Assembly (NCBI GenBank): GCA_029248525.1
Contig: JAQWJE010000008.1
Span: 124,001 to 188,000, forward strand
DNA length: 64,000 nucleotides
Source: Candidatus Binatia bacterium
Lineage (GTDB): Bacteria > Desulfobacterota > Binatia > UBA12015
Direction: 5' to 3'
Part shown: piece after piece, positions 1-64,000 of the stretch
Layout of the letters: each line of letters begins with the position of its first letter
How positions within the stretch are numbered: position 1 is the stretch's first letter
The notes under the pieces: generated by a model
The model's database searches: none
What the model was told of the DNA's origin: nothing
Seen by the model: the letters and a program-made list of their open reading frames with translations, nothing else
Program-made: the position numbers and the translations under genes

Positions 1-1205
1 TGGCGGACCTTCTCTTCACCTTCCTCATCGAGGTAGCCCATCTCGACAGATGCGTCGTACATCTTTGTCTTGGGGAACGGGTAGAAGACATAAGCCGAGG
101 ATTGCGACGGTTGGATCTCGTCGATCATCGATAGCGTCTTGAACATCTGCTCCGGTTCTTCGCCGGGGTTTCCGTAGATACAGGAAGCCTGCAAGCCGAT
201 ACCGGCGTCGAGGACGTTTTTGGCAGCGTTCTTGATGAGTTCGTCTGTCATTGGACGTTCCATCAGATGGCGCCGGATATCGGCATCCCCGGAGTCGACT
301 CCCATGAACACGGTATGGCAGTTGGCCGCCTTCATTGCCTCGACCAGCTTCGGGCGCAACGTTGTCGGGTAACCGAAACAGTACCAGGGAAGGTTGATTT
401 CCTTGCGGTAATGCTCGCAGAATTCTTCGACCCATTTAGGGTTCGTGGTGAAATTATCGTCGTGTACCGAGACGTATTTCACATCGTATTTTGTCAGATT
501 CTGCTTGAGTTCCTCGATCACGTTCGGAATCGAACGTTTGCGCAGGAAGTCTCCCTGATCTTTGAAGATCGACCGTTGGTAATGGATGTTGCAGAAGGTG
601 CATTTGAAGGGGCAACCGCGCCCGGTGAAGACTTCAAGATTGTCCTTGAAACAGCCGTATTCGTACCAGAGCTGTTTTTCCGGGAAGGGCAGGGTGTCGA
701 GGTCGTTCTCGAGCGGCCCCATGGGGTTGCGGTGGATCAGACCGTCGCGGCGGATCCATAGTGTCGGTACATCGGTATAGTCTTCGCCGCGCTCCATGCG
801 ATTGCAGAGCTCCAGCATTGCGATTTCGCCTTCACCCAGACAGACCATGTCGATGTTGGGATCGTTCTCCAGCAGCCATCCCGGCAGTGCCTGCGCGTGG
901 TGTCCTCCCATGAGAATGGGCACCTCCGGCATGGTCTGCTTGAGCTTCTCGGCCATCACCTTCGCGAAGGGATAGAGATTGGTCAGGCAGCCCATCGCGA
1001 TCAGGTCGGGTTTGAAACCCTTGGCCCGATCCAGCAGTTCCTGATGTTTGTTCATCCAGGCGAGATGCGGGAATTTGATAAACAGGTTGTCGTCGAGGCC
1101 GGGATCGAAAATCAGGTCCACATCATGCCCGTGGGCCTTGAGCATGGACATGCAATAGCCCACCCCCATGTTCTCAATACCTCGGTAATAGAACAGTACC
1201 CGCAT
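1..1205 (-). CDS. B12-binding-domain radical SAM protein (C-terminus outside the window)
   Basis: The visible part is about 401 residues. Residues 1-130 form a Rossmann-like cobalamin-binding type domain (MRVLFYYRG start; a GGHHAQALPGW loop near 100-110). The radical SAM core follows with the cluster motif C198-x3-C202-x2-C205 (GCPFKCTFC). Enzymes of this architecture use a 4Fe-4S cluster and SAM, often with cobalamin, for methylation, ring formation or rearrangement of lipids and natural products; the substrate cannot be read here. The ATG at 1205 is preceded by a good -35/-10 pair so close that the transcript would be leaderless. It lies downstream of a glycosyltransferase and may serve the same surface-lipid pathway, but that is inference. 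The 3' end is cut by the window edge. Confidence 0.85.
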   Translation of the reverse strand, partial: MRVLFYYRGIENMGVGYCMSMLKAHGHDVDLIFDPGLDDNLFIKFPHLAWMNKHQELLDRAKGFKPDLIAMGCLTNLYPFAKVMAEKLKQTMPEVPILMGGHHAQALPGWLLENDPNIDMVCLGEGEIAMLELCNRMERGEDYTDVPTLWIRRDGLIHRNPMGPLENDLDTLPFPEKQLWYEYGCFKDNLEVFTGRGCPFKCTFCNIHYQRSIFKDQGDFLRKRSIPNVIEELKQNLTKYDVKYVSVHDDNFTTNPKWVEEFCEHYRKEINLPWYCFGYPTTLRPKLVEAMKAANCHTVFMGVDSGDADIRRHLMERPMTDELIKNAAKNVLDAGIGLQASCIYGNPGEEPEQMFKTLSMIDEIQPSQSSAYVFYPFPKTKMYDASVEMGYLDEEGEEKVR

Positions 1206-1211
1206 AGAAAG

Positions 1212-1240
1212 AGAATCCGGTACGATGACTCGTCTGTCAA
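1212..1240 (-). promoter_or_regulatory. Putative sigma70-type promoter for the radical SAM gene, predicting a leaderless mRNA
   Basis: On the minus strand a perfect TTGACA (-35, 1235-1240) is followed after exactly 17 nt by GATTCT (-10, 1212-1217; a weak match). Only six bases separate the -10 from the ATG at 1205, and there is no Shine-Dalgarno sequence. Transcription would therefore start at or next to the start codon. Confidence 0.35.
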
Positions 1241-1346
1241 TACGCGAAACAGCTTGTGAACGATGTTTTAGAGGAATTATCCTCCGGAAAGCTTCTCGGA
1301 GAGGTTTTTGACCGGAAACTGGCGAGCAGGGAAGGCAATCCGGGCG

Positions 1347-2051
1347 CTATTGCCAAAGACCGAGTCGCATCCGCCAGGGCGTCAGCATGGAGCGGAGAAT
1401 CTCGGCTTTGGAGATTTTGGAGGCTCCGGCACGCCGTTGGGTGAAGATGATGGGCACCTCAACGCCGGTGATCCCTGCGTAATGCATCCGATACTTCAAC
1501 TCCACGAGAAATGAATATCCGTCAGTCGTGATCGAATCGAGATCGATCGCTTCGAGAGCTTCGCGACGGATACATTGGAAGCCTGCTGTCGCGTCCTGAA
1601 ACGGCAGGCCTGTGATGGTGCGGACGTAGCCATTGGCGAATTTGCTCATGATGAGCCGCGATAGCTCCCAATTCACAACGCTGATTCCGTTCAGGTAGCG
1701 CGAGCCGATGACCAGATCGGCATTCTCCGCAGCCTGCGCGAGTTGCGGCAGGTAGGAGGGGTCGTGGGACCAGTCACCATCCATCGAGATGACGGCGTCG
1801 TATCCCTCCTGCAGGGCTCTGCGAAAGGCTTCCCGATACGCCGAGCCGAGCCCGAGTTTTCCGGCCCGGTGCATCACATGAAAGCGCTCTTCTCGCTCCG
1901 CAATCTGGTCGGCGAGATCCCCGGTCCCGTCCGGAGAATTATCATCCACGATCAGATACTCGAGATCACCGGGCTGGGACAGGACCGCAGCCGCCAACAA
2001 TTCGAGATTTTCTCGTTCATTGTAGGTCGGTGTAATTACCAGCGTCCGCAT
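1347..2051 (-). CDS. Polyprenol-phosphate mannose synthase-like glycosyltransferase, family 2
   Basis: A 234-residue GT2 enzyme of the DPM1 type. It opens with TLVITPTYNERENL, has VDDNSPDGTGD for nucleotide-sugar binding, the metal-binding SMDGDWSHDP segment (DxD-like), and a QRRAGASKIS tail motif typical of dolichol/polyprenol-phosphate mannosyltransferases. The family transfers a sugar from GDP-mannose (or another NDP-sugar) to a lipid phosphate on the inner face of the membrane. No C-terminal membrane domain is present, as in short DPM1 proteins. It is the last gene of the minus-strand set that starts with DUF2304 (7887), a family often found near such enzymes. The sugar donor cannot be fixed from sequence. 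Confidence 0.85.
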   Translation of the reverse strand: MRTLVITPTYNERENLELLAAAVLSQPGDLEYLIVDDNSPDGTGDLADQIAEREERFHVMHRAGKLGLGSAYREAFRRALQEGYDAVISMDGDWSHDPSYLPQLAQAAENADLVIGSRYLNGISVVNWELSRLIMSKFANGYVRTITGLPFQDATAGFQCIRREALEAIDLDSITTDGYSFLVELKYRMHYAGITGVEVPIIFTQRRAGASKISKAEILRSMLTPWRMRLGLWQ

Positions 2052-2095
2052 CCTGCAGGTTCTTCTCTCATAAGAGGACCCGTCGGTCTAGGGCA

Positions 2096-2857
2096 TCATT
2101 TCGCCGACTTGGTCGCGCGAACGGTCCAGTAGGACCAGCGCGCAGGGCCGAGGGCCTTTCCGACGGCGGTCTCGATTCCATCGAGCCCTTTTTGGAGCCA
2201 GTTGTTGCCGGCCAGAGCGGGCCATCCGAATTGAGGGTGAAAGACGACCCGATCGAGGGGGAAGGGCACCGCTGATTCTAGATGTACGCCCTCGAGAGGA
2301 AGGCGACTGAGCTGTTCGCGCAACCAGGGCTCGGTGGAACGGGCGGCCCCGCGCTCGGCTTTCACCAGAGCCATTTGCAGGCGGATCAGCGGGTTGTGCG
2401 CGTTGGGTTCCATCAGCACAAAGGTGCCGCCCGGCCGCAGCACGCGCAGGCTTTCCTCGAGTGTCGCGAAGGGGTCCTCCAGATGGTGCAGGACGTCTCG
2501 GATCAGCACCGTCGCAAAGGTGTTATCGGCAAAGGGTTGGGCACCGGCATCGGCCGCTGTCCATAGCGCACCCTCGACTTTCGTCGTCGCAAACTGAAGT
2601 TTGGGCAGAAAGGCGTCCAGGCCGAAGCAGTTCTTGCCGCCCGGATACTGCTCGACCAAGTGAAATAGATTGCCTCCCTCGCCGGCGCCGACCTCCAGAA
2701 TTGGCGAGGCGCTTTCCCTCAGGAGATCGCGAAGCAGACTCCGCTCGCGGGCGGCAAAGGTGGTCGCACCGGTTTGCCACGCAAAGTGGGTCTCGTCCGC
2801 AGCCTCGAAGTATTCTCGCTGCTGGTCGAGGAAATTATCCGAGTTTTCGTTGCTCAT
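2096..2857 (-). CDS. Class I SAM-dependent methyltransferase
   Basis: 253 residues starting MSNENSDNFLDQQREYFE. The SAM-binding motif I is ILEVGAGEGGN, followed by the acidic GLDAFLP strand and the post-motif block VLIRDVLHHLEDP typical of Methyltransf_11/25 enzymes acting on small molecules or lipids. The ATG at 2857 overlaps the TGA of the upstream MBOAT gene as ATGA, so I prefer it over a longer reading frame that would run 252 bases into that gene. Translational coupling suggests it works with the MBOAT, SGNH-like and sulfatase-like proteins on a surface glycolipid or polysaccharide. The substrate is unknown. Confidence 0.85.
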   Translation of the reverse strand: MSNENSDNFLDQQREYFEAADETHFAWQTGATTFAARERSLLRDLLRESASPILEVGAGEGGNLFHLVEQYPGGKNCFGLDAFLPKLQFATTKVEGALWTAADAGAQPFADNTFATVLIRDVLHHLEDPFATLEESLRVLRPGGTFVLMEPNAHNPLIRLQMALVKAERGAARSTEPWLREQLSRLPLEGVHLESAVPFPLDRVVFHPQFGWPALAGNNWLQKGLDGIETAVGKALGPARWSYWTVRATKSAK

Positions 2858-4170
2858 CCGAGGAAGACCATTCGACGCAGGATATTCCAGCAGTTTTCGA
2901 TACCAATCCAGGGTGGAAGGAAAAAGGGAATCCAGGCAAGAGCGACAAATCCAAAGGCCATTGCCTGCGCTGCGCGGTGGCGCACGATCGAGGGCAGGCC
3001 TCGACGCAGTCGCTCGCGCAAGGAGTCCAGAGCGGATGTGTTGTTCCAGAAGCGTGCCGCAGCCACAGCGCTTCCATTGAGGAATCCCCAAAGTATAAAT
3101 CCGATCCACGCTTCCGGTGGATAGCCGGTCACCCCCAGAGCCTTCAGTGCGCCCCAGACATGCCAGAGGCCACTCGCCAGGAATGTCGCTTGAACATTCA
3201 GATTGGGGTGACGGCGGTTTCCGCCGAGAGGGATGTAGACATAATTGCGCAGCCAGATTCCGAAAGAGATATGCCAGCGCCGCCAGAATTCGGCGACGGA
3301 TCGCGATTGCCAGGGACGATCAAAGTTTTCGATCAAATCCCATCCCAGAATCCTGCCGAGAGCAATGGAGATATCGGTCCAACCGGAGAATGTAATATAG
3401 AAAGTGAAGTAGAGCTCGACCGGCCACAGCCAGAGGCGAGGGTGGCTGAAGGCCGAGCCGCTGGTTGCGAAAATCGTGTCGTTGTCGATGCCCAGGTAGA
3501 GCGTGGCGAAAAGGACCTTCAGGATTCCCAGCAGAAAGCGCGCGCTGCTTCGGGCCAGCGTCCGCAGATAGCTCCGGAACTCCGACCAGTTGGCGACGGC
3601 CGGCCCATGGTTCCGTCCGTCCCGCATCTGTTCGGTCGTCTCGATCGGGCCGTTGACGAAGGTGGGGAAAAAGAGTGTCGCGAGAAGAAACTCGCGCAGC
3701 GATCGCCGCGCGAGTTTCCCGGAGCGGCGGTCGACGAGATAGGCAATACAGCGCAGCAGCCACACATTACTCGCAAATGCCCAGAATTCCCTCATTTGAC
3801 TGGTGTTGCCCACAAGAAGCTCGGCGGGCAGGAGCCAGGGGTAGGCCGCCAGCGCGACGATCAGGGTCCAGCACACCAGAGTACCGGTCCGGCCTGGCCA
3901 TCGCTCGACCGCCAGCCAGAGTGCCACCGAGAACCCCACGGCGCTGATGGTCATTGCGCCGGAGCCCAGGAGGTACAGGGCGACAAGGGAAAGGATGACG
4001 ACGCCCCACTCGCGAAGGTGCCGCTGCAATGGCGCCAGGACGATGCCCAGTGATGCGAGCACGGCGCCATAGAGAGCAAAGCGCGCAAAGAGGCTATGCC
4101 GGGTTTCCCAAACGCCCGTCAGGAGGTCATGTAGTTGGCCGTCGGCCCAAATTTGAAGGTCGGCTGTCAC
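2854..4170 (-). CDS. MBOAT-family membrane O-acyltransferase (AlgI-like)
   Basis: 438 residues, multiple membrane spans. It carries the family signature FWRRWHISFGIWLRNYVYIP, whose His matches the conserved His of AlgI/DltB/PatA-type MBOATs, and further on the second conserved His in GLWHVWG. These proteins move acyl (usually acetyl) groups from the cytoplasm to extracytoplasmic glycans. The start is a GTG at 4170 overlapping the upstream TGA as GTGA; a longer ATG start at 4230 would cut deeper into the upstream gene. AlgI-type proteins normally pair with an SGNH partner (AlgJ/AlgX-like). The neighbouring gene has that fold but no nucleophile, which is odd. Confidence 0.87.
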   Translation of the reverse strand: MTADLQIWADGQLHDLLTGVWETRHSLFARFALYGAVLASLGIVLAPLQRHLREWGVVILSLVALYLLGSGAMTISAVGFSVALWLAVERWPGRTGTLVCWTLIVALAAYPWLLPAELLVGNTSQMREFWAFASNVWLLRCIAYLVDRRSGKLARRSLREFLLATLFFPTFVNGPIETTEQMRDGRNHGPAVANWSEFRSYLRTLARSSARFLLGILKVLFATLYLGIDNDTIFATSGSAFSHPRLWLWPVELYFTFYITFSGWTDISIALGRILGWDLIENFDRPWQSRSVAEFWRRWHISFGIWLRNYVYIPLGGNRRHPNLNVQATFLASGLWHVWGALKALGVTGYPPEAWIGFILWGFLNGSAVAAARFWNNTSALDSLRERLRRGLPSIVRHRAAQAMAFGFVALAWIPFFLPPWIGIENCWNILRRMVFLG

Positions 4171-5225
4171 AGCCGGTATCCCCGCACAACACCTTTCGGC
4201 CAGAGCGCGGATTGTTCCAGAAGGGTCCATAGCGCGTGGCTGGCAAGGAAATGCCCATCGCGCCCCCAGCGCCCGAGCCCGTCAATGCAGAGTTCGAGCG
4301 GCTTGGTGGTGGTTTGGCGGATACTGGTAAACGAACCCCCTAAATCCATACACGGGGCAATATTCTCGAGCTGGTCACAAAGGTCTGTTTGGTAGGGGGC
4401 GTCGGGGCAAGGCGGGGCGACAAGAATGGCGAAACCGACACCCGCATCCGCTGCCCGGTCGGCAAGCGTGCGAACCCCCGAGAGGGCCTGCGCCCGCGCA
4501 TCGGCAATTTCGGCCTGTGACCGTTTCAGAGGAGGAGGGAAGAGGCGTGCGCTCCTCGATCCGGCTTGCTGCGGTGTCCCTGTCCACCAGGCATGAATCG
4601 CCGAATTGCTCAGAAGCCCGGAAGCTGGCGGCAGGGTCTGGGCCAGGGCAATGGTGCCTTCGTCGCGCAGCGCGCCGACCGGGTCGAGCACCAGAACGAC
4701 GATATCGGGTTGGAAAGCCAGCCCGCGCTTTTCCAGAAGTTTTTCCTGTCGGGCAATACTGTAGCCGGGAATCTGCCCATTGATGACAGAGACGCGCTGA
4801 CCTCGCCTCTGGTCTGCCAGATGCGCCAGCCGAACGGAAAGTCGGTCGCCCCGTGCCACACCGATCCCGTCGGCCAATTGGCCTCCGAGGAGAAGAACGC
4901 GGACTTCTTCCGCACGTTTCTCGAGGGGCCATTCCTGATCAGCCAGGCCACTGGCGTTGATCGTGACTGGAGCGCTCCATGCCGCCCCGTCGCAGGGGTC
5001 GAGCGTGAGCGTCAATCCGGGACGGAAAGTCCAGCCGAGGTCGGCATCTGGTTGGAGAAGATAGTTTTCTCCGTCGGCACAGACGTTCGGGCCCTGAATG
5101 CGGGCGATCCCCTCAACGAGAAAAAATGAGAAAAATAACCCGAGAGCCGCCATCAGCAGCCTGGGCAGAGGTTGGGGGGGGCCGTGGATCTCGCCTCGGG
5201 CGGAATGGTCGCTGGGGGCGCTCAT
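4167..5225 (-). CDS. SGNH-hydrolase-like membrane-anchored protein lacking the catalytic serine
   Basis: 352 residues with an N-terminal membrane anchor at about 21-40. The body follows the plan of SGNH/GDSL proteins: strand VRVLLLG, then block II-like INGQIPGYS, then DIVVLVLDP, and a late GRDGHFLASHAL helix. The nucleophile motif GDSxxxG reads GGQLADG (residues 114-120), so both Asp and Ser are replaced, and the block III Asn and catalytic DxxH are not evident. It sits between the sulfatase-like gene (ATGA overlap at 5222-5225) and the MBOAT (GTGA overlap at 4167-4170), the position of an AlgJ/X-type partner. Either it is a non-catalytic adaptor or the residues lie elsewhere; I favour the former. 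Confidence 0.65.
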   Translation of the reverse strand: MSAPSDHSARGEIHGPPQPLPRLLMAALGLFFSFFLVEGIARIQGPNVCADGENYLLQPDADLGWTFRPGLTLTLDPCDGAAWSAPVTINASGLADQEWPLEKRAEEVRVLLLGGQLADGIGVARGDRLSVRLAHLADQRRGQRVSVINGQIPGYSIARQEKLLEKRGLAFQPDIVVLVLDPVGALRDEGTIALAQTLPPASGLLSNSAIHAWWTGTPQQAGSRSARLFPPPLKRSQAEIADARAQALSGVRTLADRAADAGVGFAILVAPPCPDAPYQTDLCDQLENIAPCMDLGGSFTSIRQTTTKPLELCIDGLGRWGRDGHFLASHALWTLLEQSALWPKGVVRGYRL

Positions 5226-7465
5226 TGGATATAGCCCAGAGCGCGCAGACGCTCACGCAGAGCTGGGTCCTTGATTTCGGGCAGGGCACTGACTTTCTCG
5301 CCGGGGTAATGCCAGAGGCATAGATGAATGCCGCGCTCGGGTTTGTCGCAAGGTGGCTCGGACGGACTCTCGAGGTCCGCGCTATTGAGGTCGACGGTGG
5401 CGGCGTCCGACCGTTTCCCCGAGGCCCCGAGCGAAATGCGCAAGGGGGTGTTCTTGCCCGCGGCATTGCGGTCACTGAATGCGACCAGATCCCTGTTCCC
5501 GAGATTGTTGGAGTCCTTGAGGCGATCAAAGCGCAGCCCGAATCCGGTGGCGGGCCCTCGGATCTGCAGCCGGCGTCCGTCCGGAGATAATTGCAGGACC
5601 CCTTTTTCGCCACGACGGTCGAGGGTGAGGAACGTGGCGGAGACCGGCGCACTGCTCATTTCGATCTCTATTTCGCGATTGTCTGCGCCCGTGACTTGCA
5701 TCTGGAAGCCTCGCTCTCGGAGGATGCTTCGGGCCTGGCGCAGGTCACGCATCAATTCCGCAGTGGTCGTGCCCTCGGGGAGAGTCGCGTAAGCCTCTCC
5801 CGGGTCAGCCTCAAGGTCATACCCCTCGACCTCGGCGGCATTCAGGCTTTCGACAATTTTTGTATGGCCACGACGAATGGCATAGCGGGTCGGGAATTGC
5901 GCTTGTGTGGCTGTAGCGATGAAATCCCTGGGCGTCTGATCCAGCGTCCGCCCGAGCTTCTCGCCCTGGAATTGATCGGGTGAGGGCAGGTTCATCCAGT
6001 CGAGAATGGAGGGCGCGAGATCGATACCCTGTACCGTCCGCTCGACGACGCGGCCACTCTCGGCCCCGCCAGGAAGCTTCACGACGAGAGGAATATGCAG
6101 CAATTCCTCGTAGAGACTTTGCCCGTGAAAAAAGCTGCCATGGTCCCAGAGCTCTTCGCCGTGATCGGCGGAAATGACGATCAGTGTGTCATCGAAGATT
6201 TTCTTGCTCTTGAGTTCCTGCAGGAGTCGGTCGATCTGCGAGTCGATATAGCGAATGCCGGCATCATAGAGTGCGATGATTTTCTTTTGATCTGCCGCGT
6301 TGTATTTTCCGGCGGCCGCGCCTTTGTCATCCTTGAAGGTGTCGCCGACGGGGCCGCGGTAATTCTTGTCGACGAAGACGTCGCGCCAGCGAGCCGGTGG
6401 GCGGTAGGGCGTATGTGCATCCAGAAAGTGCAGGTAGAGCGCGAAGCGATGCTGCTCATGGTCGGACAGCCACGCGAGAGCCTGATCCGTGATATTGTCG
6501 GCGGTCAGCGCGCCACTGATGATACGGTCGAAGGTGCCGGGAGGATCGGCATGCGCTCCCTGACTGAGCCATAATGGAATCCACGCATTGTTGATGAAGG
6601 CGGCACTCGGGATTCCTGCATCACTGAAAGGTGCGGTCAGAAGAGGTTCGTCCCGACTGGGAAAAAGTTGCGAAGTAAAGATCTGCGGAATCGACGGCAG
6701 GGTCATCGGCGCATTGGCATAGGCGTGCGCGAAGCGGATTCCCTTTTCGGAAAGACCATCGATGGTTGGTGTCGTGGGGTGGGGGTAGCCGTAGGCACCC
6801 ACGTGGTCTGCCCGGAGGCAATCGATCGTGATAAAAAGAAGGTTGGGCGAGTCGAGGGAGGCTCGGGTTTGGGTGATTCGGGGTGTACTCCAGTACACAA
6901 CCGAGATCTCGGCTTCTTCCACAACTTCGGAACTCGTCTCGAAGCGCAGCGTGCCGCTTCGTCCCGCCAGTTTTCCGAGGTCGACCTTCTCGTCGAACCA
7001 GGTTCGATCTTCACTCCGGTCTTTCAGCTTGATGCGGCGCTGATAGATGACCTCGCTTCCGGACTCGTCATCGAACCATATTCTCGCGGTGACCGGTTGC
7101 GAGAGCTCGGGCGACTCAACGGCAAAGACGAGGGCAGAGGCGCTGATTCCGAATTGGAGGATCGCATTCTCCGGGACTTTCACCGGGTAGCCGGCTGCCG
7201 CCGGAATTTTCATGCGCACAGCCGTCCGGGTCTGACCGTGAGCCCCCCGCATGACGGCTTCGACATTTTTTTGAGGTTGCTCATCACCGGCGACAAGGCC
7301 GACAAGATCAAAAGCCGGCACAGTCGGGACCACAGCCCATGCGGTCGTGGTCATCCAGAGGAGGCATGCAAGCCCCATCCAGAGACAAGAGCCCGGATGA
7401 TCGCTACGGAGCCGGGGAAAGTTCTTCCCGAGCGCGCGGCGCTTGTGGGGCGGGATTGGAGTCAT
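5222..7465 (-). CDS. Sulfatase/alkaline-phosphatase-superfamily hydrolase with Thr at the nucleophile position
   Basis: 747 residues. An N-terminal hydrophobic segment (about 25-47) suggests a signal peptide or anchor, followed by about 160 residues of beta-rich sequence, then a sulfatase domain from about residue 208. Metal ligands are visible in ITIDCLRADH (D215) and ISADHGEELWDHG. The nucleophile motif reads NAPMTLPSI, so Thr255 stands where sulfatases have the Cys/Ser that becomes formylglycine (C/S-x-P-S-R), and the Arg is missing. That pattern fits phosphotransferases of the superfamily better than true sulfatases. The ATG at 7465 shares one base with the upstream stop (TGATG). It probably modifies an exported glycan or lipid. 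Confidence 0.8.
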   Translation of the reverse strand: MTPIPPHKRRALGKNFPRLRSDHPGSCLWMGLACLLWMTTTAWAVVPTVPAFDLVGLVAGDEQPQKNVEAVMRGAHGQTRTAVRMKIPAAAGYPVKVPENAILQFGISASALVFAVESPELSQPVTARIWFDDESGSEVIYQRRIKLKDRSEDRTWFDEKVDLGKLAGRSGTLRFETSSEVVEEAEISVVYWSTPRITQTRASLDSPNLLFITIDCLRADHVGAYGYPHPTTPTIDGLSEKGIRFAHAYANAPMTLPSIPQIFTSQLFPSRDEPLLTAPFSDAGIPSAAFINNAWIPLWLSQGAHADPPGTFDRIISGALTADNITDQALAWLSDHEQHRFALYLHFLDAHTPYRPPARWRDVFVDKNYRGPVGDTFKDDKGAAAGKYNAADQKKIIALYDAGIRYIDSQIDRLLQELKSKKIFDDTLIVISADHGEELWDHGSFFHGQSLYEELLHIPLVVKLPGGAESGRVVERTVQGIDLAPSILDWMNLPSPDQFQGEKLGRTLDQTPRDFIATATQAQFPTRYAIRRGHTKIVESLNAAEVEGYDLEADPGEAYATLPEGTTTAELMRDLRQARSILRERGFQMQVTGADNREIEIEMSSAPVSATFLTLDRRGEKGVLQLSPDGRRLQIRGPATGFGLRFDRLKDSNNLGNRDLVAFSDRNAAGKNTPLRISLGASGKRSDAATVDLNSADLESPSEPPCDKPERGIHLCLWHYPGEKVSALPEIKDPALRERLRALGYIQ

Positions 7466-7887
7466 CAGTCCCGGGGCGCCTCTGTCGATTGGTTGGCGTT
7501 TTTTTGCTGCCGAAGCAGCGCAACTTCTTGTGCAAGTAATTTGATCTGCAGGCTCATCCCGGAAAGTCGGACAGCATAATTCAGAGAGAGGATGAGAAGA
7601 AAAAGCAGACCGAAGAAAAACAGCGTCGAGCTTGGTGTCCAAGCTCCGATCGCTTCCGTGAGTTGTCGCAGAACCTCCAGCGAGCCGGTGACGATCAGCA
7701 TCCCCGTCGATACGAGAATCCAGATCGGGGAATACTCCTCGCGCAATCGACCGCGCTGGACGAGAAAGAGCACGGTACCCAAAAGCGTCAGGCAAACTGT
7801 GATGGCTATGACGCGCGTCATCCATGCATCCGGCTGTGAGAGAGCGAGGTTGCGCATGGTATCGGCCGTGAGCGGCGATGGGTTCAT
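7465..7887 (-). CDS. DUF2304 family small membrane protein
   Basis: 140 residues with a hydrophobic span near 20-38, the EEYSPIWILVSTGMLI block, another span near 80-105, then a heptad-rich C-terminal helix (LLAQEVALLRQQK). This matches DUF2304, a family commonly found beside polyprenol-phosphate glycosyltransferases and surface-polysaccharide genes; its biochemical role is unknown. Two ATGs are possible. The GGAGG at 7895-7899 is one base from the first (7893) but seven bases from the second (7887), so I choose the second. It heads a run of overlapping minus-strand genes. Confidence 0.75.
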   Translation of the reverse strand: MNPSPLTADTMRNLALSQPDAWMTRVIAITVCLTLLGTVLFLVQRGRLREEYSPIWILVSTGMLIVTGSLEVLRQLTEAIGAWTPSSTLFFFGLLFLLILSLNYAVRLSGMSLQIKLLAQEVALLRQQKNANQSTEAPRD

Positions 7888-8245
7888 CAGCATTCCTCCG
7901 AATATTTTGACCGAAGCCTCCCGGGACTTTCGTTCAGGGCTCTTGCGCGCAGCAGCGATTGGGCTGAGCTTTTGGGCAAAGGATCTGAATTCATGGGAAT
8001 TGGGCGCCTCGAGGTAGTTCAGCCACCCTCCAAGGGGGCTCTGGATGATCTTGTCTCATGAGCAGCGCTTGCTTTGCAATGGTTCTTCACCAGCTGAGGG
8101 CCGAATCGACAGGCGAGACCATCGATGGGATTGGGCTTTTTGCATGGCCGAAGTTGCCCTGCTCGAGTTCCTGACCGGGCAGCGGCTCCCGGACTTTTTG
8201 ATCGGTCATGTGACAGTTGGCGGCGAGGTGGGTATTGAGGTCTTC
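7888..8245. other. Intergenic region between divergent DUF2304 and ZIP genes
   Basis: 358 bases without a convincing gene. It must hold the promoters for both strands, though no strong -35/-10 pair stands out. An inverted repeat AATTC-ATGG-GAATT lies at 7988-8001 and could be an operator. An imperfect hairpin lies near 8020-8040. A longer in-frame reading of the ZIP gene back to 8045 is possible but has no ribosome-binding site and no family-like sequence. Confidence 0.5.
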
Positions 8246-8974
8246 ATGGCAGCACCCATTCTTGCAATTCTGGCCGGGTTGGTCGCCCTCGCGGGTGGAC
8301 TGGCCGCGCTTCGGCTGGATGCCTGGCGAGCGTGGATCGTCGCCTTTTGTGCAGGGACCTTGATCAGTGCCGCTATCCTGCTCGTGCTGCCCGACGCCGT
8401 CGATATCCTCAGATCCACAGATGTCGCAGGGGAGGGGCATATGGCGTATTTAGCCGTTGTTGCAGGGTTTTTTGCATTTTTCCTGATCGAGAATGCCGAG
8501 CCGGGTGCTGAGGGCCCGGCTTCTCACCATTCCCACGGGCACCAGACGGGGCTTTGGGGCGCCGCGGGGATTGCCCTCCACGGATTCATCGATGGCGTGG
8601 CGATCGGTCAGGCGTTTTATCTCGGGGCTGCTGTGGGTTGGACAATTTCGATCGCCATTCTTGTTCACAAGTTGACGGATGGAGTGACCGTTGCCGGGGT
8701 TATGCGTGGCACCGAGCAGAGTGTCGGTGCCACTCGACTCATGATTGCTCTGACCGCTTTGGCGCCGCCTCTGGGTTGGGTGCTGCAGAGTATGATTGTG
8801 ATTCCGCCTTTATGGCTGGGCTTGGCTTTGGCTTGGTTTGCCGGCGTCTTTCTCTATCTGGGGACGACCAGCCTTTTGCCGGCTGCCTATGCGGCGCGAG
8901 AGTCACGGAGTATTCCCCTCGCTGCTCTGGTTGGAATGTTGTTGGTTTCGGGAATTTCTCTCGCTTTGCACTAG
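8246..8974 (+). CDS. ZIP family divalent metal transporter
   Basis: 242 residues, about eight membrane spans. Transmembrane helix IV carries GIALHGFIDGVAIG and helix V carries ILVHKLTDGV, matching the His/Asp metal-binding positions of ZIP proteins. A His-rich loop (HHSHGHQ) lies between spans III and IV, where ZIP proteins often bind zinc. Members import zinc, iron or manganese, and some prokaryotic homologues move metals by a channel-like route. The chosen ATG has GAGG a few bases upstream and begins exactly at the first hydrophobic helix. No metal-responsive regulator is adjacent, so the substrate is open. Confidence 0.8.
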   Translation: MAAPILAILAGLVALAGGLAALRLDAWRAWIVAFCAGTLISAAILLVLPDAVDILRSTDVAGEGHMAYLAVVAGFFAFFLIENAEPGAEGPASHHSHGHQTGLWGAAGIALHGFIDGVAIGQAFYLGAAVGWTISIAILVHKLTDGVTVAGVMRGTEQSVGATRLMIALTALAPPLGWVLQSMIVIPPLWLGLALAWFAGVFLYLGTTSLLPAAYAARESRSIPLAALVGMLLVSGISLALH

Positions 8975-9234
8975 CCTCCGCCCATGGCGGGGACGATATA
9001 GATTTCGCTGGTCGGCTCGAGCAGACTCGCGAGCGGATGGTCGACGATCGTATCGTTGATGGCGATCGTGAATCCGGCCCTCAGGTCATTCCCCTCGAAG
9101 AGGTCTGCGGTGATGCCCGGGTAGCGTTTCTCGGCTTGCTCCAGAGCCTCGCGCACGGTCGGTCCGATGACCTCGAGCCGTTCCGCGCCTCCGGCGTGAC
9201 GGCGCATCGGGGCCGTCAGGAAAAGCGTGGCCAT
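8971..9234 (-). CDS. MoaD/ThiS-family sulfur-carrier protein
   Basis: 87 residues, beta-grasp size, ending in the Gly-Gly-Gly terminus (IYIVPAMGGG) needed for adenylation and thiocarboxylation. Usual MoaD proteins end in GG and give sulfur to precursor Z to form molybdopterin. It follows the molybdenum hydroxylase large subunit with a 7-bp gap, so it probably supplies molybdopterin or a related sulfuration step for that enzyme. The core sequence is divergent (TVREALEQAEKRYPGI; FTIAINDTIVDH), so a role in another sulfur pathway such as thiamine is possible. The ATG at 9234 is preferred because upstream sequence belongs to the neighbouring gene. Confidence 0.78.
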   Translation of the reverse strand: MATLFLTAPMRRHAGGAERLEVIGPTVREALEQAEKRYPGITADLFEGNDLRAGFTIAINDTIVDHPLASLLEPTSEIYIVPAMGGG

Positions 9235-9241
9235 TGGGAGT

Positions 9242-11506
9242 TTAGTCCCCCGTCTGGAGAGCGGCATGCACGCGCGGTGGCGATAGCGGCAGGACGGGCA
9301 GGCGTTTGCCGGTCGCTGCCGCAACCGCATTCGCGATAGCGGCAGGCGGAGGGACGATGGATGCTTCACCGACGCCACGAATCCCGAGTGGGTGGGCCGG
9401 ATTGGGGCATTCGATAATCACCGCTTCGATCAGCGGCACGTCAAGAGCCGTCGGGATTCGGTAGTCGAGCAGGCTGGCATTCTCCAGCTGGCCCTCCTTG
9501 CTGTAAATATATTCTTCACCGAGTCCCCAGCCGATCCCCTGGACGCTGCCCCCCTGCATTTGGCCCTCCACGTAGGCGGGATGAATCGCTCGACCGGCGT
9601 CCTGAAAAACGGTTCCGCGCAAGATGCCGACTTTTCCGGTCTCCGTATCCACTTCGACGTCGACAAGGAACCCGGCAAAGGAAGGGCCGTTGGCGCGGTT
9701 GGCGTTGACGGTGGCTCGGCCGACCAGCGGGCCGCCCGTCCGTCCGGCCTTGCCGGCGATCGCCGCCAGGGAAAGACGTTCGCCGTTAGGGCGGATGGCA
9801 TCCCCGTCCTCGAAGACGATGCCTTCCTCGGGGCATTCCCACATGCGGGCCGCACGCTCCCGCAATTGGCGTTTGGCATCCTGTGCGGCTTCGAAAACCG
9901 CGAGGCCGGTGGCCATGGTCACCCGACTTCCCCCGGTAACGTCCGTGTAGCCAATGGTGTCGGTGTCAGCGACGCTGGGGCGCACGTCGGCTGCCTCGAG
10001 ACCGAGTTCTTCGGCCGCGATCATGGCGCACGACGTCCGCGAGCCACCGATATCGGGTGATCCGGTGACCAGAGTCGCGGTGCCATCGTTGTTCACGCTG
10101 AGAATTGCACTCGACTGCAATCCTGCATTACCCCATCCCCCGCCAGCAAACCCGCGGCCATAAACCAAGGGTCCGTTGGGTGGCGGTAGCTCGGCGGAAT
10201 AGTGGGGGTGGCTTTGAGCGGCGTCGAGAAGCTCCTCGTACCCAACCTTCTGCATGCGCGGTCCCCAGGGTGCCTGAACGCCTTCACAGGTGGCATTCCG
10301 CCGGCGGATCTCGATGGGATCGATGGCCAGTTTTTCGGCCAATTCGTCGAGCAATGTTTCCGAGGCAAAGGCGGCATTCGTGCCGCCGGGTGCACGATAG
10401 GCCGCTGTTCGCGGGCGGTTCACGACGATGTCGCGACCGACGATCCGGAAGTTTTCGAGTGCATAGGGAGCAAAGATGACAACGGCCCCCATCAGGACAG
10501 GCGAGCCGGGGAAGGCACCGGCCTCGTAGTCGAGAAGGGCGTCTGCGGCGACGATCTTGCCGTGGGCGTTCGCACCCATCTTGAGTCGAATGACAGAGCC
10601 CGATGTCGGGCCGGTCGCTCGCAGAACTTCGTTGCGGGACATGACCATATGTACCGGGCGTCCCGAAATCTGGGACATGCGAATTGCCAGCGGTTCGAGG
10701 TATACGGTCGTTTTGCCACCGAAACCGCCACCGATCTCGGCGGGAATCACCTTCAGTCGAGAGAGCGGGATCTGCAAGACCTTGGCGCAGAGGCTCCGGA
10801 TATCGAAGGAGCCCTGCGTGCTGCACCAAAGTGTGATTTGGCCGTCGGCATCGACTTTGGCCAGTGCATTATGTGGTTCGATATATCCTTGGTGAACCAT
10901 GGCTGTGGTGAACTCACGCTCGACAATCACCGAGGCGGCTGCAAATCCCTCGTCCAGATCGCCGCGGGCAAATTCGATCACCTTGGCGATATTGGAGGGC
11001 TTGCTCTCCGGCACTCCGGCGGTATGAAGCTTCTCATGCAGCAGGGGGGCTCCCTTGGCCACAGCCGCTCTGACGTCCATCACGGGGGGCAGAACTTCAT
11101 ACTGTACTTCGATCTTGTCGAGAGCCTCTTCGGCCAGGTGAGCCGAGGTGGCGGCGACCGCGGCAAGGGCATGGCCATCGTAAAGGACTTTGCCCTTGGC
11201 GAGCAGATTGTTGGAGAGGTCGTTTGCGTTGGTGGTGCCCTCGCCAAGGGCCTCGGTACGGTCGGGTACGGACGGCAGATCGTCCCCCGTGATCACCGCG
11301 TGGACGCCGGGCATGGCTTGGGCCCGACTGGTATCGATCGACAGGATCCGGGCATGGGCATGGGGGCTTCGCAGGACCCGGCCGTGCAGCATTCCGGGGA
11401 GCGAGTGGTCGGCCCCATAGAGCGCCCGTCCGGTGACCTTGTCGATGCCGTCATGGCGGACCGGACGGGTGCCGATAACCTTGAATTCTCGTTCTGAGGT
11501 TTTCAT
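9242..11506 (-). CDS. Xanthine dehydrogenase family protein, molybdopterin-binding (large) subunit
   Basis: 754 residues. The N-terminus has the Ald_Xan_dh_C domain (GRALYGADHSLPGMLHGRVL), then the molybdenum cofactor-binding region with GGGFGGKT and RTAAYRAPGGTNAAFASE, and the catalytic Glu in GVGEAS (E714). It oxidises an N-heterocycle or aldehyde by hydroxylation with water. The active-site loop is AYRAPGG, not the AYRCSFR of form I CO dehydrogenase, so it is not a CoxL. It may resemble xanthine, nicotinate or 4-hydroxybenzoyl-CoA type enzymes; the substrate is not assignable. The ATG at 11506 overlaps the stop of the 2Fe-2S subunit by four bases. Confidence 0.9.
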   Translation of the reverse strand: MKTSEREFKVIGTRPVRHDGIDKVTGRALYGADHSLPGMLHGRVLRSPHAHARILSIDTSRAQAMPGVHAVITGDDLPSVPDRTEALGEGTTNANDLSNNLLAKGKVLYDGHALAAVAATSAHLAEEALDKIEVQYEVLPPVMDVRAAVAKGAPLLHEKLHTAGVPESKPSNIAKVIEFARGDLDEGFAAASVIVEREFTTAMVHQGYIEPHNALAKVDADGQITLWCSTQGSFDIRSLCAKVLQIPLSRLKVIPAEIGGGFGGKTTVYLEPLAIRMSQISGRPVHMVMSRNEVLRATGPTSGSVIRLKMGANAHGKIVAADALLDYEAGAFPGSPVLMGAVVIFAPYALENFRIVGRDIVVNRPRTAAYRAPGGTNAAFASETLLDELAEKLAIDPIEIRRRNATCEGVQAPWGPRMQKVGYEELLDAAQSHPHYSAELPPPNGPLVYGRGFAGGGWGNAGLQSSAILSVNNDGTATLVTGSPDIGGSRTSCAMIAAEELGLEAADVRPSVADTDTIGYTDVTGGSRVTMATGLAVFEAAQDAKRQLRERAARMWECPEEGIVFEDGDAIRPNGERLSLAAIAGKAGRTGGPLVGRATVNANRANGPSFAGFLVDVEVDTETGKVGILRGTVFQDAGRAIHPAYVEGQMQGGSVQGIGWGLGEEYIYSKEGQLENASLLDYRIPTALDVPLIEAVIIECPNPAHPLGIRGVGEASIVPPPAAIANAVAAATGKRLPVLPLSPPRVHAALQTGD

Positions 11507-11982
11507 GAGTTGCGCATCTCTCTGGCGGCATCCTGGACCGCTCGAACGATCTTGTCATAGCCGGTGCAGCGACAGAGGTTGCCGGCCAGAGCCAGGCGAA
11601 TCTCAGCCTCGTCGGGGTCCGGGTTTTTTTCCAGAAGCGCCTTCCCGGCGATCAGGAACCCGGGAGTGCAGATGCCGCATTGGAGAGCGGCATGTTCAAG
11701 AAATTGGCGCTGCAAGGGATGCAGTGTTTCCCCGGAAGCCATTCCCTCGACCGTTTCGACGGTGCGCCCCTCGGCTTCTACAGCGAGAATCAGGCAAGAG
11801 CAGGCAAGTCTTTTGTCGAACATGACGCTGCAAGAACCGCAGTCACCGGTGCCACAGCCTTCCTTCACACCCTTCAGGTCCAATTCGTCGCGGAGCACTT
11901 CGAGGAGCGTTTGGCGTGGTTCGCAGAGGAACTCCTTGCTCTCCCCGTTAATCGTCGTGCTGATGTGATTCTTGGTGGCCAT
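11503..11982 (-). CDS. Molybdenum hydroxylase 2Fe-2S subunit (CoxS/XdhC-type iron-sulfur protein)
   Basis: 159 residues, the usual size. The N-terminal plant-type ferredoxin domain binds one cluster through C43, C48, C51 and C63 (GCGTGDCGSC..C). The C-terminal helical domain binds the second through C102, C105, C137 and C139 (QCGICTPG and LCRCTGY). It passes electrons from the Mo centre to the FAD subunit. Gene order FAD, Fe-S, Mo is that of coxMSL-type operons. It starts one base after the FAD-subunit gene ends, and overlaps the large subunit as ATGA. Confidence 0.93.
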   Translation of the reverse strand: MATKNHISTTINGESKEFLCEPRQTLLEVLRDELDLKGVKEGCGTGDCGSCSVMFDKRLACSCLILAVEAEGRTVETVEGMASGETLHPLQRQFLEHAALQCGICTPGFLIAGKALLEKNPDPDEAEIRLALAGNLCRCTGYDKIVRAVQDAAREMRNS

Positions 11983-12864
11983 TCAGGACCCCTCATGGTT
12001 TCGGGCCCGTTCGGCGGCTGTCCGCACAACACGCCGTGTCAGAGTGCCGACGAGCGATCGCCGATATTCGGCGGGTCCCCGTTTGTCGGAAATGGGTTGT
12101 GCGATAGCGCGCGCCATCTCGGCGGCTTGCTCGAGAGTCTCTTCGTCGAGAGTCGAGCCAAGTAGATGGGTGGCGGCTTCGGTTGCTTCGATGACCCGAG
12201 GCCCCACGGCACCGAGTGCGAGTCGCGCCTGGGTGCACTCGCCGGCGGAATTCAACGCCAATGCGACCCCCACACCAACCACGGCAATATCCATCTCGTT
12301 GCGTGGGATGAACCGCTGATAGGCGTCGGCAAAGTGCCCGGTGCGTCCCGGAACCACCAGCGCGATCAGGATTTCACCTTCGCCAAGCTGGTTTTGGCCA
12401 GGCCCCCGGGCGAAGTCCACCAGGGCCATGATGCGCGAGCCCTCAGGACCCTGAATCTCGCAGCTGGTGTTCAGTGCGGCGAGGGCGGGCACGGTATCAG
12501 CGGCCGGAGACGAATTGCACAAATTGCCGGCCAGAGTCGCGCGATTCTGAATCTGGTCTGATCCAATCAGCATGGCGGCCTCGCGGAGCCCCGGGTAGTT
12601 CGACTGGACGACCGGATCCTCGCCGATTCTGGCGCAAGACACTGCCGCGCCGATCCGCATCCCACCATCGGCGGTATGTTGCAGAGTTTCCATTCCGGCA
12701 ACGCGCTTGATGTCGATGATATGACGAATACCCCGAGCACCATTTTTAAGTTGCACGAGCAGGTCGGTTCCGCCTGCGAGCACGCGCCCCTGGCTGCCGG
12801 CGGCCGCGAGGAGCGAAACGGCTTCCTCGACTGATTGTGGTGCTGAGTATTGGATATCCTGCAA
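11983..12864 (-). CDS. Molybdenum hydroxylase FAD-binding subunit (CoxM-like), probable TTG start
   Basis: 293 residues from a TTG at 12864. The VAO/PCMH-type FAD domain shows the flavin-binding segments AGGTDLLVQLKNG and the TLAGNLCNSSPAAD loop, followed by the CO_deh_flav_C domain. The TTG start gives MQDIQYSAPQSVEEAV, matching the family N-terminus, and has AAGGGGGG seven bases upstream; ATGs at 12897 and 12966 lack a ribosome-binding site and add a non-family extension. It takes electrons from the 2Fe-2S subunit and passes them to an acceptor. It heads the minus-strand set and is divergent from xdhC. Confidence 0.88.
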   Translation of the reverse strand: MQDIQYSAPQSVEEAVSLLAAAGSQGRVLAGGTDLLVQLKNGARGIRHIIDIKRVAGMETLQHTADGGMRIGAAVSCARIGEDPVVQSNYPGLREAAMLIGSDQIQNRATLAGNLCNSSPAADTVPALAALNTSCEIQGPEGSRIMALVDFARGPGQNQLGEGEILIALVVPGRTGHFADAYQRFIPRNEMDIAVVGVGVALALNSAGECTQARLALGAVGPRVIEATEAATHLLGSTLDEETLEQAAEMARAIAQPISDKRGPAEYRRSLVGTLTRRVVRTAAERARNHEGS

Positions 12865-12971
12865 AGTGTAGCCCCCCTTGATGCGTGGTTGACCCATAAG
12901 CGTACCGGGGTCCGGCGTGCAAACAGATTCGGGTCGCTGCAGGCAGGTGGGCATGTTTAAGTTCAACTAGC

Positions 12972-14069
12972 TTGGACACCTTTTCCGAAATTGTCGGGGC
13001 CCTGGTGGGCCGGATCGAGGGGGCGGGGCAACTCGCTCTCGCAACGGTCGTGCGGACGCGGGGGTCGACCCCACGGAAAAAGGGCGCCCGTCTTCTGATT
13101 GACCCCTTGGGTGGCTCCTGGGGCACCGTCGGCGGCGGTTGCGGAGAGGCCGAGGTCTTCGCGCGCGCCCAGCGCGTGCTCGCAACCGGGCTGCCCGAAC
13201 TGGTCGAGGTCAACCTTCTCGAAGATCAAGGCTGGGAGAGTGATTCGATCTGCGGAGGCATTCTCGATATCTGGATCGAGCGATTTACCCCCGACGCCTC
13301 GACCGCTTTCTTGTCGGCTGCGCAAACCACCGTCGCGCGCGGTGCGCCGGGTGTTGCCGCGGCATTGCTCTCGGGCGAGGCGACCGAGAGCGTGAGTCAA
13401 AGGGCTGTGTGCCCGCTGCTGGGCAATGGCGCGGGCCCGATGGAGGTGGACGACCGCGCCTCGGAACTTGCCTGTCCGCTGGGGGATACCGCCTTGCAGT
13501 CGGAGCTTGTCGCCGCATTGGGCGACGCCCAGCTGCCCGCGGGGAATTCAGGCGAACTGCTGGTGGGCGCGGCCGGAAGCCAGTTTTGGGTCGAGAGCCT
13601 GTCGCCGCGCCCGGAATTGGTGGTGGTCGGTGCCGGGCATGTAGGCGCCGCTCTGGCGCAGATGGCGAGTCTGGCGGGCTTCTCCGTGGTGGTCCTCGAG
13701 GACCGCTCGACGTTTGCCCACCCTGAGCGCCTGCCGGGTGTTGATCGGATCGTAATCGGCGACCCCGAGGTGCACCTGCGGACGCTTCCACCGCACATGG
13801 CTCGGCATATTGTGCTGGTCACACGAGGCCATCGGATGGACGCTCGCTGCCTCGCGGTGGCCGCCGAGATGCCCTCGCGTTATCTCGGCATGATCGGAAG
13901 CCGGCGTCGCGTGCGTCGGATCGTGGCAGAGCTCGAGGCGGCCGGAGTCTCGGCGGAAGCGCTCGCTTCATTGCATGCACCCATCGGGCTTTCGATCGGG
14001 GCAGAGACACCGGGCGAGATCGCGGTCGCCATTCTGGCGCAGATCATCGGTCAGCGTCTCTCGCGTTGA
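12972..14069 (+). CDS. XdhC family molybdenum hydroxylase maturation factor
   Basis: 365 residues with the two XdhC domains: an N-terminal part (ATVVRTRGSTPRKKGARLL and GTVGGGCGEAEV) and a C-terminal Rossmann domain (LVVVGAGHVGAAL; GMIGSRRRVRRI; PIGLSIGAETPGEIAVAI). XdhC binds molybdenum cofactor, protects it and helps load its terminal sulfido ligand into xanthine dehydrogenase family enzymes. It is transcribed divergently from the hydroxylase subunits, whose first codon lies about 107 bases away. The start is a TTG at 12972 without a clear ribosome-binding site, so the N-terminus is uncertain by a few residues. Confidence 0.9.
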   Translation: MDTFSEIVGALVGRIEGAGQLALATVVRTRGSTPRKKGARLLIDPLGGSWGTVGGGCGEAEVFARAQRVLATGLPELVEVNLLEDQGWESDSICGGILDIWIERFTPDASTAFLSAAQTTVARGAPGVAAALLSGEATESVSQRAVCPLLGNGAGPMEVDDRASELACPLGDTALQSELVAALGDAQLPAGNSGELLVGAAGSQFWVESLSPRPELVVVGAGHVGAALAQMASLAGFSVVVLEDRSTFAHPERLPGVDRIVIGDPEVHLRTLPPHMARHIVLVTRGHRMDARCLAVAAEMPSRYLGMIGSRRRVRRIVAELEAAGVSAEALASLHAPIGLSIGAETPGEIAVAILAQIIGQRLSR

Positions 14070-14079
14070 AGTAGCGGGC

Positions 14080-14736
14080 TTAGGGAGAGCGCTCCGCGAT
14101 CGCGATCGGCGTTTTTCGCCATCGGGCCAGACTCTCCGGGGTATCGATATTCAGGAGCACACCGGGGTCGGAAACCGCGACCTCGAGAACCCGATCCGGG
14201 TCCCGGCGCACCACCGAGCGAGCGCCCTGCCTCAGATCGGGTGCCGCGAGTTCCGACCAAATTTCGCGAGCGAAGTAGGTCGGGTGCCCGCGTTTTGCGG
14301 CATAGCTGGGTACGAGGATTGGGCGGCTTGATGAGCTGGCGGCCCGACAAAGCGCGACGATTGTCGAGGCGCGGATCGCCGGGTGGTCGACCGGCGCCAC
14401 GATCACGCCACGCAGCTGGGCCGACCGAGAAAGATCCTCAAGCCCTTGTCGCACGGAGGCAATCGCCCCTTCCTCGGGGTGGAGGACGCGCAAGCAGACT
14501 ACGCCGGTAATCTCCTCGAACGCAGCCCTCGTGGTCTTTTCGTGGGCGCCGATCGCCGCCAGAATTGAGCCGACGCCACCGGCTTGCAGGGCGTGGGCGA
14601 CATGGGCGGCAAAGGTTTTGCCGTGAGCGACCGCGGCTGCTTTCGGCTCTCCGAGACGTGTTGAGGCTCCCGCGGCGAGGATCAGCCCCGCGATCGCCGG
14701 TCGGGCCGGGCGGTCGCGGGGCTCAGGCTCGGACAT
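14080..14736 (-). CDS. MocA/MobA-like nucleotidyltransferase
   Basis: 218 residues. The N-terminal GLILAAGASTRLGEPKA is the NTP-binding motif of the MobA-like transferases, and VAPVDHPAIRAST holds the metal-binding Asp. Members nearest in style (MocA/YgfJ) add CMP to molybdopterin to make the cytosine dinucleotide used by molybdenum hydroxylases. It faces xdhC with a 10-bp gap, which supports that role, though MobA-like proteins of other pathways look similar. The ATG at 14736 has AGGCGAA just before it; another ATG at 14760 would overlap the previous gene. Confidence 0.78.
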   Translation of the reverse strand: MSEPEPRDRPARPAIAGLILAAGASTRLGEPKAAAVAHGKTFAAHVAHALQAGGVGSILAAIGAHEKTTRAAFEEITGVVCLRVLHPEEGAIASVRQGLEDLSRSAQLRGVIVAPVDHPAIRASTIVALCRAASSSSRPILVPSYAAKRGHPTYFAREIWSELAAPDLRQGARSVVRRDPDRVLEVAVSDPGVLLNIDTPESLARWRKTPIAIAERSP

Positions 14737-14741
14737 TTCGC

Positions 14742-16382
14742 CTAGAAGACTTCGCACCAATCACAACGCTTGAACGTCGGATCGCCCGGGTCCGCGCCGA
14801 AACAGAGATCTTCGACGCTTGCGGGATCAACAGGGGTGGTGACGCAGCTGCCGCGCTGACACGCCTCGTAGATTTCGCAGTCGCATCCATCCAGATCATC
14901 TTCGCTGCAGACCTCAGGGGTACAATAGGTCGAGCCACATTGAATTTCGTGGTCGTCGGGAAGCAGGCAGTCGAAATCTTCCTCGCAGTTACAACTGCAA
15001 GCGGTGCCATCGATCTTGCAGTCGTTGCCGCAGAGCAATTCACCGGTGCAAGGAAAGTCGGAGTTTTCATCCCAGCCGCCGAAGGCATCCTCGCAGGTCT
15101 CGTAGTAGTCGAACTTCTCGAAACGGCAATCGTCACCGGCTGGCCCGGGAGTGCATTGGGTTCCGGCCGTATCGCATTCCTCACCCAGTTCGTAGTCCAC
15201 GATGCCATCGCCACAGAAGCCTGCTGGCGGAGTGGGCGCCGGGGTTTCTGCCGGCGTTGGCGTTGGTGCGGAGGTGGGTCCCGGCGTCTCGGCAGGGGTC
15301 GGCGTCGGCTCTACAGCAGGCGTCGGCGTGGGCCCTGGGGTGTCGCTGGATCGCACGTCGCTTACCACAAAGTTCTGCGTCGCGGTCGACCAACTGACTT
15401 CGGTTGTTTGCTCGGCCGAGGGAAAGCCGTCAATCGGGAATGTACCTGAGAGGTCTCGCAGGAAATCCCTGTCGTTTCCTTCGTCGTTGTCCCCGTCGAT
15501 CTCGGTCACCCAGAAGGTCGAGGAGCCCAGAACGACGCCGTCGACTTTGGCTACAGCGACGTGCTGTCCTGGTCCGAGTAGATTGTAATTCCACAGGACG
15601 CCGAAGCCCGTCGCGCTATGCCCGCAGATCTCCTCGGTATCCGCCCGCTCGGTGCCGTAGGCGGTCGCCACGACCTGAGCGCCACCGTCGATCTCGATGG
15701 TGACCGATTCTGCCTCGCAGGCCCAGCCGGACATCACGGAGATGCCACTCTGAAAAGACGTGTTGCCGGGAACTTCAAAGCTGCCGGCAGTCGTGGTTTC
15801 TCGCGGTGCCGAGGGAACTTCGTCAGGTGTGCCGAGAAGGCCATCGAATCCGTTGATGAGAAAGCCCTGCTGCCCTTGTTGCCAGATCAACTGCGTCGAT
15901 TCGCCGGCGACCGGAAACTCCGCGATGCTCAGATTACCGCTCAGGTCGCGGACAAAGGCCTTGTCCTCGTCGAGGCGGACCACATTGAAGGTGGAGAGGG
16001 CGCCAAACGGAGATCCATTCGCGTAGCCTCGGGCTGTATGGCTACCCGAGGAAAACAGCGCGTAGTTCCAAAGAAGGCCAAAGCCAGTGTTTTCCTGGCC
16101 GCAAGTCGCGAGGGTGTCCTTGCGCTCGGTTCCATAGGCGGGCACGAGGACTTTTTCATCGGAGGTGCCTTCATCGATCACGACCTTCAGATCGTTTGCG
16201 CCGCAGTGGAATCCGGAGATCAGGCCGATGCCGCTATAGGTGCCTCCATCGGCCGGGTTCCCCAGCACGCCGATGGACGCCTGCGCCCGCGCGCCGGTGG
16301 CCGCGCCCAGAACCAATGCGGCCAGAAGAAGGCCGACCCGCCAGGAGGAACCAGAATTCGCCTTATCGATTAGAATCTTCAT
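14742..16382 (-). CDS. Secreted protein: two tandem homologous domains, Pro/Thr linker, Cys-rich module
   Basis: 546 residues of unknown function. Signal peptide 1-33 (hydrophobic 16-30, ARA-Q cleavage). Two copies of one domain occupy about 36-176 and 203-340; both contain AYGTER (82-87 and 241-246), a TGFGxLWNY stretch, STFxV and RDLSG, with a spacing of about 159 residues. A Pro/Thr/Glu linker follows (348-387), then a Cys-rich C-terminus that opens with FCGDGIVDYELGEECD, the signature of DUF4215-like repeats in Myxococcota and relatives. The protein is exported, and its disulfides imply an oxidising location. The ATG at 16382 (GAGG eight bases upstream) is chosen over 16436 because it starts at the signal peptide. 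Confidence 0.75.
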   Translation of the reverse strand: MKILIDKANSGSSWRVGLLLAALVLGAATGARAQASIGVLGNPADGGTYSGIGLISGFHCGANDLKVVIDEGTSDEKVLVPAYGTERKDTLATCGQENTGFGLLWNYALFSSGSHTARGYANGSPFGALSTFNVVRLDEDKAFVRDLSGNLSIAEFPVAGESTQLIWQQGQQGFLINGFDGLLGTPDEVPSAPRETTTAGSFEVPGNTSFQSGISVMSGWACEAESVTIEIDGGAQVVATAYGTERADTEEICGHSATGFGVLWNYNLLGPGQHVAVAKVDGVVLGSSTFWVTEIDGDNDEGNDRDFLRDLSGTFPIDGFPSAEQTTEVSWSTATQNFVVSDVRSSDTPGPTPTPAVEPTPTPAETPGPTSAPTPTPAETPAPTPPAGFCGDGIVDYELGEECDTAGTQCTPGPAGDDCRFEKFDYYETCEDAFGGWDENSDFPCTGELLCGNDCKIDGTACSCNCEEDFDCLLPDDHEIQCGSTYCTPEVCSEDDLDGCDCEIYEACQRGSCVTTPVDPASVEDLCFGADPGDPTFKRCDWCEVF

Positions 16383-16548
16383 CACCAAAACCTCGTTTTC
16401 GGTCGTGAGTGTCTCACTCCATCCTATCTTCGGCACCTACGCCCGACAGCTGAAGGGAGCAACTCCCGGATGCCGTTTTTGCCCCGAATATAGCTTTCCT
16501 CATGCTACGCTCGCCAGCATATGGCCTGCAAGGCACGATTTGGGAGGT

Positions 16549-17439
16549 TCAGCGCCGTCGCCAGTGAATCGCGAGCATTTCTCGATAATGGTAAAGCCGA
16601 CCGAGCGCTCGGTAGCGATTGCGGATGTTTCCGGTTGCGGTCCACAGGCTGTAGAGGGTGACGGCCTTGAGCAGGTTGGGCAGGATGCTGGAGAATAATC
16701 CGTTCGGTTTGTACGTGAAGCGGCTGCGCCCCTGAGCCCGGTAATGCTCGCGGAAAAAATCTTCGGTCAGGTGGGCATCCTCCACGCGGTGGACCACGCG
16801 CGCGTCGGCGATATAGTCGATTTCCCCGCCGAGGTGGCGGATGCGATCCGCCAATTTACGTTCGTCGTTCAAGCCGGCCGCTCCGGGGCCCAGGCGCTCA
16901 TCGAAGCCGCCGATCACGCCCATCGTATGGCGCTTCAGGGCCATGTTGAAGCCGATCAATTCGCTGCGCTTGCTTCCCGGGGGGAGCACGTGTCGGACGA
17001 TCGTCCCCCGGCCTTCAATCGATTGCCGGAGGCCGTCGTCGGTCTCGAACTCCTCGGGCCAGGCGATGGTTCCCTGCGCGGCGACAGACTCGGGATGTTC
17101 CTCGAAATGGTCCGAGATTGCGGCCAGCCACCGCGGCTCGACCAGGACGTCATCGTCGAGAAAGCACAGAATCCCGCCGCTCGAGGTTGCCATCGCGGCG
17201 TTGACCGCCCGAGATTTCCCTCGTTTGTCGACTCGTACGACGGTGCGAGATTTCCCCGAGCGTCGCCAATCGGAGAGCAGGCGGGAGGTACCATCGGTCG
17301 AACCATTATCCGCCACAATGATTTCCCACGCGCAGTCGGGTGGGTCGAGACTGTCCATGCTGTGTAAAAGGTCGGACAAATGCGAGACCCGGTTCCGCGT
17401 CGGAATGATGATCGAGATGCGTGCACGGTCGGGCCTCAC
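16549..17439 (-). CDS. Glycosyltransferase family 2
   Basis: 296 residues, cytoplasmic GT-A fold enzyme. It shows ISIIIPTRNRVSHL at the start, VADNGSTDGT for nucleotide binding, the metal-binding LCFLDDDVL, and the acceptor-side block GAAGLNDERKLADRI (ED/DE-like). A hydrophobic stretch near the end (SILPNLLKAVTLYSLW) may touch the membrane. Donor and acceptor are unknown. The start is a GTG at 17439 overlapping the upstream TGA as GTGA; the longer frame back to 17643 would lie wholly within gamma-glutamyltransferase. Its coupling to that gene is not functionally obvious. Confidence 0.85.
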   Translation of the reverse strand: MRPDRARISIIIPTRNRVSHLSDLLHSMDSLDPPDCAWEIIVADNGSTDGTSRLLSDWRRSGKSRTVVRVDKRGKSRAVNAAMATSSGGILCFLDDDVLVEPRWLAAISDHFEEHPESVAAQGTIAWPEEFETDDGLRQSIEGRGTIVRHVLPPGSKRSELIGFNMALKRHTMGVIGGFDERLGPGAAGLNDERKLADRIRHLGGEIDYIADARVVHRVEDAHLTEDFFREHYRAQGRSRFTYKPNGLFSSILPNLLKAVTLYSLWTATGNIRNRYRALGRLYHYREMLAIHWRRR

Positions 17440-19094
17440 GGTGTGGCCTCGGTTTCGCTGAGCTTCGCGCTTCCACCCTTGCGGCGGTCGCCGGCTCCGG
17501 CAAACGAACCTCCGGGTTCTCGGACCGCCAGAGACGCGGCGGCAACGCCGCGAACTTCGCGAATCTGGTGGCCGAGCATCTGCAGCGCGGCGCGGTCGAC
17601 TTCGGGCATTTCCCTCTCGACCAGCAAATAGTCCGGCATCCATTGGTGGTGAACGCGAGGCGCGCCTACGGCCATTTCAGGGGACATGTCGAAGTCGAGC
17701 ACATTGGAGAGCACCTCCAGCGTCGCGCTGATGATCAGTGGACCACCAGAGGCGCCGACCGCGATGATCGCCTTGTTCCGGCGCACGGCAAGGGTCGGGG
17801 TCATGCTGCTGGCCGGTCTTTTGCCGGGTGCGATGCGGTTGGTGGGCCCCGGGGCCAGCCCGAAGAGATTGGGCGCATCGAAGGTGAAATCGTCGATTTC
17901 GTTATTCAGGATGATGCCCGTGCCCGGGACACCGACGAGGCTGCCAAAGGTCGTGTTGACGGTGGTGGTGAGCGCTGCACCCGATCCGTTGCCCGCGAGC
18001 ACGGAAACGTGTGCCGTTCCGCTGTCCGATGGGGGTGGCGCGACAGGCGGGTAGCTCTCGCTCGGCAGGACTTCGTAGCTGCGCAGGCGATTCCGGAGTT
18101 CGGCACCTCGCGGCGGCCAAACCGCGGCATCCCAACCGGGGTCACCTGCCGACTGGGCTCGGTAGGCAAAGGCATGCTTGAGAATCTCGGCGAAAAGATG
18201 CCACCGCGTGGGTGTACTCGACCCCAGTCCTGCGACATCGTAAGCTTCCAGCGTATCCAGCGCGCTGATCAGGGCGATCCCGCCGCTGCTCGGAGGCGGC
18301 ATTGTCAGAATCTGCGCACCGCGGTAATTCGTGGTCAGTGGTCTCCGCCACAGAGCCTCGTAGTCGCGCAGATCCGCCATCTGTAAAACTCCACCTTGGG
18401 CCCGGGCGGCGGCCACGATGGCCTCGGCGATCGTCCCTTCGTAAAAGGCGGCCGGTCCTTCGGCGGCGATCCGACGAAAGGTAGCCGCGAGATCCGGGCG
18501 GGTGATGAGGTCGTCCGCCTCGGGCGCCTTTCCGTCAGCATCGAGAAATACCTGGCGGAGCGCCGGGTCCTGCGCGATGGATTCCCGCACCGCCTGAATT
18601 CTCTTCGCGAGATGAGGGGATACGCGGAAGCCTTCGCTGGCAAGCCGAATGGACGGCTCGAAGAGCCTGGCCCAGGGCAAATTCCCGAATCGCTGATGGG
18701 CCATCCAGAAACCGCGGATCTCGCCGGGGACGCCAATTGCCAGTCCGCCGCGTCGGCTGCGAGCGGGTTGGTAGACTCCGTTTTCCTCGTAGAGTTCGGG
18801 CGTGGACGCACCGGGGGCTCTTTCGCGGAAGTCGAGCGCCGACGCGATCCGGTCCGGGGCGCTCCAGATGACCAGAAAACCGCCGCCGCCGATACCGCAA
18901 GACGAGGGATGGACGGTACAGACGGCCAGAGCGGTCGCGATGGCTGCATCGACGGCACTGCCACCGTCGGCGAGGATTTTGGCTCCGGCTTCCGCTGCCT
19001 GAGGGTTTTCCGTGGCGACAACGCCGGGAGCAGCCTTCGCTGCCGAAGCTGCAAGTAGAAAGGTCAGGGCGATAAGGAACCGGAAAGTCACCAA
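17436..19094 (-). CDS. ggt: Gamma-glutamyltransferase
   Basis: 552 residues, the usual size. A signal peptide (1-21, ending AKA) sends it to the periplasm. It has the N-terminal block GGSAVDAAIATALAVCTVHP and GIGGGGFLV, and the autocleavage/catalytic Thr in GTAHVSV (T360), followed by TTTVNTTFGS, PGTGIILNNEIDDF and the GKRPASSMTPT loop, all standard for the family. It is an N-terminal nucleophile hydrolase that cleaves itself into two subunits, then hydrolyses or transfers the gamma-glutamyl group of glutathione. The ATG at 19094 is 76 bases from the divergent ArgA-like gene. Confidence 0.95.
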   Translation of the reverse strand: MVTFRFLIALTFLLAASAAKAAPGVVATENPQAAEAGAKILADGGSAVDAAIATALAVCTVHPSSCGIGGGGFLVIWSAPDRIASALDFRERAPGASTPELYEENGVYQPARSRRGGLAIGVPGEIRGFWMAHQRFGNLPWARLFEPSIRLASEGFRVSPHLAKRIQAVRESIAQDPALRQVFLDADGKAPEADDLITRPDLAATFRRIAAEGPAAFYEGTIAEAIVAAARAQGGVLQMADLRDYEALWRRPLTTNYRGAQILTMPPPSSGGIALISALDTLEAYDVAGLGSSTPTRWHLFAEILKHAFAYRAQSAGDPGWDAAVWPPRGAELRNRLRSYEVLPSESYPPVAPPPSDSGTAHVSVLAGNGSGAALTTTVNTTFGSLVGVPGTGIILNNEIDDFTFDAPNLFGLAPGPTNRIAPGKRPASSMTPTLAVRRNKAIIAVGASGGPLIISATLEVLSNVLDFDMSPEMAVGAPRVHHQWMPDYLLVEREMPEVDRAALQMLGHQIREVRGVAAASLAVREPGGSFAGAGDRRKGGSAKLSETEATP

Positions 19095-19170
19095 TTCCGG
19101 TTCTACTTCCGAGGAATCGAGAAGGCAACGCAGAAACGACTTCGAGGGCGAATTGTGTTAAGAAAAGTCC

Positions 19171-20325
19171 GTGGTTTTGGCCGGAGAAAAGGATTTTTAC
19201 CTCGCGGAGTTCCGTCAGCGAACGCTGGTGCTCGCCATCGAGCGCACCGCTCTGCAGAGAGTCGCGGCGCGGCGACGGTTTGCTGCGGTGACCCGGGAGT
19301 TGGTGGAAAACCGGACCCGGGTGGTCGTGGTGCTGGGTGGAGATGCCGGCGATCCGGCCGATGCACGTTCCTGGTTGCAGTTGCCCGAGAAGGCTCGGGC
19401 CCGACGATCTCCGCTCGGCGGCCGTGGCCCACGGCAGGATGCGGTCGGTTGGGACTCGGCAGCCGAAGAGCCCGGGTTGTCGCGCGTCTGGCAGGTGCTG
19501 CGCGGCCGTGATCTATGCCTCGTCGTGACGCCGGGGCAGGCACGAGGGGTCGCGGGACTCGTTGCCCGCGGGCTCCGGGCGCTGAAGTTGGTCCTCCTGG
19601 ACGAGCAGGGGGGCCTTCGGGAGGCTCCGTCGGCGTCGCCTCTCTCCTACCTTGACGGCTCGCGGCTCGAGGTCTTGCTGAAAGCGGGAGAGGCCGAGTT
19701 TCAGGGTCTTGGAGCGCGCCGTGGGGATCTGGAAGTCATTGGACAGATGCTCGACGCGGGCGTGGGCTCGGTCAACCTCTGCAAACCGGGTGATTTGGCG
19801 CAGGAGCTGTTCAGTTATCAGGGTGCTGGCACCTTTTTCTCGAGAGACGACCATTTGGCGATTGGTCGTTTATCGATCGATGACTTCTCGGAGGTCGAGC
19901 GCTTGCTCGCCCGCGGTCAGGCGGAGGGGTTGTTGAAACCGCGCACGGCAACCGAAGCTGGAGAGCTCCTGCTCGATGGCTACGGCGCCTGGATTGGCGA
20001 ACACCATTTGGCCGGGGTCGGTGCCTTGCGTCGAGGACTTTATGCGCCGGAGCAGGCGGCCGAGATCGCGGGTCTTTATGCGATCACGCGATTCAAGGGT
20101 GAGGGAATTGGCAAGAAACTCGTCCGTCGGATGATTCAGGACGCTCGGGATGATCAATTGCAGTTTGTCTTCAGCGTGACGTCGGCCGAGCGTGCCGCCA
20201 GTTTTTTTTGCAAGGAAGGTTTTCTCGAGGTCGCGCCCGAGTCACTTCCAGCGGCAAAATGGCATGGTTATCCGCCTGAGCGCCGGCAGCGGATTCGCGC
20301 ATTTCGGATGGCTCTGTCGGGCTAG
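19171..20325 (+). CDS. ArgA-like N-acetylglutamate synthase: amino-acid-kinase-like domain plus GNAT domain
   Basis: 384 residues. Residues about 1-235 look like a shortened amino-acid-kinase fold: it carries QMLDAGVGSVNLCKPGDLAQEL, of the kind preceding the acetyltransferase in ArgA, but the start is not typical of an intact kinase active site. The GNAT domain has the acetyl-CoA loop FKGEGIGKKLVRRMI, then SAERAASFFCKEGF and an ArgA-like end (LPAAKWHGYPPERRQR). The likely reaction is acetyl-CoA plus glutamate to N-acetylglutamate, the first step of arginine synthesis. The GTG start has no clear ribosome-binding site. It converges with the SCP2 gene, with a 4-base overlap of ends. Confidence 0.65.
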   Translation: MVLAGEKDFYLAEFRQRTLVLAIERTALQRVAARRRFAAVTRELVENRTRVVVVLGGDAGDPADARSWLQLPEKARARRSPLGGRGPRQDAVGWDSAAEEPGLSRVWQVLRGRDLCLVVTPGQARGVAGLVARGLRALKLVLLDEQGGLREAPSASPLSYLDGSRLEVLLKAGEAEFQGLGARRGDLEVIGQMLDAGVGSVNLCKPGDLAQELFSYQGAGTFFSRDDHLAIGRLSIDDFSEVERLLARGQAEGLLKPRTATEAGELLLDGYGAWIGEHHLAGVGALRRGLYAPEQAAEIAGLYAITRFKGEGIGKKLVRRMIQDARDDQLQFVFSVTSAERAASFFCKEGFLEVAPESLPAAKWHGYPPERRQRIRAFRMALSG

Positions 20326-20648
20326 CCGAGCCCGAGCAGGTCGCGGAGCCGCGTTGCGAGGGAGAGATCCCCGTTGACCCGCAGGCGACCGGTCATGAAC
20401 GCGAGCTGGTGGCTTATTTTCCCGGTCGCGAGATCCACATAATCGCGTGCGGTCATTTTCAGGGTCATGCTGGGGGACTGATGCAGGCCGGGCTCAATCA
20501 CGCAGGAGTTGTCGCGGATCGTGACGATATAGGGGCCTCCCTCATCCTCGGGAGACAATTCGAATTGAATCACGGCGTTGAGGCCCGGGGCCATCTCGGG
20601 ATCGAAGCGGCCGGGTAGTTCAGCCATCAATTCTGTGACGTTGGGCAT
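20322..20648 (-). CDS. SCP2 sterol-binding domain protein
   Basis: 108 residues, a single SCP2 domain: an N-terminal helix, then INxVIQFELSPEDE-like strands (here NAVIQFELSPEDEGG), the MTLKMTARDYVDLATG helix-turn, and the GRLRVNGDLSLATRL end. The family forms a hydrophobic tunnel that binds acyl-CoAs, sterols or other lipids. It could support the acyl-CoA genes 8 kb downstream, but no operon link exists. There is no ribosome-binding site before the ATG, and a TTGACA at 20680-20685 lies about 30 bases upstream, so the mRNA may be leaderless. Confidence 0.85.
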   Translation of the reverse strand: MPNVTELMAELPGRFDPEMAPGLNAVIQFELSPEDEGGPYIVTIRDNSCVIEPGLHQSPSMTLKMTARDYVDLATGKISHQLAFMTGRLRVNGDLSLATRLRDLLGLG

Positions 20649-20770
20649 CGCGTGGGTAGATGGTGGAGCGCTGAGCGGATGTCAAATCCAGTAAAGTTGA
20701 TCTGTGGAAATTCCTTCGAATTGCGTTCCTTTCCATTGCCTTCTCCCACCCGCGGACTAGTGGATTCTGG

Positions 20771-21745
20771 ATGTCTGCTCATCGAGTCGAGGACCAATCG
20801 GATATTCTCCTCCATCCAACCGATCCAGCCTATCCCCGCCTGCTGGCCTGTATCGAAGACCCGCCGAATCCATTACGGATGCGAGGCCTTACCGCAGATC
20901 TTCCGGCATTCTTTTGCGCACCGACCATCGGTATCGTGGGGAGTCGAGCCTGCCGGATGGACGCCGAGGCCTTCGCGCGGCGGCTCGGCCGGGATCTCGC
21001 ACGGTCCGGTTGGGTGGTCGTAAGCGGGTTGGCTCGTGGGATCGACGCAGCGGCGCATCAGGGGGCGTTGGAGGCTGGGGGGCGGACCCTCGCCGTGGTT
21101 GGTTGCGGTCTTGATGTGGCGTATCCTCGGGCAAACCGGGCGCTGCGCGAGGCGATCGGTCGCCGCGGCCTGCTGGTGGGGGAATACCCGCCCGGGACGC
21201 CGCCGTGGAAGCAGAATTTTCCGGCCCGAAACCGGATTCTGAGTGGTTTGAGCTGCGGGGTCATTGTCGTGGAAGCAAGTGAGCGCAGCGGATCGCTGAT
21301 TACGGCGCGACTCGCCCTGGCGCAGGGACGCGAGGTGCTGGCAGTCCCCGGATCGCCTCTGGACGGGCGCTCGCGCGGCAGCAACGCCTTGCTGCGCGAT
21401 GGAGCGGGGCTCGTGCAGTCGGCGGCCGACGTCGCCGAAGCCCTTCCCTGGTCGGCTTCCTGGGCGCCGTTGTTGCGCTCGCCGAACAGCGAAACCGACA
21501 GCGGAAATAACAGCGCGCCGGGCCGCAGGCCGGATAGGGCCCCGGAGAGTGTTCCCGGCCGCGCGGTCCGAACCTCGGCCCCGGGGTCGGCTCTGGAAGG
21601 CTTGATCGATCAGGGTGTTCAGGTGGTGGACGCACTATCGGCCGCCACACGACGACCCGTAGGAGAGTTGCAGGCCGAGCTCTTTGGTCTGGAGCAGGGC
21701 GGGCGGATCAGGCGTCTCGCGGACGGCAGTTACCGATTGGCCTGA
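20771..21745 (+). CDS. dprA: DNA-processing protein DprA
   Basis: 324 residues. The Rossmann-like core has GIVGSRACRMDA, VSGLARGIDAAAHQGAL, the VVGCGLDVAYPRAN block, the ARNRILSGLS motif and SGSLITARLAL; all are hallmarks of DprA/Smf. A low-complexity linker (about 235-268) precedes a winged-helix-like C-terminal domain (about 270-324). DprA loads RecA onto incoming single-stranded DNA during transformation. It is followed 40 bases later by trmFO; dprA, topA and trmFO are neighbours in many bacteria, and topA is missing here. Confidence 0.95.
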   Translation: MSAHRVEDQSDILLHPTDPAYPRLLACIEDPPNPLRMRGLTADLPAFFCAPTIGIVGSRACRMDAEAFARRLGRDLARSGWVVVSGLARGIDAAAHQGALEAGGRTLAVVGCGLDVAYPRANRALREAIGRRGLLVGEYPPGTPPWKQNFPARNRILSGLSCGVIVVEASERSGSLITARLALAQGREVLAVPGSPLDGRSRGSNALLRDGAGLVQSAADVAEALPWSASWAPLLRSPNSETDSGNNSAPGRRPDRAPESVPGRAVRTSAPGSALEGLIDQGVQVVDALSAATRRPVGELQAELFGLEQGGRIRRLADGSYRLA

Positions 21746-21785
21746 ATGCGTGGCTCTCAGGCAACCCGGAAGCTAGGGTGCAGGG

Positions 21786-23120
21786 ATGTCCGGTCGAGTC
21801 AAAGTGGTGGGAGGCGGTCTCGCGGGTTGCGAAGCCGCATGGCAGCTCGCGCTGCGCGGCGTAGATGTGGATCTGCACGAGATGCGCCCCGAACGCAGCA
21901 CCGAAGCTCATCAGACACAGGATCTTGCCGAGCTGGTCTGCTCGAACAGCTTTCGCAGCGCCGAGCATACGGCCGCGGTCGGACTCCTGAAAGACGAGCT
22001 TCGATCGGTTGGCTCCCTGATCATGCGGGAAGCCGATCGCCATCGGGTCCCTGCCGGCGGTTCGCTTGCCGTGGACCGGGAAGGCTTTGCGGCGGGAGTC
22101 ACGGCGGCGATCGAGACTGCTCCGCATATTCGCCTGGTTCGGGGAGAGGTTACCGAGCTGCCCGAGGGCCTGACGATTCTCGCCTCGGGCCCTTTGACTT
22201 CCAGTTCGCTTGCGCAGTCTCTCTTCGGGCTCTTTGGTGAGGAATATCTATATTTCTATGATGCGATCGCGCCCATCGTCGTGGCTGACTCGATTGATTT
22301 CGACACGGCTTGGCGAGCCTCGCGTTACGACAAGGGGGGGGACGACTATATCAATTGCCCCCTCGATGAAGCTCAGTACAACTCTCTCATCGACGAGGTT
22401 CTGGCGGCAGAAAAAGTCGAGACCAAATCCTTTGAGCGATGCGTTCATTTTGAGGGCTGCCTGCCCATCGAAGAGATGGCCCGGCGGGGCCGCAAGACTC
22501 TCTCCTTCGGCCCCCTCAAACCGGTCGGGTTGCGCGATCCGAACACGGGTCATCGGGCTCATGCGGTCGTCCAGCTCCGGCAGGATGATCGGGAAGCTCG
22601 TCTGTTCAACATGGTGGGCTTCCAAACGAAGATGACCTATCCGGAACAGCGCCGGATCTTTCGCATGATTCCGGGGCTGGAGAAGGCGGAGTTCGTGCGT
22701 TTGGGCAGTCTGCATCGAAACACCTTCATCGATTCCCCAAAACTTCTGCGACCGAGTCTGCAGACGCGAGCGCGCGAGGATCTCTACCTCGCGGGCCAAC
22801 TCATCGGTGTTGAGGGGTATCTCGAATCGACATCGATGGGCTGGTTGGCCGGGGTCAATGTGGCGCGTCGTCTCGCGGGTCAGGAGCCTCTTTCCCCACC
22901 AGCAACGACTTCCTTGGGTTCCCTTTTGGGGTACGTGACGGACGAAAACCGCACAAATTTTCAACCAATCAATGCGAATTATGGACTTTTCCCGCCTCTC
23001 CCGGGCCGGACGCGCAAGGGGCGCGAGCGGCGGCTCAAGCAGGCGGAGCGGGCGCTGGCCGAAATGGAGCCATTTTCCGCCCATGCGACCGCGGATGTGG
23101 CCGAGGCGGTGCCGGGTTAA
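21786..23120 (+). CDS. trmFO: Methylenetetrahydrofolate-tRNA-(uracil-5-)-methyltransferase TrmFO
   Basis: 444 residues. The FAD-binding dinucleotide fold is at the N-terminus ([18 protein letters not shown]). Family blocks include [52 protein letters not shown] and the C-terminal [15 protein letters not shown]. It makes ribothymidine-54 in the T-loop of tRNA using methylenetetrahydrofolate and FADH2. The length matches the family. It follows dprA closely, and a 148-base gap separates it from ilvE. Confidence 0.96.
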
Positions 23121-23268
23121 ATTCTTCGACTGGCGTGGAATTTCACTCTCCGTGGGGGAGGCGCACCAAGGGAATCTTCTGTTAAGAGTTGGCTGCGGTC
23201 CTGCGAGGAGACGCAGGGAAAACAAGGCGTTGATCATTAATCGACGCGGGGCGTATCGGAGGTTGTGA

Positions 23269-24183
23269 GTGGACAAGGGATCCTGGATATGGATGGACGG
23301 AGAATTCGTTCCTTGGGACGAGGCAAACGTGCATGTCCTGACGCACACGCTGCACTATGGATTTGGCGTCTTCGAGGGGATTCGTTGCTACCGACAGGAC
23401 GACGGCTCTACGGCAATCTTCCGTCTCGAGGACCACAACCGGCGACTTTTTGATTCGGCCCATATCCTCGGCCTCCCAATTCCCTTTTCGCGGGACGAAG
23501 TTTATAAGGCCTGTATCGAGACGGTCGAACGGAACGGTCTCGAAGAAGGCTACCTGCGCCCCCTTGTTTTCAATGGCGCCGGCGAGATGGGGTTGGCGGT
23601 GCTCAACAAGGTCCGTGTTTCGATCGCCTGCTGGCCATGGGGCGCCTATCTAGGGGAAGACGCGGCGCAGAAGGGGATCCGGGTCAAGACCTCCTCTTTC
23701 TCGCGGGTTCACAGCAATACGCTGATGTCGAAATCGAAAGCGGTCGGACTCTATATCAATTCGATTCTTGCCGCTCATGAGGCGCACGATGCCGGTTACG
23801 ATGAGGCCTTGCTGCTCGATACAGCCGGATTTGCCGCAGAAGGCCCCGGGGAGAACCTTTTCGTGGTGCGTGACGGGGAGATCCTGACACCGTCTGCGGA
23901 ATCGATCCTGCCGGGGATTACCCGGGATACGGTGATCGGCCTGCTTCGCGAAGGTGGATATTCCGTTCGTGAGGAGCGTATTTCTCGCGACCAGATCTAC
24001 GTCGCCGATGAAGCCTTCTTCTGTGGTACCGCCGCCGAGATTGCGACCATCCGGGAACTCGACGGCCGCCAGATCGGCAGCGGCCAGCGAGGTCCCATCA
24101 CGGAATGGGTTCAGGGACGTTATGCGGCGACCATTCGCGGCGGCGAAGGTGCAAAACCGGAATGGCTCAAAAAAGTTGGCTAG
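23269..24183 (+). CDS. ilvE: Branched-chain amino acid aminotransferase
   Basis: 304 residues, fold type IV PLP enzyme. Features: MDGEFVPWDEANVHVLTHTL, GVFEGIRCYR, the PLP-Lys region SNTLMSKSKAVGLYINS, the DEALLLDTAGFAAEGPGENL block, and GTAAEIATIRELDGR. It catalyses the last step of valine, leucine and isoleucine synthesis, with glutamate as amino donor. The start is a GTG at 23269 with GGAGG six bases upstream (23258-23262). The 148-base leader shows no recognisable attenuator. Confidence 0.95.
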   Translation: MDKGSWIWMDGEFVPWDEANVHVLTHTLHYGFGVFEGIRCYRQDDGSTAIFRLEDHNRRLFDSAHILGLPIPFSRDEVYKACIETVERNGLEEGYLRPLVFNGAGEMGLAVLNKVRVSIACWPWGAYLGEDAAQKGIRVKTSSFSRVHSNTLMSKSKAVGLYINSILAAHEAHDAGYDEALLLDTAGFAAEGPGENLFVVRDGEILTPSAESILPGITRDTVIGLLREGGYSVREERISRDQIYVADEAFFCGTAAEIATIRELDGRQIGSGQRGPITEWVQGRYAATIRGGEGAKPEWLKKVG

Positions 24184-24902
24184 GCGCCTCTGTGCGTCGT
24201 GCGCTTGATGTGACCTCCTCGCTCGGGACGACTCTATTGTCCGGAGCAGGTGGCCGAGCCGTGCAAGGGATCGGACCTCGCCCGCAAGAGCGACTGGTTC
24301 TTTATGATTTCGAGGCTTGTCCATTCTGCAGGAAGGTGAGGGAGCTTCTTTCCGACCTGGATCTCGAAGCGGAGATCCGCCCATGTCCCAAAGGGGGACG
24401 TCGTTTTCGACTCGAGGCCGGACGTCGCGGGGGACGCGAGCAATTTCCCTTTTTGCTCGACCCGAATACGGGTGTCGAGATGTACGAGTCGGAGGAAATC
24501 CTTCAATACCTGGTGCGGCAATATGGCGACGGGCGGTTCGAGCCGTATTTGCGTGGAAGCACGCTGAAGACTGTTTTTGGTTCGCTGGCTTCACTGCAGA
24601 GGATGGGCGCGGGCACATGGACGCGCGCGGATCGTGGGTCGGTGGAGCCCGCGGAACTCCTGGAATTGTGGAGCTTTGAGGCCTCGCCGTTTTGTCGTCT
24701 GGTTCGTGAGGCTTTGTGCGAGTTGGAACTTCCGTATATCTTGCGCAATGTGGCCAAGGACAGCCCGAGCCGACCCGAGTTTCTGGCGATTTCAGGTCAG
24801 ATGCAGGTGCCCTTCTTGCGGGACCCGAATACTGGCCAAGCACTCTTCGAGTCCGCCGAAATCATCGATTACCTGCAGGAGACCTACGGAGAGACCGAAT
24901 GA
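24162..24902 (+). CDS. Protein with two tandem glutathione S-transferase N-terminal (thioredoxin-fold) domains
   Basis: 246 residues. Domain 1 (about 60-140) has LYDFEACPFCRKVREL with a CPFC redox motif; domain 2 (about 165-246) has LWSFEASPFCRLVREA with SPFC. Both continue with the PFLxDPNTG and ESxEIxxYL blocks of GST-N. No helical GST C-domain is present. Proteins of this double form are known in bacteria and plastids, but the function is not established; a thiol or glutathione role is likely. The ATG at 24162 overlaps ilvE by 22 bases; a GTG at 24192, nine bases after the ilvE stop, is the alternative. Its end overlaps the aldolase start as ATGA. Confidence 0.78.
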   Translation: MAQKSWLGASVRRALDVTSSLGTTLLSGAGGRAVQGIGPRPQERLVLYDFEACPFCRKVRELLSDLDLEAEIRPCPKGGRRFRLEAGRRGGREQFPFLLDPNTGVEMYESEEILQYLVRQYGDGRFEPYLRGSTLKTVFGSLASLQRMGAGTWTRADRGSVEPAELLELWSFEASPFCRLVREALCELELPYILRNVAKDSPSRPEFLAISGQMQVPFLRDPNTGQALFESAEIIDYLQETYGETE

Positions 24903-25747
24903 GCAATCAGCCTCGTATGGAGCGACTTCTTGGCGCCGATCGAAAATGTTTTGACGTCGCGATCGATCATGGAATCTTCAACACGCCAGGCTTTCTTGCC
25001 GGGATCGAGGATATGGAAGCCGCGGTCGCCACGATCGTGGATGCCGGCCCCGATGCTGTGCAATTGGCTCCCGGGCAGGCGCATCTTTTGCAAAATGTTC
25101 CAGGTCGTCAGAAACCCTCGCTGGTATATCGCGCCGATGTCGCGAACGTTTATGGCCCCAATCCGCCATCGGAGCTTTTTTGCACGCTCATGGAGTCACC
25201 GGTGGAGCGCGCTGTCCGTGCTGACGCCGCGTGTGTCGTGATCTTTCTTCTGCTGATTCCCGAGGAGACGGAATTACATCGACAATGTGTAGAAAATCTC
25301 CTTCGCATCCAACCGGATTGCGAAGCTCTGGGGATGCCGCTGATGGTCGAACCGATCGCCATGAAGCCCGACGGCAAAGGTGGTTTCGCGGTCGATGGAG
25401 ATATGGCCACCGTGCGCACTCTGGTGCGTCAGGCGGTCGAACTTGGCGCGGATCTGATCAAGGCAGACCCGACCGATGACCCTGATGACTACCCGAAAGT
25501 CCTTGAGGCAGCCGGTCGATGTCCCGTTCTGGTCCGGGGTGGAGGCAAGGCGTCGGAAGAGGAGATCTTCCAGCGCACTGTGGATCTGATGGGGGCAGGT
25601 GCCTCGGGCATTGTCTACGGCCGCAATGTGATTCAGCACGAGAATCCGTCGGGGATCACGCGTGCTTTCATGGAAATTGTACATCGCGGCGCGTCGGCAT
25701 CCGATGCCATGGGCATTCTCTACGACCTCCCCGGAAGTCAGGATTAA
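24899..25747 (+). CDS. Class I aldolase of the DeoC/DhnA (LacD/LsrF-like) family
   Basis: 282 residues, TIM barrel. FDVAIDHGIFNTPG marks strand 1 of DhnA-type fructose-bisphosphate or LsrF-like aldolases; VEPIAMKPDG is strand 5; the Schiff-base Lys is K188 in GADLIKADPTDD; VRGGGKASEEE and GASGIVYGRNVIQ form the phosphate-binding end. The substrate could be fructose bisphosphate or another phospho-keto sugar. It begins by ATGA overlap with the double-GST gene and ends six bases before a class II aldolase, so the two aldolases are probably co-expressed. Confidence 0.85.
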   Translation: MSNQPRMERLLGADRKCFDVAIDHGIFNTPGFLAGIEDMEAAVATIVDAGPDAVQLAPGQAHLLQNVPGRQKPSLVYRADVANVYGPNPPSELFCTLMESPVERAVRADAACVVIFLLLIPEETELHRQCVENLLRIQPDCEALGMPLMVEPIAMKPDGKGGFAVDGDMATVRTLVRQAVELGADLIKADPTDDPDDYPKVLEAAGRCPVLVRGGGKASEEEIFQRTVDLMGAGASGIVYGRNVIQHENPSGITRAFMEIVHRGASASDAMGILYDLPGSQD

Positions 25748-25753
25748 CCCGGC

Positions 25754-26398
25754 GTGAGCGATCGGACGGCAGCGGAGATCAAGGAGGCACTTCTGGCGAC
25801 CGCGCAGGAGATGCTGCGCTCCGGGTTGGTGGAGGGAACCTCCGGCAATCTTTCGGCGCGCTTGCCCGACGGAAATGTCGTGATGACGCCGTCCTCGCTG
25901 AGCTACGAAAAGATGCAGCTCGAAGACTTGGTGGTCGTCGACCTCGATGGCGAGGTGCTGGAGGGCTCCCGCGGTCCGACGACCGAGAAGGCCCTGCATC
26001 TCGCCTGTCTGCGTCGCTATCCCGAATTGGGCGGCGTGATCCACTCCCACGCGATGTTCGCGACGATGTTCGCGATCACCCACCAGGCGATCCCGTGTGT
26101 GGTCGAAGAGTTCGATGTATTCGTCGGAGGGGATGTTCCGGTAGCGAACTACCAACTGACGGGCTCCGATGAGCTGGGTGAAGAGGTGGCTTCGTGGCTG
26201 GGCGATCGCGGTGCTGTTCTGATGGCCAACCATGGATTGCTGACGGTGGGCGGGTCGCCGGAGAAGGCCATGCAGGTGGCGCATTTGGTAGAACGGACGG
26301 CGAAGATTGTCTGGGGCGCGAGATTGCTGGGCGATCTTGTGCCTCTCCCCGAAGAGACCCGCGCCACATTCGCTCCGATCTACAAATTGATGCGGTGA
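25754..26398 (+). CDS. Class II aldolase/adducin family protein (fuculose-phosphate-aldolase-like)
   Basis: 214 residues. It has GTSGNLSARL, MTPSSLSYE, TTEKALHL (the catalytic Glu region, E78), Zn ligands H97 and H99 in IHSHAMF, and H160 in ANHGLLTVG. These are the conserved sites of zinc-dependent L-fuculose-1-phosphate and L-ribulose-5-phosphate aldolase/epimerase enzymes. The start is a GTG at 25754, six bases after the class I aldolase. The pairing suggests breakdown or salvage of a phosphorylated sugar, for example a methylthioribulose- or deoxysugar-like compound, but the substrate is inference. Confidence 0.87.
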   Translation: MSDRTAAEIKEALLATAQEMLRSGLVEGTSGNLSARLPDGNVVMTPSSLSYEKMQLEDLVVVDLDGEVLEGSRGPTTEKALHLACLRRYPELGGVIHSHAMFATMFAITHQAIPCVVEEFDVFVGGDVPVANYQLTGSDELGEEVASWLGDRGAVLMANHGLLTVGGSPEKAMQVAHLVERTAKIVWGARLLGDLVPLPEETRATFAPIYKLMR

Positions 26399-26451
26399 AC
26401 GCTGCCATGCCGGCTTGATGCGCAGGGCTCTGATGATGTTAGAGTTCGCAC

Positions 26452-27399
26452 ATGGCAGAGTACGCAGGAACGTCGGTAGAACTGGAAGCAGAGCGAGTGC
26501 TTTTGCGGGTCTTTGGCGAAGATCGTTCGAGCTTCCTGCACGGAATGCTCTCGAATGACATCACCGGGCTTGCGCCGGGTGAGGGTGCGGCAGCCCTTCT
26601 TCTCACGGAACAGGGAAGGATTGTCGCCGCTGTGGATTTGCTGGTTTTCTCCGAAGAAATTCTCCTCGACCTCACGGGGGAAGCCCGGGAGCGATTGCAG
26701 CCGGCTCTGGAGCGTTTCATCGTGGCCGATGATGTCGAGTTCGAGATGCAACCCGGTGTCGCCGTCGCCATCCGTGGAGAGAGCGTGTCCGATTTCGTGG
26801 GCGAGTTGCTCGGGGCGGAGGCTGTGCCGGAATTGCGGCGGCATCATCCGCTGGTGGACGGTCTGATGCATATCTCCCGGGTCGATGATCTGGGCTGTCC
26901 CGGCTACCGGGTCTGGTGCGCGACCACCGCGGATGCGAACGCACTTCTTGACCGCTGTGACGCGCTCGGTGCCCGGCGATTGTCTCCGGGAGCACGCGAG
27001 GGGAGACGCATCGCGGCCGGCGTCGCTCGGGAGGGAGTCGATTTTGATGAGACCACTCTCGCGCCGGAAGTACCTTCCCTGTCGCATGCGATTTCCAATC
27101 GCAAAGGCTGCTACCTCGGCCAGGAGGTGGTCGAGCGAGTGGCTTCCAGAGGCAAGGTGAAGTGGTTGGTGGCTGCACTGCGTGTCGCGGGCGCCTGCGA
27201 CCCCGGAATCGAGCTGGAGGTGGAAGGCCGCGGGGTTGGTCATTTGACGAGCGTCGCACCCGATAGCGTCGATGGGGAGTTCGCGGCGATCGCCCGTGTG
27301 CGCCGCGATGTGTTTGATGAGGGAATGGCGATCGATGTGATGATGCCCGGTGGAGCCGTCGGCGCTCGACCTGATCCCGGACCTGAGCGGGCATCGTGA
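26452..27399 (+). CDS. ygfZ: YgfZ/GcvT-fold folate-binding protein
   Basis: 315 residues. It has GEDRSSFLHGMLSND and the signature KGCYLGQEVVERV (KGC at 218-220, QE at 224-225), whose Cys is the conserved residue of YgfZ. These proteins use tetrahydrofolate to help keep certain Fe-S enzymes assembled, including radical SAM enzymes such as MiaB. The window has a radical SAM enzyme and several Fe-S proteins that could be clients, but no specific link. The ATG at 26452 has only a weak ribosome-binding site. Confidence 0.88.
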   Translation: MAEYAGTSVELEAERVLLRVFGEDRSSFLHGMLSNDITGLAPGEGAAALLLTEQGRIVAAVDLLVFSEEILLDLTGEARERLQPALERFIVADDVEFEMQPGVAVAIRGESVSDFVGELLGAEAVPELRRHHPLVDGLMHISRVDDLGCPGYRVWCATTADANALLDRCDALGARRLSPGAREGRRIAAGVAREGVDFDETTLAPEVPSLSHAISNRKGCYLGQEVVERVASRGKVKWLVAALRVAGACDPGIELEVEGRGVGHLTSVAPDSVDGEFAAIARVRRDVFDEGMAIDVMMPGGAVGARPDPGPERAS

Positions 27400-27424
27400 C
27401 TCTGGTGCGAACGCGGAGGTGAGC

Positions 27425-28897
27425 GTGGCTGCGCAGCCGTCGCCGATTGCTCGCCTGACCGATCAGGCTGATTTTCGCGTGGAAGGGCGTCCCCTTGTGC
27501 GCTCGGGAGACGCCATCGAGGCGTTGCCGCCGTATCGGATCGAGGTTCGGGCGGGTCGGATCCTCGCGGCCGAAGAGCTTCGAGTTTCGGCGGCGCGGGC
27601 TGCGGAAACATCCTTCCTCATGCCTGGACTGGCCGATCCTCATCTTCATCTGGTGGCGATGGCATCCCGCCGCTTGCAGAGAGCTTGTTTGCCCCAGGCA
27701 CCCTATAGCCGGCAGGATCTGATCGACTCCATCGCGGAGACGGCTAGGCTAGAATCCGGGAGCTGGGTTCGATTGGAGGGTTTCGAAGAAGCGGATTTGC
27801 GAGAGGGCACTCTCCCGACGTTGGCGGAGCTGGATGCTGCTTGCCCGAACCGGCCCTTGCGGGTTCGCCATGCCTCCCGTCATGCCTCACTGCTCAATTC
27901 CGCCGCACGCCGTTGGTTGAAGAATGCGGGCTGGTCCCCGGCGTTTGGTCAGGAAGCGTTGCTGGTCGGTCGGGAAATCGAACTCGCACGCTTGTTGCCG
28001 CGGGCCGATACGCAGCGTCTGCGTGAGGCTTTGCGCGAGGAGGGTGAGGCGTTATTACGCGTCGGCATCACTTGTATTGATGAAGTGACCGCCTCCAATG
28101 ATCTCGAGCGGCTGGAATTGCTCGCATCAGCGGAGCTCCCGCAACATATCCGTTTTTGGTTGGGTGTGGATGCCGATTGGGCCGCAATCCCCTCATGCCC
28201 GTCGGGGCTTTCGATTGCCGGGATCAAGCTCTTGCCGCGGGACGCAGCGGCGGTGCAATCGCCTTGGTTTGGCGAGGCGGTAGCGCGTGCGCGACAGGCT
28301 GGCTTCCCCCTGGCAATCCACGCTGTCGAGCCGGATGCGATGGCGTCCATTCTCGAGGTGCTCGCAACAGCTCCCGCGCGAAAGTCGGGGGGGCCGCGAG
28401 GTCTGGACAGAATGGAGCATGCATCGCTTTGTCCACCGGCTCTCGTCGCGGCTCTGGCTGCATCGGGGATGGCGGTCGTCACACAGCCCGCATTTCTTGT
28501 CGCGCGGGGGGCCAGGTACCGTCGCCAGCTGGAGCAGCCTCTGTGGCAATGGCTCTATCCCGTGTCCTCTCTCCACGAGGCGGGTGTCCCGGTCGCTTTC
28601 AGCAGCGATGCGCCGGTCGCGCCTCCCGGTTTTCATGCCGTATTGGAAGCGGCGTGCGGCCGGGGCTCGGGAGCCTTGGCCGATTTTGGCAAAGCGGAGC
28701 GGGTGAGCCCGGGGTTGGCCTTTGCCGCCCACTCCCGGACGCATCGCTTGATCCGCGGCGAGAATGCCGTGGATCAATGGTTCGCGCCGGGAGAGGCGGC
28801 GGATTTTCTCGTTCTTGCCGGCGACCCGAGGCCCGGTGATTTTGCGAACCTGCAAGTGGTTGCCGCGGCTCTGCCTTCGGAAGGAGTTCGACGGTGA
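27425..28897 (+). CDS. Amidohydrolase-family protein (YtcJ-like)
   Basis: 490 residues from a GTG at 27425, with GGAGG five bases upstream; longer reading would overlap ygfZ. Metal-site motifs are in order: PGLADPHLHL (two His), LAIHAVEPD (His), DRMEHASLCP (His) and FSSDAPVAPP (Asp). These are the positions of amidohydrolase family 3 enzymes acting on formamides or similar bonds. The C-terminal segment returns to the small beta domain (ADFLVLAGDPRPGDF). The end overlaps the next gene as GTGA. It is joined with acyl-CoA genes and may release an acid that the ligase then activates; that is inference. Confidence 0.82.
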   Translation: MAAQPSPIARLTDQADFRVEGRPLVRSGDAIEALPPYRIEVRAGRILAAEELRVSAARAAETSFLMPGLADPHLHLVAMASRRLQRACLPQAPYSRQDLIDSIAETARLESGSWVRLEGFEEADLREGTLPTLAELDAACPNRPLRVRHASRHASLLNSAARRWLKNAGWSPAFGQEALLVGREIELARLLPRADTQRLREALREEGEALLRVGITCIDEVTASNDLERLELLASAELPQHIRFWLGVDADWAAIPSCPSGLSIAGIKLLPRDAAAVQSPWFGEAVARARQAGFPLAIHAVEPDAMASILEVLATAPARKSGGPRGLDRMEHASLCPPALVAALAASGMAVVTQPAFLVARGARYRRQLEQPLWQWLYPVSSLHEAGVPVAFSSDAPVAPPGFHAVLEAACGRGSGALADFGKAERVSPGLAFAAHSRTHRLIRGENAVDQWFAPGEAADFLVLAGDPRPGDFANLQVVAAALPSEGVRR

Positions 28898-29622
28898 GCA
28901 ACGCGAGTGAGGTGATTCGCCTCGAGCGCCACGACGGTCTGGTGATCATGACTCTGGACCGCCCGGAGGTCCTGAACGCCTATAATCGTCAGATGCGGGA
29001 TCAGATTTTCGAGGCTCTGACTTTCGTGGCCGCGACCCCGGAGGTTCGTGTCCTGCTCGTCGAGGGTTCCGGCCGCGCCTTCGGTAGCGGAGGCGATTTA
29101 TCGGAATTCGGTATGGCGGAATCTCCTTTGGCCGCGCGTGAAACTCGTCAGCGACGCGATGTCTGGGGCTTATGGAGTGAGTTGCCCTGTGTGACTATGG
29201 CGGCGGTTCACGGGATGGCGGTCGGGGGAGGCTGCGAGATGGCTCTGCTCTGCGACCTGATGATTGCGGCAGAAACGGCTTGCTTTCGTCTCCCCGAGAC
29301 CTCGTTGGGAACATTGCCGGGTGTGGGTGGCACCCAAACCCTGCCGCGGGCCATCGGTGCCGGGCGCGCCGCGGGTGTCCTGCTCGCGGGGAGCGAAATC
29401 TCGGGGCGTGAGGCCGAACGATTGGGGCTGGCGCAGTGGGTTTGCTCGGAGAAAACGCTGGCGGCGCGAGCCCGTTCCCTGGCGAAATCGCTCGCGATCC
29501 TTTCCGGGCCCGCCCTGAAGGCTGCAAGGGAGGCGCTGCGGCGCGGTGGAGACCTTCCGCTGGCGGAGGGCTTGCGACTTGAGGCCCGCCTCGGGAAAAG
29601 GCTACGAGAGGAACAGACATGA
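28894..29622 (+). CDS. Enoyl-CoA hydratase/isomerase family protein
   Basis: 242 residues, crotonase fold. The oxyanion-hole segments are GRAFGSGGDLSEF and AVHGMAVGGGCEMALLCD. In place of the two Glu residues of rat mitochondrial hydratase, the first is kept (RLPETSLGTLPGVGGTQ) and the second is replaced by Gly (RAAGVLLAG). This suggests isomerase, hydrolase or another crotonase reaction instead of standard hydration. The GTG start overlaps the amidohydrolase stop, and its stop overlaps the ligase start by four bases. The four genes probably form one unit for degradation of an unknown acid. Confidence 0.88.
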   Translation: MSNASEVIRLERHDGLVIMTLDRPEVLNAYNRQMRDQIFEALTFVAATPEVRVLLVEGSGRAFGSGGDLSEFGMAESPLAARETRQRRDVWGLWSELPCVTMAAVHGMAVGGGCEMALLCDLMIAAETACFRLPETSLGTLPGVGGTQTLPRAIGAGRAAGVLLAGSEISGREAERLGLAQWVCSEKTLAARARSLAKSLAILSGPALKAAREALRRGGDLPLAEGLRLEARLGKRLREEQT

Positions 29623-31181
29623 ATACAGCAAACTTCCTGACGATGCCTGCAATGATGTTCCCTGACCAGGAGATTCTGGTCGATGGAGCAGATCGCTTCA
29701 GCTACGACGCTCTGGCGCAGCGAGTCCGCAGCCTCGGGGCCTCCCTGCGCGCGCATGGCGCTGGTCTGGAGAGGCCGGTAGCGGTTCTGGCCACCAACTC
29801 GCATCGCTATGTCACAGCGTATTACGGCGCAGCGGCCGCAGGCGCGACATTTGTGCCGCTTAACTATCGCGCCAAGCTGCATGAGTTGGAGCATATGATC
29901 GACAAGGCTGCTCCAGCCGTGCTGTTTTTTGAGGAGCGCTATCGCGACACTCTGGCTCGATTGGCAGATTCGTTGCCGGCAGACCTCACACTGCTTCCCT
30001 TGTCGGAGGCAGGCGAGGGCGAATCGTCATTTGATGATCTTGTCGCTGCCGGCGATGCTGAGGCACTGGAGGTCGATGTCGAGGAGTCCGATACCTCCAT
30101 CTTGATGTACACCAGCGGGACGACCTCCCTGCCCAAAGGGGTGATGCTGACGCATGGCGACTTCACCGCCTATGTCGTGGGCAACGTGGAGATGGCCGAC
30201 GGCAGTCCCCGCGGGACCGCACTCTTATGCGTGCCGCTCTACCATATCGCCGGAGCCACCAATATCATGAGCTCGGTCTGGGCCGGGCGGAAGATTGTCC
30301 TGCTTCCGCAATTTGAAGCGGGGGAATGGTTGGCTACCGTGGCGCGCGAGAAGGTAACGCACGCCTTTGTTGTGCCCACGATGATGAAGAAGCTTCTCGA
30401 CCATCCGGACTTCCATAAAACCGATCTCTCAAGTCTGGAGAACCTCTCCTACGGCGGCGCTCCGATGCCCTTCCCGGTGATTCGACGGGCTATCGAGTCC
30501 TTTCCGGCGGGTTGCGGTTTCGTGAATGCTTTCGGTCAGACCGAAACAACATCGACCTTGACGATTCTCGGCCCCGAAGACCACCGTCTGGTTGGCGATG
30601 CCGATGCTGATGAGTTGGTGCTCAAGCGTCTGCGCTCGATTGGTCGCCCGCTTCCCGACGTGGAGATTCGCATTGCGGACGAAAGTGGTGCGTCGCTTCC
30701 GGACGGAGAGACAGGCGAGATTCTCGTCCGGACCCCGCGCATCATGAAGGGCTACGCCGGTGGAGTTTCCGGCGGGGCTGCGGTCGATACGGACGGCTAT
30801 CTGCATACCCGGGACCTCGGCTATATTGATAACGAGGGCTACGTGTTTCTGGTGGGCCGCAAAGACGATATGATCATCCGCGGTGGCGAGAATATTGCTC
30901 CTGCGGAGGTAGAAGCCTGCCTGCAGGGCCATCAGGCGATCGAGGAGATCGCGGTTTTCGGCTTGCCGAGTGAGGAGTGGGGCCAGATTGTGGCTGCGGC
31001 GGTGGTGCTCAAGGAAGGCTCCGCGGTCTCGGCAGAAGAGCTGGTGACCTATTGCCAGGCCCGTCTCTCGAGCTTCAAGAAACCGGAGGCCTTGCGGTTT
31101 CTTCCCGAATTGCCACGGAACCCTCTGGGCAAGATTCTCCGCAAGGACCTCCAGACCGCATTTGCCGCGAGTCAGGAATAG
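29619..31181 (+). CDS. AMP-dependent acyl-CoA synthetase/ligase
   Basis: 520 residues, ANL superfamily. The P-loop-like motif is MYTSGTTSLPKGVM, then ENLSYGGAPMP, NAFGQTETTST (adenylate-binding), YLHTRDLGYID (ATP ribose), GRKDDMIIRGGENI (hinge) and the catalytic Lys in NPLGKILRKDL. It activates a carboxylic acid to its CoA thioester using ATP. It is flanked by two crotonase-fold proteins and preceded by the amidohydrolase. Sequence features do not fix chain length or ring substrates. Confidence 0.93.
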   Translation: MNTANFLTMPAMMFPDQEILVDGADRFSYDALAQRVRSLGASLRAHGAGLERPVAVLATNSHRYVTAYYGAAAAGATFVPLNYRAKLHELEHMIDKAAPAVLFFEERYRDTLARLADSLPADLTLLPLSEAGEGESSFDDLVAAGDAEALEVDVEESDTSILMYTSGTTSLPKGVMLTHGDFTAYVVGNVEMADGSPRGTALLCVPLYHIAGATNIMSSVWAGRKIVLLPQFEAGEWLATVAREKVTHAFVVPTMMKKLLDHPDFHKTDLSSLENLSYGGAPMPFPVIRRAIESFPAGCGFVNAFGQTETTSTLTILGPEDHRLVGDADADELVLKRLRSIGRPLPDVEIRIADESGASLPDGETGEILVRTPRIMKGYAGGVSGGAAVDTDGYLHTRDLGYIDNEGYVFLVGRKDDMIIRGGENIAPAEVEACLQGHQAIEEIAVFGLPSEEWGQIVAAAVVLKEGSAVSAEELVTYCQARLSSFKKPEALRFLPELPRNPLGKILRKDLQTAFAASQE

Positions 31182-31186
31182 CTGGT

Positions 31187-31918
31187 TTGGCGCGCGTTCA
31201 GAGCCTTCGGATCCGGGAGCAGCGTGGGATCGCGACGCTGGAGATGAATCTGTCGGCAGGGCTTTTCGACGCCGATATGCATGCAGATCTGGTGGCAGCG
31301 GTAGAGGAGATCCAGCTTTCCGACGATATCCGTGTGGTCGTTCTCCGCTCTCGAGGCCGTAACTTTTGCGAGGGCTCCGTCTCCGACGGGCCTCACGACG
31401 GGATTGCCGCTCTGGCCAGTCTCCGTGTGCCCGTGATCGCTTCTCTGCAAGGCAAGGTGTTCGACGAGGGCCTCGAACTGGCATTGGCTTGTGATCTGCG
31501 TTTTGCCGCGTCGGGAGCGCGGCTGGGGATGACGCAACTGTCGCGTGGAATATTGCCCAGCCACGGAGGCACCCAGCGTTTGCCCCGGCTGATCGGCCGC
31601 GGCCGAGCGACGCGAATGGTCCTGTTGTCCGAGGTGCTGTCCGCAAGGCAGGCAGAGAAATCAGGTCTGATTCATCAAGTCGAAGAGGGCGCTCAATTGA
31701 ATCGCAAGGTCATGGCAGTCGCCCGATCGATGGCCACGCGCTCCCCGGTCGCTCAAAAGCTCGCCAAGGAGGCGCTGCTCGCCTCCGGCGATTTACCGCT
31801 GGCCGAAGGACTTCGCCTCGAGGGCGACCTGTACGTCCTCTCGCAAAGTACCGCGGACCGCGACGAAGGATTAACCAGCTTCCGCGAGAAGCGTCGCCCC
31901 AAATTTATCGGTCGCTGA
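31187..31918 (+). CDS. Divergent enoyl-CoA hydratase/isomerase paralogue lacking both catalytic glutamates
   Basis: 243 residues, crotonase fold, from a TTG at 31187 (AGGA nine bases upstream), six bases after the ligase stop. In the active-site segment LGMTQLSRGILPSHGGTQRL the position of the first Glu is Gln, and in RATRMVLLS the second is Arg. The oxyanion loop GKVFDEGLELALACD also departs from the usual GGG. It may be a structural partner, a crotonase with another chemistry, or inactive. Loss of the sites in a gene kept directly after a working ligase is worth noting. Confidence 0.78.
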   Translation: MARVQSLRIREQRGIATLEMNLSAGLFDADMHADLVAAVEEIQLSDDIRVVVLRSRGRNFCEGSVSDGPHDGIAALASLRVPVIASLQGKVFDEGLELALACDLRFAASGARLGMTQLSRGILPSHGGTQRLPRLIGRGRATRMVLLSEVLSARQAEKSGLIHQVEEGAQLNRKVMAVARSMATRSPVAQKLAKEALLASGDLPLAEGLRLEGDLYVLSQSTADRDEGLTSFREKRRPKFIGR

Positions 31919-31936
31919 GCGAGTCCGGGAACTTCT

Positions 31937-32581
31937 TCATAGTCCGGCAGCGCGGAGCACCCTTCGCGTCGCTCTTGCGGGCGCGTCGGACGTCTTGAGC
32001 AGGCGTCGCAGTTCGCCGAGGTCTTCGGGAGTGTCGACGTCGAGGGCGCTACCGCCCGGGTCGATCTCCTGCCAGGGGATTCCGAGATTGCGGGCTTCCT
32101 GCTGATGGGCGCAAAGACTCTGGTTGCCGAAGTGGGTATGCAGCAGGCCGGGAGGGCGCAGTCCCAGAAGGTTGGTGCCGCTGCCGTCGCGGGAGGGCGC
32201 TGCGACGGCGCCGTGGACGGGGAGGCCGGCGACCATTCGGTCGATATCCGTCGATCTGAGGATGGGTAAATCGCCCATCGCGATAATGACACCAGTAGCT
32301 TTCTGCTCGCTGGCGAAGCTCATGCCGGCAGCGACTGCATTGTTGAGGCCCCCGCCCGAGTCGTGCAGGGGCAGGGCGCCGAGCTTCAGGGCCAGATTGG
32401 CAGCTTCCTCATCCCCGGCCAGAACACTGACACCAGCGAGAGTCTCTGCGGCCATAAGGGCTGTGATGACATCGGCGAGCATGGCTTGGGCGAATTCACG
32501 ACGAAGGGCCGGGGCGAGCGCCGGTTCCAGTCGTTTTTTTGTCTCGGCCCCCAGTCGAGCCGGTATCAATCCCCAAATCAT
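31937..32581 (-). CDS. cofC: CofC-like 2-phospho-L-lactate (or phosphoenolpyruvate) guanylyltransferase
   Basis: 214 residues of the MobA-like fold. MIWGLIPARLGAETKKRLEP is the CofC form of the NTP-binding N-terminus, IIAMGDLPILRSTDIDRM holds the metal-binding acid, and SRDGSGTNLLGLRPP is a strong CofC signature, as is the GGSALDVDTPEDL ending. CofC makes the guanylated phospho-acid used in coenzyme F420 biosynthesis. No other cof/fbi gene is in the window, so the assignment rests on sequence motifs alone. It is divergent from rsmD with 68 bases between. Confidence 0.8.
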   Translation of the reverse strand: MIWGLIPARLGAETKKRLEPALAPALRREFAQAMLADVITALMAAETLAGVSVLAGDEEAANLALKLGALPLHDSGGGLNNAVAAGMSFASEQKATGVIIAMGDLPILRSTDIDRMVAGLPVHGAVAAPSRDGSGTNLLGLRPPGLLHTHFGNQSLCAHQQEARNLGIPWQEIDPGGSALDVDTPEDLGELRRLLKTSDAPARATRRVLRAAGL

Positions 32582-32649
32582 TCGATTTCCTTGCGCCTTT
32601 CTCTCGCGAATGGCAAAGCGCGCATTGTGTCCTACCAAAGGTTCAAGCG

Positions 32650-33207
32650 ATGCGGGTGATCGCCGGAGAGGCGCGAGGACGGAAGCTTTCCGTCCCGCCC
32701 GGACTCCAGGTGCGCCCCAGCGGCGCTCGGCTTCGTGAGTCGGCCTTTGGCATACTGGAGCACCGTGGCGCAATCGCCGAAGCGAATGTTCTGGACCTGT
32801 TCGCTGGATCGGGTTCTCTCGGGATCGAGGCCCTGTCGCGCGGTGCGTCCAGTGTGGTCGCCGTGGAGCAGGACCGCCGAGTCGCGGAGTGCCTGATCGC
32901 GAACGCCGACCGCTGTGGTTTTGCCGCTCGCCACCGGACGTTGGTGCGCCCGGTGCTGGGCGCGCTCGGTTCTTTTGGTCCTGCTGCTGTTTTTGACCTG
33001 ATTTTCCTTGACCCGCCTTACGGAAAAGTCGATATCGACGCGATTCTGGGGAAAATTGCCGCCGGTAGCCTCTTGTGCCCGGATGGCGTAATCATGGTCG
33101 AGCATCCTCATGCCGAGGGTCCCGATGCTGAAGGAGATCTTGAAGTGGATTTGCGAAGACGTTTTGGTGGCAGCGAGATTACGATCTTGCGGCAGCGGGT
33201 CGGCTGA
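32650..33207 (+). CDS. rsmD: 16S rRNA (guanine(966)-N2)-methyltransferase RsmD
   Basis: 185 residues. The N-terminus MRVIAGEARGRKL is typical, followed by RPSGARLRESAFGIL, motif I DLFAGSGSLGIEALSRGA and the catalytic DPPY (121-124). It methylates G966 of 16S rRNA. The TGA overlaps the coaD ATG by one base (TGATG); the rsmD-coaD pair is a standard arrangement in many bacteria. An upstream in-frame ATG at 32539 would overlap cofC and is not used. Confidence 0.94.
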   Translation: MRVIAGEARGRKLSVPPGLQVRPSGARLRESAFGILEHRGAIAEANVLDLFAGSGSLGIEALSRGASSVVAVEQDRRVAECLIANADRCGFAARHRTLVRPVLGALGSFGPAAVFDLIFLDPPYGKVDIDAILGKIAAGSLLCPDGVIMVEHPHAEGPDAEGDLEVDLRRRFGGSEITILRQRVG

Positions 33208-33839
33208 TGGCCGCTAAAAAGACGCTGACAAAGAAGGTCTCGGCCCGGAAAGCTCCGCCGAAAAAGGCTCCGGCAAAAAAAGTCCAGCGCAAGAGAGCCT
33301 CGACCGCGGGCAAGAAGCCAAAGTCCGAGGATGCCTCGGCGGCCTCGGTCGTGACGCCCGTGGCGATTTATGCCGGATCATTTGATCCTGTGACCAATGG
33401 GCATGTGGACCTCATTCGACGGGCCTCGCGCGTTTTCCCCAAAGTGACGGTGGCTGTCGCCTACAATCCCAACAAGGGCTCCGGGATGTTTACCCCCGAT
33501 GAGCGCTGCGAGATGATTCGCGAATCGCTTGCGGATCTCGGCGATCGCGTTGTGGCCGACAAGTTCAGCGGTCTGCTGGTGGATTACGCAAAAGGGATCG
33601 GTGATTGTGTGCTGGTGCGTGGGTTGCGCGCTGTCTCGGATTTTGAGTTCGAGTTTCAGATGACCAGCATGAACCGCCACCTCGCCAAGGAAATCGAGAC
33701 CGTGTTCCTGATGGCGGGGGAACAGCATTTCTATACGAGTTCGAGTCTCGTTCGCGAAGTTGCGACTTTCGGTGGCGATGTGACGGCTCTTGTCCCGCCG
33801 CCGGTTCATCGTCGCCTCCAGAAAAAACTGAAACTCTAA
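33207..33839 (+). CDS. coaD: Pantetheine-phosphate adenylyltransferase with a Lys/Ala/Pro-rich N-terminal extension
   Basis: 210 residues against the usual 160. Residues about 50-210 are ordinary CoaD: AIYAGSFDPVTNGHVDLI (with the NxGH site), the PNKGSGMFTPDERCEM block, VRGLRAVSDFEFEFQMTSMN and the SSSLVRE loop. It joins phosphopantetheine and ATP to dephospho-CoA. Residues 1-50 are highly basic with KKAPxKK-type repeats, like histone H1-style bacterial tails, and have no place in the fold. The ATG overlaps the rsmD stop, so the extension is in a well-supported frame; internal GTGs near 33352 and 33361 could give the short form but lack a ribosome-binding site. Confidence 0.88.
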   Translation: MAAKKTLTKKVSARKAPPKKAPAKKVQRKRASTAGKKPKSEDASAASVVTPVAIYAGSFDPVTNGHVDLIRRASRVFPKVTVAVAYNPNKGSGMFTPDERCEMIRESLADLGDRVVADKFSGLLVDYAKGIGDCVLVRGLRAVSDFEFEFQMTSMNRHLAKEIETVFLMAGEQHFYTSSSLVREVATFGGDVTALVPPPVHRRLQKKLKL

Positions 33840-33855
33840 GGTTGGTGGGGCTCTG

Positions 33856-35064
33856 ATGCGCTTGTCGCAGAGACTGCAGGCTGTAGCGCCGTCGGGGACC
33901 ATGGCCGTGACCAGCGAGATTTTTCGTTTGCGAGCGTCCGGTGTCCGCGTACTCAATTTCGGAGCGGGAGAGCCTGATTTTGAAACTCCCGAGCGGATCG
34001 GTGCGGCTGCGCGCCGGGCGATCGCGGACGGCCAGACACGCTATACGCCCGCAGCGGGGCTCCCCGAGTTGCGGGAGGCAATCACGGCCAAGATGTGGCG
34101 CCTGAACCGGCTCGAAATCTCACCGCAGCAGGTGGTCGCGACGACTGGGGGCAAACACGCGCTATCGCTTGGCCTGATGGCGCTGCTCGATCCGGGGGAC
34201 GAGGTCCTGATCCCGGTGCCATTTTGGACCAGCTATGGTGCTATGGTGCGATTGGCGGGCGGTACGCCGGTGTTTTTGCCGACCGCCGCCGAAGATGGAT
34301 TCAAGCTCCGCCCCGACCAGCTGGCCGCAGCCATCGGTCCGCGCACCCGTGCCCTTTTGCTCAACAGCCCCTCGAACCCGACAGGCGCGGTCTATTCAGC
34401 AACCGAGCTTCAATCTCTAGCCGACGTGATTGTTGGCGCGACGAACGTCAGTCTGTTGAGCGACGAGGTTTACGAGTTGCTGCACTTCGATGGGCCCCGA
34501 CCGCCGCATATTCTTACACTGCGTCCGGAACTCCGAGCAAAGTCCCTGATCATTAATTCGGTTTCGAAAAGTTACGCGATGACGGGTTGGCGAGTTGGCT
34601 ATGCGGTGGGCCCCGAGGCGTGGATTGAGGCCATGATTACGCTGCAGGGACAGACCACCACGGGGACCAGTTCGATCTCTCAGGTAGCCGCGGCCGAGGC
34701 CCTGCGAGGTGGTTCCGATGAGCAGGCGATGGTGGCGGAATTCCGTCGTCGCCGCGCCTTTACCTGTGAGCGGTGGCACGATTTGTCGGGCGTCTCTCTC
34801 GTGGATCCGGGCGGGGCATTTTATGTCTTTCCCGATGTTCGTCGATTGCTCGAGGGTTCCCCGAAGGGCCGCGAGGTCGGAACTACGGCAAGGCTTTGCG
34901 AGCAACTGCTCGCCGAGGAGCGCGTGGCCTTGGTCCCCGGGGAGGCCTTCGGAGCGCCCGGGTATGTTCGGATGGCTTATACCGCCTCGCTCGCGGATCT
35001 CGAGGAGGGGATGTCCGGCATCAAACGGATGGCTGGACGGCTTGCGACGGGCGTTGCCGGCTAG
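33856..35064 (+). CDS. Pyridoxal-phosphate aminotransferase, aspartate aminotransferase type
   Basis: 402 residues, fold type I aminotransferase of the I-gamma type. It shows NFGAGEPDFETPERI, TRYTPAAGLPELREAI, NSPSNPTGAVYS, SDEVYELLHFDG, the PLP Lys K238 in SVSKSYAMTGWRVGY and the C-terminal Arg in PGYVRMAYTAS. Likely acts on aspartate or a broad set of amino acids. It is followed tail-to-tail by the haem protein gene with a 4-base overlap, so no terminator fits between them. Confidence 0.9.
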   Translation: MRLSQRLQAVAPSGTMAVTSEIFRLRASGVRVLNFGAGEPDFETPERIGAAARRAIADGQTRYTPAAGLPELREAITAKMWRLNRLEISPQQVVATTGGKHALSLGLMALLDPGDEVLIPVPFWTSYGAMVRLAGGTPVFLPTAAEDGFKLRPDQLAAAIGPRTRALLLNSPSNPTGAVYSATELQSLADVIVGATNVSLLSDEVYELLHFDGPRPPHILTLRPELRAKSLIINSVSKSYAMTGWRVGYAVGPEAWIEAMITLQGQTTTGTSSISQVAAAEALRGGSDEQAMVAEFRRRRAFTCERWHDLSGVSLVDPGGAFYVFPDVRRLLEGSPKGREVGTTARLCEQLLAEERVALVPGEAFGAPGYVRMAYTASLADLEEGMSGIKRMAGRLATGVAG

Positions 35065-37877
35065 TTCTGGCGCGCCAGGGGGACACGCGTTCCCTGATAG
35101 TTGAGAATGGCTTCTTCGATTGGTTCTGCGGGCTTCGCCGGATCCGATACAAACTCCAGAGCAAGACCTAGAGCATCACTGGTCCGGAAGCTTCCGTCAG
35201 TCATTTCCTGAAGATCTGTCGTAGGTCCATTGACCATGCCGAGGGAGAGTTGGGTTCCGGATCGAGTGACTTCCAACTGCATCGCGATCAGCGGGATTCC
35301 GTAGTTTCCGAGGTAACGATCATATCGATGGGGCCCGTCCAGGGCGAGCAGGTCGGCTACCGTCCAGGGGCTCTGCCGGTGGCGCGTGATCTCGCGAATT
35401 CTCGCCACGGTTTGCGCTGTGACGGGCTCGTCGGCGTGACCGAAGCTGCGCCGCAGGAAGGTGAGGATGGCTGCAATCGCTTCATCGTCAAGCACCGCAG
35501 GATCGTCATGGCTCGGCATGTTGAGATTCCAGGTTTCGTCGTCGATTTGAATTGGGCCGGTGAGTCCGCCAAGGACGATCCGAATGAGCCACTCGTCAGA
35601 ATCTCTCACCCATGCAGCGCCGACCAACGACGGTGCCTGACCGGGGATACCGCGTCCCGAGGAGCCGTGGCATGAAGCGCAGACGTCTTGATAAAGTTCT
35701 CCGCCCTTCCGGAATCGTTCGAGCTCGTCGGACGAAAGTGGTCGAGCTCCGCCGGGCCGCGGATCGCCCGGCCAGGTGAAGTGCGAGCGAATCGGGCGAA
35801 TCTCATCGCTCTCGTCTGCCAGCAGGGCATGCGGCCCTGCGAGCGCGATACGACTCGCCCCCGGAAGTCGCTGCGCTGCTGCGATTCCGTTGACCAAGGC
35901 CGTCCGCTTTGCTTTCTGGTCGAGGCTTTGCACGCGATCGAGGAGCTGGACCGTAGCCGGTCCGGGGCTCGGCGCGGCGCGAATGGAGGCAAATGCGGCC
36001 GTCGTCACTTCGGTGAGGAAGCGGTCGCGGGCCTCATTCGTCGTCGCGGCCTCATCTTCCTCCAGCAAAATCTCCAATGCTTGCGATTCGAGTCCGTCTA
36101 GTCCTGAGAGGACTGCGTGTGAGAGGAGCGGGTCGGCCCCCCGGCCGAGCTGCAGCATCTGTGGGAGGGGCCTTTCGGCCGGGGGCAGGGCCCCCATGGT
36201 CAGGACTGCCTGCAGCCGAACCCGTGGATCAGGGTCCTCGTCCGCGCGGCGGAGCAGCTCCCGTCGCTCGGCCTCGGTGCCGTCGAGCATGGGCTCGAAG
36301 GCACGCAGCGCCGCGACTCGAACGGCAGGTTGCGCGTCGGCCAGACCCTGACGAAAGGTTGCTTGATCGAGCTTGTGGAGCAGCGACAGCGTCCACAGAG
36401 CATGGATACGCCCCGTGGACGAAAAATTCTCCAGGGCGCGAAGCGAGGCAATGGTTTCAGGAGCATCTCGGTAGACCAGTTGCCGCTGGGCGCGATCCCG
36501 CACCCAGCCGTTGGGGTGGTCGAGCCCGGCTAACAGTTCCGCTGTGGTGGTCATCGGTGGCGGGACGTAATCGATGGGCCGATCCTCTCGGACGACCCGC
36601 CACAGACGGCCGCGGGCCCCCGAATTCTCGAGCCCCTGGTCCCGAATGTATTCGTCGAGGTAGTCCGAGACCATTTCCGCATGCTGGACGATGCCGCGAT
36701 ACATATCGACAATATATAGAGCCCCGTCGGGGCCAATCTCGGCATCGACGGGCCGGAAGCGCTCATCGGTCGAGACCAGAAATTCTCGCTCTCCAAAGCT
36801 TTCATCGGGGTAGAGCTTGTGAACGGCCTGCATCTCGGTGCCATCAGTCTGAATCTCGAAATGTGTGACCAGATTGCCTGCAGATTCGGGAACAAAGGCG
36901 TCCCCTTTGAACTCGGGGCCGAACTGGTCGCCGCGCTGGATGGCTACGCCGCTGACTCCCGTGGGGCCGCGTTGGCGACCGTCGGGGCGCAGCGTGCCGC
37001 GCAGATAGGCTCGGTTGAGGCCGGGAGCTACGCGAATGCCGTGCACCTCTTCCCCATCGGTCAGAGGTAGATTGACTCCGGGCTTGGACCATGAGGCGGC
37101 CGTCGCAGCCTGGCGCATGGCATAGCTACCCGGGATCGCATCGGCGTAAAGAAAGCCGGAGTTGTGGTTGTAGTAGAGTCGCCCTTCATCATCCTGCGCA
37201 AGGCCCCATTGCCCCCGGGCCGGTGTTTGCTCCACCACCAGGCCGTCCGGATCCAGGCGGAGTCGCCGCCGAGATTTCGCATTATAGATCCAACCGTCGA
37301 TGCCGGCGAGCAAGCCGTTTTCCTGATGCTCCGGATTGTTGCCGACCATGGCGTATTCGCCGAGGCGCTCCCGAATGGCGCAGGTGCCTGTATTCTCCGG
37401 ATCGCGACACAGCCAAAGGGTGCCGGGCTCGGCGACCAGAACCCCCTCGGGCAGGACGCGGACGGCCCGTGGCATGACCAGGCCGTCGAGGTAGACCCGG
37501 CTCGTATCCATCTGCCCGTCGTGATCGGTGTCCTCGAGGATGACGATTCTACCGGAGGGCTCGTCTTCCCCGCTGGCGGCAAGGTCGCGCATATAACCAC
37601 GCATCTCGACAACGTAGAGACGGCCCTGATCGTCCCAGTCGATGGCGACGGGTTCGGCGATCAGGGGTTCGGATGCGACCAATTCGACCCGGAATCCCGG
37701 CGGGGCCAGCAAGGTGGCCTGTTCCTCTGCCGGGCTCAGGATCGGAGCTGGCAGGATTTTGATGCGGGACAGAATTTCTTCCGGGGAAGGTCCCAGCCAG
37801 AGACGAAAGGCCGCATAGCCGCCGACCCCGAGAAGCAGGGCGCCGATGACGGTATATTTCAAAACTCGCCGCAACAT
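35061..37877 (-). CDS. PVC-type membrane-anchored haem-binding dehydrogenase: beta-propeller, HEAT-like repeats, cytochrome c
   Basis: About 938 residues. An N-terminal anchor (MLRRVLKYTVIGALLLGVGG) is followed by a six-bladed propeller (about 60-450) with repeated GRIVILEDTDHDGQMD-like turns, a HEAT-like helical region (about 470-650), then a mono-haem cytochrome c with CASCHG at 733-738, and a short C-terminal beta domain. This layout recalls the TIGR02604-type proteins abundant in Planctomycetes, thought to oxidise sugars or other substrates in the periplasm. The ATG at 37877 has GGA seven bases upstream; one at 37907 adds ten residues. The substrate is unknown. Confidence 0.82.
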   Translation of the reverse strand: MLRRVLKYTVIGALLLGVGGYAAFRLWLGPSPEEILSRIKILPAPILSPAEEQATLLAPPGFRVELVASEPLIAEPVAIDWDDQGRLYVVEMRGYMRDLAASGEDEPSGRIVILEDTDHDGQMDTSRVYLDGLVMPRAVRVLPEGVLVAEPGTLWLCRDPENTGTCAIRERLGEYAMVGNNPEHQENGLLAGIDGWIYNAKSRRRLRLDPDGLVVEQTPARGQWGLAQDDEGRLYYNHNSGFLYADAIPGSYAMRQAATAASWSKPGVNLPLTDGEEVHGIRVAPGLNRAYLRGTLRPDGRQRGPTGVSGVAIQRGDQFGPEFKGDAFVPESAGNLVTHFEIQTDGTEMQAVHKLYPDESFGEREFLVSTDERFRPVDAEIGPDGALYIVDMYRGIVQHAEMVSDYLDEYIRDQGLENSGARGRLWRVVREDRPIDYVPPPMTTTAELLAGLDHPNGWVRDRAQRQLVYRDAPETIASLRALENFSSTGRIHALWTLSLLHKLDQATFRQGLADAQPAVRVAALRAFEPMLDGTEAERRELLRRADEDPDPRVRLQAVLTMGALPPAERPLPQMLQLGRGADPLLSHAVLSGLDGLESQALEILLEEDEAATTNEARDRFLTEVTTAAFASIRAAPSPGPATVQLLDRVQSLDQKAKRTALVNGIAAAQRLPGASRIALAGPHALLADESDEIRPIRSHFTWPGDPRPGGARPLSSDELERFRKGGELYQDVCASCHGSSGRGIPGQAPSLVGAAWVRDSDEWLIRIVLGGLTGPIQIDDETWNLNMPSHDDPAVLDDEAIAAILTFLRRSFGHADEPVTAQTVARIREITRHRQSPWTVADLLALDGPHRYDRYLGNYGIPLIAMQLEVTRSGTQLSLGMVNGPTTDLQEMTDGSFRTSDALGLALEFVSDPAKPAEPIEEAILNYQGTRVPLARQN

Positions 37878-37974
37878 CGCTGTTCCGTTTTTAGTCGATC
37901 CTGACATGGATGCAACGCATCGAACCAGGCTGCCGTTTGCCGATTGAGCTGTGCGATGATTGGGGTGAGACGCG

Positions 37975-38688
37975 ATGGGCAGTTGGAAATTTCTTGTCGG
38001 GGGGAGTCTGGCCCTGGGCCTGCTGGGCGTTCTGGTGCTCGCAGCGGCATGGTTCTGGCGGGCCCGACTCTACCGAACTCTTTTCCATCCTGTGGTGACG
38101 GCGCGTCAGTCCAGCTTTTTTCGAGAATTCCCTGTGCGCGCCGGAGACGTTGTCTTTTTGGGGGACAGCCTCACCAGTCAGGCGCGATGGGGCGAGCTCT
38201 TTCCCGGTGTGGCGGCGCGAAATCGCGGAATCTCCGGAGATACCACCGCGGATGTTCGCGCCCGGCTGCGAGAGATTACCTCGGCCGCACCAGCGCAGAT
38301 CTTTTTGATGATCGGAACAAACGACCTCGGGTTGGGTCTCTCGGAGGAAGTTGTGCTGCAAAATATTGACGCGATTCTCGAAGAGATCCGCATCGAGAGT
38401 CCACGGACCGAAGTTTTTGTGCAGACGCTCCTGCCGCGCAGCCGTGGCTATGCTGCCCGAATTCGTTCGGTGAACGAAGGCCTGATCGCATTGGCCGACC
38501 GCAGGGGATTGCGCTGGATCGATGTGGGCGGCGCGATGAGTTCGGCGGAGGGTGCGCTTCGAGCGGATCTCACCGGTGATGAGCTACATCTTCTGGGTCC
38601 GGGCTATGAAATTTGGAAAACAACGCTGGCGCCCTGGGTGGGGCCGTCGCCGCGTCCGCTTGCCGGAAAAACTTTGGAGGAGCAATGA
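37975..38688 (+). CDS. SGNH/GDSL hydrolase, membrane-anchored
   Basis: 237 residues. A signal anchor spans about 5-28. All blocks are present: GDSLTSQ (S65 nucleophile), NRGISGDTTADVRARL, MIGTNDLG (Asn) and GDELHLLGPGYE (Asp/His). The family includes esterases, lipases and acetyl-esterases of cell surface glycans, so an extracytoplasmic location is likely. The next gene starts within its stop codon (ATGA), which implies joint expression with the duplicated unknown protein. In contrast to the SGNH-like protein at 4167, this one is fully equipped. Confidence 0.88.
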   Translation: MGSWKFLVGGSLALGLLGVLVLAAAWFWRARLYRTLFHPVVTARQSSFFREFPVRAGDVVFLGDSLTSQARWGELFPGVAARNRGISGDTTADVRARLREITSAAPAQIFLMIGTNDLGLGLSEEVVLQNIDAILEEIRIESPRTEVFVQTLLPRSRGYAARIRSVNEGLIALADRRGLRWIDVGGAMSSAEGALRADLTGDELHLLGPGYEIWKTTLAPWVGPSPRPLAGKTLEEQ

Positions 38689-39980
38689 AGCAACAGGGAA
38701 CTGACTACGCGGGACCGTTTGATCCGACTTGGCATTTGGGCTCGCTAAGCCGGCAGGCGTTGGCTGAATTGGGTCGCGAATACCTCCTGCATGGTCACTT
38801 GCAGGACCGGGTCGGTCTGCCGTTGGTATTTTTTGGTTGGGGTGAGCCGGCGATGACAGAGCTATCGATTGAGGAGTGGATGGGCGCGAGCCCGATCTAT
38901 TCCGAACGCATGCAAAAGGCACTTGGTTTTGTCGGCCATGATGTGGGCACGGTTTTTAAAAATCTGCAGTTCGATATCGGAGCGCCTCACCAGTTCATGG
39001 ACTTCCAGTTTCGACTGGATACACCCGAATATGGCGAGTTCTGGTTGGCGCATTGCGGTGCCCTGATGGATGTCGAACCACATGGGGAGGAGCGGGTACG
39101 GCGGATGTGCCATGACGTGGAGGACCCCACCTTTGATGCAACGGCCGCGGCGACGCACCCGCGCATGAAGATGCGCGCCATCCATCGCCCGCCGCGGATT
39201 CCGGATTTCCGGATGCCGCATTGTCGCTGGAAGATTTTTATCGACGAGACTGGCGAGGCCAGCGAGCCTCACTCCAACCTGGCCCTGTTGCGTCAGTCGA
39301 AGGCGGCCCAATTGGTTCTGGAGCGGCCGAGCACGGATGCCGAACCGGGCGGGTGGGCCGATTACTCCGGAGCGTTCGACCCCGGATTCCAACTGGAGGA
39401 TCTCAGCCATAGCGCAGGTGTCCTCGTCCTCGATGAGATAGCGCTGCAGAGTCATTTGTTGGCACGAGCGCTGCATCTCTCGGCCGAGCAGCGGTGGGGA
39501 GCCGAAGCCGCCTCCCGGTTGGCGGATGAACAATGGGAAGGCATTGCCGCACTGACGGCGCTGCGCATGATGCGGGCCTTCCGCATTGTGGACGAGGATG
39601 CTGCGGCCATTGCCAAGTTGTTTCAGGTACACCCGACATTTCACCCGAGAGCCTATGTGGACTTTCGCGTGTCGATGCCCGCGGCCGATCGCGTGCGCAT
39701 CGCGTTCCATGATTCTCCGGCGTTTGACGAGTCTGACGATTGTTCCTGGTTTGCGGGTTTGCGGCCCGAGGGGCATCCGGCGCTGGATGCGATCGCACAG
39801 GTGGTGAACCCCCTGGCGCGACTGACTCCGGTTGAGCCTTCCGGGGGCGCCCGTTTCCAGTGGGATATTGTGGTCGATCCGAGTGCCGATCCGGTCAAGC
39901 CACCCCGGTCTCTCGCGTTGGGGCAAATCAGCAAGGGCGCCAGCTTTCAGTTCGAGAGACGTCGGCTGCCGAGGGCCTGA
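38685..39980 (+). CDS. Unknown protein built from two homologous halves
   Basis: 431 residues, no signal peptide, function not recognised. It contains an internal duplication of about 215 residues: DYAGPFDP (7-14) versus DYSGAFDP (226-233), PHQFMDFQF (101-109) versus PRAYVDFRV (321-329), FDATAAATHP (150-159) versus LDAIAQVVNP (367-376), and RWKIFID (181-187) versus QWDIVVD (392-398). Each half ends with a beta-strand-rich segment. The ATG at 38685 overlaps the SGNH stop and has GGAGG four bases upstream, so expression with that hydrolase is likely. I cannot suggest a chemical role. Confidence 0.75.
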   Translation: MKQQGTDYAGPFDPTWHLGSLSRQALAELGREYLLHGHLQDRVGLPLVFFGWGEPAMTELSIEEWMGASPIYSERMQKALGFVGHDVGTVFKNLQFDIGAPHQFMDFQFRLDTPEYGEFWLAHCGALMDVEPHGEERVRRMCHDVEDPTFDATAAATHPRMKMRAIHRPPRIPDFRMPHCRWKIFIDETGEASEPHSNLALLRQSKAAQLVLERPSTDAEPGGWADYSGAFDPGFQLEDLSHSAGVLVLDEIALQSHLLARALHLSAEQRWGAEAASRLADEQWEGIAALTALRMMRAFRIVDEDAAAIAKLFQVHPTFHPRAYVDFRVSMPAADRVRIAFHDSPAFDESDDCSWFAGLRPEGHPALDAIAQVVNPLARLTPVEPSGGARFQWDIVVDPSADPVKPPRSLALGQISKGASFQFERRRLPRA

Positions 39981-40037
39981 TTTGTCGAGGAATCGTCTGG
40001 CTTGTTTCTGGTGGTAGCGAGGTCTAAGTACATCCCC

Positions 40038-40385
40038 ATGCCCAAGACAAAGACAATCGACTGGATCTACGAGCGCAAAGGTTGAACTTCCTGTGTTCGT
40101 GCTTCTGCGTTCGTAGAAGCCCAAAAGATCACCATCAAGGAAACCGTGCCTGCAAGTCGGAAGCTGCAAGCGGAAGACGCTGAGAAAATCGCTCGCGCTT
40201 CCCGGAAAATGATTGTCATGAAGGGCCGCAAGGTCGAGGAGTTCCAGGTCGGGGCTGCGACGACTCCCGAGGCGGTCAGCGCCATGCTGGGCAATACCGG
40301 AAATATGCGGGCACCTTTGCTGCGGGTAGGCTCTCTGGTGTTGGTTGGTTTCAATGAAGAGGTCTACAGCGAAGCCCTGTCCTGA
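40038..40385 (+). CDS. Predicted selenoprotein: ArsC/Spx-like thioredoxin-fold protein with U-T-S-C motif
   Basis: 115 residues when the in-frame TGA at 40083-40085 is read as selenocysteine. The reading MPKTKTIDWIYERKG-U-TSCVRASAFVE continues in the same frame to 40385. The U16-T17-S18-C19 stretch matches the CxxC of ArsC/glutaredoxin-like proteins, and the remainder ends with GNTGNMRAPLLRVGSLVLVG and FNEEVYSEAL, a thioredoxin-fold pattern with a cis-Pro loop. A SECIS-like hairpin follows at 40101-40120. The alternative, two short pieces with a GTG at 40146, would leave the redox motif untranslated. The ATG has GAGG about 14 bases upstream, which is distant; a GTG at 40011 is in frame. Function is probably thiol redox chemistry. 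Confidence 0.72.
40101..40120 (+). promoter_or_regulatory. Putative bacterial SECIS element in the selenoprotein mRNA
   Basis: GCTTCTGC-GTTC-GTAGAAGC: an 8-bp stem (40101-40108 with 40113-40120; seven Watson-Crick pairs and one G-U pair) and a four-base loop whose first base is G. It begins 15 bases after the TGA, with 23 bases between TGA and the loop. This fits the known rules for bacterial SECIS hairpins recognised by SelB: a short stem near the UGA and a G at the start of the apical loop. The stem lies inside coding sequence, as in other bacterial selenoprotein genes. Confidence 0.6.
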
Positions 40386-40421
40386 TCCTCGATCAAGCCA
40401 GTCCCCTCGATTTCGGCAGGC

Positions 40422-41354
40422 ATGCAATTGAACGGGGAGGACTCGGCCCGGTCCGGTATCGTTGCTGGTCTGCTCGCCTACCTTTGGTGGGGCCTTGTGA
40501 CAGCCCTCTATTATCGTGAACTCGATCAAGTTCATGTGCTCGAGTTGATTTCCTGGCGCGCTCTCGGTGGACTCCCGATCTGCCTGGCGATTCTGGCCAT
40601 GCCCCCGGGGCTCTCTCGGCTCCGGGAAGCAATGCGCTCCCCGGGCGCACTTCGCATGCATGGCGCGTCGGTCGCGATGTTGGTGGGGAATTGGTTCGTT
40701 TTCATCTACGCGGTGCGCGAAGAGCGGTTGACCGAGGCCAGCCTCGGCTACTTCCTGAACCCGCTGGTATCCGTGCTGCTTGGACGCTTTTTTCTCGGGG
40801 AGAAACTGGTCGGCCGGCAGGGATGGGCTCTCGGGTTGGCCGGCGTCGGGGTCGTCGTGTTCGCCGCTTCCCTGTGGCGAGGCAGCGGAAATTTTCTCGA
40901 GGGTTTCGTCTGGATTCCTCTTGTTCTTGCTCTCTCATTCGGATTCTACGGCCTGCTGCGCAAGCAGATGACTGCGGACTCGATTACAGGTTTGACGATC
41001 GAGGTCCTTTTGATCTTCCCCTTTTTTCTGGGGATAGAGTTGTGGCTGATGCGCGAAGGCGTGGCTGCGATCGGGCGCGGGGACCCCGGGTTGGACTTCC
41101 TGCTCCTCGCCGGGGGGCTGGTCACGGTTGTGCCGCTGGCGCTCTTCGGGTTTGCCGCGCAGCGCCTTCGGTTGAGTACGGTGGGGCTGCTGCAATACGT
41201 CAGTCCGACTTGCCAATTTATTCTGGCGGTCCTGGTCTTCGGAGAGCCGCTTACGGCAGGCCGGTTGATAGCGTTTCTTCTGATCTGGAGCGCTTTGGGG
41301 CTCTACAGCAGGGAGTCGTGGCTGGTCGCGCGGCTTGGCGCCGCGCGACCCTGA
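40422..41354 (+). CDS. rarD: EamA/RarD family transporter
   Basis: 310 residues, about ten membrane spans. It has the RarD marks: an early YLWWGLVTALYYREL block, a WRxLxxLP-like element, ASLGYFLNPLVSVLLGRFFLGEKL, a QMTADSITGLTIEVL segment and TVGLLQYVSPTCQFILAVLVFGEPL near the end. The EamA superfamily exports metabolites; the RarD substrate is unproven. It starts 36 bases after the selenoprotein and ends 14 bases from the oppositely oriented lipoprotein gene. Confidence 0.9.
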   Translation: MQLNGEDSARSGIVAGLLAYLWWGLVTALYYRELDQVHVLELISWRALGGLPICLAILAMPPGLSRLREAMRSPGALRMHGASVAMLVGNWFVFIYAVREERLTEASLGYFLNPLVSVLLGRFFLGEKLVGRQGWALGLAGVGVVVFAASLWRGSGNFLEGFVWIPLVLALSFGFYGLLRKQMTADSITGLTIEVLLIFPFFLGIELWLMREGVAAIGRGDPGLDFLLLAGGLVTVVPLALFGFAAQRLRLSTVGLLQYVSPTCQFILAVLVFGEPLTAGRLIAFLLIWSALGLYSRESWLVARLGAARP

Positions 41355-41368
41355 ACCTCGAGCTGAAA

Positions 41369-41614
41369 CTACTTTTGGACGTTCTTCTTGAAGATTGCCT
41401 CGGCCTTGTCGGCGGCGGCTTCGGCGCGTTCGGCGGCCTGATTGGCTCGAAGTGCCGCCGCCTCGGCTCGGGCGGCGGCCTGATCGGCCTGCTCGGCGGC
41501 AACCTGTTGGGGGCTTGGCCCCTTGGCGCTGCAGCCCGAGAGAGCGATTCCTGTCACAAGCATGATGGCCGCCACTATCTGACGCCCAGTCGTTCGATTT
41601 CCGGTCATTTTCAT
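41369..41614 (-). CDS. Small Ala-rich lipoprotein, alanine-zipper/Lpp type
   Basis: 81 residues. A type II signal peptide ends in the lipobox ALSGC (Cys about 28), followed by SAKGPSPQQVAAEQAD and a regular heptad run of Ala-Xaa-Ala with Arg/Glu (residues about 40-72), typical of a trimeric alanine zipper, and a Lys-ended tail (FKKNVQK). Lpp-like proteins tether the outer membrane to peptidoglycan by a C-terminal Lys; whether this Lys is used so is unknown. The ATG at 41614 is chosen because GGAGG lies six bases upstream. Confidence 0.82.
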   Translation of the reverse strand: MKMTGNRTTGRQIVAAIMLVTGIALSGCSAKGPSPQQVAAEQADQAAARAEAAALRANQAAERAEAAADKAEAIFKKNVQK

Positions 41615-41829
41615 CCCCATCCTCCACTTCAGCACGCGCCGAAAAGGCCGCGGCAAATTCGCTCCAAGGGTGCCACAGGGACCCTTGTCGAACAACCGTA
41701 ACGCCATGCCTTGAGAGTGTACCCTTCGCTTTGCTAATGCAGAGTGGGTTTATTGACTCCGGCCCGGGTTCGCCGAGAGCCCTGTTCGGAGGTTCTTTTC
41801 TTCTCGGTCCTGGCGGAGGTTCAGTCGCA

Positions 41830-43245
41830 ATGGCGACAATGATCACCGACGAATGTATTAATTGCGGGGCCTGCGAACCCGAATGCCCGAACACGGCCAT
41901 CTACCAAGGTGGAATCGAGTTCGATGCTCTTGACGGTTCTAAGGTTGCAGCTATCTCGGACGATTTCTTCTATATTGTGCCGGATAAATGCACGGAATGC
42001 GTAGGATTTTTCGATAGCGAGGCCTGTGCGGCCGTATGCCCTGTCGACTGCTGCATTCCCAACCCGGATATCCCGGAAGAGGAAGGTCTTCTTTTCCAGC
42101 GAGCCAAGGAGATCCACCCGGCGGAGGATTTCCCCGAGGACTTCCCGTCGAGGTTCAAGGAGCCAGCAGAGCCTGAAGCCGCGCCCGCGCCCGCAGCCGC
42201 GCCCGCAGCCCCGGCTGGCGGCGCTCCTGCGGCAGTGGCCCCGGCAGCCGCTCCTGCTGCAGTCGTGCATTTGGGGAAAGTCGAGCGCAAAACCGCGGAT
42301 CCGCTGATCCAGCCAGGCTTCCGCGAGATTCCCTATGTCGGCGAGTTGCCGGTGAAGTACGACGACGCTCTGGAGCTGGTTCAGTCCGAAGCGCCCGGTG
42401 GAGGCGGCCATCCGATTCTCCGCGCGGGGATCTGTCTTGCGCAACCCCTGCTGGGGGCGATGCCCGCATCGACGAAAACCAAGCTCGAGCAGGCGATTGG
42501 CAACCCGATGATCTTCTCCTCTGCGGGAGCCACCGGCCTGAATATGCTGGCGCACCTGATTATTCTCCCGATCATCGTTGTCGCAGCCGTTGTATTACTG
42601 CGTGGGGATGACCTCTACAGTCTGTCGATCTCAAAATGGTTCCTGCTTGGCGGGACTCTTGCCGTTCTCGAAGCAATCTACCGACTGCGCGAAACATTGC
42701 TGTTCGCGCGGCCCACTTCCGAGGTGATTTGGCGAGGGAGCGTCTACGGACTGCCGATGGTGCCGTTTGTCTTGCCGCTGATTCGCAAGGTCAGCGAGGC
42801 CCAGCATGGTGGCAAGATGGCCCACGAGGGTTTCTACGACACCGGCGGTGCCTACGACGAGAAAAAAGAACGCGAGAGGCGCTATGGCGAGATCTACCGA
42901 TTCGAGGAACGGCCGGCAGGTTATATTCTGCAGATGGAATTGCCGCGCACGATCCCGCCGTCGGGCGTGAGGGACTCTCTCGGCCTGGGTTCGGAAATGC
43001 CGGATTACGAGATTGATTTACGGCTGCGCGGTGGCTGGTTCGAGGTTCGCGGAGCGGTCGTGGATGAGCGTCTGCGCACTGTTGCGGCGACCGCGCCTGC
43101 CTTCCCGCCGGATTTCGTGACTCGAGTGCCGGTAAGTGAGCCCTGTATCGGCTTCGCCCAGTGGTACGAAAACAAGACCCTAGAGGTTGTTCTGGTGAAG
43201 ACCAGTGCGGCGGATCAACTTCCGCGCGAAGCCAATGCTGCCTGA
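41830..43245 (+). CDS. Ferredoxin fused to a membrane segment and an Hsp20-like C-terminal domain
   Basis: 471 residues. Residues 1-95 are a YfhL-type 2[4Fe-4S] ferredoxin (cysteines 9, 12, 15, 19 and 54, 57, 66, 70, with two more at 74 and 75). An Ala/Pro linker (about 115-150) precedes a segment with two or three membrane helices (about 235-290), and residues about 350-465 read like an alpha-crystallin domain: YILQMELPRTIPP, then FEVRGAVVDE, then FAQWYENKTLEVVLVK. No enzyme core is present. It may act as a membrane electron relay. The ATG at 41830 has GGAGG ten bases upstream. Its end overlaps the next gene by 11 bases. Confidence 0.68.
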   Translation: MATMITDECINCGACEPECPNTAIYQGGIEFDALDGSKVAAISDDFFYIVPDKCTECVGFFDSEACAAVCPVDCCIPNPDIPEEEGLLFQRAKEIHPAEDFPEDFPSRFKEPAEPEAAPAPAAAPAAPAGGAPAAVAPAAAPAAVVHLGKVERKTADPLIQPGFREIPYVGELPVKYDDALELVQSEAPGGGGHPILRAGICLAQPLLGAMPASTKTKLEQAIGNPMIFSSAGATGLNMLAHLIILPIIVVAAVVLLRGDDLYSLSISKWFLLGGTLAVLEAIYRLRETLLFARPTSEVIWRGSVYGLPMVPFVLPLIRKVSEAQHGGKMAHEGFYDTGGAYDEKKERERRYGEIYRFEERPAGYILQMELPRTIPPSGVRDSLGLGSEMPDYEIDLRLRGGWFEVRGAVVDERLRTVAATAPAFPPDFVTRVPVSEPCIGFAQWYENKTLEVVLVKTSAADQLPREANAA

Positions 43246-44239
43246 GATTCGCCTGAACGGCTGGGGTTATTGTCTTCCGGGGGACGCCGTCTCCAATGAG
43301 GCTCTGGCCGGACGTTTGGGGGTCGATCGGGATCTTGGTGCGGAGACGGGTATCGCCGAGCGGTATTTTTCCGCACCAGGTGAGGGGCCAAGTGGCCTCG
43401 CGGCGATCGCTGCCGGACCAGCGATGGCGAAAGCGGGTGTGGCCGCAGAAGACTTGTCGATGCTGGTCTTCGCCACAACTACCCCGGACGTCGCCTTTCC
43501 GGGATCGGCCTGCTTTCTCCAGGAGAAATTGGCAGCGCCCACCGTTGGCGCTCTCGACCTCCGTGCGCAATCGGCGGGCTTCGTTGCCGCTCTCGATATG
43601 GCGGCAGCCTTTTGCGCAATTCCAGCGGCGGGGACGTCTCCTGAGCCAATTTTGCTGGCGACGGCGGAGGTCTTCTCGAGCGGTCTGGATTTGTCGCCTT
43701 CCGGCGCGGAATTGGCCTCTCGTCTCGCGGATGGAGCGTCGGTTGTCGTCCTGTCTGCGGGGGGGGCGGGCCCCAAGCTTTTGAGTTCTCGCTGGTATAC
43801 CGACGGAACACTTTTGGAGAAGTTCTGGACGGCCGCACCGCATAGTTCGCAATTGGGTCGACGGATCGATCGTGCCGATCTTGCAGCGGGGCGGCACTAT
43901 CCGCAGTCGGACCTCCCCGCGCTACGTGGTGTTGCGCAGGCGCGACTGATCGAGGTTTTGCGCGAGGTTTCGGCCGAAACGCAAACCGATCTCGAAACCG
44001 CCGCCCGCGTGGTCATCGACTACGTGGAGCCTCAAATCGCATTCGCCGCGGCGCGCGAGTTGGGGATTGCCAAGGACCGGGTCGTCATTCCCACGGCGAG
44101 CTTTGGGCACGTGATGGCCGCGGGGCTGGGGATCGAATTTGCCCGGAGTATCGACGGGCTGGCGACAGGGGAGCGAATGGTGCTTGCCTCTGCCGGACCT
44201 GGCTTCACTTGGGGTGCGGCCGTAATCGAGGCCGACTGA
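43235..44239 (+). CDS. Ketoacyl-ACP synthase III-like protein with all three catalytic residues replaced
   Basis: 334 residues, thiolase fold, the same length as the next gene. Aligned to that intact paralogue, the Cys position is Ser113 (RAQSAGF against RNQCSGF), the His position is Pro266 (DYVEPQ against LVPHQAN), and the Asn position is His292 (SFGHVMAA against RYGNTTAA). It can hardly condense or transfer acyl groups. Its fixed position in front of the intact gene suggests a heterodimer partner, like PqsB in PqsBC or chain-length factors. It starts within the ferredoxin gene, with an 11-base overlap. Confidence 0.78.
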   Translation: MLPEIRLNGWGYCLPGDAVSNEALAGRLGVDRDLGAETGIAERYFSAPGEGPSGLAAIAAGPAMAKAGVAAEDLSMLVFATTTPDVAFPGSACFLQEKLAAPTVGALDLRAQSAGFVAALDMAAAFCAIPAAGTSPEPILLATAEVFSSGLDLSPSGAELASRLADGASVVVLSAGGAGPKLLSSRWYTDGTLLEKFWTAAPHSSQLGRRIDRADLAAGRHYPQSDLPALRGVAQARLIEVLREVSAETQTDLETAARVVIDYVEPQIAFAAARELGIAKDRVVIPTASFGHVMAAGLGIEFARSIDGLATGERMVLASAGPGFTWGAAVIEAD

Positions 44240-44240
44240 G

Positions 44241-45245
44241 ATGGCGAACCGTAATCATATCCTCGGGGTGGGCAGCGCTCTTCCGGATAACGTCGTGACG
44301 AACGATGATTTGAGCGAGCGCATGGAGACGTCGCATGAATGGATCGAGCAGCGAACCGGTATCTGCGAGCGTCGACATATCGATGCGGCCTGTGGAGGCA
44401 CGGATCTTGGCAAGATCGCGGCAGAGCGAGCATTGGAAGCCGCAGGCCTGACGATCGAGGATATCGATCTTCTGATCTATGCGACTCTTTCCCCGGATGT
44501 GGAGTGGCCCGCGACGGCGTGCCTGATGGCCGCGAAACTGGGCGCACCGCAGATTCCGGCGTTGGACGTGCGCAACCAATGTTCAGGATTCGTATATTCG
44601 CTGGCGACGGCCGACGCCTGGCTCAAGAGGGGGCGGGGTTCCCATGTTCTGATCGTCGGTGGCGAGATTCACTCCACTGGCCTGGATCTGACCACGCGTG
44701 GTCGAGAGGTCGGGGTGATTTTCGGTGACGCGGCAGCAGCGGTCGTGCTGGGGCCCTCACCGGATGGCGAGAAGGGTATCCTCTCTTCGCATCTTCATGC
44801 GGAAGGACGATTTGCGGAGAAGCTATGGCTGGAAGTTCCGTCGAGTCGTCGCGAGAAGCATATCCTGGAAGCCGACTTCGAGGGGGAAAAGCCGGTGGTC
44901 TTTCCCTATATGGCGGGCCGTTATGTCTTCAAGCACGCTGTGACGCGGTTTCCGCAAGTCATTCGGGAATCGCTGGCCGCCAATGATCTCGATGTGGCCG
45001 ACCTCGGTCTGCTGGTGCCGCATCAAGCGAACCTGCGGATCAATCAGGTCGTTGCTGCCGAGCTCGGGCTCGACGAGAGTCAGGTGGTCAATAATATGCA
45101 GCGCTACGGAAACACGACGGCCGCCTCGATTCCGCTGGCCCTGGAAGAAGCAATGCTGGACGGTCGGGCGCACGAGGGACAATACGTTTGTATGGCAGCT
45201 TTTGGAGCCGGTTTTACTTGGGCTGCTGCGTTGTTCCGCTGGTAG
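44241..45245 (+). CDS. 3-oxoacyl-ACP synthase III (KAS III) family protein
   Basis: 334 residues. The triad is complete: C114 in VRNQCSGFVYS, H261 in LLVPHQANLRI and N291 in RYGNTTAAS. Other FabH marks are WIEQRTGICERR, ATLSPDVEWPATA and GDAAAAVVLGP. FabH starts fatty acid synthesis from acetyl-CoA and malonyl-ACP; family members also make 2-alkylquinolones, polyene starters or long ketones. Without fatty acid genes around it, and with a triad-less partner, a dedicated pathway is more likely than housekeeping. The ATG follows the previous stop by one base. Confidence 0.9.
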   Translation: MANRNHILGVGSALPDNVVTNDDLSERMETSHEWIEQRTGICERRHIDAACGGTDLGKIAAERALEAAGLTIEDIDLLIYATLSPDVEWPATACLMAAKLGAPQIPALDVRNQCSGFVYSLATADAWLKRGRGSHVLIVGGEIHSTGLDLTTRGREVGVIFGDAAAAVVLGPSPDGEKGILSSHLHAEGRFAEKLWLEVPSSRREKHILEADFEGEKPVVFPYMAGRYVFKHAVTRFPQVIRESLAANDLDVADLGLLVPHQANLRINQVVAAELGLDESQVVNNMQRYGNTTAASIPLALEEAMLDGRAHEGQYVCMAAFGAGFTWAAALFRW

Positions 45246-45251
45246 GTCGGG

Positions 45252-45707
45252 ATGTGCGGTCCCACGCCACGTGTCTCGGTTCGTCCGATGGTCGAGAGCG
45301 ACCTCTTTCGTGTGGCGGCCATCGAGCGCGAGGCCTTCAGCCGACCCGGGGCCCGGGAGCGATTGGCAAAAGAAATCGAATTGCCGCAGTCACGCCCACG
45401 GGTGGCACTGATCGGGGACCGCGCTGTGGGTTACCTGATCTACTGGCAAGTCACGGACGAGTTTCAGCTTCTCGACATCGCCGTCAAGAAGGAGTTCCGA
45501 GGAATCGGCGTCGCGGGTTCGCTGCTGGGCCATCTTCTTGATGAGGCGGACGCGCTTCTGGGGTCTACGGTTCACCTCGAAGTATCTGCCGCAAACGACT
45601 CGGCGATCCGGCTCTATGCCGCCCATGGATTTATCGAAGTAGGGCAGAGGGCCAATTACTACGGGCCCGGAGAGGATGCGCTCGTTTTGGTGCGGGACGC
45701 GAAGTGA
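45252..45707 (+). CDS. rimI: RimI-like GNAT acetyltransferase
   Basis: 151 residues. The GNAT core is VSVRPMVESDL, DIAVKKEFRGIGVAGSLLGHLL (acetyl-CoA loop), HLEVSAANDSAIRLYAAHGF and the tail NYYGPGEDALVLVR, which matches RimI, the enzyme acetylating the N-terminal Ala of ribosomal protein S18. RimI usually sits with tsaB/tsaD, but tsaD is 8 kb away here and this gene follows the KAS III pair by six bases. A GNAT acting on another substrate cannot be ruled out. Confidence 0.83.
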   Translation: MCGPTPRVSVRPMVESDLFRVAAIEREAFSRPGARERLAKEIELPQSRPRVALIGDRAVGYLIYWQVTDEFQLLDIAVKKEFRGIGVAGSLLGHLLDEADALLGSTVHLEVSAANDSAIRLYAAHGFIEVGQRANYYGPGEDALVLVRDAK

Positions 45708-45762
45708 CGCGATGCGCCTTGCAATTCTGCTAACTCAGAGCATTAGCTGAGAAGATTGTACC

Positions 45763-45791
45763 TTGATTGAGGATTGCTCATTCAGTAACCT
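45763..45791 (+). promoter_or_regulatory. Possible sigma70-type promoter for carD
   Basis: TTGATT (45763-45768) and TAACCT (45786-45791) are separated by 17 bases and lie 31 bases before the carD ATG, with GGAGG at 45807-45811 between. Matches to consensus are moderate (4 and 3 of 6). An inverted repeat CTCAG/CTGAG just upstream (about 45734-45751) could be an operator or the end of the rimI transcript. Confidence 0.3.
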
Positions 45792-45822
45792 GTGTAGATC
45801 GCAACTGGAGGTATTCCCCGGC

Positions 45823-46305
45823 ATGTTCAAGGTTGGTCAGAAGGTCGTTTATCCCGCTCACGGTGTTGGCGTCATCGAAAGCGTTCAAAGCAAGACCATC
45901 GCCGGGTCGCAGAAGAAGTTCTACATGCTGCGCTTTCTCGAGAACGATATGACGATCATGGTGCCGATGGAAAACGTCGACGCCGTGGGGCTCCGCCCGA
46001 TCATTGGGAAGGCCACCGTCTCCAAGGTTTATAAAATCCTTCGCGACAAGAAAGTCGAGATCGATCAGCAGACCTGGAATCGTCGCTATCGAGAATACAC
46101 CGAGCGCATCAAGACAGGTTCGGTTTTGGAGATCGCCAAAGTTCTTCGGGATCTCTTCGTTCTGAAGAGTGACAAGGAACTCTCTTTCGGCGAACGCAAA
46201 ATGCTGGACACGGCGCGTTCCCTGCTCGTCAAGGAACTATCCATTGCTCGCGAGCATCCGGAAGAAAAGATCATGGAAGAACTCCGCACGATCTTTGCCC
46301 CGTAG
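45823..46305 (+). CDS. carD: CarD family RNA polymerase-binding regulator
   Basis: 160 residues. The N-terminal Tudor-like RNAP-interacting domain (MFKVGQKVVYPAHGVGVIE) is followed by the VPMENVDAVGLRP strand and a helical DNA-interacting C-domain (KVLRDLFVLKSDKELSFGERKMLDTA). CarD binds the RNA polymerase beta subunit and the upstream edge of the promoter bubble to stabilise open complexes, especially at rRNA genes. The ATG at 45823 starts exactly at the domain and has GGAGG 11 bases upstream; an upstream in-frame start at 45763 overlaps the possible -35 and is unlikely. Confidence 0.95.
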   Translation: MFKVGQKVVYPAHGVGVIESVQSKTIAGSQKKFYMLRFLENDMTIMVPMENVDAVGLRPIIGKATVSKVYKILRDKKVEIDQQTWNRRYREYTERIKTGSVLEIAKVLRDLFVLKSDKELSFGERKMLDTARSLLVKELSIAREHPEEKIMEELRTIFAP

Positions 46306-46591
46306 TTTTAGCGCTCTATTCCCGGCGCGTTAATGCTTGCGGAGTCATCTGGCCCAGTCATCTGGCTCAGTCATTTTTTGAGATGAATCTGCGCAAGTGA
46401 GACTGCGCAACGCAGTCCGGCTGCATCGAGACCTTCAGCAATCGATCTTTGCAAATCGACCTTTGTTGCCGGGAGGACGCAGAATCAAACGCCGGACGTC
46501 ATTCTCGTTTCTGCAATCGACTTAGGCAGGCGAGCGTCCCGGGGCCACTCCTTGAAGGCGGAACCCCGTCCCGAGAGAGTCCGGCGCAGCC
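46306..46591. repeat. Intergenic region with tandem direct repeats and an inverted repeat
   Basis: 286 bases between convergent carD and larE. Three direct copies of AGTCATCTGGC-like sequence start at 46343, 46356 and 46369 (13-base period, the last cut short before a T-run). Two copies of AATCGAYCTTTG start at 46440 and 46454 (14-base period). TGCGCA at 46390-46395 and 46404-46409 can form a hairpin. CGCCGGAC (46490-46497) and GTCCGGCG (46579-46586) are perfect complements 81 bases apart and could close a structured RNA. No gene is evident. Confidence 0.55.
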
Positions 46592-47419
46592 TCAGTTCTC
46601 GGCTTCGTTCAATCGACCGCTGCGAAATGCGCGCAGGTCCAGCACGACTTCGGCAAAGCCTGCCGAACGGATTCCGGCAACCAGAGCATCGTGTGTGTCC
46701 GCTTGGGTTGCTCGTTCAAGTTCGGCTCCGGCGATCTCGAGTCGCGCGGCATTCTCGCCGGCAAAGCGAACCCGGAACTCTCGGAAGCCGAGAGCGCGAA
46801 CTTGCTCTTCGGCCTCCTCGATTCGGCCGAGTCGACTTCTTGAGATCGAGGTTCCATAGGGGAAGCGTGAGGCCAGGCATGGTTGAGCGGGTTTGTCCCA
46901 AGTTGGTAGCTCAAGGTGCGCGCTGGCTTGGCGTACGTCCTCCTTGGTCATGCCGACCTCGACTAGAGGATGGCGCACGAGTTGTTCCCGAGCGGCATCG
47001 AGACCGGGGCGGAAATCGCCGAGGTCATCCAGATTGACGCCATCGATCACGGTATCGATGCCGCGGCTCTCTGCTTCCGCGTGGCAGATGCGGTAGAGGT
47101 TGTCCTTGCAGAAATAACAACGATTGGTCGGGTTTTCTGCGTAGGCGTCGATCGCTACTTCGTCGGTATCCACCACCAGATGCCGGGCGCCGATATCGGC
47201 AGCGAGCAGTCGGGCTTCCTCCAGTTCTCGCGTCGGAACGGCAGCCGAACTTGTGGTCAGGCCGAGTGCCTCGGGACCAAGAACCTCGTGCGCTACCGCA
47301 AGGACGAAGGTCGAATCGACGCCGCCGGAGTAGGCGACCAGGACCGATGGGAGTTTGGCGAGAGACGCACGCAGCTGGTTGAGTTTTTCGAGAACATCGG
47401 GTGAAAGTCCACTGGCCAT
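46592..47419 (-). CDS. larE: ATP-dependent sacrificial sulfur transferase LarE
   Basis: 275 residues. The PP-loop is AYSGGVDSTF (31-37 core). C101 and C104 lie in NRCYFCKDN. C181 in AQPCLASRFPYG matches the sacrificial Cys of Lactiplantibacillus LarE. LarE adenylates and thiolates a carboxylated pyridinium ring to make the nickel-pincer nucleotide cofactor; the larB/larC genes are not in the window. The ATG at 47419 shares one base with the cysK stop (TGATG), so the two are coupled. Some LarE homologues use a 4Fe-4S cluster with three Cys instead of sacrifice, but only one Cys of that set is seen near 181. Confidence 0.9.
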   Translation of the reverse strand: MASGLSPDVLEKLNQLRASLAKLPSVLVAYSGGVDSTFVLAVAHEVLGPEALGLTTSSAAVPTRELEEARLLAADIGARHLVVDTDEVAIDAYAENPTNRCYFCKDNLYRICHAEAESRGIDTVIDGVNLDDLGDFRPGLDAAREQLVRHPLVEVGMTKEDVRQASAHLELPTWDKPAQPCLASRFPYGTSISRSRLGRIEEAEEQVRALGFREFRVRFAGENAARLEIAGAELERATQADTHDALVAGIRSAGFAEVVLDLRAFRSGRLNEAEN

Positions 47420-48378
47420 CAGATGCCCCGCTTTTCGCCGTCACTGGTGGGCGCTTCGAACAGGTCGGTCGTCAGGTAACGCTGGCCCGAGTCGCAGAAC
47501 AGAGTCAGTACGATGGCCTCGGGGGGCAGCTGGGCCGCAATCCTTCGGGCCACGACTAGATTGGCTCCCGAGGAGATGCCGACCAGCAGGCCTTCCTGCT
47601 CGGCTGTTTCTCGCGCCGCCAGAGTGGCTTCTTCATCGGTCACGCTCGCCACCTCATCAAATGCATCCCTATGGAGGTTCGCGGGGACGAAGCCGGCGCC
47701 GATTCCCTGAATTCGGTGCATCCCGGGCGGTTCCCCGGCGATGACCGCCGATGTGGCGGGTTCTACGGCGATGATGCGGCATCCGGGTCGAGCGCGGCGC
47801 AGGGCGGGGGCGACTCCGCTGATTGTTCCTCCCGTGCCGACCCCGGCTACGAAAGCGTCCAGCCGCGGCATCTGATCGAGAATTTCGGTGGCCGTCTTCT
47901 CCGCGTGGGCGAGCGGGTTGGCAGGATTCGAGAACTGTCGCGGAACGAAGGCCTTCTCGTCTGTGGCGGCAATGACGTCGGCGCGGTCGACAGCAGCTTG
48001 CATTCCCTTGTTGTCGGGCGTGAGTTCGAGTTCGACGCCATACCCGTTCAGCAGGGAGCGCCGCTCTTCGGTCATGGTGTCGGGCATCGTGAGCGTCAGC
48101 CGGTATCCTTTGACGGCGGCCACGAAGGCCAGACCGATGCCCGTGTTCCCGCTTGTCGGCTCGACGATATGGCTGTCGGGATGCAATTCGCCGGACTTTT
48201 CGGCCTGCTCCACCATGCTGAGCGCGATGCGGTCCTTGAGGCTTCCGCCGGGATTGTTCATTTCCAGTTTGGCCCAGATCTCGGCGCCACCGGCAGGTCC
48301 GACCCGATTCAACCGAACCACGGGGGTTCCGCCAATCAGCTCGAGCGGGCTGCTGGCCACTAGGTTTGGAGCGGGCAT
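47419..48378 (-). CDS. cysK: Cysteine synthase (O-acetylserine sulfhydrylase)
   Basis: 319 residues, fold type II PLP enzyme. The cofactor Lys is K48 in NNPGGSLKDRIAL, the phosphate or substrate loop PTSGNTG is at 74-80, and VGTGGTISGVAPAL, EPATSAVI and VGISSGANL follow. It makes cysteine from O-acetylserine and sulfide. Its translational coupling to larE, which uses Cys-derived sulfur, is suggestive but not proof. The ATG at 48378 has little ribosome-binding sequence; an in-frame ATG at 48471 would add an unrelated extension. Confidence 0.94.
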   Translation of the reverse strand: MPAPNLVASSPLELIGGTPVVRLNRVGPAGGAEIWAKLEMNNPGGSLKDRIALSMVEQAEKSGELHPDSHIVEPTSGNTGIGLAFVAAVKGYRLTLTMPDTMTEERRSLLNGYGVELELTPDNKGMQAAVDRADVIAATDEKAFVPRQFSNPANPLAHAEKTATEILDQMPRLDAFVAGVGTGGTISGVAPALRRARPGCRIIAVEPATSAVIAGEPPGMHRIQGIGAGFVPANLHRDAFDEVASVTDEEATLAARETAEQEGLLVGISSGANLVVARRIAAQLPPEAIVLTLFCDSGQRYLTTDLFEAPTSDGEKRGI

Positions 48379-48664
48379 CTGATCAAATGCTAGCGAAGTC
48401 CGTGCGCCTACCCAAGGAAAAATATCGTCTCGTCGGTTGGTTTTCGGGTTTTCCGCGAGAAAAGGAGGCAACTCCCCTCGCCAGTTTCGGGTTCGGCCGT
48501 TCCCCTTGGTAGTGGCGCGAAGCGCTAGGAACGGTAGGGTTGTAGGACGTCACGGTCGCGACGCCCTTCTTGACTTCTTTCAGGGGTGATTCTACCGACA
48601 ACGCAACGGCGTTTTTGAAGAAATTTGTTGAATTACCGTCAGATATAGCTGATTTGGGGGTGTG
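48379..48664. other. Intergenic region between divergent cysK and DUF1844 genes, with a GNRA-capped hairpin
   Basis: 286 bases that must hold both promoters; no strong consensus is visible. At 48455-48481 the plus strand reads GCGAG-AAAA-GGAG-GCAA-CTCC-C-CTCGC: a 5-bp outer stem, an asymmetric internal loop, a 4-bp inner stem and a GCAA tetraloop. This could be a small RNA or part of a leader. No reading frame in the region looks like a gene. Confidence 0.4.
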
Positions 48665-49219
48665 ATGAGCGGATCGGGATCAGAGGAAGAAGAGAAGAAC
48701 GCGTTCCGCGTTGTGGACCGTCGTCGTTTTGACGCCGATGGTTCGGATCGTGACGAGGGCGAAATCGGCAAGGCGGTCCCCGTCGAACCGGCAGCGGCAC
48801 CAGCCGGGACCTCCGAGTCCGCAGGCCCCTCCGAGACAGCCGGTGCCCCCGGGGCGGATGCCACCCCCGGCACTGGGGCAGCACCTTCGGGGGGTGCGAC
48901 AGATCCATCGGATACCATGCCTGGCGGCGAGCCGAACCCCGGCGAACCTCCGCCGCCCACCTTCAGCTCTCTCATTTTGAGCCTCAGCACCCAAGCACTT
49001 TTTACTCTCGGAGAAATCGCCGAGAGCCCCGACGCCGAGCCCCAGATAGACCTTCTCGCCGGCAAGCAACTCATCGATCTCCTCGGCGTTCTCCAGGAGA
49101 AAACCAGCGGGAACCTGGACGCTGGCGAGAGTGAATTGATGGAACGCATTCTGTACGACCTACGCCTGCGTTTTGTCGAGATCGCTCGTCGCTCAACGGC
49201 CCGGCCGCCTGAGAATTAG
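48665..49219 (+). CDS. DUF1844 domain protein with an acidic, Pro/Gly-rich N-terminal region
   Basis: 184 residues. The C-terminal half (about 98-178) is DUF1844: TFSSLILSLSTQALFTLGEI, AGKQLIDLLGVLQEKTSGNL and ERILYDLRLRFVEIA. The N-terminal half is of low complexity (Ala/Gly/Pro/Ser, rich in acidic residues) and probably disordered. Function is unknown; DUF1844 is frequent in Deltaproteobacteria-like and PVC genomes. It sits seven bases upstream of the DegQ-like protease, so a shared transcript is likely. The start may be the ATG at 48665 or the GTG just before it. Confidence 0.8.
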   Translation: MSGSGSEEEEKNAFRVVDRRRFDADGSDRDEGEIGKAVPVEPAAAPAGTSESAGPSETAGAPGADATPGTGAAPSGGATDPSDTMPGGEPNPGEPPPPTFSSLILSLSTQALFTLGEIAESPDAEPQIDLLAGKQLIDLLGVLQEKTSGNLDAGESELMERILYDLRLRFVEIARRSTARPPEN

Positions 49220-49225
49220 GAAACC

Positions 49226-50710
49226 ATGCGCAGCATTGCGAAAATTGTATTTCTCGTAGTCATTGGATTTGCCACGGGATGGTTTGCGGTCGAGAACCGT
49301 TCCCCCGCAGAAGCTCAAGCGAAATCGAATATCACTGAGGAGACGGGCACCTGCGGTAAATGCGCTCTCCCGGATTTCGTGCAGCTATCCGAGAGGTGGC
49401 GTAATTCTGTGGTGAATATCGCCACGGAGAACAAGGCGCCGAAGCGCCGCCCCGGCTTTCGGGGCAATCCGCATGGAGGCAGCCCGCGCGGCGGCCCCGG
49501 TGGCCCCGAATTCAGCGATCCCTTCGAACGCTTCTTCGGGCCGGGTGGGCCGGGGCGATCGATGCCGCGGCGCAGCCTGGGATCGGGGTTCATTTTCGAC
49601 AAGGCGGGTTTCATTCTCACCAACAATCACGTGATCGAGAATGCCGACGAGATTCATATCAAGTTGAACTCCGGCGAAGAATACGATGCCAAGCTGGTCG
49701 GACGTGATCCGAAAACGGACGTCGCGGTCCTCAAGATCGAAGCAGATAATGAGCTGCAAGCAATTCCCTTCGGAGACTCGGAGGCGCTGCGCGTCGGCGA
49801 ATGGGTCATGGCGATCGGAAATCCGTTCGGATTGGACTTCTCGGTCACAGCGGGGATCGTCAGCGCAAAGGGCCGCTTTATCGGCCAAGGCAATTACGAT
49901 GATTTCATCCAGACCGATGCCCCCATCAATCCGGGCAACTCTGGCGGTCCGCTGATCAATATGGACGGTCATGTGGTCGGGATCAACACGTCGATCTTCA
50001 GTCGAAGCGGCGGCAATATCGGGATTGGTTTTGCGATTCCGATCGACCTTGCTCGCGACCTGATCCCGCAGCTCAAGGCTGACGGCAAGGTAACGCGCGG
50101 TTGGATGGGCGTGATGATCCAGAAAGTCACCCCGGAAATTGCCGAAAGCCTTGGTCTGGAAGAGGCGAAGGGCGCTCTGGTGGCGGATGTCGTCGATGAC
50201 GGCCCCGCAGAAAAGGCCGGGATTCAGGTTGGGGACGTGATCATGACGTTCGCCGGCAATGAGGTCGAGAGCTCCAACGATTTGCCGACGCTGGTCGCGC
50301 GCGAGCCGATCGGGGATGAAGTGCCTGTCGTCGTATGGCGGGACGGTGAGGAGGCCACCCTCGAGCTGAAAATCGCTCAGATGGAGGAAGATGATTCCGT
50401 TCTGTCGGATGATATGGCCGACGAGTTCGGTCTGTCCGCGCAAAATCTGACGCCGGAAATCTCCGAGTCGCTGGGGATGGACCCTGAAACCAAGGGTGTG
50501 ATCGTCTCGGGTGTCGAGCCGGGAACCTCTGCGGGTGATGCGGGTCTGCGCCGCGGCGATGTCATTCTCGAAGTCAATCGTCAGCCGATCAAGGATCTGG
50601 ATGCCTTCCATGCGAAACTGGCGGAGCGCAAGAAGGGCAAGAGTCTGCTCCTTCTCGTGCGTCGCGGAGACAGTACGGTGTTTTTGGCTTTGAAGCCGCC
50701 GGCTGATTGA
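49226..50710 (+). CDS. Periplasmic serine endoprotease, DegP/DegQ (Do) family
   Basis: 494 residues. An N-terminal signal or anchor (5-22) and a Gly/Pro/Arg-rich insert (about 70-115) precede the trypsin-like domain with H135 (TNNHVIEN), D165 (DPKTDVAVLK) and S239 (PGNSGGPL). Two PDZ domains follow (about 300-395 and 405-494). It degrades or refolds damaged envelope proteins. It is coupled with DUF1844 upstream and PBP1B four bases downstream, an envelope-maintenance grouping. Confidence 0.95.
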   Translation: MRSIAKIVFLVVIGFATGWFAVENRSPAEAQAKSNITEETGTCGKCALPDFVQLSERWRNSVVNIATENKAPKRRPGFRGNPHGGSPRGGPGGPEFSDPFERFFGPGGPGRSMPRRSLGSGFIFDKAGFILTNNHVIENADEIHIKLNSGEEYDAKLVGRDPKTDVAVLKIEADNELQAIPFGDSEALRVGEWVMAIGNPFGLDFSVTAGIVSAKGRFIGQGNYDDFIQTDAPINPGNSGGPLINMDGHVVGINTSIFSRSGGNIGIGFAIPIDLARDLIPQLKADGKVTRGWMGVMIQKVTPEIAESLGLEEAKGALVADVVDDGPAEKAGIQVGDVIMTFAGNEVESSNDLPTLVAREPIGDEVPVVVWRDGEEATLELKIAQMEEDDSVLSDDMADEFGLSAQNLTPEISESLGMDPETKGVIVSGVEPGTSAGDAGLRRGDVILEVNRQPIKDLDAFHAKLAERKKGKSLLLLVRRGDSTVFLALKPPAD

Positions 50711-50714
50711 TCCC

Positions 50715-53144
50715 ATGGCGGGGTCCTTAGGCCGCCGAATTCGATCGCTTTTCGTCGCGTTTGTCGTGGCGCTCATTCCCTTGGGCGCCGCGGCAGCGAT
50801 CGGCGGATGGCTCGCTTACCAGGATCTGGCAGCCACGCTGGAGGACCGGTTTGCCGGCAGGCTATGGGATTTTCCGAGTCGAATTCTCAGCGATTCCTTC
50901 CTGATTTATCCGGGGTTGGACGTGTCGGCGGCGGGCCTCGGACGGCGCCTGCAGAGGCTCTCCTACGTTGAAGTGGAGGAAGAACCCTCTCGAGGCGGTG
51001 AGATGCGCTCCGGCGACGATTGGGTCGAGATCGCGCTCCGCCCTTCCGGCAATGACGCTCCGATTGCACGCCCGGTTCGCTTGTTGCTCGAGGATGACCG
51101 TGTCGAGGAGATCCGGGATTTGCGGACAGGGGAACTCCTTGGTGCGGTCTCTCTCGAACCCGAGGAGTTAACCGGCATTTACCAAGGTGACTGGGAAGGG
51201 CGTCGGGCGGTGGCGCTGGGGGACGTCTCTCCGATTCTTGTGCGAGCGGTTCTGGCAACCGAAGATGCTCGATTCTTTGAACACCACGGAATCGATTACG
51301 TGGGTATTGGTCGAGCTCTTTTGGCCAACCTGCAATCCGGTCAGGTGCGGCAGGGTGGGAGCACGCTCACCCAGCAGTTGATGAAGAATTTCTTTCTCAG
51401 CTCGGAGAGAACGTACCAGAGGAAACTTCACGAAATTGCGATGGCTCTCGTTGCCGAGCAGGAATACTCGAAAGAAAAAATCCTCGAGGCCTATCTGAAC
51501 GAGATTTATCTTGCACAGCGGGGTTCTCGAGGCGTTTATGGTGTCGCAGAAGCCTCGAGGTTTTTTTTCGGCAAGGATCCTTCGGAGTTGACGGCAGGCG
51601 AGGCGGCAATGATTGCCGGTTTGATTCGTGCACCCAGTGCTTACTCGCCGCGTCGCTATCCGGAACGTGCTCGCCAGCGCAGAGACACCGTGCTTCGGCT
51701 TCTCTTTGAAGCTGGGGATATTGACCACGAGACTTTTCAGAGGGAGCGGTCTGCCGATTTACGGGTTTTGCCGGTGCGCGGCCAGAAACGACGGGCGCCC
51801 TTTTTTGTTGATAGTGTGCGCCGCGAATTATCCGAGAGATTTCCCGAGGAAGCTCTGGTCGCGGAGGGTTTTTCGGTCCATACGACTCTGGACCCGATGC
51901 TGCAGGAGTGGGCCGAATTAGCCGTCGAGACCGGGGTGGAGCGGGTGGCCGAACTGCGGGCGAAGCTTCATTCACCCCCGGAAAAGGATCGCCTCGAAGC
52001 AGCTCTGATCGCGATTTCACCTCGAACCGGCGCGATCCGGGCGATGGTTGGAGGGAAAAATTATCGCGAAAGCCAATTCAATCGGGTCACGGATGCACTG
52101 CGCCAACCGGGGTCGGGCTTCAAGCCGTTTGTATTCCTGGCGGGGCTCCTGCAGCCCGAACCCGAGCGTCATATCACGGCCGGCACCGTGGTCAGCGATA
52201 CTCCCTTCACATGGGCCTATGAATTGGGCCAGACCTGGTCCCCAACGAATTACGGAGATCGCTATTGTGGTGATGTCACCGTGCGCACCGCTCTGGAAAA
52301 ATCCCTCAACGCGGCGGTCGCTCGAGTCGCCTGGAATATTGGATTGGAGGAAGTGGCGGCATTTGGCGAACACGTCGGTATTCCCGGGCCACTCCTCGCG
52401 GTGCCTTCGATTGTTCTGGGTTCTCTTGAGGTGACACCTCTGGATATGACGGCGGCCTACGGAATCTTTGCCAGCGGCGGAATTCGAGCGGAACCCAATG
52501 CGATTGCGTCCGTGGAAACCCGCGATGGAGCGACGCTAGTCGGCGAGCCGCCCGCGATGCGACGCGTTGTCTCCCCGGCCGAGGCTTATGTGATGACGCA
52601 TTTGCTCGAAGGCGTGATGGATCGCGGAACGGCCCGGGGAGCTCGACGGCGGGGTTTTCGTCGACCGGCGGCGGGCAAGACCGGCACAACCAATGAATAT
52701 CGCGACGCCTGGTTCATCGGCTACACGCCGGAACTCCTGGTCGGAGTCTGGGTTGGATACGATGGCGGGACACCGCTGGAGCTATCCGGGGGCAGCGCTG
52801 CGTTGCCAATTTGGACGGAATTCATGCGGCGGGCGACTGCCGCGGACAAGCCTCGCGGATTCTCCGTGCCTCCGGGCGTGACGCTTGTCGAAGTCGACCG
52901 GAGAACCGGTCTTCCACCGCTGCCTCCGTCAGACCTGCCGGAGGAAGGCCCCCTCTTGCCCAAACCGGAGCCGGTGTTCTCACCGTGCGTTCCCGTCGAA
53001 CCGATCCAACTGATTCGGGAAGCCTTTTTGACCGGCGATGAGCCAGAATTTTCCAGCCCACTGGCGCCGGCACGGATTTTCGACCAAGCTCTGGAAGCAG
53101 ACGACCTCCCGGAGGAGCGTCTGGCCCCGAGAAACCATGATTGA
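50715..53144 (+). CDS. mrcB: Bifunctional penicillin-binding protein, PBP1B type
   Basis: 809 residues. A membrane anchor (about 10-33) is followed by a UB2H-like domain (WDFPSRILSDSFLIYPGLDV and strands to about 150), the GT51 glycosyltransferase (ATEDARFFEHHGIDYVGI with the catalytic Glu; RQGGSTLTQQLMKN; EAYLNEIYLAQ) and the transpeptidase with the active Ser in PGSGFKPF (SxxK), SLN in KSLNAAV and KTGTTN. It polymerises lipid II and cross-links peptidoglycan. The C-terminal 70 residues are Pro-rich. It starts four bases after the protease and overlaps the next gene by eight bases. Confidence 0.95.
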   Translation: MAGSLGRRIRSLFVAFVVALIPLGAAAAIGGWLAYQDLAATLEDRFAGRLWDFPSRILSDSFLIYPGLDVSAAGLGRRLQRLSYVEVEEEPSRGGEMRSGDDWVEIALRPSGNDAPIARPVRLLLEDDRVEEIRDLRTGELLGAVSLEPEELTGIYQGDWEGRRAVALGDVSPILVRAVLATEDARFFEHHGIDYVGIGRALLANLQSGQVRQGGSTLTQQLMKNFFLSSERTYQRKLHEIAMALVAEQEYSKEKILEAYLNEIYLAQRGSRGVYGVAEASRFFFGKDPSELTAGEAAMIAGLIRAPSAYSPRRYPERARQRRDTVLRLLFEAGDIDHETFQRERSADLRVLPVRGQKRRAPFFVDSVRRELSERFPEEALVAEGFSVHTTLDPMLQEWAELAVETGVERVAELRAKLHSPPEKDRLEAALIAISPRTGAIRAMVGGKNYRESQFNRVTDALRQPGSGFKPFVFLAGLLQPEPERHITAGTVVSDTPFTWAYELGQTWSPTNYGDRYCGDVTVRTALEKSLNAAVARVAWNIGLEEVAAFGEHVGIPGPLLAVPSIVLGSLEVTPLDMTAAYGIFASGGIRAEPNAIASVETRDGATLVGEPPAMRRVVSPAEAYVMTHLLEGVMDRGTARGARRRGFRRPAAGKTGTTNEYRDAWFIGYTPELLVGVWVGYDGGTPLELSGGSAALPIWTEFMRRATAADKPRGFSVPPGVTLVEVDRRTGLPPLPPSDLPEEGPLLPKPEPVFSPCVPVEPIQLIREAFLTGDEPEFSSPLAPARIFDQALEADDLPEERLAPRNHD

Positions 53145-53811
53145 GAAAATTACCCGAAGACTGCCCAGTGCACTTTGCTTTTTGGTTCTTGTCGCGATCG
53201 CATGCGCACCCGCGCGAGATCCGAGTCGTAACTGGGAGGGCAGGACGCCGCGGCCACAGCCGACGCCATGGCGCCCCTTGCTGCAGGACTGGTCTCCGGC
53301 TCCGCGACTGACACCCGCCCCGCAGGACCCGGCTCTTGGTTCACCTGCACCGCCGACACTTGCACCCACGCCCAACCGGCGAGGGATTCGGGATCGGACC
53401 CGCGATCCGCTGGCCTGGTCGATTCATCAGGGAACCACACCCGGGCAGGCCGCCGCGATGCGTCTGGTCGACAGGGCACGCGCCGAGCTGGAGGCGGGGA
53501 CGGCCGGGCGCGCCTTTGAGCTTCTGGATGAGGCTGTGCGAGCCGACCCGGATTGTGTGCCCGCGTATCTGACGCGTGCACAGGCATCCTTGTTGGTGGG
53601 TTCGACGGCAGAGGCTCGGCGCGATCTGCAGGTTGCCGTCGCACTTGATCCCAAGGGTGCCTGGTTAGCGGAACTTGTCGCGGTAAACGGAGAAGTCTAC
53701 GAGGTCGAGGGCGATGAGGACAGCGCGATTGCCTCCTATCGTCGGGCTCTGGGAATTTATCCTGCGAATCGAACGGCCCGAGTGGCCCTGACACGGTTGC
53801 TTGCCCGATGA
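53137..53811 (+). CDS. TPR-containing putative lipoprotein with Pro-rich linker
   Basis: 224 residues. The N-terminal helix SALCFLVLVAIAC looks like a type II signal peptide with Cys at about 23, though the lipobox (AIAC) is imperfect. A Pro/Arg/Thr-rich linker (about 35-85) precedes two to three TPR-like motifs (AFELLDEAVRADPDCVPAYL; ARRDLQVAVALDPKG; AIASYRRALGIYPANRTA). TPR lipoproteins often assist envelope complexes; placed right after PBP1B, it could be its outer-membrane activator, as LpoB is for PBP1B, though similarity to LpoB is not visible. Confidence 0.72.
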   Translation: MIEKITRRLPSALCFLVLVAIACAPARDPSRNWEGRTPRPQPTPWRPLLQDWSPAPRLTPAPQDPALGSPAPPTLAPTPNRRGIRDRTRDPLAWSIHQGTTPGQAAAMRLVDRARAELEAGTAGRAFELLDEAVRADPDCVPAYLTRAQASLLVGSTAEARRDLQVAVALDPKGAWLAELVAVNGEVYEVEGDEDSAIASYRRALGIYPANRTARVALTRLLAR

Positions 53812-54818
53812 TTGTCCTCGGAATCGAATCCAGCTGCGATGATACCGGCGCGGCCGTTCTTCAGGATGGACGGGAGTTGTCGAATATCGTCGCTTCTCAG
53901 GATGATGTTCATGCTCCGTACGGGGGAATCGTTCCCGAGTTGGCGGCACGGAATCACGTTTTGCATATCGTACCCGTGATCGAGAAGGCTCTGGCAACCG
54001 CGGGTATGACCCTGGACGACGTGGAGGGAATTGCTGCTACGCGGGGGCCCGGCCTTGTCGGTTCGTTGCTTGTGGGATTGTGTGCGGCCAAGGCAATCGC
54101 CCGTGCGCGGGGACTTCCCTTTGTGGGGGTCAACCATATCGAGGGCCACCTTCTTTCGGGGGAACTGGACGCACAGGTGCCTCGGCCTTTTCTCGGATTG
54201 GTTGTCTCCGGCGGTCATTCTGCGCTGTATCTGGCTCGGGAGGATCGGAGTTTTGGCCTGCTGGGGCAGACAAGAGACGATGCGGCTGGTGAGGCCTTCG
54301 ACAAGGCGGCCAAACTTCTGGGGCTCGGTTATCCGGGGGGCCGCGAGATCGAGCGAGTGGCGCGCGATGGCAATCCGCAGGCGATGCGATTGCCGAGGCC
54401 GCGCGTGCGCGGTGCTGCGCTCGATATGAGCTTTAGCGGCTTGAAGACAGCCTTGTGGCAGGAGGTTGCCAAGCGCCCGGAAATCGACGTGCCTGACGTG
54501 GCAGCGTCTTTTCAGGAGGCAGTGGTGGACACCCTCGCGGCAACGACAAGGCGTGCGTTGCGGGAGGTCGAGGTGAAGGCCCTTGTGGTGACGGGTGGGG
54601 TATCGGCGAATGGATTGCTGCGGGAGAGGATGGCCGAAGTCGCTCGGGAAGAGGGCGTGGATCTGCAACTCCCGGCGTTGTCGCGCTGCACCGATAACGC
54701 AGCGATGATCGCGTACGCCGGTTGGCAGAGGTTGCTCCGCGGGGAGCGCGATGAACTCGACCTGAATGCGGTCGCAACGCTTCCGATCGGCCCACGTATC
54801 GAGATTGCTGCCAGCTGA
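53808..54818 (+). CDS. tsaD: tRNA N6-adenosine threonylcarbamoyltransferase TsaD
   Basis: 336 residues. IVLGIESSCDDTGAAVL is the ASKHA ATP-binding start. Metal ligands H110 and H114 lie in GVNHIEGHL. Other blocks are PELAARNH, RGPGLVGSLLVG, VSGGHSALYL and TGGVSANGLLRERM. With TsaB, TsaE and TsaC it makes t6A37 in tRNAs that read ANN codons; those partners are not in this window. The ATG overlaps the TPR gene by four bases. It is followed directly by rsmA. Confidence 0.96.
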   Translation: MIVLGIESSCDDTGAAVLQDGRELSNIVASQDDVHAPYGGIVPELAARNHVLHIVPVIEKALATAGMTLDDVEGIAATRGPGLVGSLLVGLCAAKAIARARGLPFVGVNHIEGHLLSGELDAQVPRPFLGLVVSGGHSALYLAREDRSFGLLGQTRDDAAGEAFDKAAKLLGLGYPGGREIERVARDGNPQAMRLPRPRVRGAALDMSFSGLKTALWQEVAKRPEIDVPDVAASFQEAVVDTLAATTRRALREVEVKALVVTGGVSANGLLRERMAEVAREEGVDLQLPALSRCTDNAAMIAYAGWQRLLRGERDELDLNAVATLPIGPRIEIAAS

Positions 54819-55601
54819 ATGGGCGGGCGACGGCATGCGCTGGGCCAGCATTTTCTGGCGGATGACAGTTTCGTTCATCGAACCATCGCGCTTGCCGGAC
54901 TGCCGGGCGAATCGTCGGTTCTGGAGATCGGCCCGGGGAAAGGGGCGCTTACCTTTCCGCTGCTGGATGCCGGCTATCATGTGACGGCAGTCGAGTTTGA
55001 CCGCACTCTTGCCGAGAATCTGGCGACGATGGCGCCGGAGCGGCTCCGGGTCGAGCAGGCCGATTTCCTGAAATTCGACATCGATAGCCTTCCGAGTGGT
55101 CCGCTTTTTGTTGTCGCGAATTTGCCGTATTCGACAGGGACGGCGATTCTGACGCGCTTGCTCGAGAGACCGGAGAAGTTTCCGCGGATTGTTGTGATGC
55201 TGCAACGCGAAGTGGCCCAGCGATTGGTGGCCGAGCCGGGCTCGCGGGCCTACGGCAGCCTGTCGATCTTTACGCAAATGCAGGCAGCTGTGCAGATGGG
55301 CTTTTTGGTTCCGCCCGAAGCTTTTCGACCACCACCCCGCGTTGATTCTGCCGTGGTGCGGCTGGACCTCTCGGTGGAACCTCGGTTTCTCTGCGCCGAT
55401 GCTCAGAAATTTCGGCGTCTGGTCCGCAGCGCCTTTGCGCAGCGGCGGAAAACGCTTCGCAACAGTTTGGGGACAGTTTACGGCAAGGAGGTTGCTCTGG
55501 CGGCGATGGCACGCGCCGGAATTGACCCTGTGCGTCGCGCCGAAACAGTTTCGATCCCGGAGTTTTGCGCTCTCGAAGCAGCCTTTGGCCAAGATGCCTG
55601 A
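54819..55601 (+). CDS. rsmA: 16S rRNA dimethyladenosine transferase RsmA (KsgA)
   Basis: 260 residues. GQHFLADDSFVHRTI, motif I VLEIGPGKGALTFPLL, and the catalytic motif IV NLPYSTGTAIL are diagnostic, together with PPPRVDSAVVRL and FAQRRKTLRNSL. It dimethylates A1518 and A1519 of 16S rRNA. The ATG follows the tsaD stop without a gap, and the 3' end overlaps mutM by eight bases, so tsaD-rsmA-mutM is a coupled block. Confidence 0.96.
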   Translation: MGGRRHALGQHFLADDSFVHRTIALAGLPGESSVLEIGPGKGALTFPLLDAGYHVTAVEFDRTLAENLATMAPERLRVEQADFLKFDIDSLPSGPLFVVANLPYSTGTAILTRLLERPEKFPRIVVMLQREVAQRLVAEPGSRAYGSLSIFTQMQAAVQMGFLVPPEAFRPPPRVDSAVVRLDLSVEPRFLCADAQKFRRLVRSAFAQRRKTLRNSLGTVYGKEVALAAMARAGIDPVRRAETVSIPEFCALEAAFGQDA

Positions 55602-56400
55602 GTTGCCGGAGGTTGAAACGGTCTGCCGCACGATCGCGCCGCATGTGGAAGGGCAGCGGATCTCTCGTGTGGTGGTTCACGAGCCGCGGTTTCGACGGCC
55701 GATTCCTTTGGATTTTGCGGGCCGTCTTCAGGGCCGCACTATCCATCAGGTCCGACGTCGCGGTAAATTTGTCATCATCGACATCGGAGACGGCGATGCC
55801 TGGGCAGTGCATCTGGGGATGTCGGGACGTTTGTTGCTCGGTGCACCTCCCCCGGAGGCCCGACATGTCCATGTGGAAGTCGAGTTGGATTCGGGGGCGC
55901 GGGTGTATCTGCAAGATCCTCGCCGTTTCGGAGCATGCTTTCTTTTTCGCGATGAGTCCGAACTCGGGAATCTGGGCGTCGAGCCTTTGAGCGATGCGTT
56001 CGACGAGGCTGCGCTTTGGGCGCTTCGAACCGCCCATCCCCGTCTCGCAATCAAGACGCTGCTGATGGACCAGCGCCTGATTGTCGGCGTCGGTAATATT
56101 TACGCCAACGAAGCGCTTCATCAAGCCGGTGTGCGCCCCGGACGCCGGGCGCACCGGCTTCGCCGCCGGGAAGCCAGTGCCATCGTGGATGCCATTCGAG
56201 AAGTTCTGGACCGCTCGATTGCGCTCGGTGGCTCTTCGTTATTGGACTATCGCGATGCCGAAGGGAACCCGGGGACCTTTCAGCAGACCCTGCGGGTTTA
56301 CGACCGTGCCGGCCTGCCTTGTCCGGTCTGCGCCAGCCCGATCCGGACTCGCATGATGGGGGGGCGGAGCACTTTCTGGTGCAGCCCCTGTCAGCCGTGA
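55594..56400 (+). CDS. mutM: Formamidopyrimidine-DNA glycosylase MutM (Fpg)
   Basis: 268 residues. The N-terminus MPELPEVETVCR carries the catalytic Pro2 and Glu3. The VRRRGKFVIID block, LGMSGRL, DPRRFGACFL and the H2TH region (LLMDQRLIVGVGNIYANEAL) are all present, and the C-terminal zinc finger is CPVC..CSPC. It excises oxidised purines such as 8-oxoguanine and cleaves the abasic site. The ATG lies within the last codons of rsmA. Confidence 0.96.
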   Translation: MPELPEVETVCRTIAPHVEGQRISRVVVHEPRFRRPIPLDFAGRLQGRTIHQVRRRGKFVIIDIGDGDAWAVHLGMSGRLLLGAPPPEARHVHVEVELDSGARVYLQDPRRFGACFLFRDESELGNLGVEPLSDAFDEAALWALRTAHPRLAIKTLLMDQRLIVGVGNIYANEALHQAGVRPGRRAHRLRRREASAIVDAIREVLDRSIALGGSSLLDYRDAEGNPGTFQQTLRVYDRAGLPCPVCASPIRTRMMGGRSTFWCSPCQP

Positions 56401-56564
56401 GCCTTGTTTCCTGACCGTGGGGCGGGGCGATTTGCTCTGGCCGCGGAACCCGCATACACCGGTGATGGTATTGCGGCGCGCCGGGAATCCCGGCGGGGCA
56501 CATTGGGGAAGGGGTTGCTGGTGGCTGATTCGAACCGGTGGAAACGAGCGGAGTTGTGGGCTCG

Positions 56565-57935
56565 ATGATGTTGTCTCGCAAGAGTCGTCTGCGGCCCTGC
56601 GCAGCATCGCTTCTCGCGTTGGTTTTGGCGCTTCCTTTAGCCGGGGCCTCAGATGCCGGGGGAAGTCAATTACCGCGGCCGGCGTCGTTCGAGTCGTCGA
56701 TCGGTTTTTGGCGTTCCATTTTCGGGACCTACTCTCGCAATCAAGTTGTGCTGCACGACAACGTCCATCTCGGTGTGGTGTACGCCGTTCTGGATTTTCG
56801 ACCTCAAGACGAACCGGGTCGCTCGCTGACCCGGCAAGAGCGCCGGGCACGCGAGAAGCGAGTCAAGCACGAGCAGAAGAAAGTGGAGCAGGCTTTGGAA
56901 CGCTTGCACCGGTTTGCCGGATCTCCACCGAAAATAACGCCGCTTGAGGCGCGTGTCCGAGATCGCCTCAAACAGGTCTCGAGCCCGGTCAACTATGCGC
57001 GTGCGTCGGGCCGCGTGCGCGCGCAATCCGGATTACGCGAGAGTTTCTCGAGCGGCCTGGTCCGCCAGAGTGGCTACCTTGCGGAGATGGAGGCGATCTT
57101 TCGCGCCCGGGGATTACCAGTCGAGCTGGCGCGAATGCCCCTTGTGGAATCCTGCTTCGACGTGGATGCCTATTCGAAAGTGGGCGCGGCCGGTGTCTGG
57201 CAATTCATGCCTGCCACCGGGCGGCAATATCTGAAAATCAACTCGGCACTGGATGAGCGTCGAGATCCGATCCGCGCAACGGAGGCTGCAGCCGAGCATT
57301 TGGAGCGTGACTATGAGGCGCTCGGAAGTTGGCCGTTGGCGGTCACGGCTTACAACCACGGCCGTGGCGGGATGCAGAGAGCCATGCGATCACACGGCTC
57401 GGATTTCGAATCGATGGTTAAGAATTATCGAGGTCGGCGTTTCGGCTTCGCCTCGCGAAACTTCTACATCGAACTTCTGGCTGCGATTGATGTCTCGAAA
57501 AACGCCGATGCATACTTCGGCAGACTTCCTGTTTTAGGAGTTCCGGAGCTGCGGGAGGTCAAGCTGCGTCGATCCATGCGACTCAAGGATGCAGCAGCCC
57601 ATGTGGGCGTGCCAAGGGACCATCTGTTGGCGACGAACCCGGCGTTCCTGCGGCGCGTACGCTATGGCGTGGACCGAATTCCACGAGGCTACAGATTGCG
57701 GGTGCCTCGGACAGCCCACGATGCGACTCTGGCGACCCGGCGCCGCGATACAGGGCGAGAGTCTGCCGGCGCCAAGGAGCCCCGAGTGGTGGTCCATCGC
57801 GTGTCCCGCGGGCAGACCCTTGGGGGGATTGCGCGTCGATATGGATCCTCGATTCGCGAGATTCAAAAGATGAACGGAGTGCGCAACCCGAGGCGCATTC
57901 AGGCCGGTCAGGATCTAATCATCCCACTTGGGTGA
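56565..57935 (+). CDS. MltD-like lytic murein transglycosylase with C-terminal LysM
   Basis: 456 residues. A signal peptide or lipoprotein-like N-terminus (about 9-30) leads into a basic, coiled-coil-prone region (about 85-120), then the SLT domain with the catalytic Glu E195 (MPLVESCFDV), SKVGAAGVWQFMPATGR and ALGSWPLAVTAYNHG. The C-terminal LysM (about 413-456: HRVSRGQTLGGIARRYG) binds peptidoglycan. It cleaves glycan strands to 1,6-anhydroMurNAc products. The ATG at 56565 is preferred; a GTG at 56538 is in frame but lacks a ribosome-binding site. Confidence 0.88.
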   Translation: MMLSRKSRLRPCAASLLALVLALPLAGASDAGGSQLPRPASFESSIGFWRSIFGTYSRNQVVLHDNVHLGVVYAVLDFRPQDEPGRSLTRQERRAREKRVKHEQKKVEQALERLHRFAGSPPKITPLEARVRDRLKQVSSPVNYARASGRVRAQSGLRESFSSGLVRQSGYLAEMEAIFRARGLPVELARMPLVESCFDVDAYSKVGAAGVWQFMPATGRQYLKINSALDERRDPIRATEAAAEHLERDYEALGSWPLAVTAYNHGRGGMQRAMRSHGSDFESMVKNYRGRRFGFASRNFYIELLAAIDVSKNADAYFGRLPVLGVPELREVKLRRSMRLKDAAAHVGVPRDHLLATNPAFLRRVRYGVDRIPRGYRLRVPRTAHDATLATRRRDTGRESAGAKEPRVVVHRVSRGQTLGGIARRYGSSIREIQKMNGVRNPRRIQAGQDLIIPLG

Positions 57936-57976
57936 GATTCTTCGAGAAATCCCCTGATTTATGCTAGGATCAAGGC

Positions 57977-58621
57977 ATGGGTTTGTTCTCGATGTCCGTG
58001 GATCTTGCTGATCGGAACACTGTCGTTCTGAGCACGGGGGGGGAAGGGCAGGCTGCCGTCGGCGCACTAGCGGAAGCGGGAGCCCATGTTCGATGGATTG
58101 ACCCTGAAATTCCTCAGAATTTTGCCCCTTCGTCGAGCCTCGAGATTTGTCGACGCAGCTACCAGCCCGGGGATTTGAAGGGTTGTTTCGTGGCAGTTTG
58201 TGGGCGTCTTCCCGGGACTGCCGTTGCCGAGGTCCGAGCCGAAGCCCTCGCCGATCGCGTTCTGCTTCATCTCGTCGGCCATCGGGGTGCTTCGAGCTTC
58301 AACCTCCCGTCGAATCTTTCGGTCGGCCCCGTGACGGTTTCGGTGGATCCGGGGAATGCCAGCGAGGCGCTTGCGGACCGAATTCGCGATGAGATCGCTG
58401 CAACGCTGGGTCCTGAATTCGCGTCGGCCGCCGACTATATGGTCACCCTTCAGGAGCGATTCGCCAAAGGCACGCAGCGCACGCAGGCGTTTACGCACCT
58501 TCTGCAGAGTGGTCTTCTGGAAGCCTTGCGTCGCGGGGATCCGGGACGGGTAGAGCGCATGACCGAGTCGATCTGTCGCGACTTGCCGAGACGCGAAGTC
58601 TCGGAAGAAGGCGAGATTTGA
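57977..58621 (+). CDS. Precorrin-2 dehydrogenase-like (Met8/SirC-type) protein with degenerate active site
   Basis: 214 residues, the size and order of SirC/CysG-N proteins: NTVVLSTGGEGQAAV (strand and dinucleotide loop), SYQPGDLKGCFVAV, SSFNLPSNLSVGPVTVSV and NASEALADRIRDEIA. The NAD-binding glycine loop is altered (GGGxVA becomes TGGEGQ), and the catalytic Asp region VxxADD reads LHLVGH (97-102). A working precorrin-2 oxidation is therefore doubtful. It opens the tetrapyrrole gene set and ends directly before ccsA/hemX, where Met8 homologues commonly lie in siroheme/haem clusters. It may have a structural or ferrochelatase role. Confidence 0.7.
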   Translation: MGLFSMSVDLADRNTVVLSTGGEGQAAVGALAEAGAHVRWIDPEIPQNFAPSSSLEICRRSYQPGDLKGCFVAVCGRLPGTAVAEVRAEALADRVLLHLVGHRGASSFNLPSNLSVGPVTVSVDPGNASEALADRIRDEIAATLGPEFASAADYMVTLQERFAKGTQRTQAFTHLLQSGLLEALRRGDPGRVERMTESICRDLPRREVSEEGEI

Positions 58622-59443
58622 ATGCGTTCGCTTCTTCTTGAGGGTAGCCTGCTCGCCTATCTCATCGGGACCGTTGCCGGCGGGTTGGCACTTTGGCGGC
58701 CTCGCGATGGTTTTCGCCATGCCACAATGCTGGCATTGTTGATCGGAATGGTCCTGCAGGGGTCTTCGATTTTGGCACGTTCGGCCGCAAGCGGCGGGAT
58801 TGTGGTGCGAAGCTTTCCGGAGCAGGTCAGTTTCTTCTGCTGCTTGTTGGTAGCGGTGCACCTGCTCGCGCAGTTGAGATTTCGTCTTTCTGTTCTCACG
58901 GCGGTTGTGGGGCCCCTGGCATTTATCGGATCGCTGATCGGTCTTGTCGATCAAGGCGCGGTGGCGAATGTGCCCGAGTCTTTCAAAAGCCCGTGGCTAC
59001 CGGTTCATATCACGCTGGCTTTCCTCGGGAATGCAGCCTTCGCGCTATCGTTTCTCGTGAGCCTTGCCTACCTCTGGCAGGAGCGGCAGTTGAAGTCCCG
59101 GGCCATCTCTCAATGGATCCGGCGCCTTCCGGCGCTTGAATCTCTGGATCGAATCAATTTCACATTTCTATCCTGGGGTTTCGTTCTGTTGACCTTGAGC
59201 ATCCTCAGCGCCGTGGTGTGGGCGGAGCTTTCACTGGGGCGATTTCTTGCGTGGGAGCCCAGGACCACATGGAGCGCGATTGTCTGGTTGATTTATGCCG
59301 GTCTTCTTCATGCTCGAGTAACCGTCGGCTGGGGCGGTCGTCGCGCAGCGACTCTGACCATCATTGGTTTCGGAGTCCTGTTCATCTCCTTCCTCGGGAT
59401 CAATATGCTCACGCCAGGGCAGCATGCGGTGGCCTACGGATGA
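58622..59443 (+). CDS. CcsA/HemX family membrane protein
   Basis: 273 residues, seven to eight membrane spans. The C-terminal AELSLGRFLAWEPRTTWSAI block with LIYAGLLHARVTVGWGG corresponds to the WWD-like region of CcsA, in a weakened form like that of HemX. CcsA handles haem during cytochrome c maturation; HemX lowers the amount of HemA. Since hemA follows with an ATGA overlap, the HemX role is more likely. The start directly follows the Met8-like stop. Confidence 0.83.
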   Translation: MRSLLLEGSLLAYLIGTVAGGLALWRPRDGFRHATMLALLIGMVLQGSSILARSAASGGIVVRSFPEQVSFFCCLLVAVHLLAQLRFRLSVLTAVVGPLAFIGSLIGLVDQGAVANVPESFKSPWLPVHITLAFLGNAAFALSFLVSLAYLWQERQLKSRAISQWIRRLPALESLDRINFTFLSWGFVLLTLSILSAVVWAELSLGRFLAWEPRTTWSAIVWLIYAGLLHARVTVGWGGRRAATLTIIGFGVLFISFLGINMLTPGQHAVAYG

Positions 59444-60804
59444 GCGAACAAAAGAAAAATCGCATTCGTCCGCTGCGCGTATCCCCGACTGGCAAGGATC
59501 CTCTGGAAGTCTGGGTCGTGGGCATCAATCATGAGACGGCCCCCATTGAGTTGCGCGAAAAGCTCGCATTTCCGTCGGGGGAGCTGGGAGATCTGGCAAC
59601 GCGCATTATCGCCAGTACCGGCGCCGAAGAAGTGGTGGTTCTCTCGACCTGCAATCGCGTGGAGATTCTCGCAACTGGCTCTCAGAAGCTCGAACTCGCG
59701 GGGCCTTTGACGGAGTTCCTCTCGGGTGAAGCGGCCATGCGCACCGCAGACCTCAATGATCATCGATATGTCTACCGGGGCCGGGATGCGCTGAAACACC
59801 TCTTTCGAGTCGCTTCGAGTCTGGATTCGATGGTGGTTGGCGAATCGCAAATTCTCGGTCAGTTGAAAGAGCAGTTCCGGATTGCGGCTGACCACGATAA
59901 CGTCGGGAGTTTATTGCGGCGTTGCTTCGAGCATTCGTTTCGTGTCGCCAAGCGGGTGCGTAACGAGACTGAAGTGGCCACCAAGGCTGTGTCGATAAGT
60001 TCCGCAGCGGTAGACCTCGCCCGGCGAATTTTCGACGACCTTTCCGGGAAGACCGTGATGCTGATTGGCGCCGGCCAGATGGCCGAATTGGCTGCCAAGC
60101 ACTTCATGGGGGCAGGCGTCCGTAATTTGATCGTGACCAACCGTTCCTTCGATCGTGGGGTCGAACTCGCGCGGCGTTTCGACGGCACCTCGGTGCCATT
60201 CGACCGCTACCAAGAGTATCTCCCCATGGTCGATATCGTGCTCGGCTCGGTCGCTGCCGATGGCGCTATTCTCGAACGGGAGGCGATCGCTCCGGTTCTG
60301 CGAGGCAGGCGCGGCCGCCCGATGTTCTTGATCGACCTCGGCGTGCCTCGAAATTTTGACCCGACGATCAATCAGGTAGATGGTTGCTACCTCTACGACA
60401 TCGATTCGTTGGCGAGTGTGGCTCAGGATCATCGCGCGGAACGAGCGAAAGAAGCTGCGAAGGCGGAAGTGATCATCCATGAGGAGTCCGATTCGTTTTG
60501 GGAGATGCTGCATGGGAACGATATCACCCCGACGATCGTCGCTCTCCGTGGCAAACTTGAGGGCATTCGCACCTCCGAACTGGACCGAGCCAAAACGGTT
60601 CTGCGACGGATGGACCCCGAGGATCGCGAAGCAATGGAGGCGATGACGCAGGCCATTGTGAACAAGATTTTGCACATTCCATTTTCGGTCTTGAAGGACC
60701 TCGCCCGGGAGCAGGATGCGGGCGGCGCCAGTGAAGCGAAGGACTTCGTACACCATCTCTTTGAGTTGGAGATGTTGTATGAGGACAAGAGCAAGGGGGG
60801 TTGA
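59440..60804 (+). CDS. hemA: Glutamyl-tRNA reductase
   Basis: 454 residues. The catalytic Cys is C71 in VVVLSTCNRVEI, the glutamyl-binding part includes VGINHETAPIELREKL, and the domain order is complete: HLFRVASSLDSMVVGESQILGQ, the NADPH site VMLIGAGQMAELAA, and the C-terminal dimerisation helices. It reduces Glu-tRNA to glutamate-1-semialdehyde, the first step of tetrapyrrole synthesis by the C5 route. A 19-residue N-terminal extension precedes the domain. The ATG overlaps the ccsA/hemX stop. Confidence 0.96.
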   Translation: MSEQKKNRIRPLRVSPTGKDPLEVWVVGINHETAPIELREKLAFPSGELGDLATRIIASTGAEEVVVLSTCNRVEILATGSQKLELAGPLTEFLSGEAAMRTADLNDHRYVYRGRDALKHLFRVASSLDSMVVGESQILGQLKEQFRIAADHDNVGSLLRRCFEHSFRVAKRVRNETEVATKAVSISSAAVDLARRIFDDLSGKTVMLIGAGQMAELAAKHFMGAGVRNLIVTNRSFDRGVELARRFDGTSVPFDRYQEYLPMVDIVLGSVAADGAILEREAIAPVLRGRRGRPMFLIDLGVPRNFDPTINQVDGCYLYDIDSLASVAQDHRAERAKEAAKAEVIIHEESDSFWEMLHGNDITPTIVALRGKLEGIRTSELDRAKTVLRRMDPEDREAMEAMTQAIVNKILHIPFSVLKDLAREQDAGGASEAKDFVHHLFELEMLYEDKSKGG

Positions 60805-60807
60805 CCT

Positions 60808-61752
60808 TTGGCCGCGCCGCTTCGAGTGGGGACGCGAGGGAGCGACCTCGCGCGCACGCAGTCCGGTCAGGCTGCCGCGCTTCTTGAAGCGTCAGGTGAG
60901 TCGACCGAAATGGTAATCGTCCGAACCTCGGGCGACAGATTGTCCAAGGTTTCGCTGGCGAAGGTGGGCGGCAAGGGCTTGTTCATCAAGGAACTCGAAG
61001 AAGCTCTGTTGTCCGATGAGATCGACATGGCGATCCACTCGATGAAGGATGTGCCTGCGACTCTGCCCGACGGTTTCATTCTCGGCGCTATCGGGGCACG
61101 GGTGGACGAACGTGATGTTCTGGTGCGCTCGCGCGAGTTTCAGGGGCCGGAAGAGGGACTCGATGGCCTCCCTCAGGGTGCTCGCGTTGGAACCGGAAGC
61201 CTGCGCCGCCGAGCGCAACTGGCCTCTCTTCGTCCCGACCTCGAGGTGGTGGCGATTCGTGGCAACGTCGACACCCGACTGGGCCTTCTCGATGGCGAGG
61301 ATATGGATGCCGTGGTGCTTGCGGCCGCCGGGATCCAACGGTTGGGGCTCGATGTTCAAGTCCATCCCCTTGCCTCGGAGACGTTTCTCCCCGCCGCCGG
61401 CCAAGGGATCCTCGCGATCGAAATCCGCGCAAATGATGAAGCGACGCGTCGGCGATTAGCGCCTCTGCATGATCCAGCGGCGGCAACGGCCGCTGCTGCG
61501 GAAAGAGCCTTTGTACATGCGCTCGATGCGAGTTGCACCGCACCCGTCGCGGCCTGGTGTCGCGCGGAGGAGACCCATCTGCGCTGCGATGGTCTGGTCG
61601 CATCGCTCGATGGTCAGAATATTCTTCGAACGACACTCACCGCCGCGCCGGAAGAGGCTGCATGGTTGGGCCGCGAAGTTGCTTCGCGCCTTCTGGATCA
61701 GGGAGCAGCCGAAATTCTGGCGGAGGTGGAGCGAGCGATTTGGGCGAACTGA
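60808..61752 (+). CDS. hemC: Porphobilinogen deaminase (hydroxymethylbilane synthase)
   Basis: 314 residues. RVGTRGSDLARTQS, VGGKGLFIKELEEALL, AIHSMKDVPATLP, VGTGSLRRRAQL, RGNVDTRL and AAGIQRLGL are the standard blocks, and the dipyrromethane cofactor is attached to C243 (DASCTAPVAA). It joins four porphobilinogen units into the linear tetrapyrrole. The start is a TTG at 60808, three bases after hemA; no ATG fits. The next gene is on the other strand. Confidence 0.96.
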   Translation: MAAPLRVGTRGSDLARTQSGQAAALLEASGESTEMVIVRTSGDRLSKVSLAKVGGKGLFIKELEEALLSDEIDMAIHSMKDVPATLPDGFILGAIGARVDERDVLVRSREFQGPEEGLDGLPQGARVGTGSLRRRAQLASLRPDLEVVAIRGNVDTRLGLLDGEDMDAVVLAAAGIQRLGLDVQVHPLASETFLPAAGQGILAIEIRANDEATRRRLAPLHDPAAATAAAAERAFVHALDASCTAPVAAWCRAEETHLRCDGLVASLDGQNILRTTLTAAPEEAAWLGREVASRLLDQGAAEILAEVERAIWAN

Positions 61753-61763
61753 GGGCAGTCGGT

Positions 61764-62192
61764 TCAGCGGTCGAGGTCTTCGCCGGGCGTGGGCAGGGCT
61801 CCCTGAATCGTTTCGGGGACGAGGATGGTAAAGTCCGAGCGGCGATAGAGCCGTCCCCGGATCCGAACCTCCTCGGCAATATATTCACGAGCCATGCCCG
61901 CAGGATCACTCGCAGGTGCTGCGGCGGCGATCCCGAAAATACGACCAGTCTTCGCTTCCCGGATGGCGAGAGACGCACCATTGGCGAGGCTCGCGCGACT
62001 GCAATCGGCGAGATCTGCGAGCTGAGAGGGTTCGCGAAGCAAGCAACTCAGGGCAAAGATAGTTCCATCGACCGTGATTGGCGTACCCGGGATGGCTGTC
62101 GGGGTGGGCTGGGGCGTGGGCGTAGTGGCCCGGCTTTGCGTCATTGGCCAAAGCATCACGAGCAGGGCCGGGACAAGCAAGCGCAACAGCAT
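61764..62192 (-). CDS. Small secreted protein of unknown function with Thr/Pro linker
   Basis: 142 residues. A signal peptide (MLLRLLVPALLVMLW, ending near TQSRA) leads to a short ATTPTPQPTPTAIP linker and a mature domain of about 100 residues with two cysteines (FALSCLLRE and LADCSRASL) that may pair. There are strands around SLAIREAKTGRIFGIAAA and VRIRGRLYRRSDFTILVPE. I do not recognise the family. It interrupts the tetrapyrrole genes on the opposite strand, 11 bases after hemC and 71 bases from cobA-hemD. Confidence 0.65.
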   Translation of the reverse strand: MLLRLLVPALLVMLWPMTQSRATTPTPQPTPTAIPGTPITVDGTIFALSCLLREPSQLADLADCSRASLANGASLAIREAKTGRIFGIAAAAPASDPAGMAREYIAEEVRIRGRLYRRSDFTILVPETIQGALPTPGEDLDR

Positions 62193-62263
62193 AGAGCTAA
62201 ATCTCTTATCAGGAACTGGGAACTTCTGCCCGCTTGCGAGCCTGGTTCGGCAGGAGAGCTTCG

Positions 62264-63781
62264 ATGAGTTCGGGGTTGGTCTATCTGGTAGGTGCGGGGC
62301 CGGGGGCTCCGGGTCTGCTGACATTGCGCGGGCGTGAGTGTCTGGAGCAAGCGGATGTGGTCCTCTACGACTATCTGGCCAACCCGGAGCTCCTCGCTCA
62401 TGCCCCACCGGAGGCGGAAAGGATCTTCGCCGGCAAACATGGGCAGGGTCCGCATGTTCTTGAGCAGGCGGATATCAACCGACTCCTGATTGACAGGGCA
62501 AGCGAGGGGCTTTGCGTTGTCCGTCTCAAGGGGGGCGATCCCATGGTTTTCGGACGAGGCGCGGAGGAGGCCGAGATTCTTCGTGAGGCGGGGATTCGAT
62601 TTGAGATCGTGCCGGGCGTGACTTCCGCACTCGCCGTGCCGAGTCTGGCCGGAATTCCTGTGACCCATCGTGATTGGGTTTCCGGGGTCACGATCCTCAC
62701 GGGGCATGATGCCGCGGATAAAAAAGAAACGCAGATTCATTGGGAGGCCGTTGCCCAAGCGGGGAATACGATCGTCATCCTCATGGGGTTGACGCAGATG
62801 CGCCGTAATCTCTCGGCCCTCCAGGCGGCAGGACTGGCACCGGAGACCCCAGCTGCGGCAATCCAGTGGGGGGGGAGTCCTGCCCAGAAAACTCTGGTTG
62901 GAACTCTTGAGGATCTTGCCGACCAGGTGGCCAGTCTGAATCTGAGGCCTCCGGTGACTGTGGTGATTGGCGAAGTGGTTCGTTTGCGGAGCTCGGTGGA
63001 ATGGTTCGAGCGGCGACCGCTCTTCGGGCGTCGGATCGTCGTGACACGACCAAAGCATCAAGCGCCCCGGTTGGCCGGTTTGCTGGCCGAGCAGGGTGCT
63101 GAAGTTCTGGAGTGTCCCACAATCGAAATCCTTCCGCTGGACGCCACGCCCTTGCGCGAGGAAATTCAACGCCTCGATTCTTATGACGTTCTGATTTTCA
63201 CGAGCACAAACGGCGTCGATCAATTCTTCCGGATCTTGAAGGAGGAGAGGTTGGATGCCCGCAGTCTGGCGGGGCTGCGTCTTGTGGCGATCGGCCCCCA
63301 GACCGCGCGCAGCCTTGCCGACCGGCAATTGCTTGTGGATGTGCTGCCCTCCGAGTTTCGCGCCGAGGGTATTCTTGAGGCTTTCGCGCAGGATTCTCTA
63401 GAGGGGTGCCGGGTTTTGTTGCCCCGTGCCGAAGGGGCACGATCGATTCTTCCCGAGACCTTGCGCGAGCGTGGCGCCAACGTGAAGGAGATCCTGACCT
63501 ATCGAAGCGTGGCACCGCAAGATGGTGTTGCGGCCTGGGACAAGATTGTCGCGGAAGGTCTGCCGGATTGCATCACTTTCACGAGCTCGAGCACCTTTAC
63601 CAGTTTTCTGGGCATTCTCGATCAATCCCGAGAGGGCCGATCCGTTCTGGACAAGATCAAGCTCGCCTCCATCGGTCCGATTACCGCTCGGACGATTCGT
63701 GATGCCGGTTGGGCTGCCGATATCGAAGCAAACCCGTTTACGATTCCCGACCTGGCTGCGGCCATTACCGCGAAGCTCTAG
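62264..63781 (+). CDS. Fused uroporphyrinogen-III methyltransferase (CobA) and uroporphyrinogen-III synthase (HemD)
   Basis: 505 residues. Residues about 1-240 are the SUMT domain: VYLVGAGPGAPGLLTLRG, YDYLANPELL, RLKGGDPMVFGRGAEE, VPGVTSALAVPS, VTHRD, MGL. Residues about 255-505 are HemD with RRIVVTRPKHQAPRLAGLLAE, FTSTNGVDQFF and a SSSTFTSFL site. HemD closes the ring to uroporphyrinogen III and CobA methylates it at C2 and C7 to precorrin-2. The ATG at 62264 has AGGAG seven bases upstream. The fusion is common in Deltaproteobacteria-like lineages. Confidence 0.95.
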   Translation: MSSGLVYLVGAGPGAPGLLTLRGRECLEQADVVLYDYLANPELLAHAPPEAERIFAGKHGQGPHVLEQADINRLLIDRASEGLCVVRLKGGDPMVFGRGAEEAEILREAGIRFEIVPGVTSALAVPSLAGIPVTHRDWVSGVTILTGHDAADKKETQIHWEAVAQAGNTIVILMGLTQMRRNLSALQAAGLAPETPAAAIQWGGSPAQKTLVGTLEDLADQVASLNLRPPVTVVIGEVVRLRSSVEWFERRPLFGRRIVVTRPKHQAPRLAGLLAEQGAEVLECPTIEILPLDATPLREEIQRLDSYDVLIFTSTNGVDQFFRILKEERLDARSLAGLRLVAIGPQTARSLADRQLLVDVLPSEFRAEGILEAFAQDSLEGCRVLLPRAEGARSILPETLRERGANVKEILTYRSVAPQDGVAAWDKIVAEGLPDCITFTSSSTFTSFLGILDQSREGRSVLDKIKLASIGPITARTIRDAGWAADIEANPFTIPDLAAAITAKL

Positions 63782-63793
63782 GAGATTTTGACA

Positions 63794-64000
63794 ATGAGCA
63801 TGTATCCCCTTGTTCGACCTCGTCGCTTGCGCCGCACGGCACGGATTCGCCAACTGGTGCGCGAAACACGTCTGGAAGCGTCTCAGCTCGTATTGCCGCT
63901 CTTTGTGGTGCCGGGGACCGGGGTTTCGCGTCCGGTACCGTCCATGCCCGGTGTTTCCCAATGGTCGGTGGACCGCGTCGCCGAAGAGGCCGGCAGGGCC
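63794..64000 (+). CDS. hemB: Porphobilinogen synthase (HemB), N-terminal part cut by the window end
   Basis: 69 visible residues. RPRRLRRTARIRQLVRET, VLPLFVVPGTG, SMPGVSQWSVD are the first blocks of delta-aminolevulinate dehydratase, which condenses two aminolevulinates to porphobilinogen. GGAG lies nine bases before the ATG, and the gene follows cobA-hemD by 12 bases. The active-site lysines lie outside the window. Confidence 0.9.
   Translation, partial: MSMYPLVRPRRLRRTARIRQLVRETRLEASQLVLPLFVVPGTGVSRPVPSMPGVSQWSVDRVAEEAGRA

Follow-up and report, generated by a model that had tools for sequence, protein, structure and literature searches.

The window, by which the whole analysed stretch of 64,000 nucleotides is meant, possesses on its forward strand a frame that starts with ATG at 40038, meets an in-frame TGA at 40083-40085 and stays open past it until a TGA stop at 40383-40385, exactly as the original prediction had described. 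The main interpretation of window 40038-40385 (+), which holds, is that it encodes an ArsC/Spx-like selenoprotein of 115 residues with selenocysteine (Sec) at residue 16 and a SECIS hairpin. The features of the locus are as follows.

40038..40385, + strand: selenoprotein coding sequence, 115 residues and a TGA stop, with ATG at 40038 and a match to NCBIfam NF041106
40083..40085, + strand: in-frame UGA, read as Sec16, first residue of U-T-S-C; TGA is kept at the aligned codon
40092..40094, + strand: Cys19, presumed resolving residue of the UxxC site; Cys in 107 of 108 loci
40101..40120, + strand: SECIS hairpin within the coding sequence, recognised by covariation, synonymous-codon fixation and folding
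40308..40316, + strand: R91-A92-P93, cis-Pro-type motif of the Trx/ArsC fold, with R at P-2 and Ala at P-1, in 49 of 49 aligned sequences

The ATG at 40038 is supported by matched starts in the relatives, which begin at the corresponding place. In a plain ORF listing, the sole ORF shown for the gene is a GTG-started one of 79 amino acids (40146-40385), which is the truncated gene that had been expected. The further claim that the gene would be missed in routine annotation stands for plain ORF calling, but probably not for a pipeline using NF041106. The upstream ORF of 455 amino acids (window 38613-39980) ends 57 bases 5' of the selenoprotein gene and matches no Pfam family at an E value of 0.01 or below. 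Window 35061-37907 encodes a protein of 948 amino acids in which DUF7133, HEAT repeats and a cytochrome c domain are present. A long open frame of 599 codons also runs antisense to the gene (38862-40661, - strand), and it could be taken for the real gene, with the + strand frame open by chance. For this antisense ORF, Pfam gave nothing at E values up to 0.01, whereas the + strand frame scores above the cut-off of a curated family; that match refutes the antisense gene, whose probability is negligible.

The read-through protein scored 102.5 bits against NF041106, 'ArsC family (seleno)protein' (ArsC_rel_Se_1), whose cut-off is 85. The match spans residues 7-110 of the protein and positions 1-107 of the 107 in the profile, and a six-frame search with the same model gave the window 94.9 bits. 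As the read-through lies above the cut-off, the gene belongs to this curated selenoprotein family, and its xxxC site begins with Sec, reading UTSC, as in 73 of the 108 loci compared (window included). The window protein resembles the other members in its full-length match, in its UxxC with Sec at the family position and in its in-frame SECIS, and differs from them in being divergent, with at most 59% identity to other rows of the tree and a long end branch of 0.77. The tree left its row unplaced: no starred set that contains at most half of the rows includes it. No functional difference between the window protein and other NF041106 members was seen. The original prediction had called the selenoprotein new-looking, which is not supported: the family is already catalogued by a dedicated NCBIfam model, and the available part of a 2026 review lists NF041106 as 'Arsenate reductase-like protein', a UxxC selenoprotein family (PMC13188914), while that of a 2022 review lists an ArsC-like UxxC selenoprotein (PMC9312934). 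Earlier entries, in the available parts of the respective papers, are an arsenate reductase UxxC group (cd03032) in 2008 (PMC2398784), an ArsC-like family in 2006 (PMC1794560) and a UXXS arsenate reductase in 2005 (PMC1088965). NF041106 was found named in the full text of one paper, and no functional study was seen among the open-licence papers listed. The gene is a new, divergent member of a known family, and adds one more such member to NF041106.

Conservation of the TGA was analyzed in a first set of 108 loci, composed of 27 other loci of the phylum, the best 80 of 525 relatives from a contig scan and the window itself. TGA was found at the aligned codon in all 107 other loci, giving U in 108 of 108 with the window, and the last residue of the xxxC site is Cys in 107 of the 108 (window included). 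The exception, L042, reads U-A-S-S and is without the resolving Cys. Further same-class loci, in two sets of 17 and 9, have TGA at the site in 26 of 26 cases. Over all sets, the window counted, TGA is present in each of the 134 loci read; some genes are represented twice (e.g. L036 and L060). Counted by genome, a match above the NF041106 cut-off was present in 28 of 395 genomes of the phylum sample, with one TGA in each of the 28, and in 14 of 39 close relatives. In the class, 30 of 148 genomes showed such a match with one TGA each, located at the site in 30 of 30, window included. The only same-species genome seen, the draft G492 (63% complete), has selA and no copy of the selenoprotein gene.

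In alignment A3, composed of 49 of the 108 sequences, the residues W9, Y11, R13 and G15 upstream of the TGA are conserved in 49 of 49. The 79-residue ORF given by plain ORF listing would allow the TGA to be a true stop, or else to result from a sequencing error or lesion, the intact gene being this GTG-started ORF or the locus a pseudogene. Against this stand the TGA at the same codon in every locus read, the conserved residues before and after it, the RNA-level constraint directly 3' of it and the Sec machinery of the genome. Such a reading is refuted unless all genomes with the TGA share one artefact, and is highly improbable.

No Cys version above the NF041106 cut-off was found in the phylum sampled or among the 80 best of the 525 contig relatives. 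A Cys form would probably score no worse with the NF041106 model than a Sec form, so the search was presumably not biased against Cys forms. The original prediction had proposed Cys at the site in homologues as support; this was borne out at the superfamily level, in the C-x-x-C of Spx, but not within the family, where all members above the cut-off have TGA. Twenty-four stretches of viral contigs matched a pattern, and relatives were encoded by none of them. Cys homologues exist for most selenoprotein families, and Cys forms of NF041106 may exist further away, beyond the phylum and the 80 relatives covered. Tentatively, and with somewhat more doubt than confidence, NF041106 could be regarded as a Sec-obligate family, an old and widespread clade of the ArsC/Spx fold with a selenium-requiring chemistry. 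Such chemistry would cause the gene to be lost along with the Sec machinery rather than to revert to Cys. What merits following up is the Sec-only pattern. With TGA in all 134 loci read, the family is well suited to testing why certain proteins retain Sec while others exchange Sec and Cys freely.

The hairpin after the TGA was found as originally read, with a stem of eight pairs including one G-U (40101-40108 with 40113-40120), a GTTC loop (40109-40112) and a spacer of 15 bases between TGA and stem. Folding of the 48 nt from the TGA alone gave -14.3 kcal/mol, with a z of -3.56 against 200 dinucleotide shuffles, and a stretch of equal length taken from the terminal TGA gave a z of 0.11. Of the 1524 TGA triplets that the window contains when both strands are counted, 27 are followed by a comparable hairpin, so that the hairpin alone would prove little. 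That it is more than chance is argued by homology, namely the NF041106 score and a TGA that every member read has at this codon. Compared with synonymous recodings of its own peptide, the window hairpin taken alone is not significant (stem p 0.095, energy p 0.34). A search of the region with Rfam gave four sub-threshold matches, none of which is SECIS or a related family.

Constraint on the hairpin was analyzed in the clade of the window, using 78 distinct sequences for covariation and 82 genes for synonymous codons; from both sets, repeated segments and 24 of the 27 same-phylum loci were excluded, the latter belonging to another clade of the phylum which has a slightly different stem register and is uncounted in the SECIS statistics. 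Stem cells are paired in 87.8% of cases across the 78 sequences, compared with 81.7 in shuffled sets (0 of 500 as high) and 20.7-42.8 when the stem is slid by 1-3 columns. Double changes occur in seven of the eight stem pairs against a shuffled mean of 2.3 (0 of 500), the stem covariation score is 0.127 against 0.060 (0 of 500), and there are 14 further pair types against 11.4 (6 of 500). Pairing is weak at two positions of the stem, in columns 21-36 (54 of 78 sequences) and 26-31 (42 of 78). At three positions the window has both bases changed relative to the most frequent pair and remains paired, with T-A for C-G at columns 24-33, T-A for G-C at 21-36 and C-G for A-T at 26-31. Synonymous codons in the stem are nearly fixed across the 82 genes. 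The Ser codon is TCC in 74 of 75 compared with 17% of 380 Ser codons elsewhere in the same genes, Lys is AAG in 70 of 70 (68% of 739 elsewhere) and Leu is TTG or CTG in 72 of 72 (47% of 624 elsewhere). In 104 of the 108 loci the segment folds better than the mean of its recoded same-peptide versions (average -10.2 against -6.8 kcal/mol), but taken one by one no more than 19 (by stem) or 15 (by energy) of the 108 reach p 0.05 against synonymous recodings. The loop position is G in 100 of the 108 loci, compared with 70.6 expected from codon bias. The hairpin lies shortly 3' of the UGA, opens its loop with G and is conserved as RNA, as is expected of a bacterial selenoprotein.

The genome (4,270,227 bases, 98.92% complete) was searched for the sel genes, as the original prediction had suggested, and possesses tRNA-Sec, SelA, SelB and SelD, the full set expected where a bacterial selenoprotein is made. 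The tRNA-Sec scored 70.1 bits (gathering score 47) and has a UCA anticodon; selB (332.6 bits) and selA (540.6 bits) lie on contig C35, 66 bases apart on the same strand, and like selD (265.5 bits) they score above their cut-offs. In the class, selA was found in 29 of 30 carriers compared with 94 of 118 non-carriers (one-sided p 0.017), the carrier without a match being G406, a draft in 450 contigs with 87% completeness. In the phylum, selA was found in 26 of 28 carriers (p 0.44, not significant), and the two carriers without a match, G300 and G375, are both drafts. Co-occurrence is uninformative at the phylum level because 355 of the 395 genomes have selA. A genome-wide reassignment of UGA was also considered and rejected, as the same gene ends in TGA and the aligned residue of Spx is Cys. 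The selenoprotein claim of the original prediction is upheld by the NF041106 score, the conserved TGA and the covariation and codon fixation of the SECIS, and confirms here that reading raw sequence can pick out a true selenoprotein.

The structure predicted by AlphaFold2 on the 49-sequence alignment (pLDDT 87.8, pTM 0.76) has a predicted Spx/ArsC-like fold, a variant of the thioredoxin fold. Its best structural match is the ArsC-related protein 3gkx (Z 9.2, rmsd 2.5, 87 aligned), followed by Spx 3ihq (Z 9.1, rmsd 2.6, 87 aligned), in agreement with the ArsC/Spx-like character first proposed; the arsenate reductase 3f0i and the glutaredoxin cGrx1 follow at Z 7.6. In profile comparison Spx ranks first (E 3.9e-07). 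Residues of the window protein were compared with those of Spx and 2m46. The U-x-x-C is aligned to the C-x-x-C of Spx. U-T-S-C, noted in the original prediction, occupies codons 16-19, and for the downstream cis-Pro-like loop that this prediction also noted, the motif R91-A92-P93 is invariant in the 49 aligned sequences. Resemblance to the UXX-star (seleno)proteins (NF041212) and glutaredoxin is limited to a small thioredoxin fold, an N-terminal Uxx/Cxx site and weak profile matches; these proteins are shorter and without the ArsC-type helical insertion, and the window protein scores 19.6 bits against NF041212, far under the cut-off of 66.

The likeness to Spx/MgsR (TIGR01617; PDB 1z3e and 3ihq) in fold, profile and position of the C-x-x-C would fit a proposal in which the same selenoprotein is an Spx-like redox-sensing regulator, its Sec16/Cys19 pair acting as a non-catalytic switch that alters RNA polymerase binding. 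Although Spx is among the best matches, the general Spx/MgsR model gives the window protein 28.4 bits, far under its cut-off of 75.05, and the protein has Sec for Cys and the R-A-P of NF041106 where Spx has R-R-P, which makes such a regulator unlikely. An arsenate reductase like the glutaredoxin-dependent ArsC, but with Sec, is less probable still. The protein shares the fold class of ArsC (TIGR00014, PF03960), matches 3f0i, which is annotated as arsenate reductase, and shows a weak match to Pfam ArsC, which at 21.2 bits stays below the cut-off of 24; the reviews, in their available parts, name the family 'arsenate reductase-like'. Against these points, the 15 NCBIfam families listed with E values of 10 or less do not include TIGR00014 (arsC). 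E. coli ArsC has its substrate-binding Arg94 just before the cis-Pro. The 49 aligned sequences all have Ala there, which speaks against arsenate being bound by such an Arg. The gene neighbourhood also speaks against it. When 548 neighbour ORFs over 81 loci were clustered, the largest clusters reached 7 of the 81 loci, no conserved partner gene was found, and the window was in none of the 22 largest clusters listed, which are unannotated. Since no neighbour is conserved, a Sec/Cys oxidoreductase acting on its own is most likely.

The locus very probably encodes an NF041106 selenoprotein with an Spx/ArsC-like fold, in which the UGA at 40083-40085 is read as Sec under the direction of the SECIS and a Sec/Cys redox cycle is proposed; a predicted standalone Sec-based thiol-disulfide oxidoreductase is most likely. 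In the cell, SelB with Sec-tRNA-Sec would read this UGA as selenocysteine, its readthrough being directed by the hairpin 15 nt downstream within the coding sequence, and the second UGA of the gene, at 40383, which has no such hairpin, would terminate translation. The selenolate of Sec16 would attack a disulfide, a sulfenic acid or a similar oxidised substrate. Cys19 would then resolve the adduct into a selenenylsulfide, which a cellular thiol donor could reduce again.

Alongside NF041106, a second ArsC/Spx-like group was seen, composed of L049, L156, L157, L158, L162, L166 and L167. Its members have a TGA at the U-x-x-C site, an R-R-P cis-Pro motif and their own hairpin after the TGA, and score far under the NF041106 cut-off. 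Sub-threshold NF041106 rows with one TGA numbered 19 of 31 in the class and 5 of 8 in the phylum, and a clean reading of the group was obtained from 6 of 12 fetched stretches. When three members were compared with NCBIfam, two fell slightly short of the TIGR01617 cut-off and one slightly exceeded it, and none passed a Sec model. The group may correspond to the UxxC group (cd03032) of PMC2398784, going by the available part of that paper. One further locus, L048 (in G311), has a stop-free reading resembling L049, its matched stretch being without TGA. This sister group of L048 and L049 may hold Cys forms, unlike NF041106.
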